NCBI GenBank assembly: GCA_019310485.1
Contig: JAFDEF010000009.1
Location: forward strand, 1-64,000
Length of the DNA: 64,000 nt
Reading direction: 5' to 3'
Source of the DNA: Deltaproteobacteria bacterium
GTDB taxonomy: Bacteria > Desulfobacterota > DSM-4660 > Desulfatiglandales > HGW-15
Each line of letters opens with the position of its first letter. Positions within the stretch are counted from its first letter, which is position 1. Positions 1 to 64,000 of this stretch are shown here, one piece after another. The position numbers were made by a program, and so were the translations under genes. Under the pieces are notes generated by a model that worked only from the letters and a program-made list of their open reading frames with translations, made no database searches and was not told where the DNA came from.

Positions 1-72
1 AACGGCGGGCGATTTTACTTCCAGCCTTCCAGCCAGAAGAACGGCGTCTGCGTCATGCCAGGCGCACATTAA
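1..72 (+). CDS. possible 3' end of a gene cut by the window edge
   Basis: The first frame is open from base 1 and ends with TAA at 70-72, giving 23 residues that end in VCVMPGAH. The composition looks like coding sequence but is too short to identify. The stop codon lies inside the conserved left end (ATTAACTACC) of the palindromic repeat that starts at 68, so the repeat itself supplies the end of this reading frame. It could equally be chance open frame. Confidence 0.25.
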   Translation, partial: NGGRFYFQPSSQKNGVCVMPGAH

Positions 73-185
73 CTACCCCGCCGCAAGCGGACGGGGTATC
101 AATCGGAAATTTTCCTAACGCCCCAAGGGGCGGGAATCAAACCCCTGTCCGCCTCTGGCGGATTAATCCGCCTTTGGCGGATTAA
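68..185 (+). repeat. tripalindromic dispersed repeat, copy 1
   Basis: First of eleven copies in the window. It starts ATTAACTACCCC and has three successive palindromes: P1 (CCCCGCC/GGACGGGG around GCAAGC), P2 (CGCCCC-AA-GGGGCG) and P3 (TCCGCC-TCT-GGCGGA). P3 is present twice, joined by TTAA. It lies just past the 3' end of the leftward peptide gene and could work as a transcript-end structure there, which is inference. Confidence 0.9.
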
Positions 186-211
186 ACAAACAACAGCACA
201 AAAGTAAGCAC

Positions 212-391
212 CTAGCTGCTTGATCTTGTCTGGCAAGGGGTGACATTGTATCCTTGGAGCCTCAAGCAATCATTGTTCACATTCTGAGGACCAGGGTTTC
301 CTTGGTATTTGCAGACCTGGAGCACTGACTCCTCAGGTCCTCCTCTAGCAAGCACCAGCAGTTTAGGCTTTTTCCAGGTTTTCTTGCTCAT
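212..391 (-). CDS. candidate radical-SAM-modified peptide precursor, 59 aa
   Basis: A 59-residue peptide that I propose is the substrate of the flanking maturation enzymes. Its ATG overlaps the TGA of the upstream radical SAM gene (ATGA), so translation is probably coupled. Residues 1-26 look like a leader: a basic start (KKTWKKPK), a hydrophobic run LLVLA, then the acidic stretch RGGPEESVLQ. The remainder is rich in Gly, Asn, Gln and Pro, has Cys at 27, 42 and 53, and ends TRSSS. It is too short for standard gene calling. I have the impression that leaders of the form WxxPxLxVLxRxxPEExVLxxC recur in PqqD/radical SAM loci, but cannot verify this here. No similarity search was possible; the call rests on position, coupling and leader/core layout. 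Confidence 0.75.
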   Translation of the reverse strand: MSKKTWKKPKLLVLARGGPEESVLQVCKYQGNPGPQNVNNDCLRLQGYNVTPCQTRSSS

Positions 392-1686
392 AATGCAGAC
401 ACCCCCTCTTTAGTCTTCAGTTTTTTATCATTGCCCTGAAAAGAAGCATGCCCTTCAGGGGCTTCGTCTTCCCTGGAATCGGGCAAACCCTCCTTGCCCT
501 GAATAAGCACCATCCTCTGGTGGGCGACCTCGCAAAAGTATTCAACTGGCAGGTCGAACTTTCCAGATTCCAGATAGGCGTTTGCAGGGCACCACATACA
601 AAGGTTGACGATGGGACAGGAGCCACAATTTTCGAGGTAATCGGTTCTTTCAGAATGCATGTCCCGAATGGCAGGGGTAAACTTGTACCAGGCCTCAGCA
701 AGGCTTCCCCTCCTGAGATCATACGTACAGTCGGGATGAGAAAGGGAAGAGCAGAGCCGAAACCTCCCTTCACAGTCAACGAAGAAGCTACTCATACCAG
801 CACCGCAAAAGAAAAGCTTGTTGCTAGAGGTGTGGCAAAACTCAGTGTTGACTAACATGTTGCACTCTCGGTTGAGGGCTTTAAACCGGTCCGGATCAGA
901 GCGTTCAAGTGCCACTATCTGGTTGGCTGAGAGCCTTTCTGCTTTTATCTCCGCGTTTCTCAACTGGTTGCCGTCAACCCTGAGGTGGAGAAAGGGGTCA
1001 AAACGAAACGCCCCATTAGTCCTCTCCCGGCAAAATCTGGCAATTGCTGGCAGGTCTCGATAGTTGCTCTTAAGAACCATAGCTTTCAGCCGAACTCTGC
1101 TGCCGCATTCAAGGAGATGGTCCAGCCCCTGTCTAAAAGAAAAATAGGAACCCGGATGTCGCGTCACCTTCTCATAGGTATGCCTGGATGCCCCGTATAC
1201 AGATACCTCTACATCTCTGGGAGGGTATTTTGCAAAAAGCTTAATATGTTCACGGTTGATAAGTGTTGCATTTGTAAAAAGCGTCACAAGGAGACCCTTT
1301 TGCTTGAGGTAAAGATAGATATCAGGAAAATCTTCTCTCAGGAGCGGCTCTCCACCTGTTACAAGGCACCAGAGAGCGCCCATTGAGACTGCCTCGTCCA
1401 CGATGTCTTTAATGTCTTCAAAACAAAGCTCTTTCTGCTTTGCATCCCTGTCTCCTGCCGGACGATTGATGTAACAGTGCCGGCAGTTGTTATTGCAGCG
1501 CGATGTCAATTCAAGCGAAAAGGAAAGTGGCACCCTGCTTAAACCAATCTTTTCCCACAGAGAGTACTCAGCGATACTCATTAATGAAAAAAATGACTCA
1601 CTCGCATTGTCTTTCTTGCCACCCATCAAAAAATCACCGCAGTTGTTGATACTTAAAACCCAGCCTATTTTGTCAAAAGTCCTCAC
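388..1686 (-). CDS. PqqE-like radical SAM/SPASM peptide maturase (second of two)
   Basis: Radical SAM enzyme expected to modify a ribosomal peptide. The 4Fe-4S/SAM motif is CxxxCxxC at Cys64, 68 and 71 (TSRCNNNCRHC), followed by TGGEPLLREDF. The C-terminal SPASM region has the usual spread of cysteines (FFCGAG, CEGRFRLC, ENCGSCPIVNLC, CMWC, FC) for auxiliary Fe-S clusters. The chosen GTG start overlaps the PqqD-like stop (GTGA), implying coupling. Internal ATGs at residues 21 or 36 are alternatives, and the second would match the length of the paralogue at 2077. Its stop overlaps the peptide gene at 212. Two such enzymes beside a PqqD homologue match the ScmE/ScmF pair of SynChlorMet cassettes (from memory); I cannot say which is which. 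Confidence 0.88.
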   Translation of the reverse strand: MRTFDKIGWVLSINNCGDFLMGGKKDNASESFFSLMSIAEYSLWEKIGLSRVPLSFSLELTSRCNNNCRHCYINRPAGDRDAKQKELCFEDIKDIVDEAVSMGALWCLVTGGEPLLREDFPDIYLYLKQKGLLVTLFTNATLINREHIKLFAKYPPRDVEVSVYGASRHTYEKVTRHPGSYFSFRQGLDHLLECGSRVRLKAMVLKSNYRDLPAIARFCRERTNGAFRFDPFLHLRVDGNQLRNAEIKAERLSANQIVALERSDPDRFKALNRECNMLVNTEFCHTSSNKLFFCGAGMSSFFVDCEGRFRLCSSLSHPDCTYDLRRGSLAEAWYKFTPAIRDMHSERTDYLENCGSCPIVNLCMWCPANAYLESGKFDLPVEYFCEVAHQRMVLIQGKEGLPDSREDEAPEGHASFQGNDKKLKTKEGVSAL

Positions 1687-1994
1687 TCAGTTGATGTTTT
1701 GACCACTATTTTTCTTTTCAGCAGCTCATTTGTCAGGCCCAGGACATCGGATTCGATCTCCTTTTCATCTCCCTCAAACTCTTCACACAGTTCTGAAACA
1801 ATCTCACTCAGCTTCTTTTTACCGTCAAGCCTGTCCCATATTGCCCTTCCGGTCTCATTTAGGGTGAAAAGTTCGTCTTCCAAGTCCCCTATCCCTGAGA
1901 CGAGAGGAACTATGATAAGCTCCCCTTCGATGTCTCTTGCCACAATGTCCCTGGAAGGGACATATACACAATCAAGCCTCACCTCTTTATCCAT
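1683..1994 (-). CDS. PqqD-like peptide carrier (RiPP recognition element)
   Basis: A 103-residue PqqD-family protein, the small winged-helix-like domain that binds the leader peptide and presents it to a radical SAM enzyme. The family core is visible: an N-terminal strand region (VPSRDIVARDIEGELIIVP), then DELFTLNETGRAIWDRLDG, then a helical part with SEIVSELCEEFEG and a final VLGLTNELLKRKIV. ATG at 1994 is preferred over an in-frame GTG at 2009 because CAGGAG sits 7 bases upstream of it. It lies between the two radical SAM genes and overlaps the second by GTGA. It is probably equivalent to ScmD of SynChlorMet cassettes. Confidence 0.88.
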   Translation of the reverse strand: MDKEVRLDCVYVPSRDIVARDIEGELIIVPLVSGIGDLEDELFTLNETGRAIWDRLDGKKKLSEIVSELCEEFEGDEKEIESDVLGLTNELLKRKIVVKTSTE

Positions 1995-2076
1995 GTTTCG
2001 CTCCTGCACCTGTCAAGGATTTATCCATGATCCACCTGGCCAAGCAAAAGAGCTCGGACAACACCACTTGTTCAAG

Positions 2077-3300
2077 TTATGCTAAAGCACAGGTTCCTTG
2101 TCCTGTTCTTGTTTGTTCGCCGCCGGGAGCGGTGCCTGAAAGACTCTCAAGCCTTTGTTCCCAGTCTTTCACCTCCCAGCCGAGCTCTCCTTCCTCCAGC
2201 AAACCAAGATGTCTGGCCTGTGCATGTGCGATTTCACACAGGTATTCTACCGGAGAATCGAGCGTTCCATACTCTATCCACGAGCGGGCAGGACACTGCT
2301 CACACATCCCCATCAGGAAGCACCGTGCACAGCGCTTGAGGTAGCCGGGGTTGGAGGCCTTTGTCTCCCTAATTTTCGGGAAAAACACTTCCAGCGCCTC
2401 CTTGAGGGACCCTGCCCTGAGATCATAGACGGTCTCAGGATGTCTCAGCATCATGCAAAGCTGGAAGTTACCGTAGGCGTCAACGCAGCCTCCTCCAATC
2501 CCGGCTCCACACGAAAAAAGCTTCTCTCCTTGTGGCCCCATAAACTTGGTGCAAAACTCTCTCAGGGCGTTCTCATATCCGTTCTGCGCGCTCATCAGGG
2601 ATGCCACTGTTTCTGCAGGAGATAGTCTTTTTCGCTTGATTAGATCGTTCTTGACCTTTGAATCCCTACGGCAGCGAAGATAAGAGGCTCTTGAAAACAC
2701 AGGTGGTCCATCCATCCATGGGATTGTGGATGTCCAAGATGTGAGTTCTTCAGCATCTGTCATATTATCCTTAAGCAACACCCCTTTGATGATAAAAGGA
2801 ACCCCTTTTTCAAGAAGAAGGTTCATACCCCTCCGTGCCGCCTCAAAAGATCCGGGAGACCTTGTTATGCGCTCGTAAGAGTTTTTCCTGGCTCCGAACA
2901 TGGTGACTTCGATTAATTCAAGGGGTGGTATTTTGAAGAAAAGCTCCGCCAGAGCCCGTGTAATACATGTTGCGTTTGTAAAAATTACCACCTTGAGCCC
3001 CAGTTTTCTGGCAAATACGTAAAGCTCTTCGAAATCCTCCCTTAAGAGAGGCTCACCACCTGTAAACCTCACCCGCAAGCAGCCCAGAGAGGCAGCCTCG
3101 TTTAGAATATCTTTTAGTTCGCTGGTTGAAAGTTCCCTTTTTTGGGCATCGACATCCCCAGGCGGCAGGTTTATGTAGCAGTGCACGCAGTTATTGTTGC
3201 ATCTCTCTGTGAGCTCGAGATCAAGGGAAGCAAGAGGCAAAGAAAGGCCTTTCCATAGGTCTTTGTTCCATGCATTAACTTTTTCAAAATAAGCTGTCAT
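2077..3300 (-). CDS. PqqE-like radical SAM/SPASM peptide maturase (first of two)
   Basis: A 407-residue radical SAM enzyme with CxxxCxxC at about residues 34, 38 and 41 (TERCNNNCVHC), then FTGGEPLLREDF. It has SPASM cysteines near the C-terminus (FSCGAG, FQLCMM, KRCARCFLMGMC, EQC, YLC). ATG at 3300 is preferred over 3315 because GGAAGG lies 6 bases upstream. It resembles the enzyme at 388 throughout (CNNNCxHCYINxPxGDxDA is shared), so the two arose by duplication, but they differ enough to suggest different modifications. Its stop is 82 bases before the PqqD-like ATG. A proline/glycine-rich C-terminal tail follows the last cysteines. Confidence 0.88.
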   Translation of the reverse strand: MTAYFEKVNAWNKDLWKGLSLPLASLDLELTERCNNNCVHCYINLPPGDVDAQKRELSTSELKDILNEAASLGCLRVRFTGGEPLLREDFEELYVFARKLGLKVVIFTNATCITRALAELFFKIPPLELIEVTMFGARKNSYERITRSPGSFEAARRGMNLLLEKGVPFIIKGVLLKDNMTDAEELTSWTSTIPWMDGPPVFSRASYLRCRRDSKVKNDLIKRKRLSPAETVASLMSAQNGYENALREFCTKFMGPQGEKLFSCGAGIGGGCVDAYGNFQLCMMLRHPETVYDLRAGSLKEALEVFFPKIRETKASNPGYLKRCARCFLMGMCEQCPARSWIEYGTLDSPVEYLCEIAHAQARHLGLLEEGELGWEVKDWEQRLESLSGTAPGGEQTRTGQGTCALA

Positions 3301-3336
3301 GTTCAGACCTTCCATCCACTTAAGATGGTTATCAGC

Positions 3337-4359
3337 TCAGATACTTTTTAATAGGCTCACTGCTGCTCCGCTCCTGTCAAAGCAAAGCGTGTAGCAGGGC
3401 ACTTCCCTGACAATCTTTTCCACCAACAGCAGAGTTTTTTCCCACCACTCAGCTGTAACAAAAGGCTTTATGATGCAGGGAAGAAGCCTGCGGATGATCT
3501 CAGGCTTACTCCTGAGAGGCACGAGCTGATTTTTGTGCCCCTTTTCCAGGAAAATCAGGCCTGCCAGAGGAACTGAATCAGGAGAAACATCCGCCACATC
3601 ACCAGGGCTCCAGGTGCCGTATACCTTAAATCCTTCCTCCCGTTTTCGCACAATAATCCTATCATCGCACAGAATACGGGCACAATGCCTGAGCATAGTC
3701 ACCATAGTGGACTTTCCTGCATCCTTGCTCCCTACAAAAAGGAGTCCCCTCCCCTCAAGCGACACTCCTGCAGCATGCAGAAGACAACCTGCCCTGTGGG
3801 CAAAAACCTTTGAAAGGATGACCTGATCGGTTGGAAACAGGGTAATAGAGTCCAGATTCCCCTTGCTGAAAAATTCTTTGCTTTTGTTGTGTATTGTTCC
3901 CCTAGAGTAGTCTTCATTGAAAACCCCAACCTGGTATATCTCTCTTTGTGCAGGAAACCTCCTGACCGAATCGCTGGAGGTTTCAGCAAATCGGCTCGCT
4001 CTTTTCAAAAAGCCGTGACTCAAACTGAAGATCCTCTTCCATACCCCGGAGATTGAGCCGAACCTGGATCCTGAAAAAGCCACATAGGTCCAGGCTTCGC
4101 TGTTTTTAAAAATCAGCCAGGGATTTTTCCAGTACAGTGGCTCTCCAAGATCTTTAAATCCAGGCATAGAAAAAAAATGTTTTATTGAAATCACATCCTC
4201 TCCAGGCACATCTATTTCAAAAGGCTTGAGCTTTCGCGAAAATGTTGCATCTGTAATGGGGAGTTCGGATTCAACCTTGATAGTAATTCCGCCTATCCCA
4301 TAGTAGCGCTGATTTTGAGTTTTTGCTGTTTTACCGGGCATAGCCTTTTCCAGCATCAT
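3337..4359 (-). CDS. HPr-kinase-like P-loop protein of the peptide cassette
   Basis: A 340-residue protein whose C-terminal half resembles the HPr kinase/phosphorylase fold: AGCLLHAAGVSLEGRG precedes the P-loop GSKDAGKST near residue 207, followed by LCDDRIIV. The N-terminal half is not recognised. HPr-kinase-like proteins recur in lasso-peptide and PqqD/radical SAM loci, sometimes phosphorylating the peptide. Here the substrate is unknown, and the position fits the conserved protein ScmC of SynChlorMet cassettes (from memory). There is no HPr or PTS gene nearby. A good promoter lies just upstream and the first radical SAM gene follows at once, so this is probably the first gene of the operon. 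ATG at 4341 is an alternative start. Confidence 0.75.
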   Translation of the reverse strand: MMLEKAMPGKTAKTQNQRYYGIGGITIKVESELPITDATFSRKLKPFEIDVPGEDVISIKHFFSMPGFKDLGEPLYWKNPWLIFKNSEAWTYVAFSGSRFGSISGVWKRIFSLSHGFLKRASRFAETSSDSVRRFPAQREIYQVGVFNEDYSRGTIHNKSKEFFSKGNLDSITLFPTDQVILSKVFAHRAGCLLHAAGVSLEGRGLLFVGSKDAGKSTMVTMLRHCARILCDDRIIVRKREEGFKVYGTWSPGDVADVSPDSVPLAGLIFLEKGHKNQLVPLRSKPEIIRRLLPCIIKPFVTAEWWEKTLLLVEKIVREVPCYTLCFDRSGAAVSLLKSI

Positions 4360-4414
4360 GTATTGGCCTCTCTGTGGTGACTCTATCCTGCATTTGCTTC
4401 ATTTAGTTTATAAT

Positions 4415-4443
4415 ATTATACCCTATTCTAATTTATTTTTGAA
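4415..4443 (-). promoter_or_regulatory. putative sigma-70 promoter of the peptide-maturation operon
   Basis: Read on the minus strand there is TTCAAA, a 17-base spacer and a perfect TATAAT, about 55 bases upstream of the HPr-kinase-like ATG. The surroundings are strongly AT-rich compared with the flanking genes. Transcription would run through the two radical SAM genes, the PqqD-like gene and the 59-residue peptide. Confidence 0.6.
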
Positions 4444-4513
4444 CACTAAACCTTATTGGGGAGCACATAGGACCAGGCAATTGACACAAGCGCGGAACAT
4501 AAACCAGAAGCAA

Positions 4514-5635
4514 TCAATACTTTCTTGATATGATCCTTGAGAAAAGCTGGACAAATCTTTTCCAATAGAGCTGCCAGGATTTAAGGTCAGGGCTCGTGGT
4601 AAATATCTGCCTCAATATTTCCGAGCGTGGAAACAGTGTCTCTACAACGAATGAAAACCGCCCCCAATAATCTTCGCGTGGCGAAAAAAGAACAAGAGGC
4701 GCCCATAAAGGCAAAGAGTCCTTTTTTACCCGCCGTTCAAGTGCTAGCCTTTCAAAAAAGTGCAATCTATTTTTTTTCATGAAATCTCTGAGGGGGCCGG
4801 GAGGGTAAAAGTCAAGTGCTCGACACAGGAGGGAGAGAATAATGAAAAGAACTTTTCTCAAGCCCAGTTCATCTGCTCGAGTAAAAAGTAATTTCCACTC
4901 CGGTTCACCCCAGCCAGCCACGAGGTATCGGATATCCACCAACCATATGAGCCTGTTTACCCTGTGTTTAAGCGCATGAAGACCAAGATAGAAAACCTCG
5001 TCACATGCATTCAAGCGCAATGCCTCTTGATCTTCAAATCTAGTGACCGCTGCTCGCTGCAAAATGCGCTCCTCTTCCCGACCCAGTAAAAGGCGTCGGG
5101 CATGGATCCGATCTGCCCACATAATTTGGGTATGAAGATCAAGGCTGATCGACCCTTTTCTGAACGTATTCGGGTATACTGCGTCTCTTTCATACCCCTG
5201 ATCTTTCAATATGGATGTGACTTGCATGTATTGCTCAGGGAAAACCAGCAGGTCAATATCGGACATTGGCCTGAGGCCAACATCGCCGTACGGGTTTTCC
5301 AGCAGGCAGATTCCTTGAAGGAGCAGTGGCCGGATCCCCCTTGCCCTAAATCTTGAAAGGACATCTCTTAAGGCGTTGATGAGCTTTAGGTTAAACCTTA
5401 TTGTCCCGTAGTAATGTGACTCAAGCCTGTTCCTCTGCCCCTCACTAAGAGACTCTATTGCCCCTGAGCTTACAAGACCCTTGTAAAGAAGACTTCCCAA
5501 TCCTTCTCTGATGGCCGTCTCGAGCAGATGGTTTGGGTCCACTTTTCCTACCAGCTCTTTAATCCTGGAATAATGCCGGGGATCGAGCCTCGATTCTATT
5601 GCACAAAGCAAGATTTCTCGCTCATTAGGGTTCAT
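4514..5635 (-). CDS. nucleotidyltransferase-fold protein (NTP_transf_5 type)
   Basis: A 373-residue member of the uncharacterised nucleotidyltransferase family (Pfam NTP_transf_5). The metal-binding DxD is in LRPMSDIDLLVF, and the third acid is probably in SLDLHTQIMW. LLLQGICLLENPYGDVG precedes the active site, as in the family. The C-terminal half is helical and positively charged. These proteins recur beside PqqD-like, HPr-kinase-like and S26 peptidase genes in peptide loci, but their reaction is not known to me. The ATG has GAAGGA 8 bases upstream. The 208 bases between it and the peptidase gene hold no convincing gene. Confidence 0.75.
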   Translation of the reverse strand: MNPNEREILLCAIESRLDPRHYSRIKELVGKVDPNHLLETAIREGLGSLLYKGLVSSGAIESLSEGQRNRLESHYYGTIRFNLKLINALRDVLSRFRARGIRPLLLQGICLLENPYGDVGLRPMSDIDLLVFPEQYMQVTSILKDQGYERDAVYPNTFRKGSISLDLHTQIMWADRIHARRLLLGREEERILQRAAVTRFEDQEALRLNACDEVFYLGLHALKHRVNRLIWLVDIRYLVAGWGEPEWKLLFTRADELGLRKVLFIILSLLCRALDFYPPGPLRDFMKKNRLHFFERLALERRVKKDSLPLWAPLVLFSPREDYWGRFSFVVETLFPRSEILRQIFTTSPDLKSWQLYWKRFVQLFSRIISRKY

Positions 5636-5843
5636 GAGAAGTTTCCTTCACTATGCAGAAAATTCTCCCCGCTTCAAATAGTTATCAGCTGTCTCGCCCT
5701 ATTGCCCTGGACATATGAAACATTAACCGGGTGCCTTTTCCTCCTTCGGTATAGATTTTTTTGGCATACACCCGAGTAGTCGAGCAATGTCCGGGGTTGT
5801 TCAAGGGAGATTTATTCTAAGAAAGTATGTATGGGTGCAGTGT

Positions 5844-6347
5844 TCAGCTTCCAATCATCCGTTTGAGCCTGGAGGCGATAGTGTGACCTACAAGCCGGGA
5901 TTTGACCCTGAGCGTGTCCAAGGGAATATCCCTTCCTTGTCTTCTAACACAAACAACTTTCCCTAGAATTTGACGGAGAGCTACCGTTTCATCGCAATCT
6001 CCGGTCGTGTCACTTCGGACAATAAACTCCACTTTGTTTCCATCACCCTGATTTATCCTTGCGATGCGGTGCGCGATAAGGCTTCCCCCCGAATCGTAAA
6101 GGATGATATCCCCCGCCTTCAATAGAGACGGTGCAATCGGGTTTATTGTAATGATCTCGCCATCTCGAATAGTCGGATACATGCTTCGGCCTCTAGCCTT
6201 GAACCTCACACTCCTGCCTTCGCGAAGTAGCCCTACAATAACCTCTGTCGCAAGTTGCGGTGAGCCTGGCACTCTTTCAACCAGACCGGATTCTTCGAAA
6301 CCCTTCCCGGATTTTCCCTCAAACCTTGCAATTTCCTTTTTTTTCAT
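5844..6347 (-). CDS. S26 signal peptidase, SipW/ER-type
   Basis: Small serine protease of the signal peptidase fold, about 167 residues. Catalytic serine is in GRSMYPTIRDGEIITI. The second catalytic residue appears to be the His of LIAHRI, as in ER/archaeal/SipW-type enzymes, rather than the lysine of bacterial LepB. No clear transmembrane anchor is visible, which is unusual for LepB. The open frame continues upstream to 6545, but that part is translated repeat DNA, so I start at ATG 6347; its ribosome site (GAAGGG) is very close and the start is uncertain. By position it is a candidate for trimming the modified peptide or its leader. Confidence 0.7.
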   Translation of the reverse strand: MKKKEIARFEGKSGKGFEESGLVERVPGSPQLATEVIVGLLREGRSVRFKARGRSMYPTIRDGEIITINPIAPSLLKAGDIILYDSGGSLIAHRIARINQGDGNKVEFIVRSDTTGDCDETVALRQILGKVVCVRRQGRDIPLDTLRVKSRLVGHTIASRLKRMIGS

Positions 6348-6440
6348 CCCTTCAGGTCCTGCTCGTAAATCAAGTTCTTCGAGAGTGGAAGGTCCACTTT
6401 GTAGGTTCCTGCCCTTTAGCGGAGTTTCATGTGCATAAGA

Positions 6441-6584
6441 ATTAACTACCCCGCCGGAAGCGGCCGGGGTATCGATCGGAAATTTTCTTAAAGCCCCAAG
6501 GGGCGGGGAATCAAACCCTCGTCCGCCTCTGGCGGGCTCGTCCACCTATAATTGTGCCATATGGCATTATCTCTGGCGGATTAA
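6441..6584 (+). repeat. tripalindromic dispersed repeat, copy 2
   Basis: Copy with P1 changed to CCCCGCCGGAAGCGGCCGGG and normal P2. Its last P3 is split by an inserted 23-base palindrome centred on TGCCATATGGCA, giving TCCACCT-insert-CTCTGGCGGA. The same insert occurs in copy 5. Confidence 0.9.
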
Positions 6585-6626
6585 TGATATTATATAGCTG
6601 GTTGTTAGGTCAATGAATCTTCCGTG

Positions 6627-6677
6627 CCCCGATTCACCATCAAACACCATCTGCCGTTCGACAGGCTCACGGCCCTG
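6627..6677 (+). repeat. second dispersed repeat, copy A
   Basis: A 51-base sequence starting CCCCGATTCACCATC and ending CTCACGGCCCTG is found again, base for base, at 42772-42822. The right half (TTCGACAGGCTCACGGCCCTG-like) resembles short palindromic repeats common in anaerobe genomes. Similarity stops just after base 6677. Confidence 0.8.
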
Positions 6678-6928
6678 AGCATAGCCGAGGGGCTGCGTTA
6701 CGCTCATCCCTCGTCCCTGCGGCGTACGTCAATGTACGTCTCACTTCTCGGGATTTCGCAAGCCTTGCATCTCATGCTTGCTGGTGAACAGGGTTACCCC
6801 CAAAGCATTTAGTTTTGGTAGACAAACCAAAAGTTGACGGTGGATTTAGGCATGCATCCCGTCCGCTAAGAGTCCGCACTCAGCCTAACTTGAGTTCACC
6901 TTGCCTGAAAGAGTGGCTTAACTATTTC

Positions 6929-7046
6929 AATCCGCCGGAGGCGGATTAATCCGCCGGAGGCGGACAGGGGTTTGATTCCCCGCCCCTTGGGGCGGTTAAG
7001 ATGGTTTGCGATTGATACCCCGCTGCTTGCGGCGGGGAAGTTCATT
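6929..7046 (-). repeat. tripalindromic dispersed repeat, copy 3 (inverted)
   Basis: Reverse orientation: two P3 units (TCCGCCGGAGGCGGA form) come first, then P2, then P1 ending GGCGGGGAAGTTCATT. The P3 loop has changed while the stem still pairs. It faces copy 2, with 344 bases between them, just upstream of the ABC transporter promoter. Confidence 0.9.
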
Positions 7047-7057
7047 GAAAATATGAT

Positions 7058-7087
7058 TTAAGCACTTCGGGCATAGCGTGATATAAT
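7058..7087 (+). promoter_or_regulatory. putative extended -10 promoter of the ABC transporter
   Basis: TGATATAAT gives a perfect -10 with the extended TG element. An 18-base spacer separates it from a weak -35 (TTAAGC). The start codon lies 40 bases downstream behind a GAAGGGGG ribosome site. Confidence 0.55.
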
Positions 7088-7126
7088 ATTTTTTATTCAG
7101 GGCGCAAGACTTGCGAAGGGGGCTTC

Positions 7127-8935
7127 ATGGAAAGCTGGATAGCATATATCAAGAAAGGACTTTCCCGCACCCTTCCCCATGACCCAATTGCGGGCAAAGA
7201 AGGATTTTCAGGAACCAAGGAAAACCTGAAGAATCTGCAACCTTACTTAAAGAGACACTGGCGAAAAGGGTTGATCGGACTAGCCCTAATTACGCTGGCA
7301 TCTCTTCTAGCTTTCCCCCAGCCCTTAATTACACGCTTCATTATTGACGATGTTATCTTGAGCCGACAGCTAGCACTTCTGTGGGGGGCAATCGCTTTAT
7401 TGATTTTAATCGTGCTTGCACAAAAGCTTGTTCAAACCCTGGAGAACTTCTACTTTGCCGGCCTCGAACAAGCCCTTAGCCTTGAAATCCAGCATGACCT
7501 CCTTGAGCGCACTCTTCGGCTGCCGAAAGCTTTTTTTGATGAGGTGCAAACGGGCTATCTTATGTCGCGCCTGTCTTCAGATGTCGCAAATCTGCGATGG
7601 TTTTTCTCCAGTACCGTTGTCTATATTGTGAGCAATATTTTACGTTTTGCCGGCGGGCTGGCATTACTCTTTTACCTTGAATGGAGGCTTGCCCTTATAG
7701 TGTCGGTGATTCTGCCCGGTATCGTCTTTTCCATCCGCTTTTTTTCCACCAGGATTCATGCCCTGAGTCATCAAAGCATGGAGCAAGGGGCAAATGTTTC
7801 AACTCGTTTTCAGGAATCCTTATCTTCGGCCTCTTTAATCAAGGCTTTTTCCTCGGAGGCACGGGCTGTAAGACAGCTCACGGCTGAACTTAAAAAGGCC
7901 CTCCACCTGTCCCTTGAGCTCACGGCGCTCAGCTCAGTGGCCAATCTCGCAATCAGCTCAATGCCTGGTATAGCAAGGGTTATAGCCCTCGCCCTGGGAG
8001 CATACTGGGTTATAGAGGCGCACTGGACCCTGGGATCGTTAATCGCATTTCAGGCATACCTCGGGTATGTGTTCGGCCCGGCCCAGTACTTGGCCACGGC
8101 AAATCTTGACCTGCAGAGAGCCCTTGCAGCCCTTGAGCGTGTCTCTGCACTTTTTAACCTGGTTCCTGAAGAAAACATAGGTTCCGGCAAAACCGTTACT
8201 AGATTGAAAGGAGAGGTAGAATTCAAGAACGTTTCTTTCTCTTATGATCAAGGCAACCCAGTGATCAACGATATATCGTTCCGCGTAGGCCCTGGTGAAA
8301 GAGTTGCTATCGTGGGCCCGAGCGGTGCAGGCAAAACGACGCTTCTGGCTCTTGTCCTTCGGTTCTACAGGCCCACAAAAGGGGAAATTTACTTTGATGG
8401 ACTTCCGGCCTCACACTACGAACTCGTGTCCTTGAGAAATAGAATAGCTTACGTCTCACAGAGCACACGCCTTTTCTCAGGCACAATAATGGACAACCTC
8501 TGCTTTGGCAATCCCCGGGCTCCGGAAGATCTTGTGACTCAGGCTACGCAGGCTGCGGGCATTCACGATTTCATTGAGAGCCTCCCTGAAGGCTACCAAA
8601 CCAGGATAGGAGAAAACGGGGTAAAACTATCTGAGGGACAAAGACAACGCCTTTCCATTGCCCGGGCGCTGGTCAAAAGAGCGGACATTATGGTGCTCGA
8701 CGAACCGACCTCTTCACTGGACAAGAAGACGGAGGCTTCGTTTATTCATGCTCTTCCTAAGGTTCTTCAAAGCAAGACCCTCTTTGTCGTGACAAACAAT
8801 TCCACCCTTGTAAAAGATGCCACTCTTGTCCTGCTCTTTGATGAGAATCATCTCTTATGTACAGGGACCCACGAGTTTCTTCTAGAAAAAAGCGAATACT
8901 ATCGCTCCCTGATGATACGCGACGGAGCGGATTAA
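7127..8935 (+). CDS. ABC exporter, fused membrane and ATPase domains
   Basis: A 602-residue half-transporter of the MsbA/peptide-exporter type that would work as a homodimer in the inner membrane. Six membrane segments occupy roughly residues 45-340. The ATPase domain has Walker A GPSGAGKTT, Q-loop in AYVSQSTRLF, signature LSEGQRQRL (SEGQ instead of SGGQ) and Walker B ADIMVLDEPTSSLD. There is no N-terminal C39 peptidase domain, so leader removal would need a separate protease, such as the S26-type protein encoded divergently. Its place beside the peptide-maturation operon suggests export of the matured peptide. A lipid or drug exporter is the alternative. Confidence 0.88.
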   Translation: MESWIAYIKKGLSRTLPHDPIAGKEGFSGTKENLKNLQPYLKRHWRKGLIGLALITLASLLAFPQPLITRFIIDDVILSRQLALLWGAIALLILIVLAQKLVQTLENFYFAGLEQALSLEIQHDLLERTLRLPKAFFDEVQTGYLMSRLSSDVANLRWFFSSTVVYIVSNILRFAGGLALLFYLEWRLALIVSVILPGIVFSIRFFSTRIHALSHQSMEQGANVSTRFQESLSSASLIKAFSSEARAVRQLTAELKKALHLSLELTALSSVANLAISSMPGIARVIALALGAYWVIEAHWTLGSLIAFQAYLGYVFGPAQYLATANLDLQRALAALERVSALFNLVPEENIGSGKTVTRLKGEVEFKNVSFSYDQGNPVINDISFRVGPGERVAIVGPSGAGKTTLLALVLRFYRPTKGEIYFDGLPASHYELVSLRNRIAYVSQSTRLFSGTIMDNLCFGNPRAPEDLVTQATQAAGIHDFIESLPEGYQTRIGENGVKLSEGQRQRLSIARALVKRADIMVLDEPTSSLDKKTEASFIHALPKVLQSKTLFVVTNNSTLVKDATLVLLFDENHLLCTGTHEFLLEKSEYYRSLMIRDGAD

Positions 8936-9036
8936 GCAAACTCATGTCAGGTGTGCCAAGAAAAACCTTGCCTAAAGAGGTTAAGTGCCCTGTTATTGCC
9001 TTATCGAAACATCCCACGAATCCTGTTTCGCAGTAA

Positions 9037-9351
9037 TCAGAGATCTTTCACAACTAGATCCTTTACCACATTGTCGTGGCTTACAGGATCAATCCTTATC
9101 TGATCTTTGCTCTCCACCAAAGTGTTGCAAGCTAGCACTGCTTTGCCGCCAACCTTCACATAACACCTCTTACAGGTGGCATGGTTGCAACAGCTGTGCT
9201 GGAAAAAGGAAATAGAGGGATCATAATTCTTTGCAATGGTCTCAAGCAGTTCTTTCACTGTTATCGGGAGTGCGGGAACGTGAACAGTGTACCTCTCATA
9301 ATAAGGCTCCTTACCTGCGTCTGGATCGTATCTGAACACTTCTACTATCAT
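9037..9351 (-). CDS. 2Fe-2S subunit resembling the N-terminal half of FrdB/SdhB
   Basis: A protein of about 104 residues matching only the plant-type ferredoxin domain of fumarate reductase/succinate dehydrogenase iron-sulfur subunits. It begins MIVEVFRYDPD, a typical FrdB start, and has the cluster motif C-x4-C-x2-C-x11-C within CNHATCKRCYVKVGGKAVLAC-like sequence. The C-terminal domain that carries the 4Fe-4S and 3Fe-4S clusters is absent. ATG at 9351 is preferred because GAAAGG is 7 bases upstream. It follows the flavoprotein gene with 64 bases between and is probably its electron-transfer partner. Confidence 0.75.
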   Translation of the reverse strand: MIVEVFRYDPDAGKEPYYERYTVHVPALPITVKELLETIAKNYDPSISFFQHSCCNHATCKRCYVKVGGKAVLACNTLVESKDQIRIDPVSHDNVVKDLVVKDL

Positions 9352-9415
9352 GAACATGCCTTTCTCCGTTGCGGAAGACAAACCTTTTCACAGTTTTACA
9401 GGTACTGTTTTAGAA

Positions 9416-11242
9416 TCAGAAAAACTCCTTTTTCAAGTACTCCTCGATATTTTTATACACCTCTCTAGAAGGCTCCATAAATCTTAGGTCAGGGCTTCTT
9501 TTTCTAAGACTCAGAGAGCTTCCTTTAAAGGAAATTACATGACGGTGCAAAAAATCAGCATTATAAACTCTGACATGATCGCTCCTCAAGTGTGTCCCTC
9601 TACTCTCTTTCCTTGCCATTGAGCACATGAGACTCGCCTGAAGGCAAAGACAGACATTCTTTAGCTGCAATAAATTCAGAAGTTCTGAATTGTAATGACG
9701 GCTGCGATCACTCACTCTCAATCCTGAGATTTTTTCCTCTCCTATATGCCTGACCCTGGATAGGGCACTACCACTGTCTGATTCGTTTCTTACAAGTCCC
9801 AAGCCTGTGTCAGCCACATACCTGAGTTCATCCCATAGTTTGTAAACATTGTATGAACTCCGCCCGGAATGTAAGTTGTCCTTTACCAGTTCGCTAACTT
9901 GCTCTTTGATCTTATCCAGATATGCTGAGTCCAGTTTGCTCTCCTGAGACTCTTTTGCATACTTTGAAGCCTCAGCCCCGGCTCTATAACCCTGCACGAG
10001 CATTTCAGAGAGCCCACTTTCCACCCTGAAGGCTCCATAGAGCCCGGAGGCTGCTTCTCCACACGCGTACAATCCTTCAAGTGTCGTCTTCATGTGTTCG
10101 TCTACCAGTATCCCGCCCATACAATACTCGCTCGAAATCCCAACCTGCCAAGGCTTCCCCTGCTTTATCATGTCGTGAAAAGGCCGTATATTTTCTCCCC
10201 CGAACCGCCATTTACCCTTGTAAAGCATCTTGAGCAAGAGATTCATCTTGAGCAGAGACTTGAGGTAGCTGAGGCGCTTGACGCTTGAAAAATCAAAGTA
10301 AAATTCCTCACTGCCGGGCCTGCCCTCGCATTCCATCTCTTTGGTCCAATAGTAAAGGTTGATCAACTTCCATAATTTGGCATTTTTTCCAAGTGAGACT
10401 ATGTTTTTGTCCGCACTCTCAAGAACGCTTTTACCCGATGACGTGTTAATAGCAGGTTGCGCCAAACGGGCCGCAAACCACACAAAGGGATATATGGAGC
10501 CCTTCAAATGAGGGGGAGAAAGGGCGACACCGGGAAGAAACAGCTGAAACTCCATGTCTGCCAGTTCGGCGCCTGCTCTCAATGCCATTGCCATTCCATC
10601 TCCCGTGGAATCGCTACTCGTGCATTTAAAGGAATAGGGTTGAAAGCCCCCTGAGGCAATTATCACTGCTTTTGCATGAATTACGTGAAATTTGCCATTG
10701 TAAAGGTCCAGCGCCAAAGCACCGTTTACCCTGTCACCGGATCTAATGAGGTCAATAACCATTGCATCTTCTATGATCTTTATATTGGGATATCGCCTTA
10801 TCTGTTCCCTGATCACAGCCCCGACGGTGGTGTTTGCCGTAATCCAGCCCGAGGGGGCGAGGAACCTCACCCTTTTCCCCATCGCTCTTGCCAGGGATAG
10901 GAATTCATGCACCCTTTTGCCGCAATCCTCCACGAAATCCTGCACGAGACATTGCTCACTCAAATAAAACGATGCTTTTACTATTGTCTGAAAAAGTGCG
11001 TTCTTGGTAAGCGACCTGTCCGCCTTTTTCTCCCCAAGTTGATAGGCGGTTTCACCGTCAATGGAGAGAGTTGATGTAGAAATTATCGCATTTCCACTTT
11101 TTCCAACCTTGCCCTTGGAAACCAGAAGAACATCCACTCCGCTCTTTGCTGCAGCCACGGCAGCATTGGAGGCGGCACCAGAGCCTCCTATAACGAGCAG
11201 GTCTGTCTTGAGTGGGATCTCTTCATTCACTCTTTGTCCCAT
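9416..11242 (-). CDS. FAD-dependent fumarate reductase/succinate dehydrogenase-family flavoprotein
   Basis: A 608-residue flavoprotein of the FrdA/SdhA/NadB/AprA superfamily. The FAD-binding start is TDLLVIGGSGAASNAAVAAA. The capping/active region contains GLYACGEAASGLYGAFRVESG, keeping the arginine that is catalytic in FrdA. The usual HYTMGG becomes EYCMGG, so the substrate may not be fumarate. The C-terminal ESRGTHLRSD matches the helical domain of the family. With the 2Fe-2S gene directly downstream it forms a two-subunit redox enzyme with no visible membrane anchor. Possible substrates include fumarate, an enoate or another unsaturated acid; I cannot decide. Confidence 0.78.
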   Translation of the reverse strand: MGQRVNEEIPLKTDLLVIGGSGAASNAAVAAAKSGVDVLLVSKGKVGKSGNAIISTSTLSIDGETAYQLGEKKADRSLTKNALFQTIVKASFYLSEQCLVQDFVEDCGKRVHEFLSLARAMGKRVRFLAPSGWITANTTVGAVIREQIRRYPNIKIIEDAMVIDLIRSGDRVNGALALDLYNGKFHVIHAKAVIIASGGFQPYSFKCTSSDSTGDGMAMALRAGAELADMEFQLFLPGVALSPPHLKGSIYPFVWFAARLAQPAINTSSGKSVLESADKNIVSLGKNAKLWKLINLYYWTKEMECEGRPGSEEFYFDFSSVKRLSYLKSLLKMNLLLKMLYKGKWRFGGENIRPFHDMIKQGKPWQVGISSEYCMGGILVDEHMKTTLEGLYACGEAASGLYGAFRVESGLSEMLVQGYRAGAEASKYAKESQESKLDSAYLDKIKEQVSELVKDNLHSGRSSYNVYKLWDELRYVADTGLGLVRNESDSGSALSRVRHIGEEKISGLRVSDRSRHYNSELLNLLQLKNVCLCLQASLMCSMARKESRGTHLRSDHVRVYNADFLHRHVISFKGSSLSLRKRSPDLRFMEPSREVYKNIEEYLKKEFF

Positions 11243-11609
11243 GGTCGTCTCTTGCTTTGCAAGGCCTCAATTGCTATGGCCAAAGGAAAATATGCTGACA
11301 ATTAACTACCCTGTCTCAAGCGGACGGGGTATCAATCGGAAATTTCCTTAACGCCCCAAGGGGTGGGGAATTGAACCCTCGTCCGCCTCTGGCGGACTAA
11401 ACCATCAGAAATCCCGCCTGATCGCAGGCATCCCCAATGGCGGGTCATGCCTGATACCTTTGATGTAATCGGTTCAGTTTTTCATATACCATTTCCCATT
11501 TTGTAATGGCAAGACTCTAAGATGCAAACAAAGCGAAAGGTTGTTGTTTTGCCCAGCACCTCTATGGTATGCTTATACCTATTGGATATCTTTCGGTGGA
11601 GGAAAGACA
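11243..11609. other. intergenic stretch with one repeat copy
   Basis: Divergent region of 367 bases between the flavoprotein and DUF1573 genes. It contains repeat copy 4 and a further small GC-rich inverted segment at about 11408-11440 (CCCGCCTGATCGCAGGC). A possible promoter for the DUF1573 gene is TTGCCC-18-TTATAC ending near 11578. No gene is seen. Confidence 0.5.
11301..11400 (+). repeat. tripalindromic dispersed repeat, copy 4
   Basis: Short copy with one P3. P1 is degenerate (CCCTGTCTCAAGCGGACGGG) and P2 is CGCCCCAAGGGGTG, so it appears the most decayed copy in this region. Confidence 0.85.
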
Positions 11610-12305
11610 ATGAGAAAGATCTTGGCCTTGCTTGCATTATTGCTCCTGCTTTTGGCGGAGGCCCTCATTGGACCTTCGTTTGCCCGGGCACTCGCGGGAC
11701 CAAAAATGGTTTTAAAGGAAACCTCTTTTGATTTCGGGGCAGTTGAGCAAGGAAAAACGATTGCACACACTTTCATCGTTTACAACAAAGGCGCTCAACC
11801 CCTTCGGATAAAACGGGTAAGGCCGGGCTGAGGTTGTGCAGTAGCCTACTTTGATAGGCTGATTCCTCCAGGAGGAGAGGGAAAAATTACTTTAAAGGTA
11901 AGTACCAGAGGTTATGAGGGCAAAATCCACAAATCTGCCAGAGTATACAGTAATGATCCCAAGCACCCTCTTGCAAGAGTGGGAATAACGGCTGTGGTAA
12001 AAACGCCTGTATCGGTTTCCCCCAAGTATGTGTTTTTTCAGGGGGCTACATCTGAATCAATCACCAGGACCGTGTTGATTGAAGCGCGTCTTCAAAAGCC
12101 GCTCAAGCTCGAGCCCCTTGAGTTTACCCTGGGAAAATTGGTTAAATACCAAATTGAAGAAGTTAGTGAGGGAAAACTCTTTAAGGTCCATTTTACAAGT
12201 ATTCCGAAATCGCCGCGTTACTTTAGCGGTTATTTGTCACTTAAGACCAATTACCCTCAAAAACCTGAACTCTTTATCCGCTTAAGGGCACGGTTTGTTA
12301 ACTGA
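11610..12305 (+). CDS. DUF1573 protein with in-frame UGA, probable selenoprotein
   Basis: A 231-residue exported protein if TGA at 11829-11831 is read as selenocysteine. It has an N-terminal signal peptide (hydrophobic run of leucines, residues about 4-20). The DUF1573 Ig-like domain begins ETSFDFGAVEQGKTIAHTF and continues through RIKRVRPG. Family members then have a conserved CGC; here the codons are TGA-GGT-TGT, so Sec-Gly-Cys, followed by AVAYFDRLIPPGGEGKI in the same frame. The frame continues to TGA at 12303. A hairpin with stem AGCCTA/TAGGCT and loop CTTTGA starts 12 bases after the TGA. Its loop position suits a bacterial SECIS, but the usual early loop G is missing. GGTGGAGG precedes the ATG. 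A nonsense mutation is the alternative. Confidence 0.7.
11842..11861 (+). promoter_or_regulatory. candidate SECIS-like hairpin after the UGA
   Basis: T-AGCCTA-CTTTGA-TAGGCT-G forms six Watson-Crick pairs plus a U-G pair. The apical loop begins 18 bases after the UGA, within the distance reported for bacterial SECIS elements (about 16-37). The loop lacks a G in its first two positions. A second small hairpin (CCTC-CAG-GAGG) follows at 11865-11875. Confidence 0.4.
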
Positions 12306-12331
12306 AAAACTTCGGCTTCGCCTTTGGCTTG

Positions 12332-12475
12332 ATGAACTTCCCCGCCGCAAGCAGCGGGGTATCAATCGGAAACCATCTTAACCCGCCAAGGGGCGGGGAA
12401 TCAAACCCTTGTCCGCCTATGGCGGGCTTGTCCGCCTATAATTGTGCCATATGGCATTATCTCTGGCGGATTGAA
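12332..12475 (+). repeat. tripalindromic dispersed repeat, copy 5
   Basis: P1 is CCCCGCCGCAAGCAGCGGGG and P2 is normal. The last P3 carries the same 23-base internal palindrome (around TGCCATATGGCA) seen in copy 2. It lies 27 bases after the DUF1573 stop. Confidence 0.9.
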
Positions 12476-12569
12476 CGAGCACAAGTTGCATACGCTGCGA
12501 TTAACACCCTGCAGGCAAAGGGAGGGGCGCAGCGTTGGGGACTGAAAATCTCTTCTTGATGAAACAATA

Positions 12570-13064
12570 ATGAACAAGAGAAAACAGCAAATTGTACAGA
12601 TTTTTGCCGATGGAGCCTGCAGCGGGAACCCGGGTCCTGGCGGCTATGGGGCTATATTGAAATATGGAGACAAGGTAAAAGAGATCTCCGGATGCTCCCC
12701 CAGAACTACCAACAATAGAATGGAGATGATGGCTGTAATTGAAAGCCTGAAACTAATCAAGAAACCCAGCGACATAGTGATTATTACTGATTCAAACTAT
12801 GTGGTCAAAGGGATGACCGACTGGGTGAACGGTTGGCGCAAAAAAGGATGGCTGAATTCAAGGAAAAAACCTGTTTTGAACAGGGACCTCTGGCAGGAAA
12901 TCCTGAAACTCAGCAAGCCCCATAACATAGAGTGGAAGTGGATTAAAGGCCACAACGGACACAAAGAAAATGAGCGCTGTGATGAACTCGCAAGAAAAGC
13001 TATTGTGAAATGTGCTAGGAAGAGTAAAATGGAGTATAAAACCAAATGGATGAAGGGGTCTTGA
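12570..13064 (+). CDS. rnhA: ribonuclease HI
   Basis: Cleaves the RNA strand of RNA-DNA hybrids. All four catalytic acids are visible: Asp in IFADGACSGNPGPGGYG, Glu in NNRMEMMAVIESL, Asp in IITDSNYVV, and Asp in ENERCDELAR, with the supporting His in KGHNGHKEN. At 164 residues it has the usual RNase HI length, including the basic handle region (WVNGWRKKGW). The C-terminus is a lysine-rich tail. The 3' end overlaps the following flavin reductase-like gene by 19 bases. No strong ribosome site precedes the ATG. Confidence 0.95.
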   Translation: MNKRKQQIVQIFADGACSGNPGPGGYGAILKYGDKVKEISGCSPRTTNNRMEMMAVIESLKLIKKPSDIVIITDSNYVVKGMTDWVNGWRKKGWLNSRKKPVLNRDLWQEILKLSKPHNIEWKWIKGHNGHKENERCDELARKAIVKCARKSKMEYKTKWMKGS

Positions 13065-13519
13065 ATGCTCTGAGCAGTATGCCACATGGCATCTATGTAC
13101 TCACAAGTGCGTGGCAAGAAAAAATCAATGCAATGATTGCCTCATGGGTCACTCAGGTATCATATGACCCTCCCCTTGTCATGGTTGCTGTTCATCCAAA
13201 CCGCCTGTCCCACCACCTTTTAGAAAAAGGTGGCTCGTTTGGTCTGCACCTGATTTCAAAACGCCAAGAAGATCTGCTCAAGCGCTTCAAAGGACCCGAG
13301 CCTGAACGCAAATTCTCCTCTTTGGAATGGTCGAGGGGGAAAACAGGTTGCCCGCTCCTGAAAGAGTGCATAGGCTTCGTTGAATGCGTAATCAGGGAAA
13401 AATATCAGCCTGGAAATCACACACTCTTTGTTGGCGAAGTTATTAATGCCCGGGTTCTTTCTTCTGAAAAGCCGCTGACAACCCTTGAATACGGGGGAAC
13501 TTATACAGGAAAAGCTTAG
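13046..13519 (+). CDS. flavin reductase-like FMN-binding protein
   Basis: A 157-residue protein of the split-barrel flavin reductase family. Family features are PHGIYVLTSAWQEKINAMIASWVTQVSYDPPLVMVAV near the start (shown here as successive short motifs: GIYVLTS, NAMIASWV, DPPLVMV), LSHHLLEKGGSFGLHLIS, and the final HTLFVGEV. Such proteins reduce free FMN or hold FMN as part of a larger system. Length suggests a stand-alone barrel with no fused rubredoxin. It overlaps rnhA by 19 bases in another frame, so both are probably on one transcript. Confidence 0.82.
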   Translation: MDEGVLNALSSMPHGIYVLTSAWQEKINAMIASWVTQVSYDPPLVMVAVHPNRLSHHLLEKGGSFGLHLISKRQEDLLKRFKGPEPERKFSSLEWSRGKTGCPLLKECIGFVECVIREKYQPGNHTLFVGEVINARVLSSEKPLTTLEYGGTYTGKA

Positions 13520-13538
13520 CGCTTTTATTCCCGTGACT

Positions 13539-13560
13539 TGCCCGCTCTGTCGCGCGGGCA
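13539..13560 (+). terminator. hairpin after the flavin reductase gene
   Basis: TGCCCGC-TCTGTCGC-GCGGGCA forms a 7-bp GC-rich stem 19 bases after the stop codon. There is no T-run after it, so a role in termination is only likely, not clear. Confidence 0.35.
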
Positions 13561-13701
13561 CTTAGTGCACTGCCTTTTTCCTAAATATTGAGCGGCCACA
13601 ATGAAATGCTTGACGAGAAGTAAAAATTATGCTATTTGATTACATACAAGTTTTAGATGTCTGAAGTAGCTATCTTGATGAAAATTATAATAAATTTATT
13701 T

Positions 13702-13820
13702 TAACCCGCCATAGGCGGATTAATCCGCCATAGGCGGACAAGGGTTTGGTTCCCTGCCCCTTGGGGCGTTAAGGAAATTTCCGATTGATACCTCGTCCGC
13801 TTACGGCGAGGTACTTAATT
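13702..13820 (-). repeat. tripalindromic dispersed repeat, copy 6 (inverted)
   Basis: Two P3 units (TCCGCCATAGGCGGA) precede P2 and P1. P1 reads CCTCGTCCG...CGGCGAGG, with paired changes on both arms relative to CCCCG...CGGGG, so the stem is kept although its sequence has changed. It ends 16 bases before the zinc-ribbon ATG. Confidence 0.9.
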
Positions 13821-13836
13821 CTATTAGGAGTTATCA

Positions 13837-14739
13837 ATGAGATGCCCCAAATGCGGTTACATTAGCTTTGACTACAACCAGGTTTGTCCTAAATGCAGTA
13901 AGGATATCTCCTCGGAACAGGAGAAACTACACATCCCTGCTTTTAGACCTGATCCGCCCTCGCTTCTAGGGGCATTGATCGGAGAGGCAAATGAATCGCA
14001 CATAGGAATTCGAATGCCTGAAGCCTCTGAGAGCGGATATGCAAAAGAGCCTGAGATAGAATTTGGAGACTCCTCAAGCTTCGAAGCAGGCGAGGTCTCA
14101 TTTGATTCACAGGAATTGGTGCGAAGCATGGAATCCCAGGAGCAGGCAATTGAGGGCGAGAGTGGAGATTTGGAATCACAACGTGCGGAAGATACTTCAG
14201 ACTTTGAGTTTGAAAGCCCTGTTGCGGAACAAACACCACCCGGAGCCACTGAAATGGAGCCCAGCACTGCTGCCGAGGAACCCCAGGAATTTTCTGCTGA
14301 GGAAGTAGTTTCTCCCATTGATTCCTCCGAATTAAACCTTGATGAAATTTCACTTGACGACTCAGGCACCACTCCTCAAACGACCGGGGAGGACCTTGGG
14401 CAAGAAACCGGTTTCGACTTTGAAGGCCCTGATTCAGGCGTTGAGAAGGCCGAACAAGAGCAAGAAAAAGATGAGGTTGAACTAAATCTTGATGATTTGA
14501 AAGTCAATAATGATACCGGAGAACTTGAGGTAAACATTCAGGAGCATCCCTTTGAAGAAACGGAAAATCCTCTTCAGATGGATGAGATTAACCTTGAAGA
14601 AGCACCTGTTCAAACAGAGAAGAAAAACGAGGAAGAGGAATCAGCCAAGGCAGACTCAGCTACTGAAGACGAGGAGCTTTCGATAGACCTGGAAGACCTG
14701 GATCTGGATCTGGACTTGGATGCCGACAAGCCTCATTGA
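13837..14739 (+). CDS. acidic zinc-ribbon protein of unknown function
   Basis: A 300-residue protein. The first 25 residues form a zinc ribbon with CPKCG and CPKCS. The rest is low-complexity and extremely acidic (Glu, Asp, Ser, Thr, few aromatic residues), with repeated LNLDEI/LDDL-like motifs such as SELNLDEISLDD, VELNLDDLKV and EINLEEA, ending LEDLDLDLDLDADKPH. It is probably disordered. Similar zinc-ribbon-plus-acidic-tail proteins occur in Desulfobacterota with no assigned role. AGGAG lies 7 bases before the ATG. The gene stands alone between inverted repeat copy 6 and tRNA-Phe. Confidence 0.7.
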   Translation: MRCPKCGYISFDYNQVCPKCSKDISSEQEKLHIPAFRPDPPSLLGALIGEANESHIGIRMPEASESGYAKEPEIEFGDSSSFEAGEVSFDSQELVRSMESQEQAIEGESGDLESQRAEDTSDFEFESPVAEQTPPGATEMEPSTAAEEPQEFSAEEVVSPIDSSELNLDEISLDDSGTTPQTTGEDLGQETGFDFEGPDSGVEKAEQEQEKDEVELNLDDLKVNNDTGELEVNIQEHPFEETENPLQMDEINLEEAPVQTEKKNEEEESAKADSATEDEELSIDLEDLDLDLDLDADKPH

Positions 14740-14799
14740 CCGGCTACGAAATTTATCTTGACCTCCCAGGACTCAAACTTTATAATTCGATTCTCTTTT

Positions 14800-14872
14800 G
14801 CCGAGATAGCTCAGTCGGTAGAGCAGGGGACTGAAAATCCCCGTGTCCGCAGTTCGATTCTGCGTCTCGGCA
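14800..14872 (+). tRNA. tRNA-Phe (GAA)
   Basis: A 73-base cloverleaf: acceptor GCCGAGA pairs with TCTCGGC. The D arm contains GCTCAGTCGGTAGAGC, the anticodon stem-loop is GGGGACTGAAAATCCCC with anticodon GAA, and the T arm contains GTTCGATTC. The discriminator is A. CCA is not encoded. A terminator follows 18 bases later. Confidence 0.96.
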
Positions 14873-14890
14873 TCCCAAGAAAGAAACGAG

Positions 14891-14926
14891 GGGTTTGACC
14901 GGAGTGTGGAGGTCTAACCCTTTTTT
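14891..14926 (+). terminator. rho-independent terminator of tRNA-Phe
   Basis: GGGTTTGACC and GGTCTAACCC form a 10-bp stem with one mismatch and a 10-base loop, followed directly by TTTTTT. Confidence 0.85.
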
Positions 14927-14932
14927 ATTAGG

Positions 14933-15069
14933 ATTAACTACCCGGCCGCAAGCAGCGGGGTATCAGTCGGAAACCATCTTAACCCGCCAAGGGGCGGGGA
15001 ATCAAACCCTTGTCCGCCTCTGGCGGGCTTGTCCGCCTCTGGCGGATTAATCCGTCAGAGGCGGATTAA
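14933..15069 (+). repeat. tripalindromic dispersed repeat, copy 7
   Basis: P1 CCCGGCCGCAAGCAGCGGGG, normal P2, and three P3 units in a row. The last P3 is altered to TCCGTCAGAGGCGGA. Confidence 0.9.
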
Positions 15070-15121
15070 AGAGTGTATATTATAGGAGACAAAACCTTGG
15101 AATCAATTGCTGGAGCAAACT

Positions 15122-15808
15122 ATGGCCTATAACACTATTAAGAATGGGGAAACTATAAGAAAACTCATTGATTATTTGATCCTGGGTGATAGAAAAATTA
15201 TGGTTCGCTTTGACGATGATCAGAACCAGTTCACTTCCCGAATTATACTTGCCAGATACGGGGAGAAAGCTTCCCCAAATACTGAGGAAAGACCGGAATT
15301 GATCATTGACAGGCTGGATCCAGAAGAGGGAAATGCTTTGCTTCAATCGTCTTCTCGTGCAGTGGTTCAATTTTCTGTTGATAATAGGGACTACGCTTTT
15401 GAGTCCTATTATATCGCATCAACTGATTCCAAGTTTTCAAGGCTCATAATAAGCTTTCCCAGATTCGTAAGGGTGAGTGAAAGGAGAGACCGTGAAAGGG
15501 GCGACCTTGAAATACCGCGATTTGTAAGTGCTTCTTTCACCTTGAAGAAAAAGGGGAAAGGCCGCAAGAAGTTTGAAGTAGATATTGCAGACTATTCGGC
15601 AAATGGAGTTGGACTTCTGGTTACTGAAAAAGACTCTGATTTGATCAATCTGCTGGAAGTCGGAGACAGATTGGAGGATCTTCAATTATATGCCAAATGG
15701 ACGACCGCAAATGTTGGCGGAACCGTTGTCCATAAGACAAAGCTCGGTACAGAAGGAGGCGAAGAAACACAGCTTGTAGGGATTCGTCTGGACGATGTCC
15801 TTGAATAA
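15122..15808 (+). CDS. PilZ-domain cyclic-di-GMP receptor protein
   Basis: A 228-residue cytoplasmic protein. The N-terminal half (about 1-110) resembles the YcgR-like flagellar-brake fold that precedes PilZ in many proteins. The C-terminal half has the c-di-GMP-binding RxxxR in SERRDRERGD and DxSxxG in DIADYSANGVG. ATG at 15122 is chosen over the in-frame TTG at 15107 because TGGAG lies 7 bases before it. It is flanked on both sides by repeat copies 7 and 8. It probably responds to diguanylate cyclases such as the large protein at 38380, though the partner is unknown. Confidence 0.82.
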   Translation: MAYNTIKNGETIRKLIDYLILGDRKIMVRFDDDQNQFTSRIILARYGEKASPNTEERPELIIDRLDPEEGNALLQSSSRAVVQFSVDNRDYAFESYYIASTDSKFSRLIISFPRFVRVSERRDRERGDLEIPRFVSASFTLKKKGKGRKKFEVDIADYSANGVGLLVTEKDSDLINLLEVGDRLEDLQLYAKWTTANVGGTVVHKTKLGTEGGEETQLVGIRLDDVLE

Positions 15809-15832
15809 CCCCCGCCCGAGGACAGCCACATG

Positions 15833-15950
15833 ATTAACTACCCCGCCGCAAGCGGACGGGGTATCAATCGGAAATTTTCTTCACGCCCCAAGGGGCGGGG
15901 AATCAAACCCTTGTCCGCCTATGGCGGGCTCGTCCGCCTCTGGCGGATAA
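15833..15950 (+). repeat. tripalindromic dispersed repeat, copy 8
   Basis: Full copy with P1 CCCCGCCGCAAGCGGACGGG, normal P2 and two P3 units (TCCGCCTATGGCGGG and TCCGCCTCTGGCGGA). It lies between the convergent PilZ and rhomboid genes. Confidence 0.9.
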
Positions 15951-15965
15951 AAAGAGATTGTCGCC

Positions 15966-16808
15966 TCACAACAACCTATATGCGATCGCCGAGACAACCG
16001 CCCAGCAGAGCACTGCAAGGGTAACTGCCACACATATACCGGCCAGGAGCTTATGAAATAGATTTTCCCTCCTTTTTTCCTGATAGCCAAGCGCGATTCC
16101 CAAGACCGCGCCTGCCAGTATGCCCCCGCCATGAGCCCAATTGTTTATACCTGGAACCAATAGCCCAAACACAAAAATCCCTATGGCCCATGCTCCTACC
16201 TGCCTGTAGAGTGCCTGGCCGTAGGCTCCTCCTCTACTTTTTCCATAGTAAATGATAGCACCAATGAGGCTGCATATGGCTGCAGAAGCTCCAATTGTCA
16301 ACGGCACGCCTGCAACATAAGACATCAGGTAGCCCACGATGCCGCCAAGGGTATAGATGCTGACCATCCTGTAGGCACCGTATTCGTTCAAAGCAACCGG
16401 AGCGAGCTGTTTGAGGGCTATCATGTTAAAAAGAATGTGGATGATACCTCCGTGAAGATAGTTTGCGGAAACAATTGTCCACCACCGATGAAAGCGCGCT
16501 ACAGGGATAGTCCCTGTAGCCCCCAAGAAGAAAAGGCTCTTATTCGAAGGGGACAAAAAGGCAAGTGGATTCGCAGAGTGCCCAACAGAAAGAGGATCAA
16601 GCAAGATGGAGAACACGTACATGGCAATGTTGACATAGATAATCGCCTTTATGTACTGATCAGTATTTCTGAACCCCCTTGTCCAAAGGTTATTTTTCCA
16701 TCGTGATCCTGGGTTTCTTGTCCCGCAATAAGGGCAGCGCTCTTCATCAACGCTAATGAGCTTCCTGCAATTGGGGCAAAGAATAGAACTTCTTCGCTGG
16801 TTCATCAT
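15966..16808 (-). CDS. rhomboid-family intramembrane serine protease with zinc ribbon
   Basis: A 280-residue membrane protein. Residues 10-35 are a zinc ribbon (CPNCRKL and CPYCGTR), followed by a rhomboid core with about six membrane segments. The catalytic serine is in TIGASAAICSLIG (GASA in place of GASG) and the catalytic histidine in NNWAHGGGILAG. HGGIIHILFNM matches the conserved HxxxN region of the second segment. Rhomboids cleave membrane proteins within the bilayer; the substrate is unknown. The gene is leftward and stands alone between repeat copy 8 and the AlkD-like gene. Confidence 0.88.
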   Translation of the reverse strand: MMNQRRSSILCPNCRKLISVDEERCPYCGTRNPGSRWKNNLWTRGFRNTDQYIKAIIYVNIAMYVFSILLDPLSVGHSANPLAFLSPSNKSLFFLGATGTIPVARFHRWWTIVSANYLHGGIIHILFNMIALKQLAPVALNEYGAYRMVSIYTLGGIVGYLMSYVAGVPLTIGASAAICSLIGAIIYYGKSRGGAYGQALYRQVGAWAIGIFVFGLLVPGINNWAHGGGILAGAVLGIALGYQEKRRENLFHKLLAGICVAVTLAVLCWAVVSAIAYRLL

Positions 16809-16881
16809 CTGCTAACCTTTCTTCTAAAACCCGAGTGTGACCTTACGACCGCAGGCCGTTGCCAAACCCTAGGTAAACCTC

Positions 16882-17586
16882 TCATATTTTACCAAGCAGG
16901 TATGCTTTTCTCTTTGTTTCAGGAAATCTTTCAATCGCATACCTCAACATTGTCCGGGGCATTTTTCTGTAATGCTTTCTAAGGAACAGCTCTTCGGTTT
17001 CAATGTCCCTCTTTCCAACTTCGCGCAGCATCCATCCAACTGCCTTATGTATCAAGTCTTCTCGGTCATTGACCAGCATAGAAGATATCTTAAGGGTCTC
17101 GGAAAACTCGTTGTGCTTTATAAAGTGGAATGTCGACATGACCGCTATTCGGCGCTCCCAAAGCAACCCGGACTTTGCCAGCCTGTAAAGAGGTGTTTTC
17201 TCTCTGTGCATTAAGAAAGCGCCAACAATGTGTTCTGCTGTTGCATCAACCAGATCCCAATTATTAACAAATCTGGTGTTGTCAAGGTAGAGGTTATAAA
17301 TTTTCTCTTTTCCTTCGTTTCCCGCTCTCTGATATTTGTATACAAGGATAAATAGCGCAACCTGTCTTTCCTCGTGGATGGGTGAGGTGAGCAGGGACAA
17401 GATCGAGGAGTAGGCAAGTTCCCTATATTCCTTTGCCAGTTTCCGCACCATGGGCACCCTGATGCCCAAAAAAAGATCTCCTTCAGCATATTCCCCGGGC
17501 CCTGTTTTAAAAAACCTTTGCATTGTTTTAGCCCTGTCTGCGTCAGCCAGGTTCCTAAGTTTTTCTCTGATATCAGCGAGCCTCAT
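16882..17586 (-). CDS. DNA alkylation repair protein (AlkD-like)
   Basis: A 234-residue HEAT-like helical protein of the AlkC/AlkD DNA glycosylase family. Family markers are GIRVPMVRKLAKEY near residue 42, RQVALFILVYKYQ, and NNWDLVDATAEHIVG, which contains the Trp and Asp that surround the lesion in AlkD. The C-terminal half has KAVGWMLREVGKRD, also typical. It would remove alkylated bases such as 3-methyladenine. GAAAGGGC precedes the ATG. The neighbours are not repair genes. Confidence 0.9.
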   Translation of the reverse strand: MRLADIREKLRNLADADRAKTMQRFFKTGPGEYAEGDLFLGIRVPMVRKLAKEYRELAYSSILSLLTSPIHEERQVALFILVYKYQRAGNEGKEKIYNLYLDNTRFVNNWDLVDATAEHIVGAFLMHREKTPLYRLAKSGLLWERRIAVMSTFHFIKHNEFSETLKISSMLVNDREDLIHKAVGWMLREVGKRDIETEELFLRKHYRKMPRTMLRYAIERFPETKRKAYLLGKI

Positions 17587-17811
17587 GCCCTTTCAACTTT
17601 CTAAACCATCGCTCCGGAGGCTAGAATCAGATCCTCTATGTGGGGAGGGGCCCAAATAGCCCAACATGGTCAGTCGTTTTGCAGAACAGGCCACACGCTA
17701 TCACGAAAGAGTATGAAATTTACCGTTTTTTGTGAAAGCCGTGGAGCACAGATGACCATGAATACTTAGGTATTTTCATGGGATAAAAAACCTGGAGGGG
17801 AGGAAAATGGC

Positions 17812-18246
17812 TTACCCCAGAAGCTTCTTAAACATCTCATTGTCTTGAAGTTTCTTGAAGTACCTGTTTACCTTGGCTTTTTCTCTAAAACCCGGCTCTA
17901 TCTCAATTGCCTTTCTGAGCTCTGAAAGGGCATCCTCTATTTCACCCTTGTAGGAGTCTACGCTTGCCAGATTATACCATCCCTCTCCAAACAAAGGTTT
18001 GATCTGAATCGCCATCTTGAACGCTTTTCTTGCATCATCGTACCGGTTTTGTCTAAGAAGCTCCTTACCTTTGCTGTTCCAGACCAGGGATAAGTCCTTT
18101 CTCAGAGGAACTCCGGCACCGGAAACCTCGGCAAGACCTTCATCAGGTTGCACTTCAGGTCTCATAGCCGAGCGATCACCAGCTCTTCTTCTATCCTTTC
18201 CCGAGCGTCTATCTTTTCCGCTTCTGCGTTCTTTAAATGGGACCAA
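17812..18246 (-). CDS. small TPR protein with basic RRSGKDRR N-terminus
   Basis: A 144-residue protein with a very basic start made of repeats (RRSGKDRRSGKDRRRAGDR). A flexible linker follows, then two tetratricopeptide repeats: NSKGKELLRQNRYDDARKAF and YNLASVDSYKGEIEDALSEL. The start is TTG with AAGGAGG 10 bases upstream, and ATG at residue 28 is an alternative. A near-consensus promoter lies 100 bases upstream. TPR proteins act as protein-binding scaffolds; the partner is unknown. Confidence 0.75.
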   Translation of the reverse strand: MVPFKERRSGKDRRSGKDRRRAGDRSAMRPEVQPDEGLAEVSGAGVPLRKDLSLVWNSKGKELLRQNRYDDARKAFKMAIQIKPLFGEGWYNLASVDSYKGEIEDALSELRKAIEIEPGFREKAKVNRYFKKLQDNEMFKKLLG

Positions 18247-18345
18247 TTTCTGAAAGCCTCCTTAGCTTCATTCTTTGTTTATGCATCGGGTTCTAATGTT
18301 ATCATGTTTCGGCTCAGGTAATAGCATTAAGATTAATTATATATA

Positions 18346-18373
18346 ATTATATTTTGTTAAGGATTTTTGTCAA
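18346..18373 (-). promoter_or_regulatory. near-consensus sigma-70 promoter of the TPR gene
   Basis: Minus-strand TTGACA, a 16-base spacer and TATAAT, in an AT-rich stretch about 100 bases upstream of the TTG start. Both hexamers are perfect. Confidence 0.75.
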
Positions 18374-18650
18374 CAATACTTTCACTAGGCAATAAGTCAG
18401 GGCTTATGAGAAAGCGAAGATCCTCTGGGCAGTTGTACAGAGGCAAAAAGGCATTTTATCTGGTATGACTCTACCGGGCTTGTCCCGTTCCCAGGCACCT
18501 GTCAGAAAACTGCCGCTATCGGAAGCTGGCCAGAAAAACTCTTCTAGTCTTTTCTTTTGAGCACGTACTTCGTTGGCAACCCAAGCTAAACACCGATCTA
18601 TTATCATTACTCAAAACAGTATGGCATCTTCGAGTAGGTAAGCTTTTCAC

Positions 18651-18692
18651 AAAAAAGGAGCTGCATGAAAAACTCTCTTTTCATACAGCCCC
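18651..18692 (-). terminator. rho-independent terminator of groES-groEL
   Basis: On the minus strand, GGGCTGTATGAAAA and TTTTCATGCAGCTC form a long stem with one wobble or mismatch and a GAGAG loop, followed by TTTTTT. It begins 47 bases after the groEL stop. Confidence 0.85.
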
Positions 18693-18738
18693 TCAAATTT
18701 AAGAAAATTTTGTTGCAGAGAAATCTCCGGCACGCTTT

Positions 18739-20391
<1,653 letters not shown>

Positions 20392-20441
20392 TCAATTTTC
20401 GATTATTTACATTTAACTTCCATATTCAAATCACAATACAC

Positions 20442-20729
20442 TTACTCAACAATGGCAATAATGTCCTCTTCCCTCATTATCAGGTGTTCCTCTCCTTCAA
20501 TCTTGACATCGGTCCCGGCATATTTTCCGAACAACACGCGATCCCCTTTCTTGACTTCCAGCGGAAGTTTCTTGCCGTTTTCCAGAATCTTGCCGGCTCC
20601 CACGGCCACCACTTTCCCCTCAATCGGTTTTTCCTTTGCTGTGTCCGGGATAATAATTCCACCTTTGGTTTTCTCTTCCTCTTCCACTCTTTTTACAATA
20701 ACTCGATCATGTAATGGTCTGAGTTTCAT
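20442..20729 (-). CDS. groS: co-chaperonin GroES
   Basis: The 95-residue lid of the GroEL folding chamber. It has the conserved start [16 protein letters not shown], the mobile loop [18 protein letters not shown], and [27 protein letters not shown] lies just before the ATG. It is first in the groES-groEL operon. Confidence 0.98.
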
Positions 20730-21194
20730 TTTTTCTGTCTCCCTCCCTTTTCAAATATAGCTTTTAGATTTGGGTTAGAAAAACCTAGGATTGAACTCAA
20801 AGTTTACCCTACCTAATCCAATAAAATTTGATAAATGAAAATAATGACTGATACTTAAATGTCAAGGGCAGCCCCCCAAAAAACGAGCTCGCACCAGCAA
20901 ATTAGCCAGGAAAACGCATTGAGCAATGAGAAAATTCTCCCAGTTTGGCCCAAATTTCCCTGTTGCAATTCACATCGCTCTTATCATAGACTTCTCTATT
21001 CTGGCTTTTGACAACCTGGAGCAATGACTCTTTTGGAGTTTCTTGCTCTCCTTTGATAAAGGGCGCTCGGGGACACACAAATTGCAGAAAATCTATGCCC
21101 TTCAGGGGGTTGGCCCTGGCGAACGGCCCTCAGATGCGTGCCCCTCATTTATTTGGTTCAGATTTAGGAATGCAAGTTCAGCGAAATTTGCCAT
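20730..21194. other. divergent intergenic region groES / cysteine synthase fusion
   Basis: These 465 bases must hold the groES promoter and the promoter of the rightward fusion gene. I find no inverted repeat of the CIRCE type (TTAGCACTC-N9-GAGTGCTAA) near groES and no riboswitch I can recognise. A short rightward frame at 21008-21211 has no coding signs. Confidence 0.5.
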
Positions 21195-23519
21195 ATGAAA
21201 AACAAATATAACAATATTCTTGACCACATTGGCGGAACCCCGCTGGTTCCAGTAACAAGGCTAAACCCAAACCCGAGGGTCGAAATCCTGGCTAAACTGG
21301 AGTCATTTAACCCGGGAGGGTCAGTAAAGGACAGGCCGGCGCTTTACATGATCGAGGAAGCCGAAAAAAGAGGTGACCTGACCAAAGACAAAATCATTTT
21401 GGAGGCTACGAGTGGCAACACGGGAATAGGACTTTCCCTTGTTTCCGCTGTGATAGGGTACAAAATTCTCCTGATCATGTCCGAAGGAGTAAGTGAAGAA
21501 AGAAAAAAGATCCTAAAAGCTATGGGGGCAGAGTTAAAGTTCACGCCTGAACATCTGGGAACTGATGGAGCGATCGAGTTCGTTTACAACCTGACAAGAG
21601 AGGAGCCACAAAAATATTGGCTCGCCGACCAATTCAACAATGAATCCAACTGGAAATCTCACTATTACGGAACTGCAGCGGAAATCTGGGAGCAAACAGG
21701 GGGCAACTTGAATGCTGTTGTCGCTGCTATGGGGACAACCGGCACTTTAATGGGGCTTTCAAGGCGATTGAGAGAACTGAATCCAGAAGTCAAGATTGTC
21801 GGGATAGAGCCGTACCTGGGGCATAAGATTCAGGGTCTGAAAAATATGAAAGAGTCCTATCGGCCCGGAATTTTCAACAAGGCGCTCACTGACCGAATAA
21901 TAAACATTGATGACGAAGAGGCTTATTATACCTCCAGGATGCTTGCCAGAGAAGAGGGAATCTTTGTGGGGATGAGTTCCGGGGCGGCTATGGCAGGAGC
22001 CCTGAAAATTGCCAGGGAGATGAATCAAGGCAGAATTGTGGTTATCTTCCCTGATGGAGGAGAGAGGTACCTGAGCACTCCTCTTTTCGAGGTCAAGAGG
22101 AAATCAGGTATCACACTCTATGATACGCTGAGCCGCAACAAAGTGGAATTTGTTCCCATTGAAGAAAGCCGGGTAAAGCTTTACTCATGCGGTCCCACCC
22201 TTTGTGGGCCAATTCATATTGGAGAGTGCAGGCGCTTTGTTTTTTCAGACCTGGTAAGGCGCTACCTGGAGTTCAAGGGGTACAATGTCACCCACATTAT
22301 GAACCTCACGGACCTTGATGACAGGACCATAGAGGGTGCTGAAAAAGCTGGCTTGCCACTGAGTGATTTTACCGAGAAGTATTTCCACAGTTTCCTAGAA
22401 GACCTTCAGACATTGAACATCAAGAAAGCTTCTGAATATCCAAGGGCTAGTGAGCACGTGGAAGACATGATTGAGATCGTGAGAAAACTGGTGGAAAAAG
22501 GCTATGCTTATGAAAAACTTAGATCTGTCTATTTCGATATATCTAGATTTAAGGATTACGGGAAGCTCTCCAGGATAGACCTCGAAAAAATCAAGCTTGG
22601 AAAAACGGTCGACTTAGATCTTTACGAAAAGGATAACCCAAGGGATTTCACTCTACTCAAAAGATCAACCCTTAACGAGTTAAAAAGGGGAATATTCTAT
22701 AAAACGAAATGGGGAAATTTGAGACCTAGCTGGCATCTCGAATGCCCTACCATTGCCATGAAGTTCCTTGGTGAAACCTATGACATACATATGAGCAGCG
22801 TCGACTTGATTTTTCCACATCATGAAAACATCATTGCAATCAGCGCTGCCATGTCAGGAAGGCCTCTAGCCAACTACTGGCTTCATAACGAGCTGGTAAT
22901 GGTTGACGGGAAAAAGCCCTCTCGTAGTGCGGGAAATGAAATCCTGACCTTGAAGGATATTTTGAGCAAGGGCTTCACAGGGAGAGGCATTCGCTACTGG
23001 CTTTTGAGTCGCCACTATCGCAAACCTATTGTCTTTTCCTGGGCAAACCTCAGAGCAGCCCAAAACACCGTTTCCCATCTGGATCAGTTCGTCTATAAGC
23101 TGTATCGGTGCCCTGAGGGAGACCCCTACCCGGAGATGGATCAATTGATCTATGACCTTAGGCACAAGTTCAAGGAATCTCTTGATGACGACTTCAGTAT
23201 CGCACCGGCCCTTGCAGCGCTTTTCGAGTTTGTAGGAGAAATAAACCGGATTATGGACAAAAACGGTATCTCCGGCACTGATAAGGAACAGATCGAACGA
23301 GCGCTAAAGAGAATCAACTCAGTTCTGGAGGTCATGGACTTGATGCCTCAAAAGGAGGATGAAAAAATCCAGGCTTTTATAGCAAAAAGAGACCGGGCAA
23401 GAAGAGCAGGGGATTGGTCAACAGCTGATAAAATTAGGGCCGAGCTCGAGGACATGGGAATTCAGCTCATTGATACAAGACAGGGCACAATATGGCGCAG
23501 GAAACTTGATAGTCCTTGA
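21195..23519 (+). CDS. fusion of cysteine synthase and cysteinyl-tRNA synthetase domains
   Basis: A 774-residue two-domain protein. Residues 1-300 are a PLP-dependent cysteine synthase: the PLP lysine is in PGGSVKDRPA, with EATSGNTGIGL, GTTGTLMG and SSGAAMAG. Residues 315-774 are a class I cysteinyl-tRNA synthetase: zinc ligands in LYSCGPT, WHLEC and FPHHEN are kept, and the C-terminal part (RRAGDWSTADKIRAELEDMG) is normal. The two ATP-handling signatures differ from standard: HIGH is HIGE (PIHIGECRR) and KMSKS is KPSRS. It could couple cysteine synthesis to tRNA charging, or the second half may be a cysteine-adenylating paralogue. No strong ribosome site precedes the ATG. The ilvD gene follows. 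Confidence 0.92.
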   Translation: MKNKYNNILDHIGGTPLVPVTRLNPNPRVEILAKLESFNPGGSVKDRPALYMIEEAEKRGDLTKDKIILEATSGNTGIGLSLVSAVIGYKILLIMSEGVSEERKKILKAMGAELKFTPEHLGTDGAIEFVYNLTREEPQKYWLADQFNNESNWKSHYYGTAAEIWEQTGGNLNAVVAAMGTTGTLMGLSRRLRELNPEVKIVGIEPYLGHKIQGLKNMKESYRPGIFNKALTDRIINIDDEEAYYTSRMLAREEGIFVGMSSGAAMAGALKIAREMNQGRIVVIFPDGGERYLSTPLFEVKRKSGITLYDTLSRNKVEFVPIEESRVKLYSCGPTLCGPIHIGECRRFVFSDLVRRYLEFKGYNVTHIMNLTDLDDRTIEGAEKAGLPLSDFTEKYFHSFLEDLQTLNIKKASEYPRASEHVEDMIEIVRKLVEKGYAYEKLRSVYFDISRFKDYGKLSRIDLEKIKLGKTVDLDLYEKDNPRDFTLLKRSTLNELKRGIFYKTKWGNLRPSWHLECPTIAMKFLGETYDIHMSSVDLIFPHHENIIAISAAMSGRPLANYWLHNELVMVDGKKPSRSAGNEILTLKDILSKGFTGRGIRYWLLSRHYRKPIVFSWANLRAAQNTVSHLDQFVYKLYRCPEGDPYPEMDQLIYDLRHKFKESLDDDFSIAPALAALFEFVGEINRIMDKNGISGTDKEQIERALKRINSVLEVMDLMPQKEDEKIQAFIAKRDRARRAGDWSTADKIRAELEDMGIQLIDTRQGTIWRRKLDSP

Positions 23520-23608
23520 AAAGACCAGCCCGCCAAGGCGGGCAGAATAAAGTTGGCTATAGAATTTCGCAAGAACTGTGGTGCAAAAAAGAACTCAGGA
23601 GCTTCAAA

Positions 23609-25249
23609 ATGCGTTCAGATATCCTAAAAAAAAGAATTGAAACACTTCCTCACCGCGCTCTTTTGATGTCTTCAGGGTTGAAAAAAAGCGACTTCGACCC
23701 GGACAGGCCCTTTATCGGTATTGCAAACAGCTATAATACCATTATCCCCGGCCATGTCCACTTAAACGAGCTGACAGCTGAAATCAAGAGAGGAGTGAGG
23801 GATGCAGGTGGGGTGCCACTTGAATGGGGCGTTCCGGGAGTCTGCGACGGTATTGCCATGTTTGTGGAGATGAGGCTAAGCCTTCCAAGCCGAGAGCACG
23901 TGGCTGAAAACATTGAAATCATGGTCCTCTCCCACTCTCTTGACGGCTGGGTGGGGGTAACTAATTGTGACAAAATAACTCCCGGCATGCTAATGGCCGC
24001 AGCGCGCCTTGACTTACCGGCGATAATACTGACCGGCGGCCCAATGAAAGCAAACATTGTTGAAGGCAAAAAACATCACCCTATTGAAGGGTTCAAGATT
24101 GTCGGCCAAGTCAAAGCGGGCACGATGAGCGAAGAAGGCGCAAAAGCCCTCCTCCCGCTGATGGCTTGCGGTGCCGGGGCCTGTGTGGGTCTTTATACGG
24201 CTAATACGATGGCTGTTGTAACGGAAGTGCTTGGTATGTCGCTGACGGGGTGCGCGACAACCCCTGCTGTAGATCCTCTTAAGAGAAAACAAGCGTATGA
24301 AACCGGGAAGAGGATTGTGGAACTTGTCAGAAACGATACCAAACCCCGTCACATAATGACTGGCCAAGCTTTCGAAAACGCCATTAGGGTGGATATGTGC
24401 ATGGGCGGTTCTACAAACGCCGTTTTGCATATTCCTGCAATTGCAAAAGAGGCTGGACTCGATATTGACATCGAAGTATTTGACAAAATATCAGGGGAAA
24501 CTCCCCACCTGTGTGCAATCATTCCGTCAGGAGAACACGAAATGGCTGACATTCACCGTGCCGGAGGTGTTCCGGCAGTACTCAATCGCCTAAAGGACAA
24601 GATAAAGGATTCTCCAACTGTGACCGGCCTCTCCATCAGGAATATTGCGAATCAGGGGAACACACTTGATGCTGATGTCATAAGACCGTTCGGTAATCCA
24701 TACCACTCGGAGGGAGGGATAGCTGTTCTTAAGGGAAACATCGCCAATAGTGCTGTCATAAAGCAAACCGCCGTTGAAAAAGAGATGCTCGCTCACAGCG
24801 GTCCTGCAAAAGTATTCTTTACTGAGAATGAGTTGCTTGATGCCATAGAAAAAAAGACTATCAGGGAGGGGGATGTCGTCGTTTTGCCGTTCCAGGGGCC
24901 GGCTGGCGCCCCGGGTATGCCCGAAATGCTGACACCAACCGATGCTATAAAAGGAGCTGGATACAAAAAGGTAGCACTCATCACTGATGGGAGGTTTTCA
25001 GGGGCCACAACAGGACCCTGTGTGGGCCACGTTGAAATGGAGGCCTACAATGGGGGCCCCATTGGCGCTATTCGAGATGGAGACATAATTGAAATAGATA
25101 TCCCGAAGAGGAAGTTAAACGTCAGGCTGAGCGACGAAGAAATAAAGAAACGCCTCAAAGAAGTAAGACCACCGTACCGAGAGCTTGCGCCATTGCTCGC
25201 TTCTTACAGGGAAAGATTCAAAGGAATCAACTGCTACGGTAAAAAATAA
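23609..25249 (+). CDS. ilvD: dihydroxy-acid dehydratase
   Basis: Fe-S enzyme of branched-chain amino acid biosynthesis that dehydrates 2,3-dihydroxy-isovalerate and its isoleucine counterpart; 546 residues. It has the IlvD/Edd signature VTNCDKITPGMLMAAARL and MACGAGACVGLYTANTM, with cysteines that bind the cluster, and the C-terminal GRFSGATTGPCVGHVEMEA-type region (LITDGRFSGAT, GPCVGHV). ATG at 23609 is chosen (AGGAG 7 bases before); the open frame extends 31 codons upstream. It follows the cysteine synthase fusion at 89 bases, possibly on one transcript. Confidence 0.97.
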   Translation: MRSDILKKRIETLPHRALLMSSGLKKSDFDPDRPFIGIANSYNTIIPGHVHLNELTAEIKRGVRDAGGVPLEWGVPGVCDGIAMFVEMRLSLPSREHVAENIEIMVLSHSLDGWVGVTNCDKITPGMLMAAARLDLPAIILTGGPMKANIVEGKKHHPIEGFKIVGQVKAGTMSEEGAKALLPLMACGAGACVGLYTANTMAVVTEVLGMSLTGCATTPAVDPLKRKQAYETGKRIVELVRNDTKPRHIMTGQAFENAIRVDMCMGGSTNAVLHIPAIAKEAGLDIDIEVFDKISGETPHLCAIIPSGEHEMADIHRAGGVPAVLNRLKDKIKDSPTVTGLSIRNIANQGNTLDADVIRPFGNPYHSEGGIAVLKGNIANSAVIKQTAVEKEMLAHSGPAKVFFTENELLDAIEKKTIREGDVVVLPFQGPAGAPGMPEMLTPTDAIKGAGYKKVALITDGRFSGATTGPCVGHVEMEAYNGGPIGAIRDGDIIEIDIPKRKLNVRLSDEEIKKRLKEVRPPYRELAPLLASYRERFKGINCYGKK

Positions 25250-25250
25250 A

Positions 25251-25271
25251 GCGTACCCCAGCCAGGTACGC
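25251..25271 (+). terminator. hairpin after ilvD
   Basis: GCGTACC-CCAGCCA-GGTACGC forms a perfect 7-bp stem immediately after the ilvD stop and 21 bases before the stop of the convergent gene. It is followed by CTCTTCC, not a clean T-run. It may serve both directions. Confidence 0.5.
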
Positions 25272-25291
25272 CTCTTCCAGCACCGGCTGAT

Positions 25292-26788
25292 TCAAGCAAG
25301 AGAACTTCTTCGGATTGCGTCTACGATCCGCCTGAAGTGCAGGCCATAGACTGCCATCATCATGGCAAGAGAAAATTTTCTACGGTATTTGAAAAGGCTC
25401 AGGAAAAAAAGCTGCCAATAATAACGCTTCCCCTTTTCGACAACGCCCAGCACCCAAACCGACCTGAGGATCGCCTTCACATCCTGAAGGGTGACTCTTC
25501 TTGGTTTTTTCAGCTGAGGATTGTATTCGCGAAGAAGGGTTTTCACCCGCTCATAGTATTGCTTGTGCGAATAAATGTTTTCAAGAATTTCCCTGTAACC
25601 TCTCTTTAAACGCTCGTAGTCCATTTTGGGTACGAAATTCATCGAACCATCCATATTATCCCCACTAGCCAAATTCAGCAGGCGATTCTCCGATTTCAGG
25701 CGCTGGAAAAGCCTTGTACCTGGAGGTGCATTCAGTAAGCCTACCATGGCTGTCACGATCCCGCTCTTCTGAATGAAGTTCACCATTTGTTCAAAAATGC
25801 CTGGTGAATCATGGTCGAAACCCACTATAAACCCTGCCGAAACCCTGAGACCTCGCCTTTGCAAAAATCTCACGGAGCCCAGCAAGTCCCTGTGCAAATT
25901 CTGAGATTTTCCGCACTCAGCCAGACTTTCGTCGTTTGGTGTCTCAATACCAGTGAACACAGAATGGAAACCCGCTTCCACCATGAGCTGGACCAGCTCG
26001 GGATCATCTGCCAGGTTAATAGAGGCCTCGGTGGTGAACTCAAAGGGATAACTGCGTCTCCTACCCCAGTCGATCAATGCCGGCAACATTTCTGCTTTAA
26101 GCTTTTTCTTGTTACCTATGAAATTGTCGTCAACAACAAATATGCCACCCCGCCACCCAAGCTCATACAATGATTGCAGCTCGGCTAAGAATTGCTCTTT
26201 GCTTTTTGTTCGCGGCTTGTGCCCGTTTAGCATAGTCACGCTGCAGAATTCGCAATTAAAGGGACATCCCCTGGAGTATTGAAGATACATTGTCGCATAA
26301 GCTTTCATGTCCAGGAGATCCCAAAGCGGAACCGGTGTCAGCGAAATGTCAGGAAACTTCGAGGAGGTGTACATATGTTTTGGGCTGCCACTTTTTAAGT
26401 CTTCAAGGAACATGGGAAGGGTAATTTCCGCCTCGTTTAGAACAAAGTGATCCACGCCATCAAATTCCTCGTGCTCGATTGTTGCCATTGGACCGCCGGC
26501 AACGACTTTTACCCCAAGCTCGTTGCAGCGTTTGATCACATCTTTGAAAGAGGCCTTCTGTATGTTCATGCCACTCACGAAAACATAGTCTGCCCACAGG
26601 ATGTCTTTGTCTCTCAAAGGAGCCACGTTCATATCAATCAATTTCTTTTCCCACTCCCCCGGTAGCATAGCAGCTACAGTGAGCAATCCCAGTGGAGGAC
26701 CGTCTGCTTTTTTCGAGATAAATCTTAGAGCGTGACGAAATCCGTAGAAAGTGGAGGGCGTCTCTGGATAAACAAGTAAGACTCTCAT
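25292..26788 (-). CDS. B12-binding-domain radical SAM protein (DUF4070, HpnP-like)
   Basis: A 498-residue protein with an N-terminal cobalamin-binding-like domain (MRVLLVYPETPSTFYGF, residues 1-150) and a radical SAM core with CxxxCxxC in YSRGCPFNCEFC. A DUF4070-type C-terminal domain (FRRIVDAIRR near the end) follows. The whole layout, including AAMLPGEWEKKLIDMNV and VDDNFIGNKKKLK, matches the group containing hopanoid C-2 methylase HpnP, but many members have other substrates. AAGGAGG lies 6 bases before the ATG. No hopanoid genes are in the window, so the substrate is open. Confidence 0.82.
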   Translation of the reverse strand: MRVLLVYPETPSTFYGFRHALRFISKKADGPPLGLLTVAAMLPGEWEKKLIDMNVAPLRDKDILWADYVFVSGMNIQKASFKDVIKRCNELGVKVVAGGPMATIEHEEFDGVDHFVLNEAEITLPMFLEDLKSGSPKHMYTSSKFPDISLTPVPLWDLLDMKAYATMYLQYSRGCPFNCEFCSVTMLNGHKPRTKSKEQFLAELQSLYELGWRGGIFVVDDNFIGNKKKLKAEMLPALIDWGRRRSYPFEFTTEASINLADDPELVQLMVEAGFHSVFTGIETPNDESLAECGKSQNLHRDLLGSVRFLQRRGLRVSAGFIVGFDHDSPGIFEQMVNFIQKSGIVTAMVGLLNAPPGTRLFQRLKSENRLLNLASGDNMDGSMNFVPKMDYERLKRGYREILENIYSHKQYYERVKTLLREYNPQLKKPRRVTLQDVKAILRSVWVLGVVEKGKRYYWQLFFLSLFKYRRKFSLAMMMAVYGLHFRRIVDAIRRSSLA

Positions 26789-27355
26789 GGTGTTTCCTCC
26801 TTCCCTGCTGGCAGGAAAAACAAGCCATGGTGGTTAACCTGGCAAAACAAAACCTGAGTGAAACCTGTGAGGAAATCCCCAGTTCGTCATGATGTCTCCC
26901 TTCAGCTTAAACTCTGATCTTGAAATAGGGGCCCGCCAAAGGTTACTAAACCTTCTTACCATGCGGCCAAGAAAGAATTATCCTTTGATCAGAATACGCC
27001 TTCAAACTATGAGAGATTCTCAAGTGATAATTGTTATGGTGTCCTCTTCCGCCAAATTTTCGGTAGGCATAGAAAAATAATGAACTACCCCGCCGCAAGC
27101 GGACGGAGTATCAACCGGAAATTTTCTTAACCGCCCCAAGGGGCGGGGAATCACACCCTTGTCCGCCTCTGGCGGGCTCCTCCGCCTCTGGCGGATTGAT
27201 GAAGCAATTAGCACATGAGCAGTCTGCTGTCAAGCTTGGTGAGCAAAGTCCAAGGGAATTCTTAGGCTTTGACAATTTGAGCAAATAAAGCGAAAATAAG
27301 TATGGTTTTTTGCTGGCTAGGTCAGAATGGTGCCAAAAGCAGAGAAGGATAACAA
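26789..27355. other. divergent intergenic region with repeat copy 9
   Basis: These 567 bases separate the radical SAM gene from the cyclase gene. Only repeat copy 9 and a possible -35 for the cyclase (TTGACA at 27269-27274, no good -10) are recognised. A 63-codon rightward frame at 26889-27080 shows no coding signs. Confidence 0.5.
27082..27198 (+). repeat. tripalindromic dispersed repeat, copy 9
   Basis: Starts TGAACTACCCC. P1 has CCCCGCCGCAAGCGGACGGA, P2 is CCGCCCCAAGGGGCGG and P3 occurs twice. It is isolated from the 11-16 kb cluster of copies by 11 kb. Confidence 0.9.
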
Positions 27356-28543
27356 GTGTCAGACGCAAAACGCTTACAGCAGCTTGCCAGAGAGGCAGAG
27401 ACTTACCGCAGGCAGGGTCTTCTAGAAGAAGCGAGAAAAAAGTACCTTACCCTTTTAGACTTTGTAAAATCTCATAAGCAGTTTTCCACAAACAGATCTT
27501 TATTGAGTTCCCTCCGTAATAAAATCCAGCTCATAGAAAAAGAAATCGAAAATACTCTGCTGGACCAGGATATCCCTGAACTCCCCGAAGATACTCAGCA
27601 GCTTATTGGCAGATTGTTTTCATTTTCGAACAATCAAGACATCGCGGCAGTGGAAAGTGCTGTTGCGCTGGCCAAGTTCGGACAGTACGAAACAGCTCTA
27701 GCTGAATTTCAAAAACTATTGACAAGAGACCTCTCAACAGAAACAGAGGGCAAAGGGGATGAAATTGCCGGATATTTCAGAACAATGATCCGAGAGTTGA
27801 GAGAGGCCTATGCCGATATTAGAGAGCAAAGGGCCAAACTGAAACATTATGCCAAGGAGGTTGCACTTTCGTATGAGAAGGTTAAAAAGGACGAGATATT
27901 GAAGAATAAGCTGCGCCGGTACGTCGGACAGAACTTGCTGGAGCGCCTGGTACGTTCGAGCAATGAGGTAGTTATTGATAATGAAAGGAGGGAGGTTACT
28001 GTTCTTTTTGCAGACATAAGGGGGTTTACAACGATCTCAGAGAAGATGGCCGCAGATCACGTGGTGGCAATGCTGAATGAGTACTTTTCCCTGATGGTGG
28101 AAGTCATCTCGAACAATTACGGTATTCTCGACAAGTTCATTGGTGACGAGCTCATGGCTGTATTTGGACTTATATCCTCGAACAATGCTTCTCCCTCATA
28201 TTATGCTGTGAAAACTGCTATAGAGATGCAGGGAGCCACTGAAGAGCTCATGCAGACCCGCAGGCGCCTTAAGAAGCAAACATTTGAAATCGGAATCGGG
28301 ATAAATACCGGGAATGCAATAGTGGGAAGCGTCGGTTCAAAGGACAGAATGGACTACACTGTGATAGGCGATTGCGTAAACACTGCGGCAAGACTGCAAT
28401 CGGTGGCAAAAGGAGGAGAAATCATTATTAGCGATGAAGTTTACAAACGCGCAAAAGAATATTTCAACATTAAGAAGAAAGGTAAGGTCCGGCTCAGGAA
28501 CAAGAAAAAACCACTACTTTGCTACCGCGTATTAAGAAAATAG
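27356..28543 (+). CDS. class III adenylate/guanylate cyclase
   Basis: A 395-residue soluble protein. Residues 1-180 are helical, with a TPR-like start (LARE...YRRQGLLEEARKKYL) and a coiled-coil linker. Residues 200-395 are a class III cyclase domain. Both metal-binding aspartates are present (LFADIRGFTTIS and DKFIGDELMAVFG), together with the substrate-selecting Lys (LDKF) and Asp (MDYTVIG). The transition-state Asn and Arg (NTAARLQ) are also present. The Lys/Asp pair points to ATP, so cAMP is the likely product. The start is GTG with AGAAGGA 6 bases before. No membrane segment or receiver domain is seen. Confidence 0.88.
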   Translation: MSDAKRLQQLAREAETYRRQGLLEEARKKYLTLLDFVKSHKQFSTNRSLLSSLRNKIQLIEKEIENTLLDQDIPELPEDTQQLIGRLFSFSNNQDIAAVESAVALAKFGQYETALAEFQKLLTRDLSTETEGKGDEIAGYFRTMIRELREAYADIREQRAKLKHYAKEVALSYEKVKKDEILKNKLRRYVGQNLLERLVRSSNEVVIDNERREVTVLFADIRGFTTISEKMAADHVVAMLNEYFSLMVEVISNNYGILDKFIGDELMAVFGLISSNNASPSYYAVKTAIEMQGATEELMQTRRRLKKQTFEIGIGINTGNAIVGSVGSKDRMDYTVIGDCVNTAARLQSVAKGGEIIISDEVYKRAKEYFNIKKKGKVRLRNKKKPLLCYRVLRK

Positions 28544-28545
28544 AA

Positions 28546-28639
28546 TGGCGGAGAGAGAGGGATTCGAACCCTCGGTAGGGCTTTTAACCCTACACTCGCT
28601 TAGCAGGCGAGCGCCTTCAGCCAACTCGGCCATCTCTCC
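28546..28639 (-). tRNA. tRNA-Ser (GCU)
   Basis: Minus-strand cloverleaf with acceptor GGAGAGA/TCTCTCC, anticodon GCT in CGCCTGCTAAGCG, a long variable arm (GTAGGG...CCCTAC), T loop GGTTCGAATCC, discriminator G and an encoded CCA. The long variable arm confirms serine. Confidence 0.95.
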
Positions 28640-28744
28640 GCGGACCATCAGCTTTAACTTACACTCCCGCCCCCAGGGAGGCAAGAAATATCGAAAGCCG
28701 ATCATTATTATGAGCTCAGTAAGCCCATAGGTAATACCTTTTTC

Positions 28745-28832
28745 TGGCGGAGGGAGTAGGATTCGAACCCACGGTCCCTTTCGGGACAACGGTTTTCAAG
28801 ACCGCCGCCTTAAACCACTCGGCCATCCCTCC
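28745..28832 (-). tRNA. tRNA-Ser (UGA)
   Basis: Minus-strand cloverleaf with acceptor GGAGGGA/TCCCTCC, anticodon TGA in GGTCTTGAAAACC, variable arm GTCCCGAAAGGGAC, T arm GGGTTCGAATCC, discriminator G and encoded CCA. It lies 105 bases upstream of the tRNA-Ser (GCU) in the same direction, so the two may be transcribed together. Confidence 0.95.
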
Positions 28833-29101
28833 ATCAATTCCATGAATTTTCCAAAATTTCTCGACTTTAAGCCGAAGTCCTTATTCAATTCGCCGGAAAT
28901 GCCTTGATCTATTCTGGATAGTCTGGTGCTAGCTTTCCCTGAGTCCTCACCTCGGCCCTTTACCATGGCCGGATACAGTATACATGGACGTTACCAAGCA
29001 TGCAATGAGGACTAAGAGCTTTAATTTTATTAAGTTAACACGCGTAGAGCAAAGAGTCAAAAGCTTTTGCCCCCCTGTTTTTTCCGCCAATCTGTGGCGG
29101 T

Positions 29102-29794
29102 TCAAGCTCCGGGTCTCTCTGATCCTTTCTCCCACAAATAGGGAGTTATTCTCTCTCTCATCAGCCTGATCGTTTCACGATAGTCGTTACTGTAGAAAAT
29201 TGCAGAGCCAGCCACGAATACATTCGCACCGGCAGATGAAACAATCGCGATTGTCTCGGGATTAATTCCGCCGTCAACTTCAATATCAACTTCCAGGCCC
29301 CTTTCATCGACCATTTTCCTTAAGGCTTTTATCTTGGGCACCACCTGGGGGATGAATTCTTGGGCTTCGAACCCAGGGTTCACGGTCATCACAAGAACCA
29401 TATTCAAATCTTCGAGCACATATTGAATCATCTCAAGAGGTGTAGCAGGGTTTAGTGATACACCGGGCTTGACTCCCGCCTTCATTATGTACTGCAATGA
29501 CCTGTGCAGGTGATTGACCGCCTCAACGTGGATGGTGATCATGTCAGCACCCGCATCGACAAAACTGGTTATAAACTCATCTGGGGCGGAGATCATCAAG
29601 TGCACGTCGAGCGGGAGTTTAGTTACCTTCCGAACCGCCTTCACCACCAAAGGCCCTGCCGTAATGTTGGGAACAAAGTGCCCATCCATTATGTCCACGT
29701 GAATAAGATCTGCTCCGGCCTCTTCAACTGCTTTTACCTCTTCTCCAAGCCTGGTAAAATCTGCAGAAAGTATTGAGGGTGCAATTTTCCCCAT
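29102..29794 (-). CDS. rpe: ribulose-phosphate 3-epimerase
   Basis: Interconverts ribulose 5-phosphate and xylulose 5-phosphate. It is a TIM barrel of about 230 residues with the family motifs IAPSILSADFTRLGEE, the metal-site HVDIMDGHFVPNIT, HLMI, VMTVNPGFEAQEF, and EVDGGINPETI. ATG at 29794 is chosen because AAGGAGG lies 5 bases before it; an in-frame TTG six codons upstream is less likely. It is last in the def-fmt-DUF116-rsmB-rpe group. Confidence 0.96.
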   Translation of the reverse strand: MGKIAPSILSADFTRLGEEVKAVEEAGADLIHVDIMDGHFVPNITAGPLVVKAVRKVTKLPLDVHLMISAPDEFITSFVDAGADMITIHVEAVNHLHRSLQYIMKAGVKPGVSLNPATPLEMIQYVLEDLNMVLVMTVNPGFEAQEFIPQVVPKIKALRKMVDERGLEVDIEVDGGINPETIAIVSSAGANVFVAGSAIFYSNDYRETIRLMRERITPYLWEKGSERPGA

Positions 29795-29940
29795 CTTTTC
29801 CTCCTTGCTCAAAACCCACGTTATTTACCGCCGCGCCAGACGCTATCCAAGCATATCACAAATGCCCTTCCGCTCCGACCCCCTGACACCGAAGCCATTT
29901 CCTCTCTCCGACAGCCTCCGGGACATTGATGAGCAGCCAC

Positions 29941-31299
29941 CTATCTTCTTACAAAAAGAGCACCAAAAAATCCATCCATTTGATGAACATGAGGGAAAGT
30001 CCTAAAAAAGCCATTTGCATCAATCAACACTTTGGCCCATTCAGGTGCATTTTCGCGCAAATCCTCCAAATACGCTCCATTTTGGCTTGCTAGAAAGTGC
30101 TCTACCACGCCTTCGTTTTCCTCTCTGGAAATAGTGCAGGTTATGTAGAGCATTCTCCTCCCTTGTCTCAACACAGAAAAAGCCGCGTGAAGCATCTTTT
30201 TTTGAATTTCGGCAAGACGGGGAATATCCTCTTCTTTCTTTTTCCACTTGGCATCCGGATGCCTTGAAATTACCCCGAGTCCCGAGCACGGTGCATCCAC
30301 CATGATCAAATCAAATTTTGGGGCGAATAGGAATGAAAGAGACCTGCTAGCATCTGCAACAACCTGGTTGATACTTTGGATCCCAAGACGTGCCGCGCTT
30401 GAAGCCAGGGCAAGGAGTTTCCTGTGATTCAAGTCAAGGGCAATCACGAGGCCTATATCCCCCATCAGCTCAGCCAGATGGGTGGTTTTTCCCCCATAAC
30501 CGGCGCATACATCTAGAACCCGATCTCCAGGGTGTGGACTGAGCAGAAACGAGCAGATCTGAGCTGCCTGGTCCTGGACCTGAAAAAACCCTTTACTGAA
30601 TGATTGAAGCAGATCCACTCTGCCCCTCAAATCTTCCAAGAACAGACCCGCTGGACAATGCGCAGTGGGCTGTGCTCTCACCCCTTCCTCTTCAAGATGC
30701 CTGATGAGGCTTTCTCGGCTCAGCCTCAGACGATTTGCCCTGATTGTGGTTACAGGAACCCTGTTTCCGGCTGCCAGGAGACGCTCGGTAAAATCAACTC
30801 CCAACTCCCTGAGCCATTTATTCACTATCCACTCGGGGTAAGAATAGTAAACCGAGAGAAAGAGTACAGGATCTTTTGCTCTGTCAGGAAAGAATATTTG
30901 ATCGTTGCGCCTGCATACATTTCGCAAAACTGCATTGACATAAGAGACGACATGCCTGCCATTTCGTTTCTTGACCTGCATTACCGCCTCGTTTACCGCA
31001 GCAGAATCAGGGATCCTATCCAGAAATAGTATTTGATAGAGGGCTAATCGCAGGATATTTAAAACGCGAGGGCTGACTTTCTTGAGAGAGAAATCGCTAA
31101 ACTGCTCTATAATCCAGTCAAGCCTTAGGCGCCACCTGAGTACACCCTGAACAAGGTTGGTTGTAAAAGCCTTATCCCTTTCATCGAGATAAGGACTTGA
31201 CTCAAAAAAAGCGTTCAGCGCATCCGCAGAGTATACTGCTCTACTGTGCTGTTCTGTCAGTATCCTTAGGGCTAAGTCCCTTGGTGTCTCCGGCTTCAT
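29941..31299 (-). CDS. rsmB: 16S rRNA m5C967 methyltransferase RsmB
   Basis: A 452-residue SAM-dependent methyltransferase that makes m5C967 in 16S rRNA. Residues 1-140 are a NusB-like RNA-binding domain (TTNLVQGVLRWRLRLDWII). The catalytic domain has SAM-binding VLDVCAGYGGKTTHLAE, the PC motif in MVDAPCSGLGVI and the second cysteine in YITCTISREENE. The start overlaps the 3' end of the DUF116 gene by 59 bases. The def-fmt-rsmB order is common in bacteria. Confidence 0.95.
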   Translation of the reverse strand: MKPETPRDLALRILTEQHSRAVYSADALNAFFESSPYLDERDKAFTTNLVQGVLRWRLRLDWIIEQFSDFSLKKVSPRVLNILRLALYQILFLDRIPDSAAVNEAVMQVKKRNGRHVVSYVNAVLRNVCRRNDQIFFPDRAKDPVLFLSVYYSYPEWIVNKWLRELGVDFTERLLAAGNRVPVTTIRANRLRLSRESLIRHLEEEGVRAQPTAHCPAGLFLEDLRGRVDLLQSFSKGFFQVQDQAAQICSFLLSPHPGDRVLDVCAGYGGKTTHLAELMGDIGLVIALDLNHRKLLALASSAARLGIQSINQVVADASRSLSFLFAPKFDLIMVDAPCSGLGVISRHPDAKWKKKEEDIPRLAEIQKKMLHAAFSVLRQGRRMLYITCTISREENEGVVEHFLASQNGAYLEDLRENAPEWAKVLIDANGFFRTFPHVHQMDGFFGALFVRR

Positions 31300-32107
31300 G
31301 TGCTAAAAAGGTAGCAATCCCTTCTTCAACAAGTTCCAGGTCAACATCCGTATCATAGCAAGGGCCATTGGGCCTCCTGTTCAGGATACCATAGACGGGA
31401 ATCGGGTAAGTATCTTGTATTCCACTAGTCAGGTCTCTCTCGCATGCCACTCCAATGATCATTTCCGGTTTCTTGTCCACGACGATTTTTCTGGCCAACG
31501 TTCCCCCTGTTGCGACAGCAATGGAAATATCGTATTTTCGAGACAGTTCGACCAGATTCTTTATTTTGCATTTTCCACAACCCTTGCAATTTTCAACATT
31601 ACCTGTTATCCGCACAGGACAATCGTGGAACTGAAGACATTGCGGGAGCAAGATCAGTAACTTGCTTGGGGGCACACGCCTTGCCTCAGCAGCGACCAGC
31701 TGGTTGTTAACCATTATAAATGCCCTCCTGACCCTATCCTTGTCTATGCCAACGCAGCGTCCGGCAAGCACCAAAAGAGGGAAGAGGAACCGTATCACGA
31801 CACCGCGGATTTTTCTGTTAAAAAACAAATTCTTGCCGCGGATAATGGTAAATACGAGAGTCAGTCCACCTCCTATAAGAAACATCACGATGAGGCCAAA
31901 GAGCACAGCCATAATCAGGGGGAGATGGCGATTGATATTGGAAAAGCCTATGTAGGGCACCAGCCAGAGCACTACTGCTGCCACGACAAGGCCGAGACAG
32001 GTCAGAAGCAGCAACAGTATGAATGTCCATTTTTCAGGCTTCTGGTTTTGGGTCTGGGATCCAAGCTCTTTCGTAATTCTTGAAAGGGATCTACCCTTTT
32101 CCGCCAT
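31241..32107 (-). CDS. DUF116 membrane protein
   Basis: A 288-residue protein. Residues about 25-120 contain three membrane segments (FILLLLLTCLGLVVAAVV, LIMAVLFGLIVMFLIGG and one around FLFPLLVLAG). The C-terminal soluble domain is DUF116, with a cysteine cluster CPVRITGNVENCKGCGKCKI that resembles an iron-sulfur or zinc site, then IAVATGGTLARKIV and MIIGVACERDL. Function unknown. It sits between fmt and rsmB in the translation operon and overlaps rsmB by 59 bases. Confidence 0.85.
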   Translation of the reverse strand: MAEKGRSLSRITKELGSQTQNQKPEKWTFILLLLLTCLGLVVAAVVLWLVPYIGFSNINRHLPLIMAVLFGLIVMFLIGGGLTLVFTIIRGKNLFFNRKIRGVVIRFLFPLLVLAGRCVGIDKDRVRRAFIMVNNQLVAAEARRVPPSKLLILLPQCLQFHDCPVRITGNVENCKGCGKCKIKNLVELSRKYDISIAVATGGTLARKIVVDKKPEMIIGVACERDLTSGIQDTYPIPVYGILNRRPNGPCYDTDVDLELVEEGIATFLAHEAGDTKGLSPKDTDRTAQ

Positions 32108-32109
32108 AT

Positions 32110-33084
32110 CTATTTCCCCAAAATGCTCCCCTCAGGCATAAGAAATCCTCTCAGGAAATCGTCAACCGGAAGCTTTTTTCGCCCTGGGTATTGCATCTCT
32201 CTTATAGCAATCAGTCCCCTTCCTGTCTCAACAAGCAGTTCTTTGTCTATGTGCGCCAATATTTTCCCCGCAACAACGTCAACACGTCCAGCATCAACCA
32301 CTCTTGATGCAAATAGCTTTATTCTCTGGCCCTGAAACAGGGTGTAAGCACCGGGCTTGGGATCAAACGCCCTGATGCGCGCTGATACCTGTTCTGCCGA
32401 CTCTCTCCAATCCACTTCATAAAGGCTGGGCTCAATCTTTGGAGCATAACTCGCATTAGAGTGATCCTGGGGTATCTCCACAATAGCGTCTTCAACCATT
32501 TTCTCCAGGAATTCCACTATTAATTTTCCAGCTCGTTGCGCCAGCCTATCATGCAAATGCCCTGCTGTTTCATTGTCTAAAATGGGAACTTTCGCCTGAA
32601 AAAGGATAGGGCCCGTATCCAGTCCCTCGTCCATTCGCATTATAGTAAGGCCTGTTACCGGTTCTCTGTTCAGTATAGCCCACTGGATTGGAGCGGCCCC
32701 TCGGAGCTTTGGTAGAAGAGATGCATGAACATTAACTATACCCCATCTTGGAATCTCCAGCAGGTTTTTCTTCAGAATCTGGCCAAAGGCGACAACTATA
32801 ATCAGGTCGGGCTTTTTGCCTCTTATAAAAGCGCAAAACCTTTCGTCTGAAGCTTCTTCAGGCTCAAGAGTCTCTAGCCCATGGTCGCGGGCAACTTGCT
32901 TTACAGGTGAAGAAATTATCTTCCTGCCCCTTCCCCTAGGCCTGTCCGGCTGGGATACAACGGCAACAACATTGTGTCCAGCCCCAATAAGAGCCCTCAG
33001 AGAAGGAACGGCGAATTCCGGTGTCCCCATAAATACGAGCCTGGGCCGGAGAGGAAACTTCTCTTTTGGGAGCCTGCCAGTCAT
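32110..33084 (-). CDS. fmt: methionyl-tRNA formyltransferase
   Basis: Formylates Met-tRNAfMet with 10-formyl-tetrahydrofolate; 324 residues. Family motifs: RLVFMGTPEFAVPSLRALI, VSQPDRPRGRGRK, catalytic NVHASLLPKLRGAAPIQWAI (Asn, His) and MRMDEGLDTGPIL with the Asp. The C-terminal OB-like domain has IRAFDPKPGAYT. The ATG overlaps the def stop (TGATG), implying coupling. Confidence 0.97.
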   Translation of the reverse strand: MTGRLPKEKFPLRPRLVFMGTPEFAVPSLRALIGAGHNVVAVVSQPDRPRGRGRKIISSPVKQVARDHGLETLEPEEASDERFCAFIRGKKPDLIIVVAFGQILKKNLLEIPRWGIVNVHASLLPKLRGAAPIQWAILNREPVTGLTIMRMDEGLDTGPILFQAKVPILDNETAGHLHDRLAQRAGKLIVEFLEKMVEDAIVEIPQDHSNASYAPKIEPSLYEVDWRESAEQVSARIRAFDPKPGAYTLFQGQRIKLFASRVVDAGRVDVVAGKILAHIDKELLVETGRGLIAIREMQYPGRKKLPVDDFLRGFLMPEGSILGK

Positions 33085-33608
33085 CAAGTATTAGACACCT
33101 TGCTTTTCTTCATCATCTTCTTGAGCTTCTTCTTATAAAGAGCCCTCTTGAGGCTGCTGACATAATCAATAAAGAGTTTCCCCTTAAGGTGATCAATCTC
33201 ATGCTGGAGACATATTGCAAGCAGTCCTTCTGCTTCAATATCCACCGGCCTCCCATGTCTGTCAAATCCCCGCACTTTCACCATTGCTGATCTTGCGACT
33301 TCAGCAGAAAAATCAATAACGCTGAGGCAGGCCTCGTCAAATACAATCCTCCCCTCGCTGGATACTATCTCAGGATTGATCAGAACAGAGAGATTTCGAC
33401 CCTTATCTTTGGGGGTGAGATCATATACCACAATACTTTTGGCCACCCCCACCTGATTTGCTGCAAGGCCTATGCCAGGGGCCGCATACATGGTTTCCGC
33501 CATTTGGTCTATCAATTTCTGGGTCTCCTCATCTATGTCCACTACCTCTTCTGTGGATGTGCGCAGCACAGGATCGGGGTATGTATATATCTTTAGAGTC
33601 TCGGACAT
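33084..33608 (-). CDS. def: peptide deformylase
   Basis: Metalloenzyme that removes the formyl group from new proteins; 174 residues from ATG 33608 (MSETLKIYTYPDPVLR). Motif 1 is GIGLAANQVG and motif 3 is QHEIDHLKG with both metal-binding His and the catalytic Glu. Motif 2 is EACLSV in place of the usual EGCLSVP; the cysteine ligand is kept. The open frame extends 68 codons further upstream, but that part does not look like the family. First of the def-fmt-DUF116-rsmB-rpe group. Confidence 0.95.
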   Translation of the reverse strand: MSETLKIYTYPDPVLRTSTEEVVDIDEETQKLIDQMAETMYAAPGIGLAANQVGVAKSIVVYDLTPKDKGRNLSVLINPEIVSSEGRIVFDEACLSVIDFSAEVARSAMVKVRGFDRHGRPVDIEAEGLLAICLQHEIDHLKGKLFIDYVSSLKRALYKKKLKKMMKKSKVSNT

Positions 33609-33948
33609 GCTTACTTCAAAGTTCCCCCTTTCTGTCTTGCTAGTGAGTGACTCCCAGGTGATGCTTGTGCAAAAAGACTCACTGCTTGGAACCAGAGAAA
33701 TTCTACATCCTCTGCTATAAGAAATCAAGGCAACCCCCAAACCCTTCTGCGCTTGCTTTCCTTTGCCGAAATTTTCTGCTGGAGATATTTTATAAAAGGA
33801 GTGGGTTTCCACTAATCAGCGACCACCGCGAGGATCGCTGGATTAATAACGATTTAGTTTTCTCTTGACAATTCGAGCAGATTCAATGTTATATGATAAG
33901 TTCGAAAATTTGTAGCACAGAAGAAAGCGAGTGAAGGAGGAATTTGCT

Positions 33949-34161
33949 GTGAGTGAAGTTACTGCTCCGATGGGAGGAAAGATAATTGAAGTGAAAGTCC
34001 AGGTTGGAGATACAGTTCATGAAAACGATGAGGTTATAATCCTTGAAGCAATGAAAATGGAATTGCCCATTGTGGCAACAGCCTCAGGGACCGTAAAAGA
34101 GATAAAATGCAAAAAAGGTGATGCAGTAGAAGCAGAGGCGGTTTTGCTTGTCCTGGAGTAA
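33949..34161 (+). CDS. biotin carboxyl carrier protein
   Basis: A 70-residue free-standing biotinyl domain. The biotin lysine is in EAMKME, with VTAPMGGKIIEVKVQVGD at the start and a second half typical of the fold (ASGTVKEIKCKKGDAV). The GTG at 33949 is preferred to the GTG at 33931 because AAGGAGG lies 8 bases before it. It converges with the decarboxylase gamma-like and beta genes and probably carries CO2 to that sodium pump. The carboxyltransferase (alpha) subunit is not in the window. Confidence 0.88.
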   Translation: MSEVTAPMGGKIIEVKVQVGDTVHENDEVIILEAMKMELPIVATASGTVKEIKCKKGDAVEAEAVLLVLE

Positions 34162-34187
34162 AACGAAGGCTCTTTTGGATCCTGGCT

Positions 34188-34661
34188 TTATTTCTTGGCA
34201 GGAATCGCCTTTTTGGTCGTTCTAAAGAGAATAGCTCCATAAATCGACATGCCTGCGAACAGGCAAAGCAATACGACGAATACCCCGATAAACCTGAGAA
34301 TAAGAGTACCCATTATCCAGGTCCAGTTATCCTTAACGATGACAATACTGGTCATGCCCTGGTGCTGTTTCTTTGAGATAGTCACAGAGTGCCAGGGGTT
34401 ATTACTGTCATCTTCAATATAGGTTGATTCGGGCCAGTCACGAATCCTGATATCTTTAAGATTTTTGAATGCTTTCTTGTAAAACTCGGCGACCTTATCA
34501 TGCTGAAGAGGGCTTAGCATCTCAATCCTCTTCTTCGTTTTGAGCACTGTTTTGGCTCCCGGGATCAAGGGCACGCCCAAAAAATCTTCAGCTATTGCAA
34601 ATCCGGGAATCATCGCAATAAATAACCAAAAGGTACCCATCAAAAAAGCTTTCTTTTTCAT
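34188..34661 (-). CDS. OadG-like small subunit with an extra periplasmic domain
   Basis: A 157-residue protein with an N-terminal signal peptide (KKKAFLMGTFWLFIAMIPG), a periplasmic domain of about 85 residues, and a C-terminal membrane segment (LILRFIGVFVVLLCLFAG) with a short basic tail. The last part resembles gamma subunits of sodium-pumping decarboxylases, and the gene follows the beta subunit by 45 bases. Typical gamma subunits lack the periplasmic part, so this may be a variant or a different accessory protein. AGAGG lies 6 bases before the ATG. Confidence 0.6.
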   Translation of the reverse strand: MKKKAFLMGTFWLFIAMIPGFAIAEDFLGVPLIPGAKTVLKTKKRIEMLSPLQHDKVAEFYKKAFKNLKDIRIRDWPESTYIEDDSNNPWHSVTISKKQHQGMTSIVIVKDNWTWIMGTLILRFIGVFVVLLCLFAGMSIYGAILFRTTKKAIPAKK

Positions 34662-34706
34662 TTCAATCCTCTCAATCATACCCCTTTCTCACAAGTACTG
34701 ACTAAT

Positions 34707-35852
34707 CTAATCAAACATAGCAATGAACATGCCGGCTGCTGCAGCTGAACCAATCACTCCGGCCAGGTTGGGGCCCATAGCATGCATTAAAAGATGATTT
34801 GTCTTATCGTACTTTTGTCCTTGCACTTGAGAGACCCTTGCAGCCATTGGCACTGCTGACACACCCGCAGAACCGATCAGGGGATTTATTTTTTCTTTGA
34901 GAAACAGATTCATTATCTTTACCGTCAGAATTCCCCCTGCTGTGCAAACTCCAAAATCTACAAGACCGAGCCCGAAAATAAAAAGCGGTTTCCAGCTCAG
35001 GAACTTGCTGGCATGCATGGTGGCACCAACCGAGATCCCGAGAAAAATAGTCACTATATTCATCAAAGAGCCCTGGGCCGTGTCAGTCAGTCTTCCCACC
35101 ACGCCGCTCTCTTTCATCAGATTACCCAGCATAAACATTCCCATCAGTGGGGTAACCGAGGGTACCAGCAGAGCGATGATCCCGGCTGTCACCAGAGGGA
35201 AGAGAAGCTTTTCGGTTCGTGAAACGGGGCGCAGTTGCCGCATCCGGATTTTTCTTTCTTTATCCGTGGTCAGAAGCCGCATGATACCCGGCTGAATAAG
35301 AGGAACCATCGCCATGTACGAATAAGCTGCCAGGGCGTTTGGCCCAAGGAGTTGGGGGGCCAGGTGCTGAGTGAGATAAATCGTGGTTGGTCCATCAGCA
35401 CCTCCGATTATGCCCACGGAGGCCGCCTCTTTGAGCGTAAACCCGGCAAGCACGGTTCCCGTGAAAGTCACAAAAACACCCAGTTGCGCGCCTGCCCCAA
35501 TCAACAATGTCTTTGGGTTAGCGATAAGAGGGCCAAAGTCCGTCATCGCACCCAGGCCCAGGAAAATTATGCATGGGATTACCTCCCACTCCAAGCCGTA
35601 GTGGTAAAATATGCGCAACAACTCGGCGTGACCTTCGTGGGAGAAACCCATCAAGGGGACAAGCGGAAAATTTACAATAAAAATACCGAATCCAATGGGC
35701 AGAAGAAGAAGGGGTTCATATTTCTTGGCTATGGCAAGGTACATGAACAAAGACCCGATTCCCCACATCACGATAAGCTTCCAGTCAAAATTGGCAACTC
35801 CGGTCGTGTACAAAATGCCGTTGAGCATATCCAGAATTTCATTTGCTGTCAT
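34707..35852 (-). CDS. sodium ion-translocating decarboxylase beta subunit
   Basis: A 381-residue membrane protein with about nine to eleven segments. It is the subunit that decarboxylates carboxybiotin and pumps Na+ in oxaloacetate, methylmalonyl-CoA and glutaconyl-CoA decarboxylases. Conserved parts are VGIIGGADGPTTIYLT (Na+ site), PLIQPGIMRLLTTDKE, GLVDFGVCTAGG and NLAGVIGSAAAAGMF at the C-terminus. Which acid is decarboxylated cannot be told from this subunit. The neighbouring mutase genes suggest methylmalonyl-CoA, and the bam genes further on would fit glutaconyl-CoA. Confidence 0.92.
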   Translation of the reverse strand: MTANEILDMLNGILYTTGVANFDWKLIVMWGIGSLFMYLAIAKKYEPLLLLPIGFGIFIVNFPLVPLMGFSHEGHAELLRIFYHYGLEWEVIPCIIFLGLGAMTDFGPLIANPKTLLIGAGAQLGVFVTFTGTVLAGFTLKEAASVGIIGGADGPTTIYLTQHLAPQLLGPNALAAYSYMAMVPLIQPGIMRLLTTDKERKIRMRQLRPVSRTEKLLFPLVTAGIIALLVPSVTPLMGMFMLGNLMKESGVVGRLTDTAQGSLMNIVTIFLGISVGATMHASKFLSWKPLFIFGLGLVDFGVCTAGGILTVKIMNLFLKEKINPLIGSAGVSAVPMAARVSQVQGQKYDKTNHLLMHAMGPNLAGVIGSAAAAGMFIAMFD

Positions 35853-36036
35853 GACAATTTACTCCCTTTGCCGGCTCGTACTCCCAAACAAACTCTAACT
35901 TCCCAGTATCTCGCGTCTTTATAGCTGTTAGCTGTGTCGAGGCTGTAATATAGCTACACCTTTTTGTCAAGACTAAATTCATTAAGAAAAGACGGGTATT
36001 CCGGCTTTGGCTTCAACGCAGCAAGGCAAAATTTGT

Positions 36037-36066
36037 TTGACATCCCTCTCCGACATGAAATATCTT
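36037..36066 (+). promoter_or_regulatory. putative promoter of the methylmalonyl-CoA mutase genes
   Basis: TTGACA, an 18-base spacer and TATCTT, 40 bases before the start codon of the large subunit. TGGAGGA lies 6 bases before the ATG. Confidence 0.6.
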
Positions 36067-36106
36067 TCCGGTTGTCTGCAGACCCTAGGTTCATGGAGGA
36101 ATAAGT

Positions 36107-37789
36107 ATGCCCGAGAAAAATGACCTTGAAAAACTGCGCAAGGCATTTGATGAGTGGTCAAAGAGCGTTGAGAAAAAACTTGCTAAAAGGCCGGAGAGGA
36201 AGCCTACATTCATAAACACATCCGGCATCCCCATTGAGAGGGTTTATAGCCCTTTGAATGTGGAGTGGCTGGACTATCTCTCAGACCTTGGCTTTCCGGG
36301 AGACTATCCGTTCACAAGAGGCGTTCAACCCACTATGTATCGCGGAAGGCTCTGGACCATGAGACAGTACGCGGGATTTGCATCAGCAGAGGAATCCAAC
36401 AGGCGTTACAAATTCCTCCTGGATCAAGGCCAGACTGGCTTATCAGTGGCTTTCGATCTCCCCACACAGATAGGCTATGATTCCGATCACGAAATGGCAC
36501 TTGGCGAAGTAGGGAAAGTGGGAGTGGCTATAGATTCTCTTGAAGACATGGAGGCTTTATTCAGGGACATTCCCCTAGACAAGGTCAGCACATCTATGAC
36601 GATAAACGCGCCAGCAGCTATCTTACTTGCCATGTACATAGCCGTTGCCGAACAGCAGGGAGTACCGCAAGAAAAACTGAGGGGAACTATTCAAAATGAC
36701 ATCCTGAAAGAATACTCTTCCAGGGGCACCTATATATTCCCTCCAAAGCCTTCCATGCGAATTGTAACCGACATAATAGCGTATTGTTCGGAAAAAGTTC
36801 CCAACTGGAATACGATCAGCATTAGCGGCTACCATATTCGTGAAGCCGGATCCACTGCTGTTCAGGAAGTTGCCTTCACCCTGGCCAATGGGATTGCTTA
36901 TGTCCGGGCTGCCCTGGATGCAGGCCTACACGTGGATGCCTTTGCTCCAAGGCTCTCCTTCTTTTTTAATGCCCATCTTGACTTTTTCGAAGAGATAGCA
37001 AAGTTCAGGGCAGCCAGGCGGCTTTGGGCAAGAATAATGAAGCAAAGATTTGGAGCTAAAGATCCCAGGTCAATGATGATCCGCTTTCACACACAGACCG
37101 CCGGATGCACTCTGACCGCCCAACAACCTCAAAACAATATCGTAAGAGTTGCTTTTGAAGCACTTGCGGCAGTGCTTGGGGGAACCCAGTCGTTGCACAC
37201 AAACTCCATGGATGAAGCCCTGTGTTTACCTTCTGAGCAAGCTGTTCAGGTTGCTCTTCGAACCCAGCAGATTGTTGGTCACGAAATTGGTGTGACCGAA
37301 ACAGTTGATCCCATGGGAGGTTCTTACTACGTCGAGGAGCTCACAAGGCAGATTTGTGAAAGGGCGGAAGACTACATTAAAAGGATCGATGAGATGGGTG
37401 GAGCACCTGCGGCCATTGAAAAGGGCTTTATTCAAAAAGAGATTCAGGACAGCGCCTATGCCTATCAGCGCGAAATCGAAAAGAAAGAAAGGATCGTGGT
37501 CGGTGTCAACAGCTATCAGGTAGAAGAGGAAAAACCAACCAACCTCTTAAGGGTAGATCCGGCTGTGCGAGTTTCTCAAGTTGAAAAACTAAAGAAATTA
37601 AAAGCTGAAAGAGACAACAGTAAAGTCAAAGAAACCCTGGAAAGCCTCAGGCAGGCTGCCGAGGGAAAAGACAACCTTATGTTCCCAATTATAGATGCGG
37701 TAAAGGCCTATGCAACACTTGGAGAAATATGCGATACCCTCAGGGCCGTCTTTGGGGAGTACAAGGGTGTCGCCGCCTTTGGCTCCTAA
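36107..37789 (+). CDS. methylmalonyl-CoA mutase, large (catalytic) subunit
   Basis: A 560-residue catalytic TIM-barrel subunit of a split, archaeal-type mutase that interconverts succinyl-CoA and methylmalonyl-CoA with adenosylcobalamin. Motifs: [62 protein letters not shown] and [14 protein letters not shown]. The B12-binding domain is on the next gene. The sequence could also belong to a related acyl-CoA mutase, but all the methylmalonyl-type motifs are present. No meaB-like chaperone or epimerase gene is in the window. Confidence 0.95.
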
Positions 37790-37888
37790 AGCAAACGATT
37801 TGATAACAGAAACGAGCCATTTGAACTCCGGGATTTTGTTTTTTTCGGTATTTAATTTCAAAAACCAATAGTCGAGGGGCAACTTCAG

Positions 37889-38290
37889 ATGGGGAGCAAA
37901 AAAAAGATCAGGGTTCTGGCAACAAAGCCGGGTCTTGATGGGCATGACAGGGGAATTAAGGTGGTGGCAAGTGCCCTGATGGATGCGGGCATGGAAGTTA
38001 TTTACACGGGATTCAGGCAAACGCCCCTTCAGGTGGTGGAAGCGGCAATCCAGGAAGATGTTGATGTGATCGCCATGAGCAGCCTCTCAGGTGCCCACGA
38101 CTACCTCTTTCCTAAGGTTATGGAGCTCTTAAAGGAAAGAGGAGCGGACGACATACTCGTCATCGGAGGAGGCATCATTCCGGACGAGGACATTCCTGCC
38201 TTGAAGGCATGCGGTATATCCGAGATATTCGGGCCCGGCACAAACACACAGGACGTAATCAAGTATATAAAAGAAAACGTGAAAAGGTAG
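37889..38290 (+). CDS. methylmalonyl-CoA mutase, B12-binding subunit
   Basis: A 133-residue cobalamin-binding subunit with the DxHxxG motif ([13 protein letters not shown]) that places the lower histidine ligand on cobalt. The rest of the Rossmann-like fold is [26 protein letters not shown] and [12 protein letters not shown]. It follows the large subunit by 99 bases in the same direction. Confidence 0.96.
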
Positions 38291-38379
38291 AGTGAAACCT
38301 TGGCAAAGATTTCACACATTTCAAGGCAGTCGGAATGTAACGGGTTTTTGTTTATGCGGTGGGAGATTAGCTATAGTGC

Positions 38380-41300
38380 TTAAAATTTGGCCTCTCCTTC
38401 CTCTCCGCTATCAGATGCAGGTGACACAACTGAGAGCGCAACTTGTCTTACACGTTCGTTCTTGTCACCAAAAAAGCCGGCCAGAATCTCCTCGATCTTG
38501 GGATCATCAATTTGGGCAAGTGAGGAAGCGGCGCTTGCTCGAACTTCGGGGCTATACTTATTTCCCATAAAAAAGTTCCTCTTAGCCAACACACCGGATA
38601 AAAGCTCAATACTCGCCGTGTCTCCTATGTGTGCAAGAGTTTCGCAGCAGGCAACCAGGCGCCTTTCTTCTTTACTGGTTTTGAGCACAGATCCAAGCTT
38701 TTCGGAAATAGCGCTCTTACCGAGTCTACCAAGAGATCTGATGGCACGAACTGCCAGATCAAGGTTTTCGCTTTCCGCACAGGCCAGGAGCAGTTTTTCC
38801 ATTTCAGCATTGTTTATCCGCTCAGCGACCCTAAATGCTTCCTCCCTTATAAGAGGATTTTCGTCCCAAAAAGCGGAGAGCAATTCTTTTCGCAGGTCCT
38901 GTGTAACACCATCCACGACCTCCAGTAGGCGCAGCCGCTGTTCAGGTTCCTGCAGCGTGGCTACTTCTCGTTTCAGCAATTTACCTACTTCAGGGCCCAG
39001 GTCGGAGAGGAGATCCGCAGCAACCTGCCTTGTTCTTAAATTTTCCTCCCTCCTTATAATGTCTATGAGAACAGGTGCTCCAAGATGCCCGAGGCTTCCA
39101 AGCACCTGGGCTGCATTTTGCTGCCTCATAGATTCTTCTGAGCAGAAATCATCCACAAGCAATTGCTGTGTCTTTGGTTCCAAGGGCCTTTCAAGAACCC
39201 TTGCGAGCATCCCAGCCTGGTCTCCATCAGTTTCTAGAAACTCACGATACCGCCTCCTCAAATTAAGGAGAATCCTGGTAGCCAAGGGATATTCGACAAA
39301 CTGTAGAAACACAGTTACCAGCCGATGAAGAAAATCCCCCAAGTCCTTAAGAACCAAGGGATCATCTTCTTGTGAAAGAACCAGTATAAGAGGATCTACC
39401 AGGAATTTTGCGAGCTGGTTTTGCAAACCGAGATTTAGCCCTTCCATAAGGCTTTGACAGCGACTTATCACCTTCTGGCGTGCACCCGGGGATCCGCTCA
39501 GGTACCCCCGGAAAAGTCGCCTTACAATCGCCTTTATCCTCTTGTCATCCCCTTTGAGTAATAGATCGCTCAGTCTGAGCGGTATTTTTTCAAGAAGCTC
39601 TTCAATGGATGCCTCATCTATCTGACTAGGACCCGCATCGCGCTTCCTTATCACTTTCTTCTTTGTAACCTGAACTTCCCCTTTGCTCGGTGCCAGCATA
39701 CTTGAAGAGATCTTTGCTTCGTAAAGACGGCGGTCAAAGAGGATATGGGTGATTGCCTTTTCTTTTGCCAGCCCCGTCCAGAACTTGCTATCCACGCCAA
39801 CCTCCGGAACATGGTAGAGGCCTCCAATGAACTCCATTATTTCTTTGGAAGAAATGTTTTCAAGAAAAGTAATGCTCATCAGCCCGATGGAATCGAGGAA
39901 TTCAACAAAGTTTTTCGCCAGAAGTCCATATTCTGACGTATCCACCTTCTCTCCATTAACCAGCAACGAATCGGCCACCTTTGCCATGGTCACGGCTGGC
40001 CGCCTAGCAAGCAGTGGACTAAGGGCGTCGCTAACTTGCTCCACAGCCTTTTCGATGGCTTTGCTTCTTATTGGGTAGAGTTTGATGCTCCTTGCAGCGT
40101 TCAAAAGCGAGCGCATAAGCCTGGGTAAATAGGCGAAGTCATCTGCCTGCAGTCCTCCTGTCTGTTCCGAGGCTTCAAGCTTAGTAGCTATCTGCTCAGG
40201 CCGTTCATCTCTACCAACCTCCTCTGCCATTTCTTGCGCAAAGCGGCTTCTTTCTGCATCTACCGCATACTTAACCTGGGTAAGCTCTATGTGAGTAATC
40301 GTGTTTTCTTTTATAAACCGGCTCCAAAAATCCTCATCAATAACTTCCTTCTTGGTAGTGCCAAACGCTCTCAACACTGTGCTTAACTCTTGCTCCTCAA
40401 GGCCACGCGCAAAAGAAATGCCTTTCAACTCGGCACGGTCAAGAAACTTGAGAAAAGCTTCAGCAAAAACTTTGAACTCAGCCGTGTCAATCCTCTGACC
40501 GTTGACAACCAGATTTCTCTCAATCTGGAAAACTGTAAGAATTTCATTCTTTTCAAGCACCGTGTTCAAGGCTTCATGGGCCTGCTGGTTCGTCACCGTA
40601 ATAGCTCTGCTTCCGGGAGGATAAAGGGTTGAATTCCTCACAGCAAGGAGTAACTTTCGAAAAACATCGGGTATCTTAACGATGCTTTCAGCGTCCAGGG
40701 GCTCGCCTTTTGGCCGGGCCTCGGTAGGGATTCTGCCTGTTGTGTAATACCTTACCTCCTCAAAATTAAAAACCGCATCATTTTGCGCAGCCTGGATTTC
40801 TTCATATGATCTTGCCTTTTCCTCATTTGCTGAGCGCCTGAAATGATAGGCTAGGGTCGCGGCCGAGGGGAGCAGATCCTTCTCGTACAGGGATTCCTGG
40901 TAGTTCCCAACTCTCTCATGTAAAGCCTGCTTCACGTCTTCATCTATCACGCCGTATGCTATGTCCGAAACACGCCTGCTCAAGAAGCGGATCGTCTCGT
41001 CATTTATCTCGAAATCAGTGCTTATCAGGCCCTGTGATACAGCCTTGTCAATGAATTCCAGAATCTTTGCCTCACTTATGTTCGAGCTTCCCGTAAGAGC
41101 GCTTAGAGAAATCTGGTCACCAAACACGCTTGCCTGATCAAGCAAGCGGCGGCTTTCTTCATCAAGGGCGGATATCTTGTCTCTAACAATGTCTTCTAGC
41201 GACCTGGGCAGATATCCTTCCTCAAGTGGATGAATAACCCACTGCTGTCCGGAGAGGGCAATCTTGCCATCCAATACCAGCTTGCGCACAATCTCGCTGA

Positions 41301-42669
41301 TAAACAAGGGATTTCCCTGAGTCAAGCGTTCCAGTTCGCTGCTAAAGCCTTTTGGAAGTCCCACCTTTGGAAAAATAGCCTGGAGGTGGCTCACAATGTC
41401 AGGCTCTGCAAGTGGCGTTAGCCGAAAACGCCGAAGGTTTATTTCCTCGCCATACGTCTTGCAAAACCGCTCAAGAATATCCTCCTCGCCCTGTGGATGC
41501 TCCTGAGGGGCCTCAATGGCAGAAGAACATACGAAGAGCGGAATCTCTTTCTGCACTATTATCTGCCTGAGAACAAGCAAAGTGGCCTCATCTGCAAAGT
41601 GCAAATCATCAATAAACAATATTGTTGGCTTTGAGCCGACGGCCAGCCCGATAAGTTTTACAAGCGTGTCGAAGATACCCTTCCGGCGTTCTTTTTCTTC
41701 TTTCTTTCCAGCACTGTCTGCCTCTCCCACTTGTGGTAGGATTCTGGAAAGGTAGGCCTTTTCCTCTCCTGAGAGGCTCTCAACAATACCCTCCCCTTTG
41801 TCTTCCCGCTCCCGGAGCAAATTGACCAGGATATTGCCAATCAGGTAGTAGGGTCTGAACAGTTCTTGTGGAGTCCCGGAAACCTTGGCCTGCACCAAAC
41901 TTCGCGCTCGGGACAATTGCCTCTTAACCGCCTCCAGGAACATACTTTTGCCCATGCCCGCTGCCCCGTACGCGATAAGAAACTGGCTTTGATGTCGACT
42001 GAAATCTTTGAGCGCTTCAGCCACGGCGGCAAGTTGTTTCTTCCGGCCCGCTATGTTTATTTTCTCAAGCTGATAGTAAGCTGTCTTAACGAAAACATCT
42101 TCTGGAGCAACAGCCCCGGCATTGGCGAGTCTATCTCTACCCGCTTTCTTGGCATAATAAAGCGCAGTATCCGCTTGCTGAACCAGCGCTTTGTCACTCT
42201 TGGCATCACTGGGAGCGGAGGCAATGCCAATGCTCAGAGTCATTGCAAGCTCTTCGTTGGCTTCCTCCAGGGGCATCCGTCGTTCATGAACTTTGCGTAT
42301 GAGGTCTTCTCCAAGACCCATGGCTTGCTCTTTGTCTGCTCTTGGTAGCAAGATCATGAACTCATCACCTGCGTATCGAATAGGGAGGTTGTCTTTGCCT
42401 GCCACTTCCCTCAACAAATTGGCCACCCATACAAGGGCCTGGTCCCCAACATCATGACCGTAAGTGTCATTGATATTCTTGAAGTGGTCGAGGTCTACCA
42501 TAATCAGGGACACGGGATTCGCCTCAAGGGAATCCCATTTGATATCATGCTGAAAGTAGTTGAAAAGAAAACGGCGGTTGTAAAGGCCTGTCAGTTCATC
42601 CTCAAAGATGAGCCTGGAAGGGTCTTTGCCGATGTGTTCAAGATAGTAAAGGTAGTTTTTTTGTGCCAT
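38380..42669 (-). CDS. giant GGDEF-ATPase-HEAT signalling protein
   Basis: A 1429-residue cytoplasmic protein. Residues 20-185 are a diguanylate cyclase domain with active site RYAGDEF and DLDHFKNINDTYGHDVGD. Residues 205-480 are an AAA-type ATPase of the adenylate cyclase/regulator kind: Walker A GAAGMGKS near 236 and Walker B ILFIDDLHFAD near 351. A helical winged-helix-like region follows. Then come two copies of an unnamed 135-residue domain (about 665-800 and 848-982) sharing LVVNG/LLVNG, DTxE, FW and KExxITHI. The last third (about 1150-1420) is HEAT-like. Combination suggests that ATP binding or protein contacts control c-di-GMP output. The gene has its own promoter and converges with the mutase genes. 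Confidence 0.88.
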   Translation of the reverse strand: MAQKNYLYYLEHIGKDPSRLIFEDELTGLYNRRFLFNYFQHDIKWDSLEANPVSLIMVDLDHFKNINDTYGHDVGDQALVWVANLLREVAGKDNLPIRYAGDEFMILLPRADKEQAMGLGEDLIRKVHERRMPLEEANEELAMTLSIGIASAPSDAKSDKALVQQADTALYYAKKAGRDRLANAGAVAPEDVFVKTAYYQLEKINIAGRKKQLAAVAEALKDFSRHQSQFLIAYGAAGMGKSMFLEAVKRQLSRARSLVQAKVSGTPQELFRPYYLIGNILVNLLREREDKGEGIVESLSGEEKAYLSRILPQVGEADSAGKKEEKERRKGIFDTLVKLIGLAVGSKPTILFIDDLHFADEATLLVLRQIIVQKEIPLFVCSSAIEAPQEHPQGEEDILERFCKTYGEEINLRRFRLTPLAEPDIVSHLQAIFPKVGLPKGFSSELERLTQGNPLFISEIVRKLVLDGKIALSGQQWVIHPLEEGYLPRSLEDIVRDKISALDEESRRLLDQASVFGDQISLSALTGSSNISEAKILEFIDKAVSQGLISTDFEINDETIRFLSRRVSDIAYGVIDEDVKQALHERVGNYQESLYEKDLLPSAATLAYHFRRSANEEKARSYEEIQAAQNDAVFNFEEVRYYTTGRIPTEARPKGEPLDAESIVKIPDVFRKLLLAVRNSTLYPPGSRAITVTNQQAHEALNTVLEKNEILTVFQIERNLVVNGQRIDTAEFKVFAEAFLKFLDRAELKGISFARGLEEQELSTVLRAFGTTKKEVIDEDFWSRFIKENTITHIELTQVKYAVDAERSRFAQEMAEEVGRDERPEQIATKLEASEQTGGLQADDFAYLPRLMRSLLNAARSIKLYPIRSKAIEKAVEQVSDALSPLLARRPAVTMAKVADSLLVNGEKVDTSEYGLLAKNFVEFLDSIGLMSITFLENISSKEIMEFIGGLYHVPEVGVDSKFWTGLAKEKAITHILFDRRLYEAKISSSMLAPSKGEVQVTKKKVIRKRDAGPSQIDEASIEELLEKIPLRLSDLLLKGDDKRIKAIVRRLFRGYLSGSPGARQKVISRCQSLMEGLNLGLQNQLAKFLVDPLILVLSQEDDPLVLKDLGDFLHRLVTVFLQFVEYPLATRILLNLRRRYREFLETDGDQAGMLARVLERPLEPKTQQLLVDDFCSEESMRQQNAAQVLGSLGHLGAPVLIDIIRREENLRTRQVAADLLSDLGPEVGKLLKREVATLQEPEQRLRLLEVVDGVTQDLRKELLSAFWDENPLIREEAFRVAERINNAEMEKLLLACAESENLDLAVRAIRSLGRLGKSAISEKLGSVLKTSKEERRLVACCETLAHIGDTASIELLSGVLAKRNFFMGNKYSPEVRASAASSLAQIDDPKIEEILAGFFGDKNERVRQVALSVVSPASDSGEEGEAKF

Positions 42670-42727
42670 TCCCCTGGTTGAAAAAACTGCCCCGCTGAGA
42701 AGATATGAAACTTTTTCTTAGTCATAT

Positions 42728-42757
42728 AGTATACTTAACCATCTCCCTCAGTGTCAA
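42728..42757 (-). promoter_or_regulatory. putative promoter of the GGDEF-ATPase-HEAT gene
   Basis: Minus-strand TTGACA, 18-base spacer and TATACT, about 60 bases upstream of the ATG. AGGGGA directly precedes the start codon. Confidence 0.65.
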
Positions 42758-42771
42758 GGTAAAACCCCTGA

Positions 42772-42822
42772 CCCCGATTCACCATCAAACACCATCTGCC
42801 GTTCGACAGGCTCACGGCCCTG
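42772..42822 (+). repeat. second dispersed repeat, copy B
   Basis: The same 51 bases as at 6627-6677, in the same orientation, 36 kb away. It lies between the large signalling gene and the bam operon. The flanks on both sides differ. Confidence 0.8.
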
Positions 42823-42900
42823 TGACTCCAGGCTCACGCCTCTCCTCCAGAAACATCCCACCCTGGCAGAAAAAGGGCTAAGGGAAAAGAGTGGCGGTTT

Positions 42901-43668
42901 TTATTCATTTCTCCATACAGGTTTTCTCTTTCCCAGGAACGCCTTGAGACCTTCATGGGCGTCTTTAGTTTTCATCAGGTGATCAAGATAGATTTCCTCT
43001 ATTACCTTTAGCGAGGCCTCAAAATCATCCATCAGACCTGCAACCATAGCGCTCTTCGTCTGTCTCAAGATTTCTGCGCTCAGCTTGAGGTAGGGTTCTG
43101 TGAAATTTCTCGTTTCTGTCTCGAGTTCCTCGTCTTTTACAACCTTGTTTACAAGGCCTATTTCAAGGGCCTCGGAAGCCTTAATTATGCGACCTGAAAG
43201 GATAAGATCCGATGCCACCTTGCGGCCTATAATCCTAGGCATGATTTGGGCGGCTATCGGTGGAAACACACCCACCTGGATTTCAGGTTGCCCAAGCTTT
43301 GCGCTCTCCGCCGCAATTACCAGGTCGCAAAAAATAGCGAGCTCACAGCCACCTCCCAGACACGACCCGTAAACTGAAGCCATAGTTGGAATTTCAGTCC
43401 TATTTAAAAGACGAAACATCTTGTGAAAGGCCTCAATCATTTTGGGGGCTAGGTCCCCCATATGTTCACCCACGTCAACACCGGCGGAAAAACATTTGCC
43501 CTGTGCCTTAAATAGCAGAACCTTGAGGTTTCTATCTTCGCCACACTTTTTTATAGCATCGCTAATTTCTTCCATCATGGCGATGTTCAAAACGTTTAGA
43601 GGTGGCTTATTGAGGGTTATGGTTGCCAGGCCCTCAGCTGAGTCAGTAATAATATATTCGTACGCCAT
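42901..43668 (-). CDS. bamR: cyclohexa-1,5-diene-1-carbonyl-CoA hydratase (dienoyl-CoA hydratase)
   Basis: A 255-residue crotonase-family enzyme. It adds water to the dienoyl-CoA formed by benzoyl-CoA reductase. Crotonase features are LNKPPLNVLNIAMMEE, the oxyanion-hole CFSAGVDVGEH and SCLGGGCELAIFCDLVIA. The family assignment to dienoyl-CoA hydratase rests on its overall sequence and on its position directly after BamA and BamQ homologues. Other enoyl-CoA hydratases cannot be ruled out. Last gene of the operon. Confidence 0.82.
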   Translation of the reverse strand: MAYEYIITDSAEGLATITLNKPPLNVLNIAMMEEISDAIKKCGEDRNLKVLLFKAQGKCFSAGVDVGEHMGDLAPKMIEAFHKMFRLLNRTEIPTMASVYGSCLGGGCELAIFCDLVIAAESAKLGQPEIQVGVFPPIAAQIMPRIIGRKVASDLILSGRIIKASEALEIGLVNKVVKDEELETETRNFTEPYLKLSAEILRQTKSAMVAGLMDDFEASLKVIEEIYLDHLMKTKDAHEGLKAFLGKRKPVWRNE

Positions 43669-43810
43669 AATCTAGGTCCCTCCTTTCCTGTGCACTCCTA
43701 CAATGTTGGTTCACTACTATAGAAAGGAGGCAGGCTACCGCACCTGGCCCCCCTGCCAGAAAAACACATCATACAGGAATTCAGCTACATTGCCCGGAAG
43801 TACGTTGCCT

Positions 43811-44947
43811 TTACTTTTTCGGCTTCGCCAGTACTTCCTCGCAAAGTTCGTCATCAAAAGTTCTCACATCGCGCAGAAGCTTACGATACTTAAGAAAGTC
43901 AATTGTCCTCTGCCCGGTCAGTTTCTGGGTATTAAAAGCATTAAAGCCGATAAAGGCCTCTGCGTTCATGTTTGCTCCAAGCCAGTAAATCTGACTGCTC
44001 TTAAGCATATCCCAGTAATGTTTCTTTTTCACCCTTATGCTCTCAATTGTATTCATCAGGCACAGGAAGGTGGTATTGGTCATGGTCCAGGCCATCTGAT
44101 CAATAAAAGCATCCAGCTTACTGAAATCGGTGGTTAGTTTCTTGAGCTCTTCATTTGCCTCCTTGTACTCAGCCCCTTTCTTGAACTCGCCATAAACTAT
44201 CTCACCGCTGTCAACATACTTATCCGTAATCACCCTGGGATCTCTTACCCATTCTCCTTTCCCATTTTTCTTGATTGGAATAGCCTTGGTGATCAGCCCG
44301 AGTCTTTCCATCTTGTAGGCGCTCCACATCTCGTTGGAGGTTGCCTGCCACATTGCTTGCTCCATGCTCAAGTTCCAGGGAAGAAAGTCGGTAGATCCAC
44401 CGGTAGGAGTGGATCCGTGCCGGGTGCCTGCTTGTCCAAAAGCCGCGGTATCGGCCGCAACCGTGAAATCACAAGCCTGGCCGATCTCCTGGCCACCTGC
44501 TATCCTCATGCCGTTACAGCGACAAATGACCGGCTTTCGGGCTTTCAGGATAGCGTCAACCATCCCGGAAAAAAGGTCCATGTACTGAACATACTCAAGG
44601 GGCCTTCTTGAATAGTACTCTGCATATTCCTTTGTGTTTCCTCCGGTGCAAAAGGCCCGATCCCCTGCGCCGGTAAAAACGATGACCTGGACCTCCCGAT
44701 CCATTGATCCCTTGTGCATTCCGGCGATAACCCCTTTTACCATCTCCGTGGTGTAGGAGTTGTACTGGGCAGCGTTGTTCAGGGTAACCCAGGCTGTAGC
44801 CAGACCTTCAACAACTTCGCCCGTTGCAGGGTTAATAAGTGGTTTTTTTTCGTAAGTTGTACATGGGGGTTCTTTTCCAAAAAACTCCTCACCAAACAGA
44901 TCATGATCCTTTATCTCATTGTCTCTAATCAACCAATCTAAAGCCAT
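43811..44947 (-). CDS. bamA: 6-oxocyclohex-1-ene-1-carbonyl-CoA hydrolase (ring-opening)
   Basis: A 378-residue crotonase-fold enzyme that hydrates and opens the ring of 6-oxocyclohex-1-ene-1-carbonyl-CoA to a pimelyl-CoA derivative; a known marker of anaerobic aromatic degradation. It is longer than ordinary crotonases. Typical parts are TTEMVKGVIAGMHKGSMDR, FTGAGDRAFCTGGNTKEYAE, ICRCNGMRIAGGQEIGQACD, TRHGSTPTGGSTDFLPW and NTFNTQKLTGQRTID-like FNTQKLTGQR. It sits between BamQ and BamR homologues. Confidence 0.95.
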   Translation of the reverse strand: MALDWLIRDNEIKDHDLFGEEFFGKEPPCTTYEKKPLINPATGEVVEGLATAWVTLNNAAQYNSYTTEMVKGVIAGMHKGSMDREVQVIVFTGAGDRAFCTGGNTKEYAEYYSRRPLEYVQYMDLFSGMVDAILKARKPVICRCNGMRIAGGQEIGQACDFTVAADTAAFGQAGTRHGSTPTGGSTDFLPWNLSMEQAMWQATSNEMWSAYKMERLGLITKAIPIKKNGKGEWVRDPRVITDKYVDSGEIVYGEFKKGAEYKEANEELKKLTTDFSKLDAFIDQMAWTMTNTTFLCLMNTIESIRVKKKHYWDMLKSSQIYWLGANMNAEAFIGFNAFNTQKLTGQRTIDFLKYRKLLRDVRTFDDELCEEVLAKPKK

Positions 44948-45016
44948 AATTATCCCTCTCTTTCAATTTTTTGATTCCTGTCCCCGGCTCCAAAGCCTCA
45001 GGGAGCCGGGTTGAGC

Positions 45017-46123
45017 CTAGAAATCAGGCGTAAGCACAATCCTTCTTTTGGGAGGTGTTTTGTGCACCTCTTCAAAGGTTTCTGCAATACTGCTCATTGG
45101 TCGTGTTTCCACAAACTCCTCGATATTAATCTTTTCTTTTAAGACCATATCCAAAACAACCGGATAGTGCTCGGGAAGGCAGCCCCACGTACCAATCATT
45201 TCTGCATCAAAAGCCATAAGCCGACTGATCATGAATTCAGTTTTCGCAAGCGTGAATCCCACCACGATCAGCCTCCAGGTAAAACTGAGCAAAGTCAGGG
45301 CGATCTCCTGGCCCGCTTTCGCTCCCGAGACTTCGAAAATCTTCCATCCAATATTAGGGAGCTCGTTTCCTTTGCAAATCTCCCTGAACTCTTTTGAAAC
45401 CTGCCTTGCGTCCTTATCCTTGGCATTTATCACAAAGTCGGCTCCAAACCTCAAGGCACGGTTCAATTTTTCTTCATCGATGTCTATCCCGATGACGGTC
45501 TTTGCGCCCAGGGCCTTCGCTATCTGCCCCATATACTGGCCGACTCCACCCGCAATACCCACTACAACGACATTATCTCCGGGCTGAAGGTCTCCCCTTT
45601 TGGCTGCCTGAAAAGGAGTGGTTGCAGCATCGGCAACAACGGCCAAATGGGAGAGGGGAATCTCGCCTCTGCCTTTAACCTCACACAGGTCAATGCTGGG
45701 TACCGGAATATGGCTTGAAAAACCTCCATAATACCCGAGGCTGTTTCCAGGCATCTTCTGGTTCAGGCACCTGTTGCCTCGACCTGTCTTGCAAAGTATG
45801 CACTTCCTGCACGGCATAACAGCCGGGATAATCACTTCCTTACCAACCCATTTCTCATCTCCTGCCACCACGGTCCCCGAGATTTCATGCCCAAGCGTGA
45901 GAGGTGGCTTTGATACAGTGGGTACCCCGTCGTAGAAGTAGCCAAGGTCCGTGTGGCAAACCCCGCACCCGGCTATTTCTACAAGCACCTCCTCAGGCCG
46001 CAACTCAGGAACCGGAATTTCTCTTCTCTCAAACTTGCCCGGTGTTGTCTCCTTTGTCTCCTTGTTGAACATGGTAGGCTGAACCATTTGCCATGTTTGT
46101 ATTGTTTTAGGCGCTGTTTTCAT
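45017..46123 (-). CDS. bamQ: 6-hydroxycyclohex-1-ene-1-carbonyl-CoA dehydrogenase
   Basis: A 368-residue zinc-dependent medium-chain alcohol dehydrogenase. It oxidises 6-hydroxycyclohexene-carbonyl-CoA to the oxo compound used by BamA. The catalytic zinc site is in GCGVCHTDLGYFYDG and TLGHEISG. The structural zinc cysteines are in CRKCILCKTGRGNRC, and NAD binding is at GIAGGVGQYMGQIAKALGAK. Assignment within this large family relies on the adjacent bamA and bamR genes as well as on sequence. Confidence 0.92.
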   Translation of the reverse strand: MKTAPKTIQTWQMVQPTMFNKETKETTPGKFERREIPVPELRPEEVLVEIAGCGVCHTDLGYFYDGVPTVSKPPLTLGHEISGTVVAGDEKWVGKEVIIPAVMPCRKCILCKTGRGNRCLNQKMPGNSLGYYGGFSSHIPVPSIDLCEVKGRGEIPLSHLAVVADAATTPFQAAKRGDLQPGDNVVVVGIAGGVGQYMGQIAKALGAKTVIGIDIDEEKLNRALRFGADFVINAKDKDARQVSKEFREICKGNELPNIGWKIFEVSGAKAGQEIALTLLSFTWRLIVVGFTLAKTEFMISRLMAFDAEMIGTWGCLPEHYPVVLDMVLKEKINIEEFVETRPMSSIAETFEEVHKTPPKRRIVLTPDF

Positions 46124-46211
46124 GTGCTTTCCTCCTTGTTTGAAACCCCTCGAAAATGCCCTTTCTAACCTGGAAAAGGGGCGCTAAAAATGTTTATGTT
46201 CTTCCTCTCTT

Positions 46212-46964
46212 TTAAATCATGCCGTATCCACCATCGACACAAAAAAGCTGGCCCGTAATATAATTGCTTTCATCCGAGGCAAGAAACACGAAGGCCGGGG
46301 AAATATCATCGGGTTCAGCAAATCTTCTCAGCAATATCCTGTTCATGTAGATTTCCCTGAGCTTTTCGTCCGTTGTTATTTTTTCAGACATTTCTGTTTT
46401 GACGATACCCAGGGATATGACGTTAGCGCAAATATTGTACCGGGCCAGTTCCCGCGCCATTGATTTGGTCATGCTTATAACGCCACCCTTAGCAGCACTG
46501 TAGTTAATCTGCCCCACAGTGCCAACTAGGCCCGCAACTGACGTTACGTTGATAATCTTCCCTTTGTTTTTTTCTTTCATGTGCAGGGCTGCTGCCTGAG
46601 AGCAGAGAAATACTCCTTTGAGGTGAATGTCGACCACCGCATCCCACTGCTCTTCGGTCATCTTTAGCATCAAGGCAGGACGAGTGAAGCCTGCGTTGTT
46701 TACCAGTATATCTATGCCGCCGAACTCATTGACCGTTGCCTGAACCAGGTTTACTGCCTCGGCTTTTTTCGCTACATCTGCCTTGAATGCTCTTGCTCTT
46801 CCCCCCAATCCTTCAATAGCGGCGACTACCTCACGTGCCGCCTTTTCATTGGATGAATAGTTCACCATGACCTTGGCTCCCTCGCGAGCAAATGCGAGAG
46901 CCACCGATCTTCCCACACCCCTACTGCTTCCGGTGACCAGTGCGATTTTATCTTTGAGTCTCAT
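46212..46964 (-). CDS. short-chain dehydrogenase (FabG-like) of the bam operon
   Basis: A 250-residue NAD(P)-dependent oxidoreductase with nucleotide-binding TGSSRGVGRSVA, NNAGF, catalytic Ser (TSVAG) and YSAAKGG (Tyr-x3-Lys). The end FLASDESNYITGQLFCVDGGYGM is typical. The start at 46964 is preferred over 46970 because AAAGGG lies 7 bases before it. First gene of the operon. It may oxidise a hydroxyacyl-CoA made after ring opening, such as 3-hydroxypimelyl-CoA, which is inference; a lipid-synthesis role is possible. Confidence 0.85.
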   Translation of the reverse strand: MRLKDKIALVTGSSRGVGRSVALAFAREGAKVMVNYSSNEKAAREVVAAIEGLGGRARAFKADVAKKAEAVNLVQATVNEFGGIDILVNNAGFTRPALMLKMTEEQWDAVVDIHLKGVFLCSQAAALHMKEKNKGKIINVTSVAGLVGTVGQINYSAAKGGVISMTKSMARELARYNICANVISLGIVKTEMSEKITTDEKLREIYMNRILLRRFAEPDDISPAFVFLASDESNYITGQLFCVDGGYGMI

Positions 46965-46992
46965 TAACAAACCCTTTCTAAAATTGTTCGAG

Positions 46993-47090
46993 ATTAACTA
47001 TGCCGCCGCAAGCGGACGGGGTATCAACCGGAAATTCTCTTAACGCCCCCAGGGGCGGGGAATGGAACCCTCGTCCGCCTCTGGCGGATT
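46993..47090 (+). repeat. tripalindromic dispersed repeat, copy 10
   Basis: One P3 only. P1 begins TGCCGCCGCAAGCGGACGG (the first base pair lost) and P2 is CGCCCCCAGGGGCG. It falls in the predicted untranslated leader of the bam operon. Confidence 0.85.
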
Positions 47091-47147
47091 CAAGTCCCGC
47101 CTGCATTTTTTCCTGTTTAAAAGGAAAAAACTTAACTATGTGATTAC

Positions 47148-47178
47148 ATTATAACTACAATATAGTTACTGCCGCCAA
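47148..47178 (-). promoter_or_regulatory. putative promoter of the bam operon overlapped by a palindrome
   Basis: Minus-strand TTGGCG, 19-base spacer and TATAAT. The perfect palindrome TAACTA-N5-TAGTTA (47152-47168) lies on the spacer and overlaps the first bases of the -10. A third half-site TAACTA is at 47133-47138, 19 bases away. The position is that of a repressor operator. The regulator is not in the window. The spacer is long for sigma-70. Confidence 0.5.
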
Positions 47179-47283
47179 TTTAAAAGATGAGGTTTCAGGT
47201 GTCAAGAAAAATTGAATAGCAAGAAGTCTCGAAAAGGCAGCCTCCCATCCATTGTTGTTCGTTTGTGTCGAAGTGCACTCCTT

Positions 47284-47421
47284 ATTGAACTTCCCCGCCG
47301 CAAGCAGCGGGGTATCAATCGGAAACCATCTTAACCGCCCCAAGGGGCGGGGAATCAAACCCTTGTCCGCCTCTGGCGGGCTTGTCCGCCTCTGGCGGGC
47401 TTGTCCGCCTCTGGCGGATTG
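47284..47421 (+). repeat. tripalindromic dispersed repeat, copy 11
   Basis: P1 CCCCGCCGCAAGCAGCGGGG, P2 CCGCCCCAAGGGGCGG, and three P3 units joined by GGCTTG. With copy 7 it has the largest number of P3 units in the window. Confidence 0.9.
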
Positions 47422-47636
47422 AACCAGGCCGAATATGCAGGGCAGCACTCAGTGCTGAGTGACCCCTACGCTGTGTCTTACTATGTTTCAATATGCGCTA
47501 GCATATTTGAGAATTGAAGCACTTAGTAAGGAAAATTTGAGTTGAATAAAATAAAATTTTTGCTAATATTTTATTATTTTTTAAAAGGCTCAATCTCTAA
47601 AAACCGGACTGATCCTCTTTTCTGCCAAACTCGAAA

Positions 47637-48743
47637 ATGGAAAAAAAGCAAAGCACAAAAAGAACCACGCCTTCTTTTGTTAAGGCTTTCAGCTTTTTCC
47701 GCTACGGCTATCAGCACTTGATGAAGGAGCGGTTCTTCAAGATTCTTACAATTACCTGTATTATCATTCTCTATGGGGCGCTTGCCCTGTTTTTTACGGA
47801 TCGCTACTACATTACCAAAGGTGCTACAGGAATATTTGATGCCTTATACTGGGCCATCGTGACCATAGCCACCGTTGGGTATGGAGATATTGTTCCGGTT
47901 TCCAAAGCAGGAAAAATATTTGCCCTGATGATAATACTGAGCGGTCCAGTGCTTCTCTCTTTCATTACAGCCTCAGTTGCATCCATATTTGTTGAAAAGA
48001 AAATCAAGGAGGGAAAAGGCTTGGAAACGATAAGGTCAAAAGACCACATCATTATTTGCGGGTGGAACGAAAATGCCGATACCGTGATTAACGGACTTCT
48101 TGTGCAACTGAAAGGCACTCTGCCCAAGATCGTTCTTGTTAATGAACTGGAGGAAGAAGATATCCAATCCATTCAATACAGGTACAGAGACCAGGACCTC
48201 GGATTTGTGAAAGGGAACTTTGTCAAGGAAGATGTACTGGCCAGGGCAAATCTGCTCAGAGCCCGCGCCGCCATTGTACTGGCAGATGTTTCAGGAGGGA
48301 GAAAGATCGAGAAAGCAGATGAGAGGACGATCTTTTCTTCCATGGCCATCAAATCAATGGCACCTAAACTCAGAACCTGCGCCGAGCTTATCTATCCTGA
48401 AAACAAAGAACATCTGTTGAGGACAAAAGTGGATGAAATCGTCATCCGAGGAGAGACAACCGGATCTTTCCTTGCCACTGCTGCAATTTCCCCCGGCATG
48501 GGCGATTCAATTAAACTTCTCGTAAGCAATCAAGACGAAAACAAGTTATGGCGAATCCCCGTTCCTGCAAAGCTGGCCGGAAAGACAATCAGCGAGGTTG
48601 TCCCCTATCTTCGAAATAAATTCGGTGCCCTTCTGCTGGCAGTGGTCAAAGAGCAGGAGAGCATGAAGCTTGAAGACATTCTCTCAGATGATTCCACATT
48701 CATTGACGAGTTCATTAGACTGATTGCACACTGCTTGAGATAA
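47637..48743 (+). CDS. potassium channel with TrkA-N/RCK domain
   Basis: A 368-residue inner-membrane K+ channel. Two membrane segments (IIILYGALALFF and LMIILSGPVLLSFITASVA) flank the pore helix and selectivity filter TVGYGD. A cytoplasmic RCK/TrkA-N domain follows with a nucleotide- or ion-binding Rossmann start (HIIICGWNENADTVINGL), then a TrkA-C-like end from about residue 290. This is the MthK-type layout, opened by cytoplasmic ligands. The N-terminus is basic (KKQSTKR). No ribosome site is obvious before the ATG. Confidence 0.9.
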   Translation: MEKKQSTKRTTPSFVKAFSFFRYGYQHLMKERFFKILTITCIIILYGALALFFTDRYYITKGATGIFDALYWAIVTIATVGYGDIVPVSKAGKIFALMIILSGPVLLSFITASVASIFVEKKIKEGKGLETIRSKDHIIICGWNENADTVINGLLVQLKGTLPKIVLVNELEEEDIQSIQYRYRDQDLGFVKGNFVKEDVLARANLLRARAAIVLADVSGGRKIEKADERTIFSSMAIKSMAPKLRTCAELIYPENKEHLLRTKVDEIVIRGETTGSFLATAAISPGMGDSIKLLVSNQDENKLWRIPVPAKLAGKTISEVVPYLRNKFGALLLAVVKEQESMKLEDILSDDSTFIDEFIRLIAHCLR

Positions 48744-48757
48744 ACAGGGATAATTTC

Positions 48758-48898
48758 ATGAAACTAATAGAGGCAAACTCCGAGCTGGGTGTGAAGATCT
48801 TGCTCAACCTCTCAGAACTTTTGCTAGGGAGGCTGAAACAGTGCAACCAGGACGTTATACGACTCACGACTGCTTTGTCAATAGCTCTAAGCAAATGA
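48758..48898 (+). pseudogene. 46-codon remnant of a cyclic-nucleotide-binding-protein C-terminus
   Basis: An open frame of 46 codons between the channel gene and rlpA. Its product (KILLNLSELLLGRLKQCNQD followed by VIRLTTALSIALSK) looks like the last helix of Crp/cNMP-binding-domain proteins, in which LL.NL...L..RLR..N.. is typical. The beta-barrel that binds cAMP should precede it but is absent. Its TGA overlaps the rlpA ATG (ATGA), and AGGGA lies 8 bases before its own ATG. So it may still be translated and coupled to rlpA. It could be a leader peptide or a decaying gene. Confidence 0.45.
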
Positions 48899-49674
48899 GC
48901 AGAATACTGCTTGGGTGTTTTGTTACATTCCTGTGCTTGTCATCTTGTGTGCACGAAAACTACTACCCCACCACCCCGCTTCCCCAAAAAGTAATTCCCG
49001 TCCTCGAAACGCGCAATGGTGAAGCTGTGGGTGCATTCACGTTTGGCGGAAGCAAGTACTATCCATTGCCCGATCCTTACAGCTTTGTTCAGTATGGAAG
49101 AGCTTCATGGTACGGGAGGAAATTTCACGGAAGGCTCACAGCCAGTGGAGAAGTTTACAACATGCATGCTCTTACTGCCGCGCACAAAACACTTCCTTTG
49201 GGAACGGTTGTAAGAGTTGTCAATCTGACAAACGGCAAATCGGCGGTTGTGCGGGTAAATGATCGCGGTCCATTTGTAAAGAACAGGATAATTGATCTCT
49301 CTTATGCTGCCGCAAAAAAGATCGGCCTTGTGGGCCCAGGGGTCGCTGAAGTCAAAATAACGGGCCTTGGAAAGCAGGTCGGATTAACCAGGTCAGGAGG
49401 TACGCTCACACCCCTGGTGGCAGTGCCGAACTTCACACAGGGAGTATTTGCCATTCAGGTAGGTGCTTTTCTGGAAAAAGGTAACGCCCTCCATCTTGCG
49501 GAACGGCTTCGGGCTATTTATGACTACGTTGATGTGTCAATATATATTGATGAAAGCCGCACAAAGCTTTACAGGGTGCGGGTATCCCGGGCAAAAAGTT
49601 TGACGAGTGCTGCTCAAATTGAGCAAAAATTAGAAGATATGGGTTTTGAAGATGCTTTTATTGTTAGGATTTAG
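48895..49674 (+). CDS. rlpA: RlpA-family septal lipoprotein with SPOR domain
   Basis: A 259-residue exported lipoprotein from ATG 48895. The lipobox is in LCLSSC (acylated Cys at about residue 19). The double-psi beta-barrel (residues about 75-165) has YGRASWYGRKFHGRLTASGE, LPLGTVVRVVNL and VNDRGPFVKNRIIDLSYAAA, the signature of peptidoglycan lytic transglycosylase RlpA. The C-terminal SPOR domain (FAIQVGAFLEKGNALHLAER) binds denuded glycan at division sites. A longer start at 48841 adds residues that do not fit a signal peptide. It converges with ihfA, overlapping by 11 bases. Confidence 0.9.
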   Translation: MSRILLGCFVTFLCLSSCVHENYYPTTPLPQKVIPVLETRNGEAVGAFTFGGSKYYPLPDPYSFVQYGRASWYGRKFHGRLTASGEVYNMHALTAAHKTLPLGTVVRVVNLTNGKSAVVRVNDRGPFVKNRIIDLSYAAAKKIGLVGPGVAEVKITGLGKQVGLTRSGGTLTPLVAVPNFTQGVFAIQVGAFLEKGNALHLAERLRAIYDYVDVSIYIDESRTKLYRVRVSRAKSLTSAAQIEQKLEDMGFEDAFIVRI

Positions 49675-49957
49675 GGCCTTCGTTTATCTTTTTTCTCAAG
49701 ACGTTGGATGTCCTGAATACAACAACCCTCCTTGCTCTTAGTTGAAGGTCTTCAGTTGTCTGAGGGTTTCTGCCCCGCCGGGCCGCCTTTTCTCTAACTA
49801 TGAACTTTCCAAATCCGCTTATCAGTAAGTTCTCTCCGCTTTCAAGAGTCTGTTTCACAATCTCGAAAACCCTTTCCACCACTTTTCGAGACTGGGCCTT
49901 GCTAAGCCCTACGTTGTGATAGATATCTTCGATAATTTTCTCTTTTGTGAGCGACAT
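49664..49957 (-). CDS. ihfA: integration host factor alpha / HU-family DNA-bending protein
   Basis: A 97-residue protein of the HU/IHF family that bends DNA. The start SLTKEKIIEDIYHNVGLSK is IHF-alpha-like, the core is SGFGKFIVREKAARRGRNPQ with the proline at the tip of the DNA-binding arm, and the end is ARRVVVFRTSNVLRKKIN. HU cannot be fully excluded. The gene is leftward with its own promoter about 200 bases upstream, and its 3' end overlaps rlpA by 11 bases. Confidence 0.88.
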   Translation of the reverse strand: MSLTKEKIIEDIYHNVGLSKAQSRKVVERVFEIVKQTLESGENLLISGFGKFIVREKAARRGRNPQTTEDLQLRARRVVVFRTSNVLRKKINEGPKS

Positions 49958-49999
49958 CTCCCATCCCCTTCCTGATCTTCTTTTCTCAACGTGAAAAAA

Positions 50000-50095
50000 C
50001 TATTTCAATTCCTCGGTAAGTTGCCCAACAAGTTCACCTGGTAAAGATCCAAGACCAAAACCCTGCTCTTTTCCAACAACCTCACTAGGAAACAT
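50000..50095 (-). CDS. possible 31-aa leader peptide upstream of ihfA
   Basis: A 31-codon frame starting at ATG 50095 in the predicted ihfA leader. The peptide contains SEVVGKEQGFGLGSLPGEL and ends QLTEELK, with Gly/Leu/Glu-rich composition. There is no clear ribosome site, and it ends 42 bases before the ihfA ATG. It matches no family I recognise. Confidence 0.22.
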   Translation of the reverse strand: MFPSEVVGKEQGFGLGSLPGELVGQLTEELK

Positions 50096-50153
50096 TCTGG
50101 ATGTTAGAAAAAAAGATATCTACACACAAGCTGGCGGGGAATTTCTTGCGCGA

Positions 50154-50183
50154 ATACTAGGACTACCAACCTTATGCTGTCAA
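50154..50183 (-). promoter_or_regulatory. putative promoter of ihfA
   Basis: Minus-strand TTGACA, 18-base spacer and TAGTAT. The predicted transcript starts near 50147, giving an untranslated leader of about 190 bases. Confidence 0.6.
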
Positions 50184-50239
50184 GTATTTTTTGCCATCAA
50201 AATCAAACCTTTCCCTTAAGGGATTCAGGAGATGGGCTG

Positions 50240-50261
50240 AAAAAGCCCGCAAACCGCGGGG
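50240..50261 (-). terminator. rho-independent terminator after rsmD-coaD
   Basis: On the minus strand CCCGC-GGTTT-GCGGG is followed by CTTTTT. It lies about 90 bases after the coaD stop. Confidence 0.75.
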
Positions 50262-50350
50262 CAAACTGAAACTCTTCATGAGACTCCAGTGGCGTGTTCC
50301 TGACACAGCGTGGAACCCATAAGCTGCAACTTTCTCAAAACCTTGCACTT

Positions 50351-50848
50351 CTATTCCTCATAACCGAATTTCTTTCTAAGCATCTTTGCGACGATTGCCG
50401 GAACAAGCCCGCTTATATCCCCACCCAGACTGGCCGCTTCCTTGATAATCGTTGAGCTGGTATAAAACCATTTGTAGTCCGTCATAAGGAATATAGATTG
50501 AACTTCGCGATTCAGCTTCCTGTTCATAAGGGCCATTTGGAACTCGTATTCAAAGTCCGACATAGCTCTCAGTCCCCGTATCACAACATTTGTTTTTTTC
50601 TTCACAACGTAGTCAACCAACAATCCATCAAAGGAGTCAATTTCAACATTGGGCTGATCTTTCAGCACTTCCCGGATCATGAAGATTCTCTCTTCCATAG
50701 TGAAAAGTGGAGCTTTCTGGGGATTGTTTGAAATAGCAATAATCAGTTTATCAAATACCTTCAAAGCTCTGGTCAGGATGCTTAAATGACCATTAGTAAT
50801 TGGGTCAAAAGTCCCTGGATACACAACTAGCTTTTCGCTCTTGCTCAT
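50351..50848 (-). CDS. coaD: phosphopantetheine adenylyltransferase
   Basis: Fourth enzyme of coenzyme A synthesis; adds AMP to 4'-phosphopantetheine. A 165-residue nucleotidyltransferase with TxGH in YPGTFDPITNGHLSIL, VVIRGLRAMSDFEYEFQMAL, and the ISSxxxK-like YTSSTIIKEAASLGGDISGLVP. The start overlaps the rsmD stop by 4 bases (coupled), a common arrangement. Confidence 0.97.
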   Translation of the reverse strand: MSKSEKLVVYPGTFDPITNGHLSILTRALKVFDKLIIAISNNPQKAPLFTMEERIFMIREVLKDQPNVEIDSFDGLLVDYVVKKKTNVVIRGLRAMSDFEYEFQMALMNRKLNREVQSIFLMTDYKWFYTSSTIIKEAASLGGDISGLVPAIVAKMLRKKFGYEE

Positions 50849-51408
50849 TTGTCTTCCTCACGTAAGAAAAGATTTATTTTTGTTCCTCCATAAACCCTGG
50901 CCTTTACCAACCTGAGCCTTTCCACAGCCTCAGGCAATATCTCTTCTTTTGCTGACTCCGCCACAATAATGCAGTCTGCTGAAAGGGTTTCCCCCACTGA
51001 GAGCTCCCTCAACAATGGCACGATCAGCCCTTTCCCGTAGGGAGGATCAATAAGAACCAGGTTGGCTTTTTCTTTTGACTGTAAGTATCCCTTTGGCAGC
51101 CCCTTGGTCAAGTCCTTCCTTACCAACCTGGCGTCCTGATATATCCCGCACGCTTCAAGGTTCTTCCTAATAAGCCCCAATGCTTTCACAGAACGATCTA
51201 TGAACACGGATCGAGCAGCACCACGGCTCAGAGCTTCTATCCCAAGGCTGCCGGTACCGGCAAAAAGATCAAGAACCAGTGCTCCAGACAAATCGTGCCC
51301 GATAAGGTTGAAAATAGCCTCGCGCACCATATCGGAAGTTGGTCTGATTTCCAGTCCTCGCGGTGTCGCAAGGCGGCGGCCCTTCAAAATTCCGCCCGTA
51401 ACCCTCAT
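50845..51408 (-). CDS. rsmD: 16S rRNA m2G966 methyltransferase RsmD
   Basis: A 187-residue SAM-dependent methyltransferase. Motifs: RVTGGILKGRRL at the N-terminus, RPTSDMVREAIFNLI, the SAM-binding VLDLFAGTGSLGIEALSRGA, and the catalytic DPPYGKG. ATG at 51408 is chosen because GGGAGAG lies 8 bases before it. Its 3' end overlaps coaD. The 286 bases upstream to the pssA stop hold no recognisable feature. Confidence 0.95.
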   Translation of the reverse strand: MRVTGGILKGRRLATPRGLEIRPTSDMVREAIFNLIGHDLSGALVLDLFAGTGSLGIEALSRGAARSVFIDRSVKALGLIRKNLEACGIYQDARLVRKDLTKGLPKGYLQSKEKANLVLIDPPYGKGLIVPLLRELSVGETLSADCIIVAESAKEEILPEAVERLRLVKARVYGGTKINLFLREEDK

Positions 51409-51694
51409 CACCACAACTCTCCCTTCGAGTTGAGCCCCACGCTCAAGCCAATGGCACCACTTATTTTCGCCGAATTCCTTCGCAATCGGCGGGACTTAGT
51501 GCTACGTCATCCTGCCTATCACCCACCGCACTCCTTCACGGCTAAAGCCATGGCCATCTGAAGGCGGCGTGAAAGGCGCAGTTGGTCAACTCCCTTCGAG
51601 TCCCCCAACAGATTGTGCTTAACTGGTAATGACTAACCTTTCCCTTGAGCTCAGGCACTGAGACTTAAGACTGAAGTATTTTTACATGGTGGAG

Positions 51695-52531
51695 CTAGCG
51701 CGGTTGTGCTTTCTCACCGCCCTTTTGATCCCTTCCGCTCCCATCCCCGGAATGAGTCTCCATACCGGTCCCGGGAGTAGGCCTTCTGGCACGGTATCGC
51801 CTGGCAGAAAGTTTAAATAGCGTCCTACCAGGTCCTGAGACAACATAGAAAAGGACGATCGGGAAAAGCATTATCCTCGGCTTGTAGGCAATAAAAATAC
51901 CGGCTAAAACGATGGACACAAAAACGCTGAAAGGCTTTCTTTCCCTTATATCAAATTTCTTGAAACTGTAGTACCTGATTCTGCTCACCATCAAGAAAGA
52001 TAGAATATAGATCAATATAATCGCAAGCAGAGGTATTCCCCGGCTGAAGTCTCCAAACGAACTTGTAAACAAAAAGCCGGAAGCAACAAAAAAAGCAGCA
52101 ACGGGTATAGGAAGTCCCTTGAAATAATTTGGATCTTCGACACCTTTCTGAACATTGAATCGCGCAAGACGCAGTGCGCCACAAATAACGTACATGGATG
52201 CCGCAACCCAACCGAGCCTGCCGAAAGGCCTAAGCGCCCACTGAAACGCAAGCACTGCAGGGGCCACTCCAAAGGCAACTAAATCAGAGAGGGAATCATA
52301 CTCGATTCCAAAATGGCTATTGGTACGAGTAAGCCTTGCAATCCTACCGTCAAGTGCATCCAGGACACCGGCAATGATAATTGCTATGGAGGCAGCCTCG
52401 TATTCCCCTTGTATGCTAACAATAATGGCATAAAAACCGCTAAAAAGACCTGCAGTAGTGAAAAGACTGGGCAAAATATAGATGCCCCTCCTCATCCCCT
52501 TTTTCTCGCTCTGTGCATGTTCCCACTTCAT
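51695..52531 (-). CDS. pssA: CDP-diacylglycerol-serine O-phosphatidyltransferase
   Basis: Integral membrane enzyme that makes phosphatidylserine; 278 residues. It has the CDP-alcohol phosphotransferase motif DALDGRIARLT, with the following aspartate of DSLSDLVAFG, and about six or more membrane segments. The C-terminus is a basic tail (RYRARRPTPG). The ATG overlaps the psd stop (ATGA), so the pair psd-pssA is coupled and together produces phosphatidylethanolamine. Confidence 0.94.
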   Translation of the reverse strand: MKWEHAQSEKKGMRRGIYILPSLFTTAGLFSGFYAIIVSIQGEYEAASIAIIIAGVLDALDGRIARLTRTNSHFGIEYDSLSDLVAFGVAPAVLAFQWALRPFGRLGWVAASMYVICGALRLARFNVQKGVEDPNYFKGLPIPVAAFFVASGFLFTSSFGDFSRGIPLLAIILIYILSFLMVSRIRYYSFKKFDIRERKPFSVFVSIVLAGIFIAYKPRIMLFPIVLFYVVSGPGRTLFKLSARRYRARRPTPGTGMETHSGDGSGRDQKGGEKAQPR

Positions 52532-53202
52532 GAAAGGTATCCCAGTATGCTTTTTCCGGCTTTCACTCTCTGACCTTCCTGCGCTACTACGTGCGTGCCT
52601 TCAGGCAGGTAAATATCAACCCGAGATCCAAATCTTATCAGGCCAAAGCGCTGGCCTGCCAGAAGCCTGTCACCTTCCTTTATCCAACACGCAATGCGTC
52701 TGGCAACAAAACCTGCGATTTGAACAAAAACAACACGATGCCCTTCGTTTGTCTCAACACTTATTCTGTTTCTTTCATTTTGCTCCGATGCTTTGTCTCT
52801 ATTGGCAAGCAAGAACTTGCCAGGGTGATAAGCAATACTTGAGACTACCCCACTCACAGGCACCCTGTTAACATGAACATCAAATATGGACATAAAAATA
52901 CTCACCTTTAAGCCAGGAGCTCCGAGTGGGTTATCATTCCCTTCAAGATTCTCAATTCGCAATATTTTGCCGTCTGCCGGGATCAGTATGGTTTTTTCGC
53001 TCGGCTCAAATCTTCGCTCAGGATCACGAAAAAAAAAGAGCATGAAAATCAAGAGCAGCCCTGAGCAAACAGCAAGAAAGGAAAACCTTGCATACAAAAA
53101 AATAAAAACAAAGCACGCAGTGGCTAGGATGAAGGGCAGCCCGTCTATGGCAACAGGTAGCTTATTATTTATCCTTCTTTCAGCCATATCAGGTGCCTGC
53201 AT
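52528..53202 (-). CDS. psd: phosphatidylserine decarboxylase proenzyme
   Basis: Makes phosphatidylethanolamine from phosphatidylserine; 224 residues, the short form common in Desulfobacterota and Bacteroidota. Self-cleavage occurs at Gly-Ser in LIRFGSRVDIYLP, producing the pyruvoyl group. Other family features are ADGKILRIENLEG, FMSIFDVHVNRVPVSG and YHPGKFLLANRDKASE. Two N-terminal membrane segments (around residues 20-52) anchor it. ATG at 53187 is an alternative start. Coupled to pssA. Confidence 0.95.
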   Translation of the reverse strand: MQAPDMAERRINNKLPVAIDGLPFILATACFVFIFLYARFSFLAVCSGLLLIFMLFFFRDPERRFEPSEKTILIPADGKILRIENLEGNDNPLGAPGLKVSIFMSIFDVHVNRVPVSGVVSSIAYHPGKFLLANRDKASEQNERNRISVETNEGHRVVFVQIAGFVARRIACWIKEGDRLLAGQRFGLIRFGSRVDIYLPEGTHVVAQEGQRVKAGKSILGYLS

Positions 53203-53285
53203 AACTCCCTGTACCCTTCAACCGCAAACTCCCCGGATTCCTGCTCTCTCGCATAAGCTTGCATAGTTATTATATTTTACTCGCA

Positions 53286-54035
53286 TTATTTGTCAATCTC
53301 CTTGGATTCTCGGTTACCTGCCTCACGCACTCCTCTTCCTGCTAGGGGTGGAAATGGGTTTGGCCTGATGTCAGGTGCCCGGAGGTATGCAGGCACAAGC
53401 TCATCCAGGTTGTCATATCCCCTTTCCAAAGCCTCTCTAATACCCAACTCTCCAACTGCCGAAGCCTTCAGTGTCCACATGAAAGAAGGAGCGAGCAATG
53501 CATTTTGATCATATAGGTTCATGATTGCCTCAGCTTGCCCTTCAAAATCATTGCCAATGAAAACCGTTTCTCCATGGATCAATGAACCAAGCTCTTTTAG
53601 CCTGAAGCACTTATCCTCTGTGATCCGCATCATCCTATTTTGTGTAGCGGACCACTTGAAAAGTGCAGCAAAAAGCTCCCCCTTCCTAGAGCTGATGAGG
53701 GGGCATACAGGATACCCTGAAAAAGGCACCTGGACGGCCATAGCCTCCAGACTGGACACACCAACTATCGGTATACCCAGTGCTCTGCACATTCCTTTTG
53801 CGGCAGAAAGCCCTACCCTTAACCCGGTGAAACTACCCGGACCTATTGATACTGCCACTGCATTGAGTTGCGCTGTCTCAACCCTTGAATAGGAGAACAG
53901 TTCTTTCAGGGCAGGCATGAAAGAGTAGAAACTTTTTGAGCCTGAAAAGATAATCTCCTCAGCCAAAATGGCCCCATCATCCTCCAGGATCGCAATACTG
54001 AATTGGGTTGTGGACGTGTTGATAGCAAGAATCAT
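53286..54035 (-). CDS. tsaB: tRNA threonylcarbamoyladenosine biosynthesis protein TsaB
   Basis: A 249-residue ASKHA-fold protein that partners TsaD in making t6A37 of tRNA. Start MILAINTSTTQFSIAIL, then VSIGPGSFTGLRVGLSAAKG and PIVGVSSLEAMA are standard TsaB motifs. The C-terminal residues after about 235 are rich in Pro and Arg. It follows rseP by 54 bases in the same direction. Confidence 0.95.
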   Translation of the reverse strand: MILAINTSTTQFSIAILEDDGAILAEEIIFSGSKSFYSFMPALKELFSYSRVETAQLNAVAVSIGPGSFTGLRVGLSAAKGMCRALGIPIVGVSSLEAMAVQVPFSGYPVCPLISSRKGELFAALFKWSATQNRMMRITEDKCFRLKELGSLIHGETVFIGNDFEGQAEAIMNLYDQNALLAPSFMWTLKASAVGELGIREALERGYDNLDELVPAYLRAPDIRPNPFPPLAGRGVREAGNRESKEIDK

Positions 54036-54089
54036 CTGCTTGCAACCTTTTCCGTAAAATATGAACCCTTGGATTTGACCGGACCAGCC

Positions 54090-55169
54090 TTAGTGGAAAA
54101 GCCTTGATATATCGTTGTAGAAAACAACTACCATCAAGAAAATAAGCAAGAAAAGGCCGACTTTTTGAGCCAGGTCGCGCTTCTTTATGCTAATGGGTTT
54201 TCCTATAACCAGTTCAATAAGAAGAAAGATTATGAGGCCTCCATCCAGAATAGGAACGGGCAACAGGTTCAAGATGCCGAGGTTTATGCTGATCACGGCC
54301 ATAAAAGGGATTAAATACAGAAAGCTCTCTTTAGCAAGCTGTCCTGTCATTTGACCGATTAGAATCGGGCCTCCGACCGTCTTAATGGGAATAACCCTCT
54401 GAACGAGTTTGAGAATGGTTAGACAGGTCAGCTTGATGACTTCCCAGGTCTTCCGAAAGGCCTGTCCGACTGCCTCCCAATGGCCCAGTTGCAGTTTCGT
54501 GTACTTGCCTGCAGCAACAATTCCAATCAAAGCCGACTTTGTTTTTTCACCGAAGATATTCTTCTCAACTGCTGCTTCGGGAACAACAGTCAAGTGAAGC
54601 ACCTTGCCTCCTCTCCTGATGCTGATAGGCAAAGGCACGCCTGCCTTATCCTTTACGATCTCCTTTATTTCCGCCCAGTCTTTAACAGGCCGACCTCCTA
54701 CGCTGATGATAACGTCATTTTTCAGAAGCCCTGCCTTTTCAGCCGGTGAATTTGGGCGCACCTGTCCAATCTCGGTGGTCATAACCTGAACGCCGGAGAA
54801 GATAAAGAGTCCGCAGAACAAAACGAGGGCCAGGAGCATGTTGAATACCGGCCCTGCAGCCACTATTGCCATCCTTTTTAATACATGCTGGTTGGTAAAA
54901 GCTCTCCGGGCTTCTTCTTGTGATAATGCTTCGGTTTCTTCATCATTTTCTCCCAACATCTTCACATAGCCACCCAGGGGAACAGTGGAAATAACGTACT
55001 CTGTTTCTCCCAGTTTTTTCCCCACCAGCTTGTACCCAAACCCAAGGGAAAACTTAAGCACTTTGACCCCAAAGTGCTTGGCTACAAGAAAGTGGCCCAG
55101 CTCATGAAAAAAAATTAACACTCCCAAAACAACGGCAAAGGGAAACAGGTAGTATAGGAAAAAACTCAT
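54090..55169 (-). CDS. rseP: site-2 metalloprotease RseP
   Basis: A 359-residue inner-membrane zinc protease that cleaves anti-sigma factors and remnant signal peptides. HExxH is in FFHELGHFLVAKHFGV, a PDZ domain is at about residues 125-205 (VRPNSPAEKAGLLKND), and the second active-site motif is LNLLPVPILDGG. Four membrane segments are visible. One PDZ domain is apparent, where E. coli has two. It follows dxr by 94 bases. Confidence 0.95.
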   Translation of the reverse strand: MSFFLYYLFPFAVVLGVLIFFHELGHFLVAKHFGVKVLKFSLGFGYKLVGKKLGETEYVISTVPLGGYVKMLGENDEETEALSQEEARRAFTNQHVLKRMAIVAAGPVFNMLLALVLFCGLFIFSGVQVMTTEIGQVRPNSPAEKAGLLKNDVIISVGGRPVKDWAEIKEIVKDKAGVPLPISIRRGGKVLHLTVVPEAAVEKNIFGEKTKSALIGIVAAGKYTKLQLGHWEAVGQAFRKTWEVIKLTCLTILKLVQRVIPIKTVGGPILIGQMTGQLAKESFLYLIPFMAVISINLGILNLLPVPILDGGLIIFLLIELVIGKPISIKKRDLAQKVGLFLLIFLMVVVFYNDISRLFH

Positions 55170-55263
55170 TACTTACTCCTTAAACTGAACTACAGCGCAC
55201 CTAAGAATCTCTCCTTTGTGACTTTCTCTTCGCTGAGAGGGCCAGCAGCCACCTTCAAGGCAA

Positions 55264-56436
55264 TCAACTCCTTCTTACTGTGAATTCTCCGGCCAGTTCT
55301 CGCGCCTTGATCCGCGACCAAGAATCAGCACCCATAGCCTCTTCAATTGTATTGAGCGGGTATGGCCTATGGGCATCCATTGTCTTTTCCACCAGCTCTG
55401 CAATGTCCGTAAATAGTATTTTGCCCTTAAGAAAAAGTTCAACAGCCACTTCATTTGCTCCGCTTAAAACAGCAGGCATACTCTCGCCTATTTGCGCGGC
55501 TTTCAATGCAAGATCCAGGCATTTAAATTTCTTCATATCAGGCCTTGTAAAGCTAAGTGTCCCTATTTCCTCCAACCTGAGCCGCGGCAGCATACTTTCG
55601 AGATGGCGAGGGTAGGAGAGCGCATAAGATATGGGTGTTGCCATATCCGGAATACCGAGCTGGGCAATGATTGATCCATCTTTGTACTCCACCATGGAGT
55701 GGACAATGCTCTGGGGGTGGATCAAGATACTTATCTGGTCAATGTTCAGGTCGAAAAGCCATTTGGCTTCTATGGCCTCCAGCCCTTTGTTCATAAGGGT
55801 GGCGGAATCAATGGTAATCTTCGTGCCCATATTCCAGTTAGGATGCCTCAGAGCCTGCTCAGGAGTTACCTTTTCCATTTCCCCCTGCGAGCTCTCCCTA
55901 AGAGGCCCCCCTGAGGCTGTTAATATAACCTGCCTGACATCCTCCTTGTGGTGCCCTTGCAGGGACTGAAGAATAGCGCTGTGTTCACTATCAATCGGGA
56001 GAATCGCAAGCTCCTGCTTTTTTGCCTCAGCCATGATCACCGATCCAGCGATGACAAGAGTTTCTTTGTTGGCAAGTGCAATCTCCTTACCGGCTTTTAT
56101 GGCTTGATATGTTGGAACCAGTCCCGCTGCCCCCGACATGGCAGAGATTACCGTATCCACCTCTGGCAAAGTGACTAGGTGGCAAAATCCTTCTGTCCCA
56201 TAAAAAACCTGCGTTTCACAGCGTTCATTCAATCTGTTTCTCAAAGTCTTCGCGTCTTCTTGTTCCAGAAGAGCCGCGCCCAAGGGCCGGAACTCATCAA
56301 TTTGCTTTGCCAGCAGATCAATGTTTCTACCTGCTGCAAGCGCAACAACTTTATACCTTTCCCCGCCTGCTTCAATCACCTGTAGGGCTTTGCAGCCAAT
56401 CGATCCTGTAGAGCCTAGAATCGCTATTCTTTTCAT
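55264..56436 (-). CDS. dxr: 1-deoxy-D-xylulose 5-phosphate reductoisomerase
   Basis: Second enzyme of the non-mevalonate isoprenoid pathway; 390 residues. NADPH-binding [17 protein letters not shown], metal/substrate motif [22 protein letters not shown] and the flexible-loop region [20 protein letters not shown] are all present. The ATG overlaps the stop of the upstream sugar-nucleotide gene by 4 bases. Confidence 0.97.
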
Positions 56437-57395
56437 CTTTCTTGGAGCAGCCCCCGGAAATACTGGATTGTCTTTTCCAGCCCTTCTTCGATGTTCACCT
56501 TTGGATGCCAGTCAAGCTTGCTTTGGGCCAAGCTAATGTCAGGCTGCCGTCTTTGCGGATCATCCATTGGAGGAGGCAGGAACTGTATCTCAGACCTTGA
56601 CCCAGTCATTGTTATAATAAGGTGGGCCAAGTCCAAAATGCTGCTTTCCTCCGGGTTACCCAAATTCACCGGTCCAACAAAATCATCAGGCGCGTTCATC
56701 ATTTTCACGAGCCCTTCAATCATATCATCCACAAAGCAAAATGACCTTGTCTGAGTTCCATCTCCAAAAATTGTAATAGGTTCCTGCTTCAAAGCTTGGA
56801 TAATGAAATTGCTTACCACCCTTCCATCGTTAGGATGCATCCTTGGTCCGTAAGTGTTAAAGATCCGCGCCACCCTGATATTTACCCTGTTTTGTCTGTA
56901 ATAGTCAAAAAACAGGGTTTCTGCACATCTCTTGCCTTCGTCATAGCAGGCCCTGGTGCCTATTGTGTTTACATTACCCCAGTAATCCTCTTTCTGAGGA
57001 TGGATTGTTGGGTCGCCGTAAACTTCACTGGTGGAAGCCTGAAGGATCTTGGCCTTCACTCTTTTTGCAAGACCCAGCATGTTGATTGCTCCCATGACGC
57101 TTGTTTTCGTAGTTTTCACCGGGTTGTATTGATAGTGTATGGGCGAGGCGGGACATGCCAGGTTGTATATCTCATCCACCTCCAGAAATATAGGGTTTAC
57201 TATGTCATGCCTGATCACCTCAAAATTCCTGTTATCCATCAGATGAAAGATATTGCGCTTTTGGCCGGTGAAATAGTTGTCCAAACAGATCACGCTATAT
57301 CCTTCCTTCAGCAACCTTTCGCACAAATGGGAACCCAAAAACCCAGCCCCTCCTGTAACCAAGACTCTTGTTTTATTAAAATTGCCGCCTGCCAT
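56433..57395 (-). CDS. UDP-glucuronate decarboxylase-like NDP-sugar SDR
   Basis: A 320-residue extended short-chain dehydrogenase. NAD-binding [16 protein letters not shown], catalytic Tyr-x3-Lys in [12 protein letters not shown], and [18 protein letters not shown], which matches UDP-xylose synthases closely. ATG at 57395 is chosen because AAGGAGG lies 11 bases before it, and the frame's first GTG is within that site. It would make UDP-xylose for surface polysaccharides. Its position between cdsA and dxr, overlapping dxr by 4 bases, is unusual for this conserved gene run. Confidence 0.88.
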
Positions 57396-57438
57396 TGTCA
57401 AACCCACCTCCTTGGGAAAAGCGGGACCCCCGATAATT

Positions 57439-58245
57439 TCACCGGATCGACCATGAGAGAAACAAATACAGCACAGGGATAGAAAACAAAAGTCCGTCTA
57501 TCCTGTCTAAAAGTCCACCGTGGCCGGGCAAAATGCTTCCAGAGTCTTTCACTCCGTTTGTCCTCTTGAGCATAGATTCTGCCAGATCTCCTATTTGTCC
57601 GCATATGGACAAAACGATTGCCAGCACTATTATAGTAGAATTGACTTTATAGATGGAAAAAAATTCTGGAAACACCAAAGCTGCAACAACAGCGCTCAGT
57701 ACCCCCCCCAAAGCTCCTTCCCAGGTTTTGCCTGGGCTAATAGAGCGGTAGAGCTTGTGTTTTCCCAGCGCGCGGCCGACATAGAAGGCACCTGTGTCAC
57801 CGAGAAAGATTACGGCCATGAGAAAGAATATCCAGATATTTCCCCGCGGATGCTTGTCAATAACGATCAGCAGTGCCAGTGGAGTGCACACGTAGATAAG
57901 CCCGAGCACGGTTTTACCTATATCTTCAAGAGAATGCCGGCTTCTGGAATAGTAGCCGAACAGGTAAAAACATACTGGGAAAATCGCCCAGAGTGGCACC
58001 ATAGCCAGGCTCATAAAAAAAGGGCCCCGGGAGATAAAAAACAAAAAGAAAAAAGAGAGGAAAAAGCTTAAGATTCTAACTGGAGCAGGTAGCTTCGGAG
58101 CAGCAATCTTGTAAAACTCGTGCAAACCGACTGTTGAGGCGACAAATACAAGGATATGAAAAAGCCATCTTGGGCCCGGACCTATGACAAGTATGAGTAT
58201 GGGTACAGCAATAATACCCGTAAGCCATCTCTTAGCATCTGACAT
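57439..58245 (-). CDS. cdsA: phosphatidate cytidylyltransferase
   Basis: Makes CDP-diacylglycerol, the precursor of phosphatidylserine produced by PssA in the same gene run; 268 residues with about eight membrane segments. The family signature is intact: [19 protein letters not shown] followed by [32 protein letters not shown] and [12 protein letters not shown] are also conserved. It begins 48 bases after uppS. Confidence 0.96.
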
Positions 58246-58292
58246 TAGGAAATTCCATTTCCATTCCTGATGGGGCTTTACGGAGGTCTATA

Positions 58293-59036
58293 TCACTTCC
58301 TTTTTCGCGCCACCTGATCACCAGTGGCGCCAAACCTTCTTTCTCTTCTCTGGTATTCTTCCAGTGCCATGAAATATTCATCTCGTCTAAAATCCGGCCA
58401 GTGCGTCGGGGTGACATAAATTTCAGCATAAGCGATTTGCCACAACAGGAAATTACTTATACGGAACTCCCCACTCGTCCTGATCAAAAGGTCCGGGTCC
58501 GGCATATTTGCAGTATAAAGATTTTCCGCAACCAGTGCTTCTGTGACGTCTCCGGAACCAATGTTGCCCGTTTCAATCTGAGTGGCTATCTTTTCTACAG
58601 TATCCACAATTTCCTGCCTGGCTCCATAACTCAAAGCAAGGGTAAGCGTCATGTCTTTGTTCGCGGATGTTTTTTCAATTGTCTCTTTAATGGATTTCTG
58701 CACGTCTTTAGGTAACTTGTAAATCCTTCCAATGACGTGAAATCTAATGCCGTTCTGGAGCATCTCCTCCAGTTCTGATTGAAGGAATCGTTTCAGCAAT
58801 CTCCAAAGAGCCTGGATTTCATATTTAGGCCTTCTCCAGTTCTCCTCAGAAAAAGCATACAGGGTTAACCACTGCACTCCGATCTCCCGGCTTGCCCTCA
58901 CAATATCTCTCACCGACCTTGCGCCTTCCTCATGGCCCTTAATACGGCTCAAGGATCTGCTTTTCGCCCAGCGACCGTTTCCATCCATAATAATAGCGAT
59001 ATGTTTAGGGAGTTTTTGAGGATCAATTTTCGCCAT
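58293..59036 (-). CDS. uppS: undecaprenyl diphosphate synthase
   Basis: Cis-prenyltransferase that makes the C55 carrier lipid for the cell wall; 247 residues. HIAIIMDGNGRWAK contains the catalytic Asp and P-loop. GHEEGARSVRDIV, LTLYAFSEENW, LLIRTSGEFRISNFLLWQ and AEIYVTPTHWPDF are family motifs. It follows frr by 54 bases in the standard order rpsB-tsf-pyrH-frr-uppS-cdsA. Confidence 0.97.
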   Translation of the reverse strand: MAKIDPQKLPKHIAIIMDGNGRWAKSRSLSRIKGHEEGARSVRDIVRASREIGVQWLTLYAFSEENWRRPKYEIQALWRLLKRFLQSELEEMLQNGIRFHVIGRIYKLPKDVQKSIKETIEKTSANKDMTLTLALSYGARQEIVDTVEKIATQIETGNIGSGDVTEALVAENLYTANMPDPDLLIRTSGEFRISNFLLWQIAYAEIYVTPTHWPDFRRDEYFMALEEYQRRERRFGATGDQVARKRK

Positions 59037-59090
59037 GATGATAAACTCGGATTTTCATTTTGGAGGATTTTTGCAAGGGGGGCACCAACC

Positions 59091-59648
59091 TTAGAATTCC
59101 ATTATCTCCTTTTCTTTCTCAGAAGTCACTTCATCAATCTTCTTGATGAATTCGTCTGTTATTCTTTGAACTTCTTCTTGAGCCCGGTACTGCTCGTCTT
59201 CTGATATTTCCTTCTCGTTTTTCAGTTCCTTAAGAAGCTCATTGGCCTCGCGCCGATGGTTACGTATGGAGATCTTCCCGTCTTCGGCCATTTTTTTCGC
59301 CACTTTCACCAGTTCCCTCCTTCGCTCTTCTGTTAGCGGAGGAATTGGAATCCTGATCAGTTTACCATCATTCATGGGGGTTAAACCAAGTTCGGATTTC
59401 AGTATCGCCTTCTCTATCTCCCCTATGATTGATTGATCCCAAGGCTTTATTGTAATTAAACGGCTTTCAGGGACAGAAATAGAGGCTACTTGATCAAGCG
59501 GCATCTGTGTATCATAGCATTCCACTTTAATGCCGTCTAAAAGGGCAGTGGATGCTCGGCCCGTCCTGATTCTCATAAACTCTTTCTTGAGGGCTTCAAG
59601 AGTCTTGCTCATCTTCTGGCGGCATTCGGACAAAATCTCATCTTTCAT
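59091..59648 (-). CDS. frr: ribosome recycling factor
   Basis: Splits post-termination ribosomes with EF-G; 185 residues from ATG 59648 (MKDEILSECRQKMSKTLE). It has the conserved LRTGRAST-like FMRIRTGRASTALLDG, LDQVASISVPESRL and PPLTEERRRELVKVAKK. AGGAGGG lies 8 bases before the ATG. The start overlaps the pyrH 3' end by 11 bases. Confidence 0.97.
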   Translation of the reverse strand: MKDEILSECRQKMSKTLEALKKEFMRIRTGRASTALLDGIKVECYDTQMPLDQVASISVPESRLITIKPWDQSIIGEIEKAILKSELGLTPMNDGKLIRIPIPPLTEERRRELVKVAKKMAEDGKISIRNHRREANELLKELKNEKEISEDEQYRAQEEVQRITDEFIKKIDEVTSEKEKEIMEF

Positions 59649-60378
59649 CACGCGTCCCTCCTGAAATAAGCGTACCAATTCCTTCTGAAAGAATAACTTT
59701 CCTTATATTATCTCTCTTTCTCAGATTAAATACGATAATAGGAAGACTCTGCCCCATTGCCAGAGCCACGGCAGTCATGTCCATGACCTGTAGATTCCTG
59801 TCTATGACTTCCTGATAGGTGAGCCTGGTAAAAGGTTTTGCATCCGGACTCTTTTCGGGGTCGGTGTTATAAACACCGTCTACCTTTGTGGCTTTTAATA
59901 AAACTTCCGCCCCTATTTCCATGGCCCTCAAAGCAGCTGCTGTGTCCGTACTGAAAAAGGGATTGCCTGTGCCTGCACCCAGAATCACTATTCGGCCTCT
60001 TTCCAGATGGTGAAGCGCTCGGCCTCTTATATAGGGCTCTGTTATCTTGTTCATGTCGATTGCCGACATGACTCGGTACTCTGAACCCAGATTCCCCAGA
60101 GCCTCTCCCAATGCTATGGCATTGATCACAGTTGCAAGCATGCCCATTTGATCTGCGGGAACGCGACCAATTCCGTATTCCGCGGATTTTAATCCCCTGA
60201 AAATATTCCCCCCCCCGATAACAATTGCCACTTGCACCCCCAGTTTCTGGATGCTGTGGACTTCTTTTGCGACGGTTTTAAGCACACCAGGATCAATGCC
60301 AAATGCATTTCCCCCCATCAGGGCCTCACCGCTCAATTTGAGCAGTATCCGCTTGAACCTCGGTTCATTAGGAGCCAT
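59638..60378 (-). CDS. pyrH: UMP kinase
   Basis: Phosphorylates UMP to UDP; 246 residues from ATG 60378 (MAPNEPRFKRILLKLSGEAL). It has the amino-acid-kinase motifs LKLSGEALMG, IGGGNIFRG, GTGNPFFSTDTAAALRA and TDPEKSPDAKPF. The ATG lies in TGAAATG immediately at the tsf stop. It overlaps frr by 11 bases. Confidence 0.97.
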   Translation of the reverse strand: MAPNEPRFKRILLKLSGEALMGGNAFGIDPGVLKTVAKEVHSIQKLGVQVAIVIGGGNIFRGLKSAEYGIGRVPADQMGMLATVINAIALGEALGNLGSEYRVMSAIDMNKITEPYIRGRALHHLERGRIVILGAGTGNPFFSTDTAAALRAMEIGAEVLLKATKVDGVYNTDPEKSPDAKPFTRLTYQEVIDRNLQVMDMTAVALAMGQSLPIIVFNLRKRDNIRKVILSEGIGTLISGGTRDER

Positions 60379-60379
60379 T

Positions 60380-60973
60380 TCAGTCCCCAAGCTGAAAACG
60401 AGCAAATCGCCTAATGACTATATTCTCACCGGTTTTTGCTATTAGCCCATTGAGGAGATCGCCAACAGTAATCTGGGGGTCTCGCACAAAAGGCTGCTCT
60501 AGAAGGCATGCTTCTGAGTAAAATTTCTTCATCTTTCCTTCAACGATTTTTTCAATCACCTTATCCGGCTTCCCTGATTCTTTTGCCTGGCTTGCATAGA
60601 TCTCGCGTTCCTTTTCAAGTACCTCTGGAGGCACGCTCTCTCTGTCTATGGCGATAGGATTGGTTGCCGCAATTTGCATGGCCACGTCCTTTACAAAGTT
60701 AGTAAAGTCAGTGGTCTTGGCAGAAAAATCGGTTTCGCAGTTCACCTCCACCAGGACGCCTATTTTGCCTCCTGCATGAATATAAGATTGAACTTGCCCC
60801 TCTGCAGTCACCCGGCCGCCCCTTTTCTTCGCCTTTGCAATCCCCTTCTTTCTCAGATAATCAACCGCCTTTTCAATATCCCCTTCACATTCTTGAAGGG
60901 CTTTTTTGCAATCCATAATTCCCACGCCGGTCTTTTCTCGCAGCTCCTTTACTAATGATGCATTTATCTCCAA
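60380..60973 (-). CDS. tsf: translation elongation factor Ts
   Basis: Nucleotide-exchange factor for EF-Tu; 197 residues, the short form. The start is TTG at 60973, giving INASLVKELREKTGVGIMDC after the first two residues; GGAGGAAGG lies 5 bases before it, inside the end of rpsB. An ATG start upstream would be inside rpsB and without a ribosome site. The EF-Tu contact motif is VNCETDFSAKTTDF. Confidence 0.95.
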   Translation of the reverse strand: MEINASLVKELREKTGVGIMDCKKALQECEGDIEKAVDYLRKKGIAKAKKRGGRVTAEGQVQSYIHAGGKIGVLVEVNCETDFSAKTTDFTNFVKDVAMQIAATNPIAIDRESVPPEVLEKEREIYASQAKESGKPDKVIEKIVEGKMKKFYSEACLLEQPFVRDPQITVGDLLNGLIAKTGENIVIRRFARFQLGD

Positions 60974-60974
60974 T

Positions 60975-61820
60975 TTATCCTTCCTCCAAGTTCTCTTCTT
61001 CAATATTCTCATCCCTCTTGGAAACAAAAACGACCTCGGGACCCTCCTCCTCCTCCTGGACCGGGGCCTGTTCCTCTTCCTCTTCAGCCTCTTTTTCTTC
61101 AGACACTTCGAGTTCAGCCCTTAGTCTTTCTTCGGCCAGATTATGGCCTTCTATGCAAGCATCTGCCACTTTTGAACAAATCAGCCTGATAGCCCTTATA
61201 GCATCATCATTTCCAGGAATGATGTAGTCAATATCATCAGGATCACAATTTGTATCAGCTATGGCCACCAGTGGAATACCCAGTTTCCTTGTTTCCTTGA
61301 CAGCGATATGCTCCCTCTTGGGGTCAACAACAAATACCGCTCCGGGCAATTCATCCATGTTCTTGATACCGCCCAGATTCTTTTCCAGTTTGACCAGCTC
61401 TTTTTGCATCTTGAGCGCCTCTTTCTTGGTGTAGCGACCTATGGAACCATCCTTCATCATATTCTCAAGTTCTTTCAGACGCCCAATGCTTTTCTGGATT
61501 GTTTGAAAATTAGTGAGCGTCCCTCCCAGCCACCTGTTGACGACATAGAACATGCCGCAGCGTTCACTTTCCTCAACAACCGAATCATGAGCCTGCTTTT
61601 TCGTGCCCACAAAAAGAACAGAATATCCCTCCGCAACGGTTTGCACTATAAATTCGTAAGCCTTTGCCAGAAGAGTGACCGTCTTTTGAAGGTCGATAAT
61701 ATGAATCCCGTTTCGAGATCCAAATATGTAAGGCTTCATCTTGGGGTTCCAGCGCCTTGTTTGGTGCCCAAAATGGACACCTGCTTCCAAAAGCCCTTTC
61801 ATGTTGATGGATATTGCCAT
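60975..61820 (-). CDS. rpsB: 30S ribosomal protein S2
   Basis: A 281-residue ribosomal protein with [51 protein letters not shown] and [20 protein letters not shown]. The last 45 residues are a glutamate-rich tail ([19 protein letters not shown]) longer than in E. coli. It is the first gene of the leftward rpsB-tsf-pyrH-frr group, and the tsf ribosome site lies within its 3' end. Confidence 0.98.
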
Positions 61821-62022
61821 TCAATCCTCCTCTTTCATTGCAAGACCCGAGAAAGCTCTGTCCCGCGGTTTTTCCTCCGCCCGTGCCTATTAAATAACCC
61901 CGCTGTTTGCAGGCCACCGTGGGTTGTGCCGGGCGTGTGAAGTTGTCAGATCCCTGATTTGTGCTTCAGAAACCTTTGCCTTTGCCATGCGTTCCAAGTT
62001 GTCAAAAAATACAAAACTTTTT

Positions 62023-62051
62023 TATTTAGCACCTGTTTTGCCCGAATTCAA
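62023..62051 (-). promoter_or_regulatory. putative promoter of the rpsB operon
   Basis: Minus-strand TTGAAT, 17-base spacer and TAAATA. The leader before rpsB would be about 195 bases, long enough for the autoregulatory structures known in other rpsB leaders, but I cannot define one. Confidence 0.45.
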
Positions 62052-62261
62052 GGAAAATCTTTGCGTTACGATTTATCGTTTGAACATTATTTCCAGCGCA
62101 GCCCAATTACTCGGCTCCACACGCAGAGAGATCTTTGTTCGCTTTTGCCTTAACCTATCTAAAGCTACTTGGGCAGGCAGCGTGAAACACATTAAGTTTT
62201 AGCTGCGGCTCCCAGCAGATCAGAGAATTTCCGCCTGATCAGTTATTTTAATTTTAGGGTG

Positions 62262-62291
62262 TTGACCTCTGCCTAGCCAATTCATTATATT
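62262..62291 (+). promoter_or_regulatory. putative promoter of the HD-dNTPase gene
   Basis: TTGACC, 18-base spacer and TATATT (or TTATAT at 17), 155 bases upstream of the first possible start codon. Confidence 0.55.
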
Positions 62292-62445
62292 AAAACTACA
62301 AGGTGGATCTCCTGAAAAAACGGTTTCTATTTTTGAACGAACGATTTAAACCCAAGAAATATCCGCACCTGTAAACTCATGATGGCAGGTGCCCTGAAAT
62401 CTCGAAATTAGGAAGCACACTGATTCTATTTCATTTTGCACCGAC

Positions 62446-63687
62446 TTGGCCAGAACAATTTCAAAACCAACTCACATTTCCAAAAGAGGGTTCTCCTTTC
62501 AACAGGGCAAAAAGACTTTGAGTAAAGCGCAGCTACTTAAAGGAATACGGGACCGGCTGGATGAAAGCGAAGGAGAACGTTTATCCCCTTATGCATGCTT
62601 GAGTCGCAATGCCATAAGGAAAAATGAGGAAGAAAAGGTCAGGATGGGCCACCGACAAAGTTTTTCACTCGACACTGACCGAATTCTTCACTCCCTCGCC
62701 TACTCTCGCTACATTGATAAAACCCAGGTATTTTACCTCATTCGCAATGACCATATCACGCACCGTGTCCTCCATGTTCAACTTGTATCCAAGATCGCCA
62801 GGACTATTGGCAGGCTTCTCAGGTTGAACGAAGATCTCATTGAAGCCATAGCCCTTGGCCACGATATCGGGCATGCTCCATTTGGGCATGACGGTGAAAG
62901 ATTCCTTTCCGAACTCTCCTTAGATTACGGCCTTGGGCATTTCCTTCACAACATTCAGGGTGTCAGGTTCCTTCAGAAAATTGAGAGAAAGGGGAAAGGA
63001 TGGAATCTTACGCTTCAGGTCTTGGACGGCATTTTGTGCCATGACGGTGAATTGCACAGACAGGCCCTTTACCCCGAGAACAATAAGGACTTCAAGGCTC
63101 TAGAACAGGAGATCAGGGAAAAACAGGAAAACCCCCAAAAAGACCTATCCCCAATGACACTGGAAGGCTGCGTGGTAAGAATGGCAGACACTATAAGTTA
63201 CGTTGGAAGGGACATCGAAGATGCAATCAGACTCAGAGTTATATCCAGGAGCGACATTCCGCAAGATTGCCGCCGGGTGCTGGGAGATACAAACGGTACC
63301 ATTGTCTACACCCTTGTGGAGGACCTGGTATCCAATAGTCTGGACAAGCCCTTTGTCTGCTTTGGCAAGCAGGTCGGGGACGCCCTCAGAAAACTGAAGG
63401 CGTTTAACCAGGAAAAAATCTATGTAAGCGAGAAGATCAAGAAACAAACCCCCAAGATAAAGCTCATGTTCAGGTTGCTTTTTCAGAAGTACATCCACGA
63501 CCTGGAATCCGGAAACGAATCTTCTGATATCCACAGGGAATTCCTGGAAGGAATGTCAGAAGCATACAAGGCGGAAACACCCCCCGCAGAGATAGTTCGT
63601 GATTTCATTGCTGGGATGACTGACGAGTATTTTCTGGCGCAGTGCCAGAAGCATCTTTTCCCGCAAATGTCTCCATCCCCGCTTTGA
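62446..63687 (+). CDS. HD-domain dGTPase-like deoxynucleotide triphosphohydrolase
   Basis: A protein of up to 413 residues of the Dgt/SAMHD1-type HD family that removes triphosphate from dNTPs. The N-terminal ERLSPYACLSR and TDRILHSLAYSRYIDKTQVF are typical. The metal site is THRVLHVQL (His), ALGHDIGHAPFGHDGE (HD) and a later Asp in RMADTISYVGRDIEDA. The start is unclear: TTG 62446 opens the frame, and TTG 62518 (SKAQLLKGIRDRL) fits the family better. It has its own promoter. Substrate preference cannot be read from sequence. Confidence 0.85.
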   Translation: MARTISKPTHISKRGFSFQQGKKTLSKAQLLKGIRDRLDESEGERLSPYACLSRNAIRKNEEEKVRMGHRQSFSLDTDRILHSLAYSRYIDKTQVFYLIRNDHITHRVLHVQLVSKIARTIGRLLRLNEDLIEAIALGHDIGHAPFGHDGERFLSELSLDYGLGHFLHNIQGVRFLQKIERKGKGWNLTLQVLDGILCHDGELHRQALYPENNKDFKALEQEIREKQENPQKDLSPMTLEGCVVRMADTISYVGRDIEDAIRLRVISRSDIPQDCRRVLGDTNGTIVYTLVEDLVSNSLDKPFVCFGKQVGDALRKLKAFNQEKIYVSEKIKKQTPKIKLMFRLLFQKYIHDLESGNESSDIHREFLEGMSEAYKAETPPAEIVRDFIAGMTDEYFLAQCQKHLFPQMSPSPL

Positions 63688-64000
63688 ACTTCAGCGTATT
63701 GCCATTGAGAAAAATGGGGGCTCGCTGCGGGTGGCGCCTCTAGTACCTTAAATCCGCCGTCTAATTAGCACATCGTTAATGAAATCAGTGCATTTTGGAA
63801 ATTACCTCATCACCAGGAAGGTATTAGATGCAAGGCTTACTACAATATAGCAAGCTTGATGGTGAATCAGGGGTGCACATTTGTGTTGACAAGGCACTGA
63901 TATCAAAGTAAACATTAGAAATTAGCTGAAAATATTTTAGTTTGTGCGCATTTGCCGCACCCCCTTAAAATCCATGGGCGGGAAATGGAGGCATGAAAAC
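63688..64000. other. 3' end of window, no gene supported
   Basis: After the HD-dNTPase stop, no gene is recognised. A short segment at 63856-63868 (TTGATGGTGAATC) matches, in inverse orientation, 13 bases of the second dispersed repeat. A reading frame opens at ATG 63974 and runs off the end after nine codons, and another ATG at 63993 follows GGAGG by one base. Either could be a gene start. Confidence 0.4.

Follow-up and report, generated by a model that had tools for sequence, protein, structure and literature searches.

A Short Cysteine-Containing Peptide Gene Next to Radical SAM Enzymes: Evidence for a Precursor Family and a Proposed New RiPP Group

Introduction

Near one end of the window (here the whole stretch of DNA analysed, 64,000 nucleotides of a deltaproteobacterial contig, supplied without annotation), a reading frame of 59 codons lies directly after a gene for a PqqE-like radical SAM (rSAM) enzyme. 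This raises the questions of whether such a short frame is a gene, whether its product is the precursor of the cassette in which it lies, and which modifications the neighboring enzymes may introduce. A preliminary description, made from the sequence alone, had proposed a precursor peptide and had assigned the cassette to the SynChlorMet type.

The Peptide Gene and Its Cassette

Translation of the minus strand from 391 to 212 agrees with the earlier account of a 59-residue, three-cysteine peptide, with Cys at 27, 42, and 53 and the stretches WKKPKLLVL and GGPEES. The described overlap with the PqqE-like gene is likewise present, since the rSAM frame ends at 388 and the peptide ATG occupies 391-389, giving an ATGA overlap. 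The features are as follows.

212..391, minus strand: precursor peptide gene, 59 amino acids plus stop, the only convincing copy in the source genome
314..391, minus strand: leader-like part, residues 1-26, with a W6xxP9 motif and then PEE.VL, from alignments; the boundary is a guess
215..313, minus strand: core-like part, residues 27-59, with C27-K28, C42, C53, and a terminal Ser59 (C-x5-S end), from alignments
400..407, minus strand: ribosome-binding-like AGGGGGTG, 8 bases 5' of the peptide ATG
388..1686, minus strand: radical SAM/SPASM enzyme R2 (ScmF-like), PF04055 77.7 bits, over the cut-off; TIGR04251 77.7 bits, cut-off 400
1683..2009, minus strand: PqqD-type RiPP recognition element (RRE), PF05402 61.6 bits, over the cut-off, and alignment
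2077..3315, minus strand: second radical SAM/SPASM enzyme R1, PF04055 76 bits, over the cut-off
3337..4359, minus strand: HprK-like kinase, ScmC-like and without an rSAM fusion, TIGR04249 37.6 bits, below the cut-off; conserved residues and fold
4514..5635, minus strand: NTP_transf_5 nucleotidyltransferase-like protein, PF14907 145.5 bits
5844..6347, minus strand: archaeal-type signal peptidase-like protease, PF00717 25.4 bits (cut-off 23.3); TIGR02228 43.3, below the cut-off of 51.85
7127..8935, plus strand: MsbA-like ABC exporter, divergently oriented upstream of the minus-strand genes, PF00664 and PF00005 over the cut-off; MsbA model 371.6 bits (cut-off 602)

Read from 5' to 3', the minus strand carries the signal-peptidase-like gene, NTP_transf_5, the HprK-like gene, an rSAM, PqqD, an rSAM, and the peptide. 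The preliminary description spoke of cassettes with two PqqE-like enzymes and a PqqD homologue; it did not mention the kinase, the NTP transferase, the signal peptidase, or the exporter, whose presence points to C-terminal phosphorylation. Because the AGGGGGTG pattern was chosen after the site had been seen, the 0.16 matches per window expected by chance can serve only as a rough guide, and a second match lies within the window; promoter and terminator scans gave results at chance level.

Assignment of the kinase rests on a weak model match together with conserved residues and fold. H195, K216 (P-loop), D232, and D233 are kept at ≥90% in 52 aligned sequences, and on the basis of our own alignment we take them to be the H-K-D-D residues on which lasso kinases are reported to depend (PMC9266682). 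In a search with the AlphaFold model (pLDDT 88.9), all of the best 50 of 181 matches were PEPCK or HprK/P structures, with low to modest TM-scores (0.2-0.4 by the model, up to 0.5 by HprK). A profile search against solved structures returned mostly P-loop matches of ABC transporters, with HprK among them at E 0.01; we consider the fold search, which uses a predicted model, to be the more telling of the two, and the predicted fold matches the HprK/PEPCK type. In the peptidase, Ser55, His93, and Asp113 are invariant in all 29 aligned sequences (of 87 segments), and LppS requires Ser, His, and Asp (PMC13381572). The peptidase probably starts near 6347, since the open frame up to 6545 crosses a dispersed repeat.

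This repeat, of about 120 bases, occurs at window positions 68-186, 6441-6547, and 6926-7045, flanks the peptide cassette on both sides in partly inverted orientation, and overlaps the 5' portion of the signal-peptidase reading frame; window positions 1-600 have 51 matching places in the source genome, mostly due to it. A fumarate-reductase-like flavoprotein gene and a 2Fe-2S gene (9037-11242) adjoin the cassette and lack relatives among the other 93 loci in the set described below.

A Family of Related Precursors

When 99 genomes were searched with this one peptide, four matches at E<1e-5 appeared in addition to the window's own. The strongest (G044; E 7e-13, 57% identity) lies directly after an rSAM gene, those in G045 and G011 lie beside or inside an rSAM cassette, and that in G041 is on a separate contig of a cassette-bearing genome. 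A weaker match (G015, E 0.15) follows the rSAM of a one-rSAM cassette. A second match (C67) was discarded as antisense within a long ORF, and the search of the source genome for a second precursor yielded only a chance-level match (E 0.9). Eleven columns are invariant in the alignment of six peptides, the window's included: K4, P9, E20, E21, V23, L24, C27, K28, P35, C42, and C53.

An HMM seeded with these six peptides was iterated on 27,724 six-frame segments of 94 loci, to which the window contributed its first 15 kb only. The result was 105 hits, of which 104, spread over 71 loci, had E<1e-3, and the reversed sequences of the same loci gave none. Three pairs of loci are contig duplicates with identical hits (L053/L095, L055/L099, and L056/L109). 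Another 27 hits were contributed by 20 stretches chosen because they hold a precursor, some of which are earlier contigs again. Of 124 distinct hits, 122 have the leader or the Cys pattern; two L130 fragments were excluded, and a few fragments remain among the 122. In a sample of 395 genomes from the phylum, 19 match at E≤0.01 (source genome included), four of them weakly (E 9e-4 to 0.008, with internal stops in two).

Library models were compared with 108 of the 122 precursors, 14 odd or fragmentary ones being omitted. No Pfam model matches more than one of these members (best E 0.048), and the best NCBIfam matches are lasso-leader models at E 0.003 (six members) and 0.036 (three members); for the window peptide, no NCBIfam model was found at E≤1. 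The 122 distinct members, whose membership is observed directly and most of which lie in cassettes of this type, form a precursor family fitted by no NCBIfam or Pfam model, and no paper describing it was found in the open-access literature. Precursor-bearing records are titled Deltaproteobacteria, Omnitrophota, Chloroflexi, Chlorobiaceae, Acidobacteriota, Actinomycetota, and others, and four loci (L097, L104, L114, and L162) come from records titled as archaea; since nearly all of these records are MAGs, binning errors are possible.

Leader, Core, and C-Terminus

Across relatives, the leader and the cysteines are kept with a variable stretch between them, as the preliminary description had expected of a precursor. 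The leader-like half that it proposed is borne out for the WKKPKLLVL stretch, whose motif is kept, and not for the GG of GGPEES, which relatives replace (RGRPEEA, RNKPEEQ). GG was accordingly rejected as a cleavage signal because it is not conserved. Two other positions for the leader cut were weighed, a lipobox-like site before C27 and an LPP-like site 16 residues after W, and the evidence favors neither. The motif [WY]xxPx[LVIAFY] is present in 116 of the 122 precursors; by analogy with the aromatic-xxP motif of LPP leaders (PMC13381572), W6xxP9 would be expected to bind the PqqD-type RRE.

Serine is observed as the last residue in 107 of the 122 precursors (Thr in six, another residue in nine), against a background Ser-final rate of 10.6% among 20,161 segments of the same loci that are 40-120 aa long. 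Of the 105 peptides with three or four Cys, 79 have the last Cys exactly six residues from the last residue, and 58 of the 63 with four Cys have the third Cys 3-4 residues ahead of the last. Presence of the terminal Ser does not follow that of the kinase, since 86 of 97 peptides end in Ser where the locus has a kinase hit and 21 of 25 where it has none; many of the latter loci are contig ends or solitary precursors, and in L112 and L132 several kb upstream contain no kinase hit.

The coding selection that had been named as a check is observed as well: leader dN is below dS in every pair for which dS could be estimated and the leaders differ. Cores change faster than leaders; their dN exceeds dS in some pairs and falls short of it in others. 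In the L098 pair the values of dN and dS are 0.13/0.37 for the leader and 0.89/0.49 for the core, and in the L107 pair those for the core are 0.97/1.88; dS is saturated in many pairs, including the window versus L055 (leader dN 0.18, core dN 1.03). A chance ORF, which the shortness of 59 codons might suggest, is refuted by the homologues, the absence of hits in the reversed control, and the slow change of the leader, and the 59-residue minus-strand frame is confirmed as a real gene.

Linkage of Precursor and Cassette

Related loci were taken as the best 80 of at least 478 matches to an rSAM alignment in a profile search of genome contigs. When the small-frame check put forward in the preliminary description was run on these, a family member was found in 61 of the 80, which upholds the claim of a cassette precursor; in the other 19 of these best 80 of at least 478, the precursor was not detected. 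Linkage is observed directly: 59 of 95 precursor hits in the 80 loci lie within 500 bases of a cassette gene, and 85 of the 95 share the strand of the nearest rSAM, PqqD, peptidase, or kinase gene, with a median gap of 220 bases. Within the best 80 of at least 478 loci, the kinase was detected in 57, PqqD in 72, the peptidase in 70, the exporter in 29, the NTP transferase in 34, and two or more rSAM segments in 65; these counts rest on our own HMM thresholds, and contig ends cut many loci. A common order in relatives is kinase, R1, [peptide], PqqD, peptidase, R2, [peptide], exporter, and NTP transferase. A one-rSAM subtype, mostly with YxxP leaders, was also found (L057, L058, L060-L062, L228, and L231-L234). 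Some precursors lie away from cassette genes on the stretch examined (L054, L217, L220, L223, L225, and L229), and that of L222 is about 12 kb from its cassette.

Co-occurrence in 40 genomes gave a similar picture. An rSAM at E≤1e-50 is present in 12 of 14 genomes with a strong precursor match, in none of four with a weak match, and in none of 22 without a precursor, the last group having been hand-picked by the analyst from the listed genomes. Of the two strong-precursor genomes lacking such an rSAM, G359 has a more distant rSAM beside the precursor, and G286 has a kinase and a peptidase without an rSAM on a short contig. That the frame at 212-391 encodes the precursor of its cassette is therefore well supported.

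A precursor in this position could also be a scaffold, as in PQQ, from which a small-molecule product is made out of a few residues of the C-terminal tail; the presence of PqqD and PqqE-like enzymes would suit this, as would the C-x5-S tail, the most fixed part of the core. The variable multi-Cys cores and the one to six precursor hits per locus (fragments counted) are better suited to peptide products, and we regard a scaffold role as distinctly improbable.

The one-rSAM cassettes of L234 (4280-6502) and L231 (13698-14558) adjoin polysaccharide chain-length and XrtA-type genes, neighbors that recall the capsule link reported for LPP. Such neighbors, found at some loci, were not used to assign a function to the cassette.

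Kinase-rSAM Fusion and Core Cysteines

In 44 of 102 kinase segments (a set that includes SynChlorMet-type loci and a duplicate contig), an rSAM-sized N-terminal part is observed in one reading frame with the kinase. This part contains CX3CX2C in 42 of the 44 and was recognized as Radical_SAM by Pfam in all three cases tested. Fusion co-varies with the number of core cysteines, which could be counted in 116 of the 122 precursors: four or more Cys from CK onward are observed in 51 of 59 precursors from fused cassettes, 2 of 32 with a stand-alone kinase, and 18 of 25 where the locus lacks a kinase hit. In both unfused exceptions (L105 and L152), the kinase frame reaches the contig start. With these two excluded and the largest Cys count per locus used, fusion and the fourth Cys are concordant in 49 of 50 loci, the odd one being L130; when the median count is used instead, 32 of 36 loci with the fusion and 26 of 28 without it are concordant. 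Eight three-Cys peptides do occur in fused cassettes.

Twelve changes of the fusion label are needed on the best rSAM tree, which has 86 rows. Ten non-overlapping pairs on this tree gave the same direction in 10 of 10 in 262 of 300 draws (p 0.002) and in 9 of 10 in the rest, none being opposite; when only supported branches were used, four pairs remained (p 0.125). The window itself has two rSAMs, a free kinase, and a three-Cys peptide. Since one-rSAM cassettes (such as L057, L060, L062, L231, and L234) also carry three Cys, the number of cysteines does not equal that of rSAMs, and the rule therefore concerns the third rSAM rather than a strict count. The fusion and its matching extra Cys offer a falsifiable rule as to which enzyme modifies which Cys.

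This covariation also bears on whether the cysteines are the sites of radical chemistry at all. The peptide could be a true precursor whose rSAMs form C-C links, epimerize, or decarboxylate, with the cysteines serving in disulfides or metal binding. The solved chains nearest to R2 by sequence (SkfB, cytosylglucuronate decarboxylase, and MoaA) are compatible with this, as their scores are similarly weak and the chemistry of R2 is consequently not fixed by sequence. An association of a third rSAM domain with an extra core Cys in 49 of 50 loci is hard to explain on such terms, and we judge non-Cys chemistry unlikely, without dismissing it.

Proposed Maturation and Relation to Known Systems

We favor the reading, with a probability of roughly 0.7, that the cassette represents a new RiPP group in which rSAM chemistry and phosphorylation of the paeninodin/LPP type act on one peptide; all reactions are inferred. 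RRE-guided links, phosphorylation, decoration, cleavage, and export are proposed because the gene set matches the LPP core plus rSAMs. The PqqD-type protein would bind the WKKPKL stretch of the leader, and the two rSAM/SPASM enzymes might introduce one Cys-based link each into the core (C42 and C53). The HprK-like kinase would phosphorylate the C-terminal Ser59, as in paeninodin, and the NTP transferase may add a further group to the phosphorylated Ser59, as PsmN does in pseudomycoidin. The archaeal-type signal peptidase is predicted to remove the leader and the MsbA-like transporter to export the product. Many relatives have, in addition, a kinase that carries a third rSAM domain, and a peptide with a fourth core Cys. 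A broader reading sees a widespread RiPP class with add-on rSAM modules, in which a third rSAM comes with an added core Cys and cross-linking is coupled to phosphorylation on one peptide because this rSAM is welded to the terminal-Ser kinase; it remains tentative, and we would put it below even odds.

The closest known system is that of the Linear Polyphosphorylated Peptides (LPP; Popov et al. 2026, PMC13381572), which shares all five core parts with the window: archaeal-type signal peptidase, discrete RRE, HprK-like kinase, NTP transferase, and MsbA-like exporter. For the peptidase and kinase, this match rests on weak models, conserved residues, and fold. LPP resembles our family in its aromatic-xxP leader motif and in sometimes having several precursors per cluster. 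In contrast, the window family adds two (often three) rSAMs and a Cys core and occurs outside Bacillota; its leader (WKKPKLLVL, PEE.VL..CK) lacks the HQ and FET of the LPP leader YxxPxVLxHQxIxFETxxS. The LPP kinase acts on core Ser3 and not on the last residue, a point against our reading, whereas the window family has a terminal Ser. The term "Radical SAM" is absent from the LPP text (PMC13381572).

Paeninodin and pseudomycoidin lasso peptides are alike in having a C-terminal Ser as the kinase target, an HprK-like kinase, an NTP transferase, and a WxxP leader (PMC9266682, PMC13381572), and roles of the kinase and NTP transferase, with PsmN as the decorating enzyme of pseudomycoidin, are described in PMC9266682. 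The window family has the C-terminal Ser and the HprK-like kinase with putative H-K-D-D. It differs in that rSAMs replace the cyclase and B2 near the cassette: neither a lasso macrolactam synthetase nor a B2 peptidase was found among the ten proteins of the cassette and its neighbors, and the one B2-like match in the source genome is on another contig. Sactipeptides and ranthipeptides share rSAM/SPASM maturases and Cys-containing precursors; their models gave no match below E 0.01 with the 108 precursors, the nearest being an SSH-motif rSAM RiPP (0.014) and StsA (0.096). Sactipeptides and ranthipeptides are not known to have a kinase branch. The proposed system would join radical chemistry with phosphorylation, perhaps glycosylation, of a terminal Ser. 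The peptide provides a substrate, fitted by no searched library model, for a large group of PqqE/PqqD-like cassettes, whose chemistry is therefore directly testable.

Distinction from SynChlorMet

SynChlorMet (TIGR04248-04252) is like the window cassette in having two rSAM/SPASM enzymes, a PqqD protein, and the HprK-like ScmC, and it differs in gene order and in its ScmA-like precursors, which have Cys-Gly repeats and end in Ser in 1 of 18. The label given in the preliminary description cannot be maintained on scores (ScmE 77.7 against a cut-off of 400 bits, ScmF 77.7 against 400, ScmD 28.4 against 100, and ScmC 37.6 against 125), and its statement that SynChlorMet lacks a known precursor is contradicted by the curated model TIGR04252 (SCM_precur_ScmA), which the window peptide does not match; neither does any of its 108 scanned relatives at E 0.1. 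As a candidate companion of ScmF-like rSAMs, our precursor was rejected, being found in 0 of 20 loci (15 regions over the TIGR04251 cut-off and five below it).

The window could still hold a SynChlorMet cassette with a divergent ScmA, given that the same gene classes recur in the 15 regions with ScmF over the cut-off (L195-L209: kinase in nine, signal-peptidase-like in nine, ABC exporter in seven, NTP_transf_5 in seven), on account of which SynChlorMet also resembles LPP plus rSAMs. With four enzyme models far below their cut-offs, and with a different, YxxP-bearing, Cys-Gly-repeat peptide in 16 of the 20 SynChlorMet-type loci that lack our precursor, this is scarcely tenable. Six of 12 such repeat peptides scanned match TIGR04252 ScmA (E 0.1), and we claim no novelty for them because they are of the known ScmA kind. 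The ScmA-like precursors in L197, L199, L201, L202, L205, L210, L212, and L214 have many C-x-x-G repeats and are longer and more varied than the 49 positions of TIGR04252 suggest.
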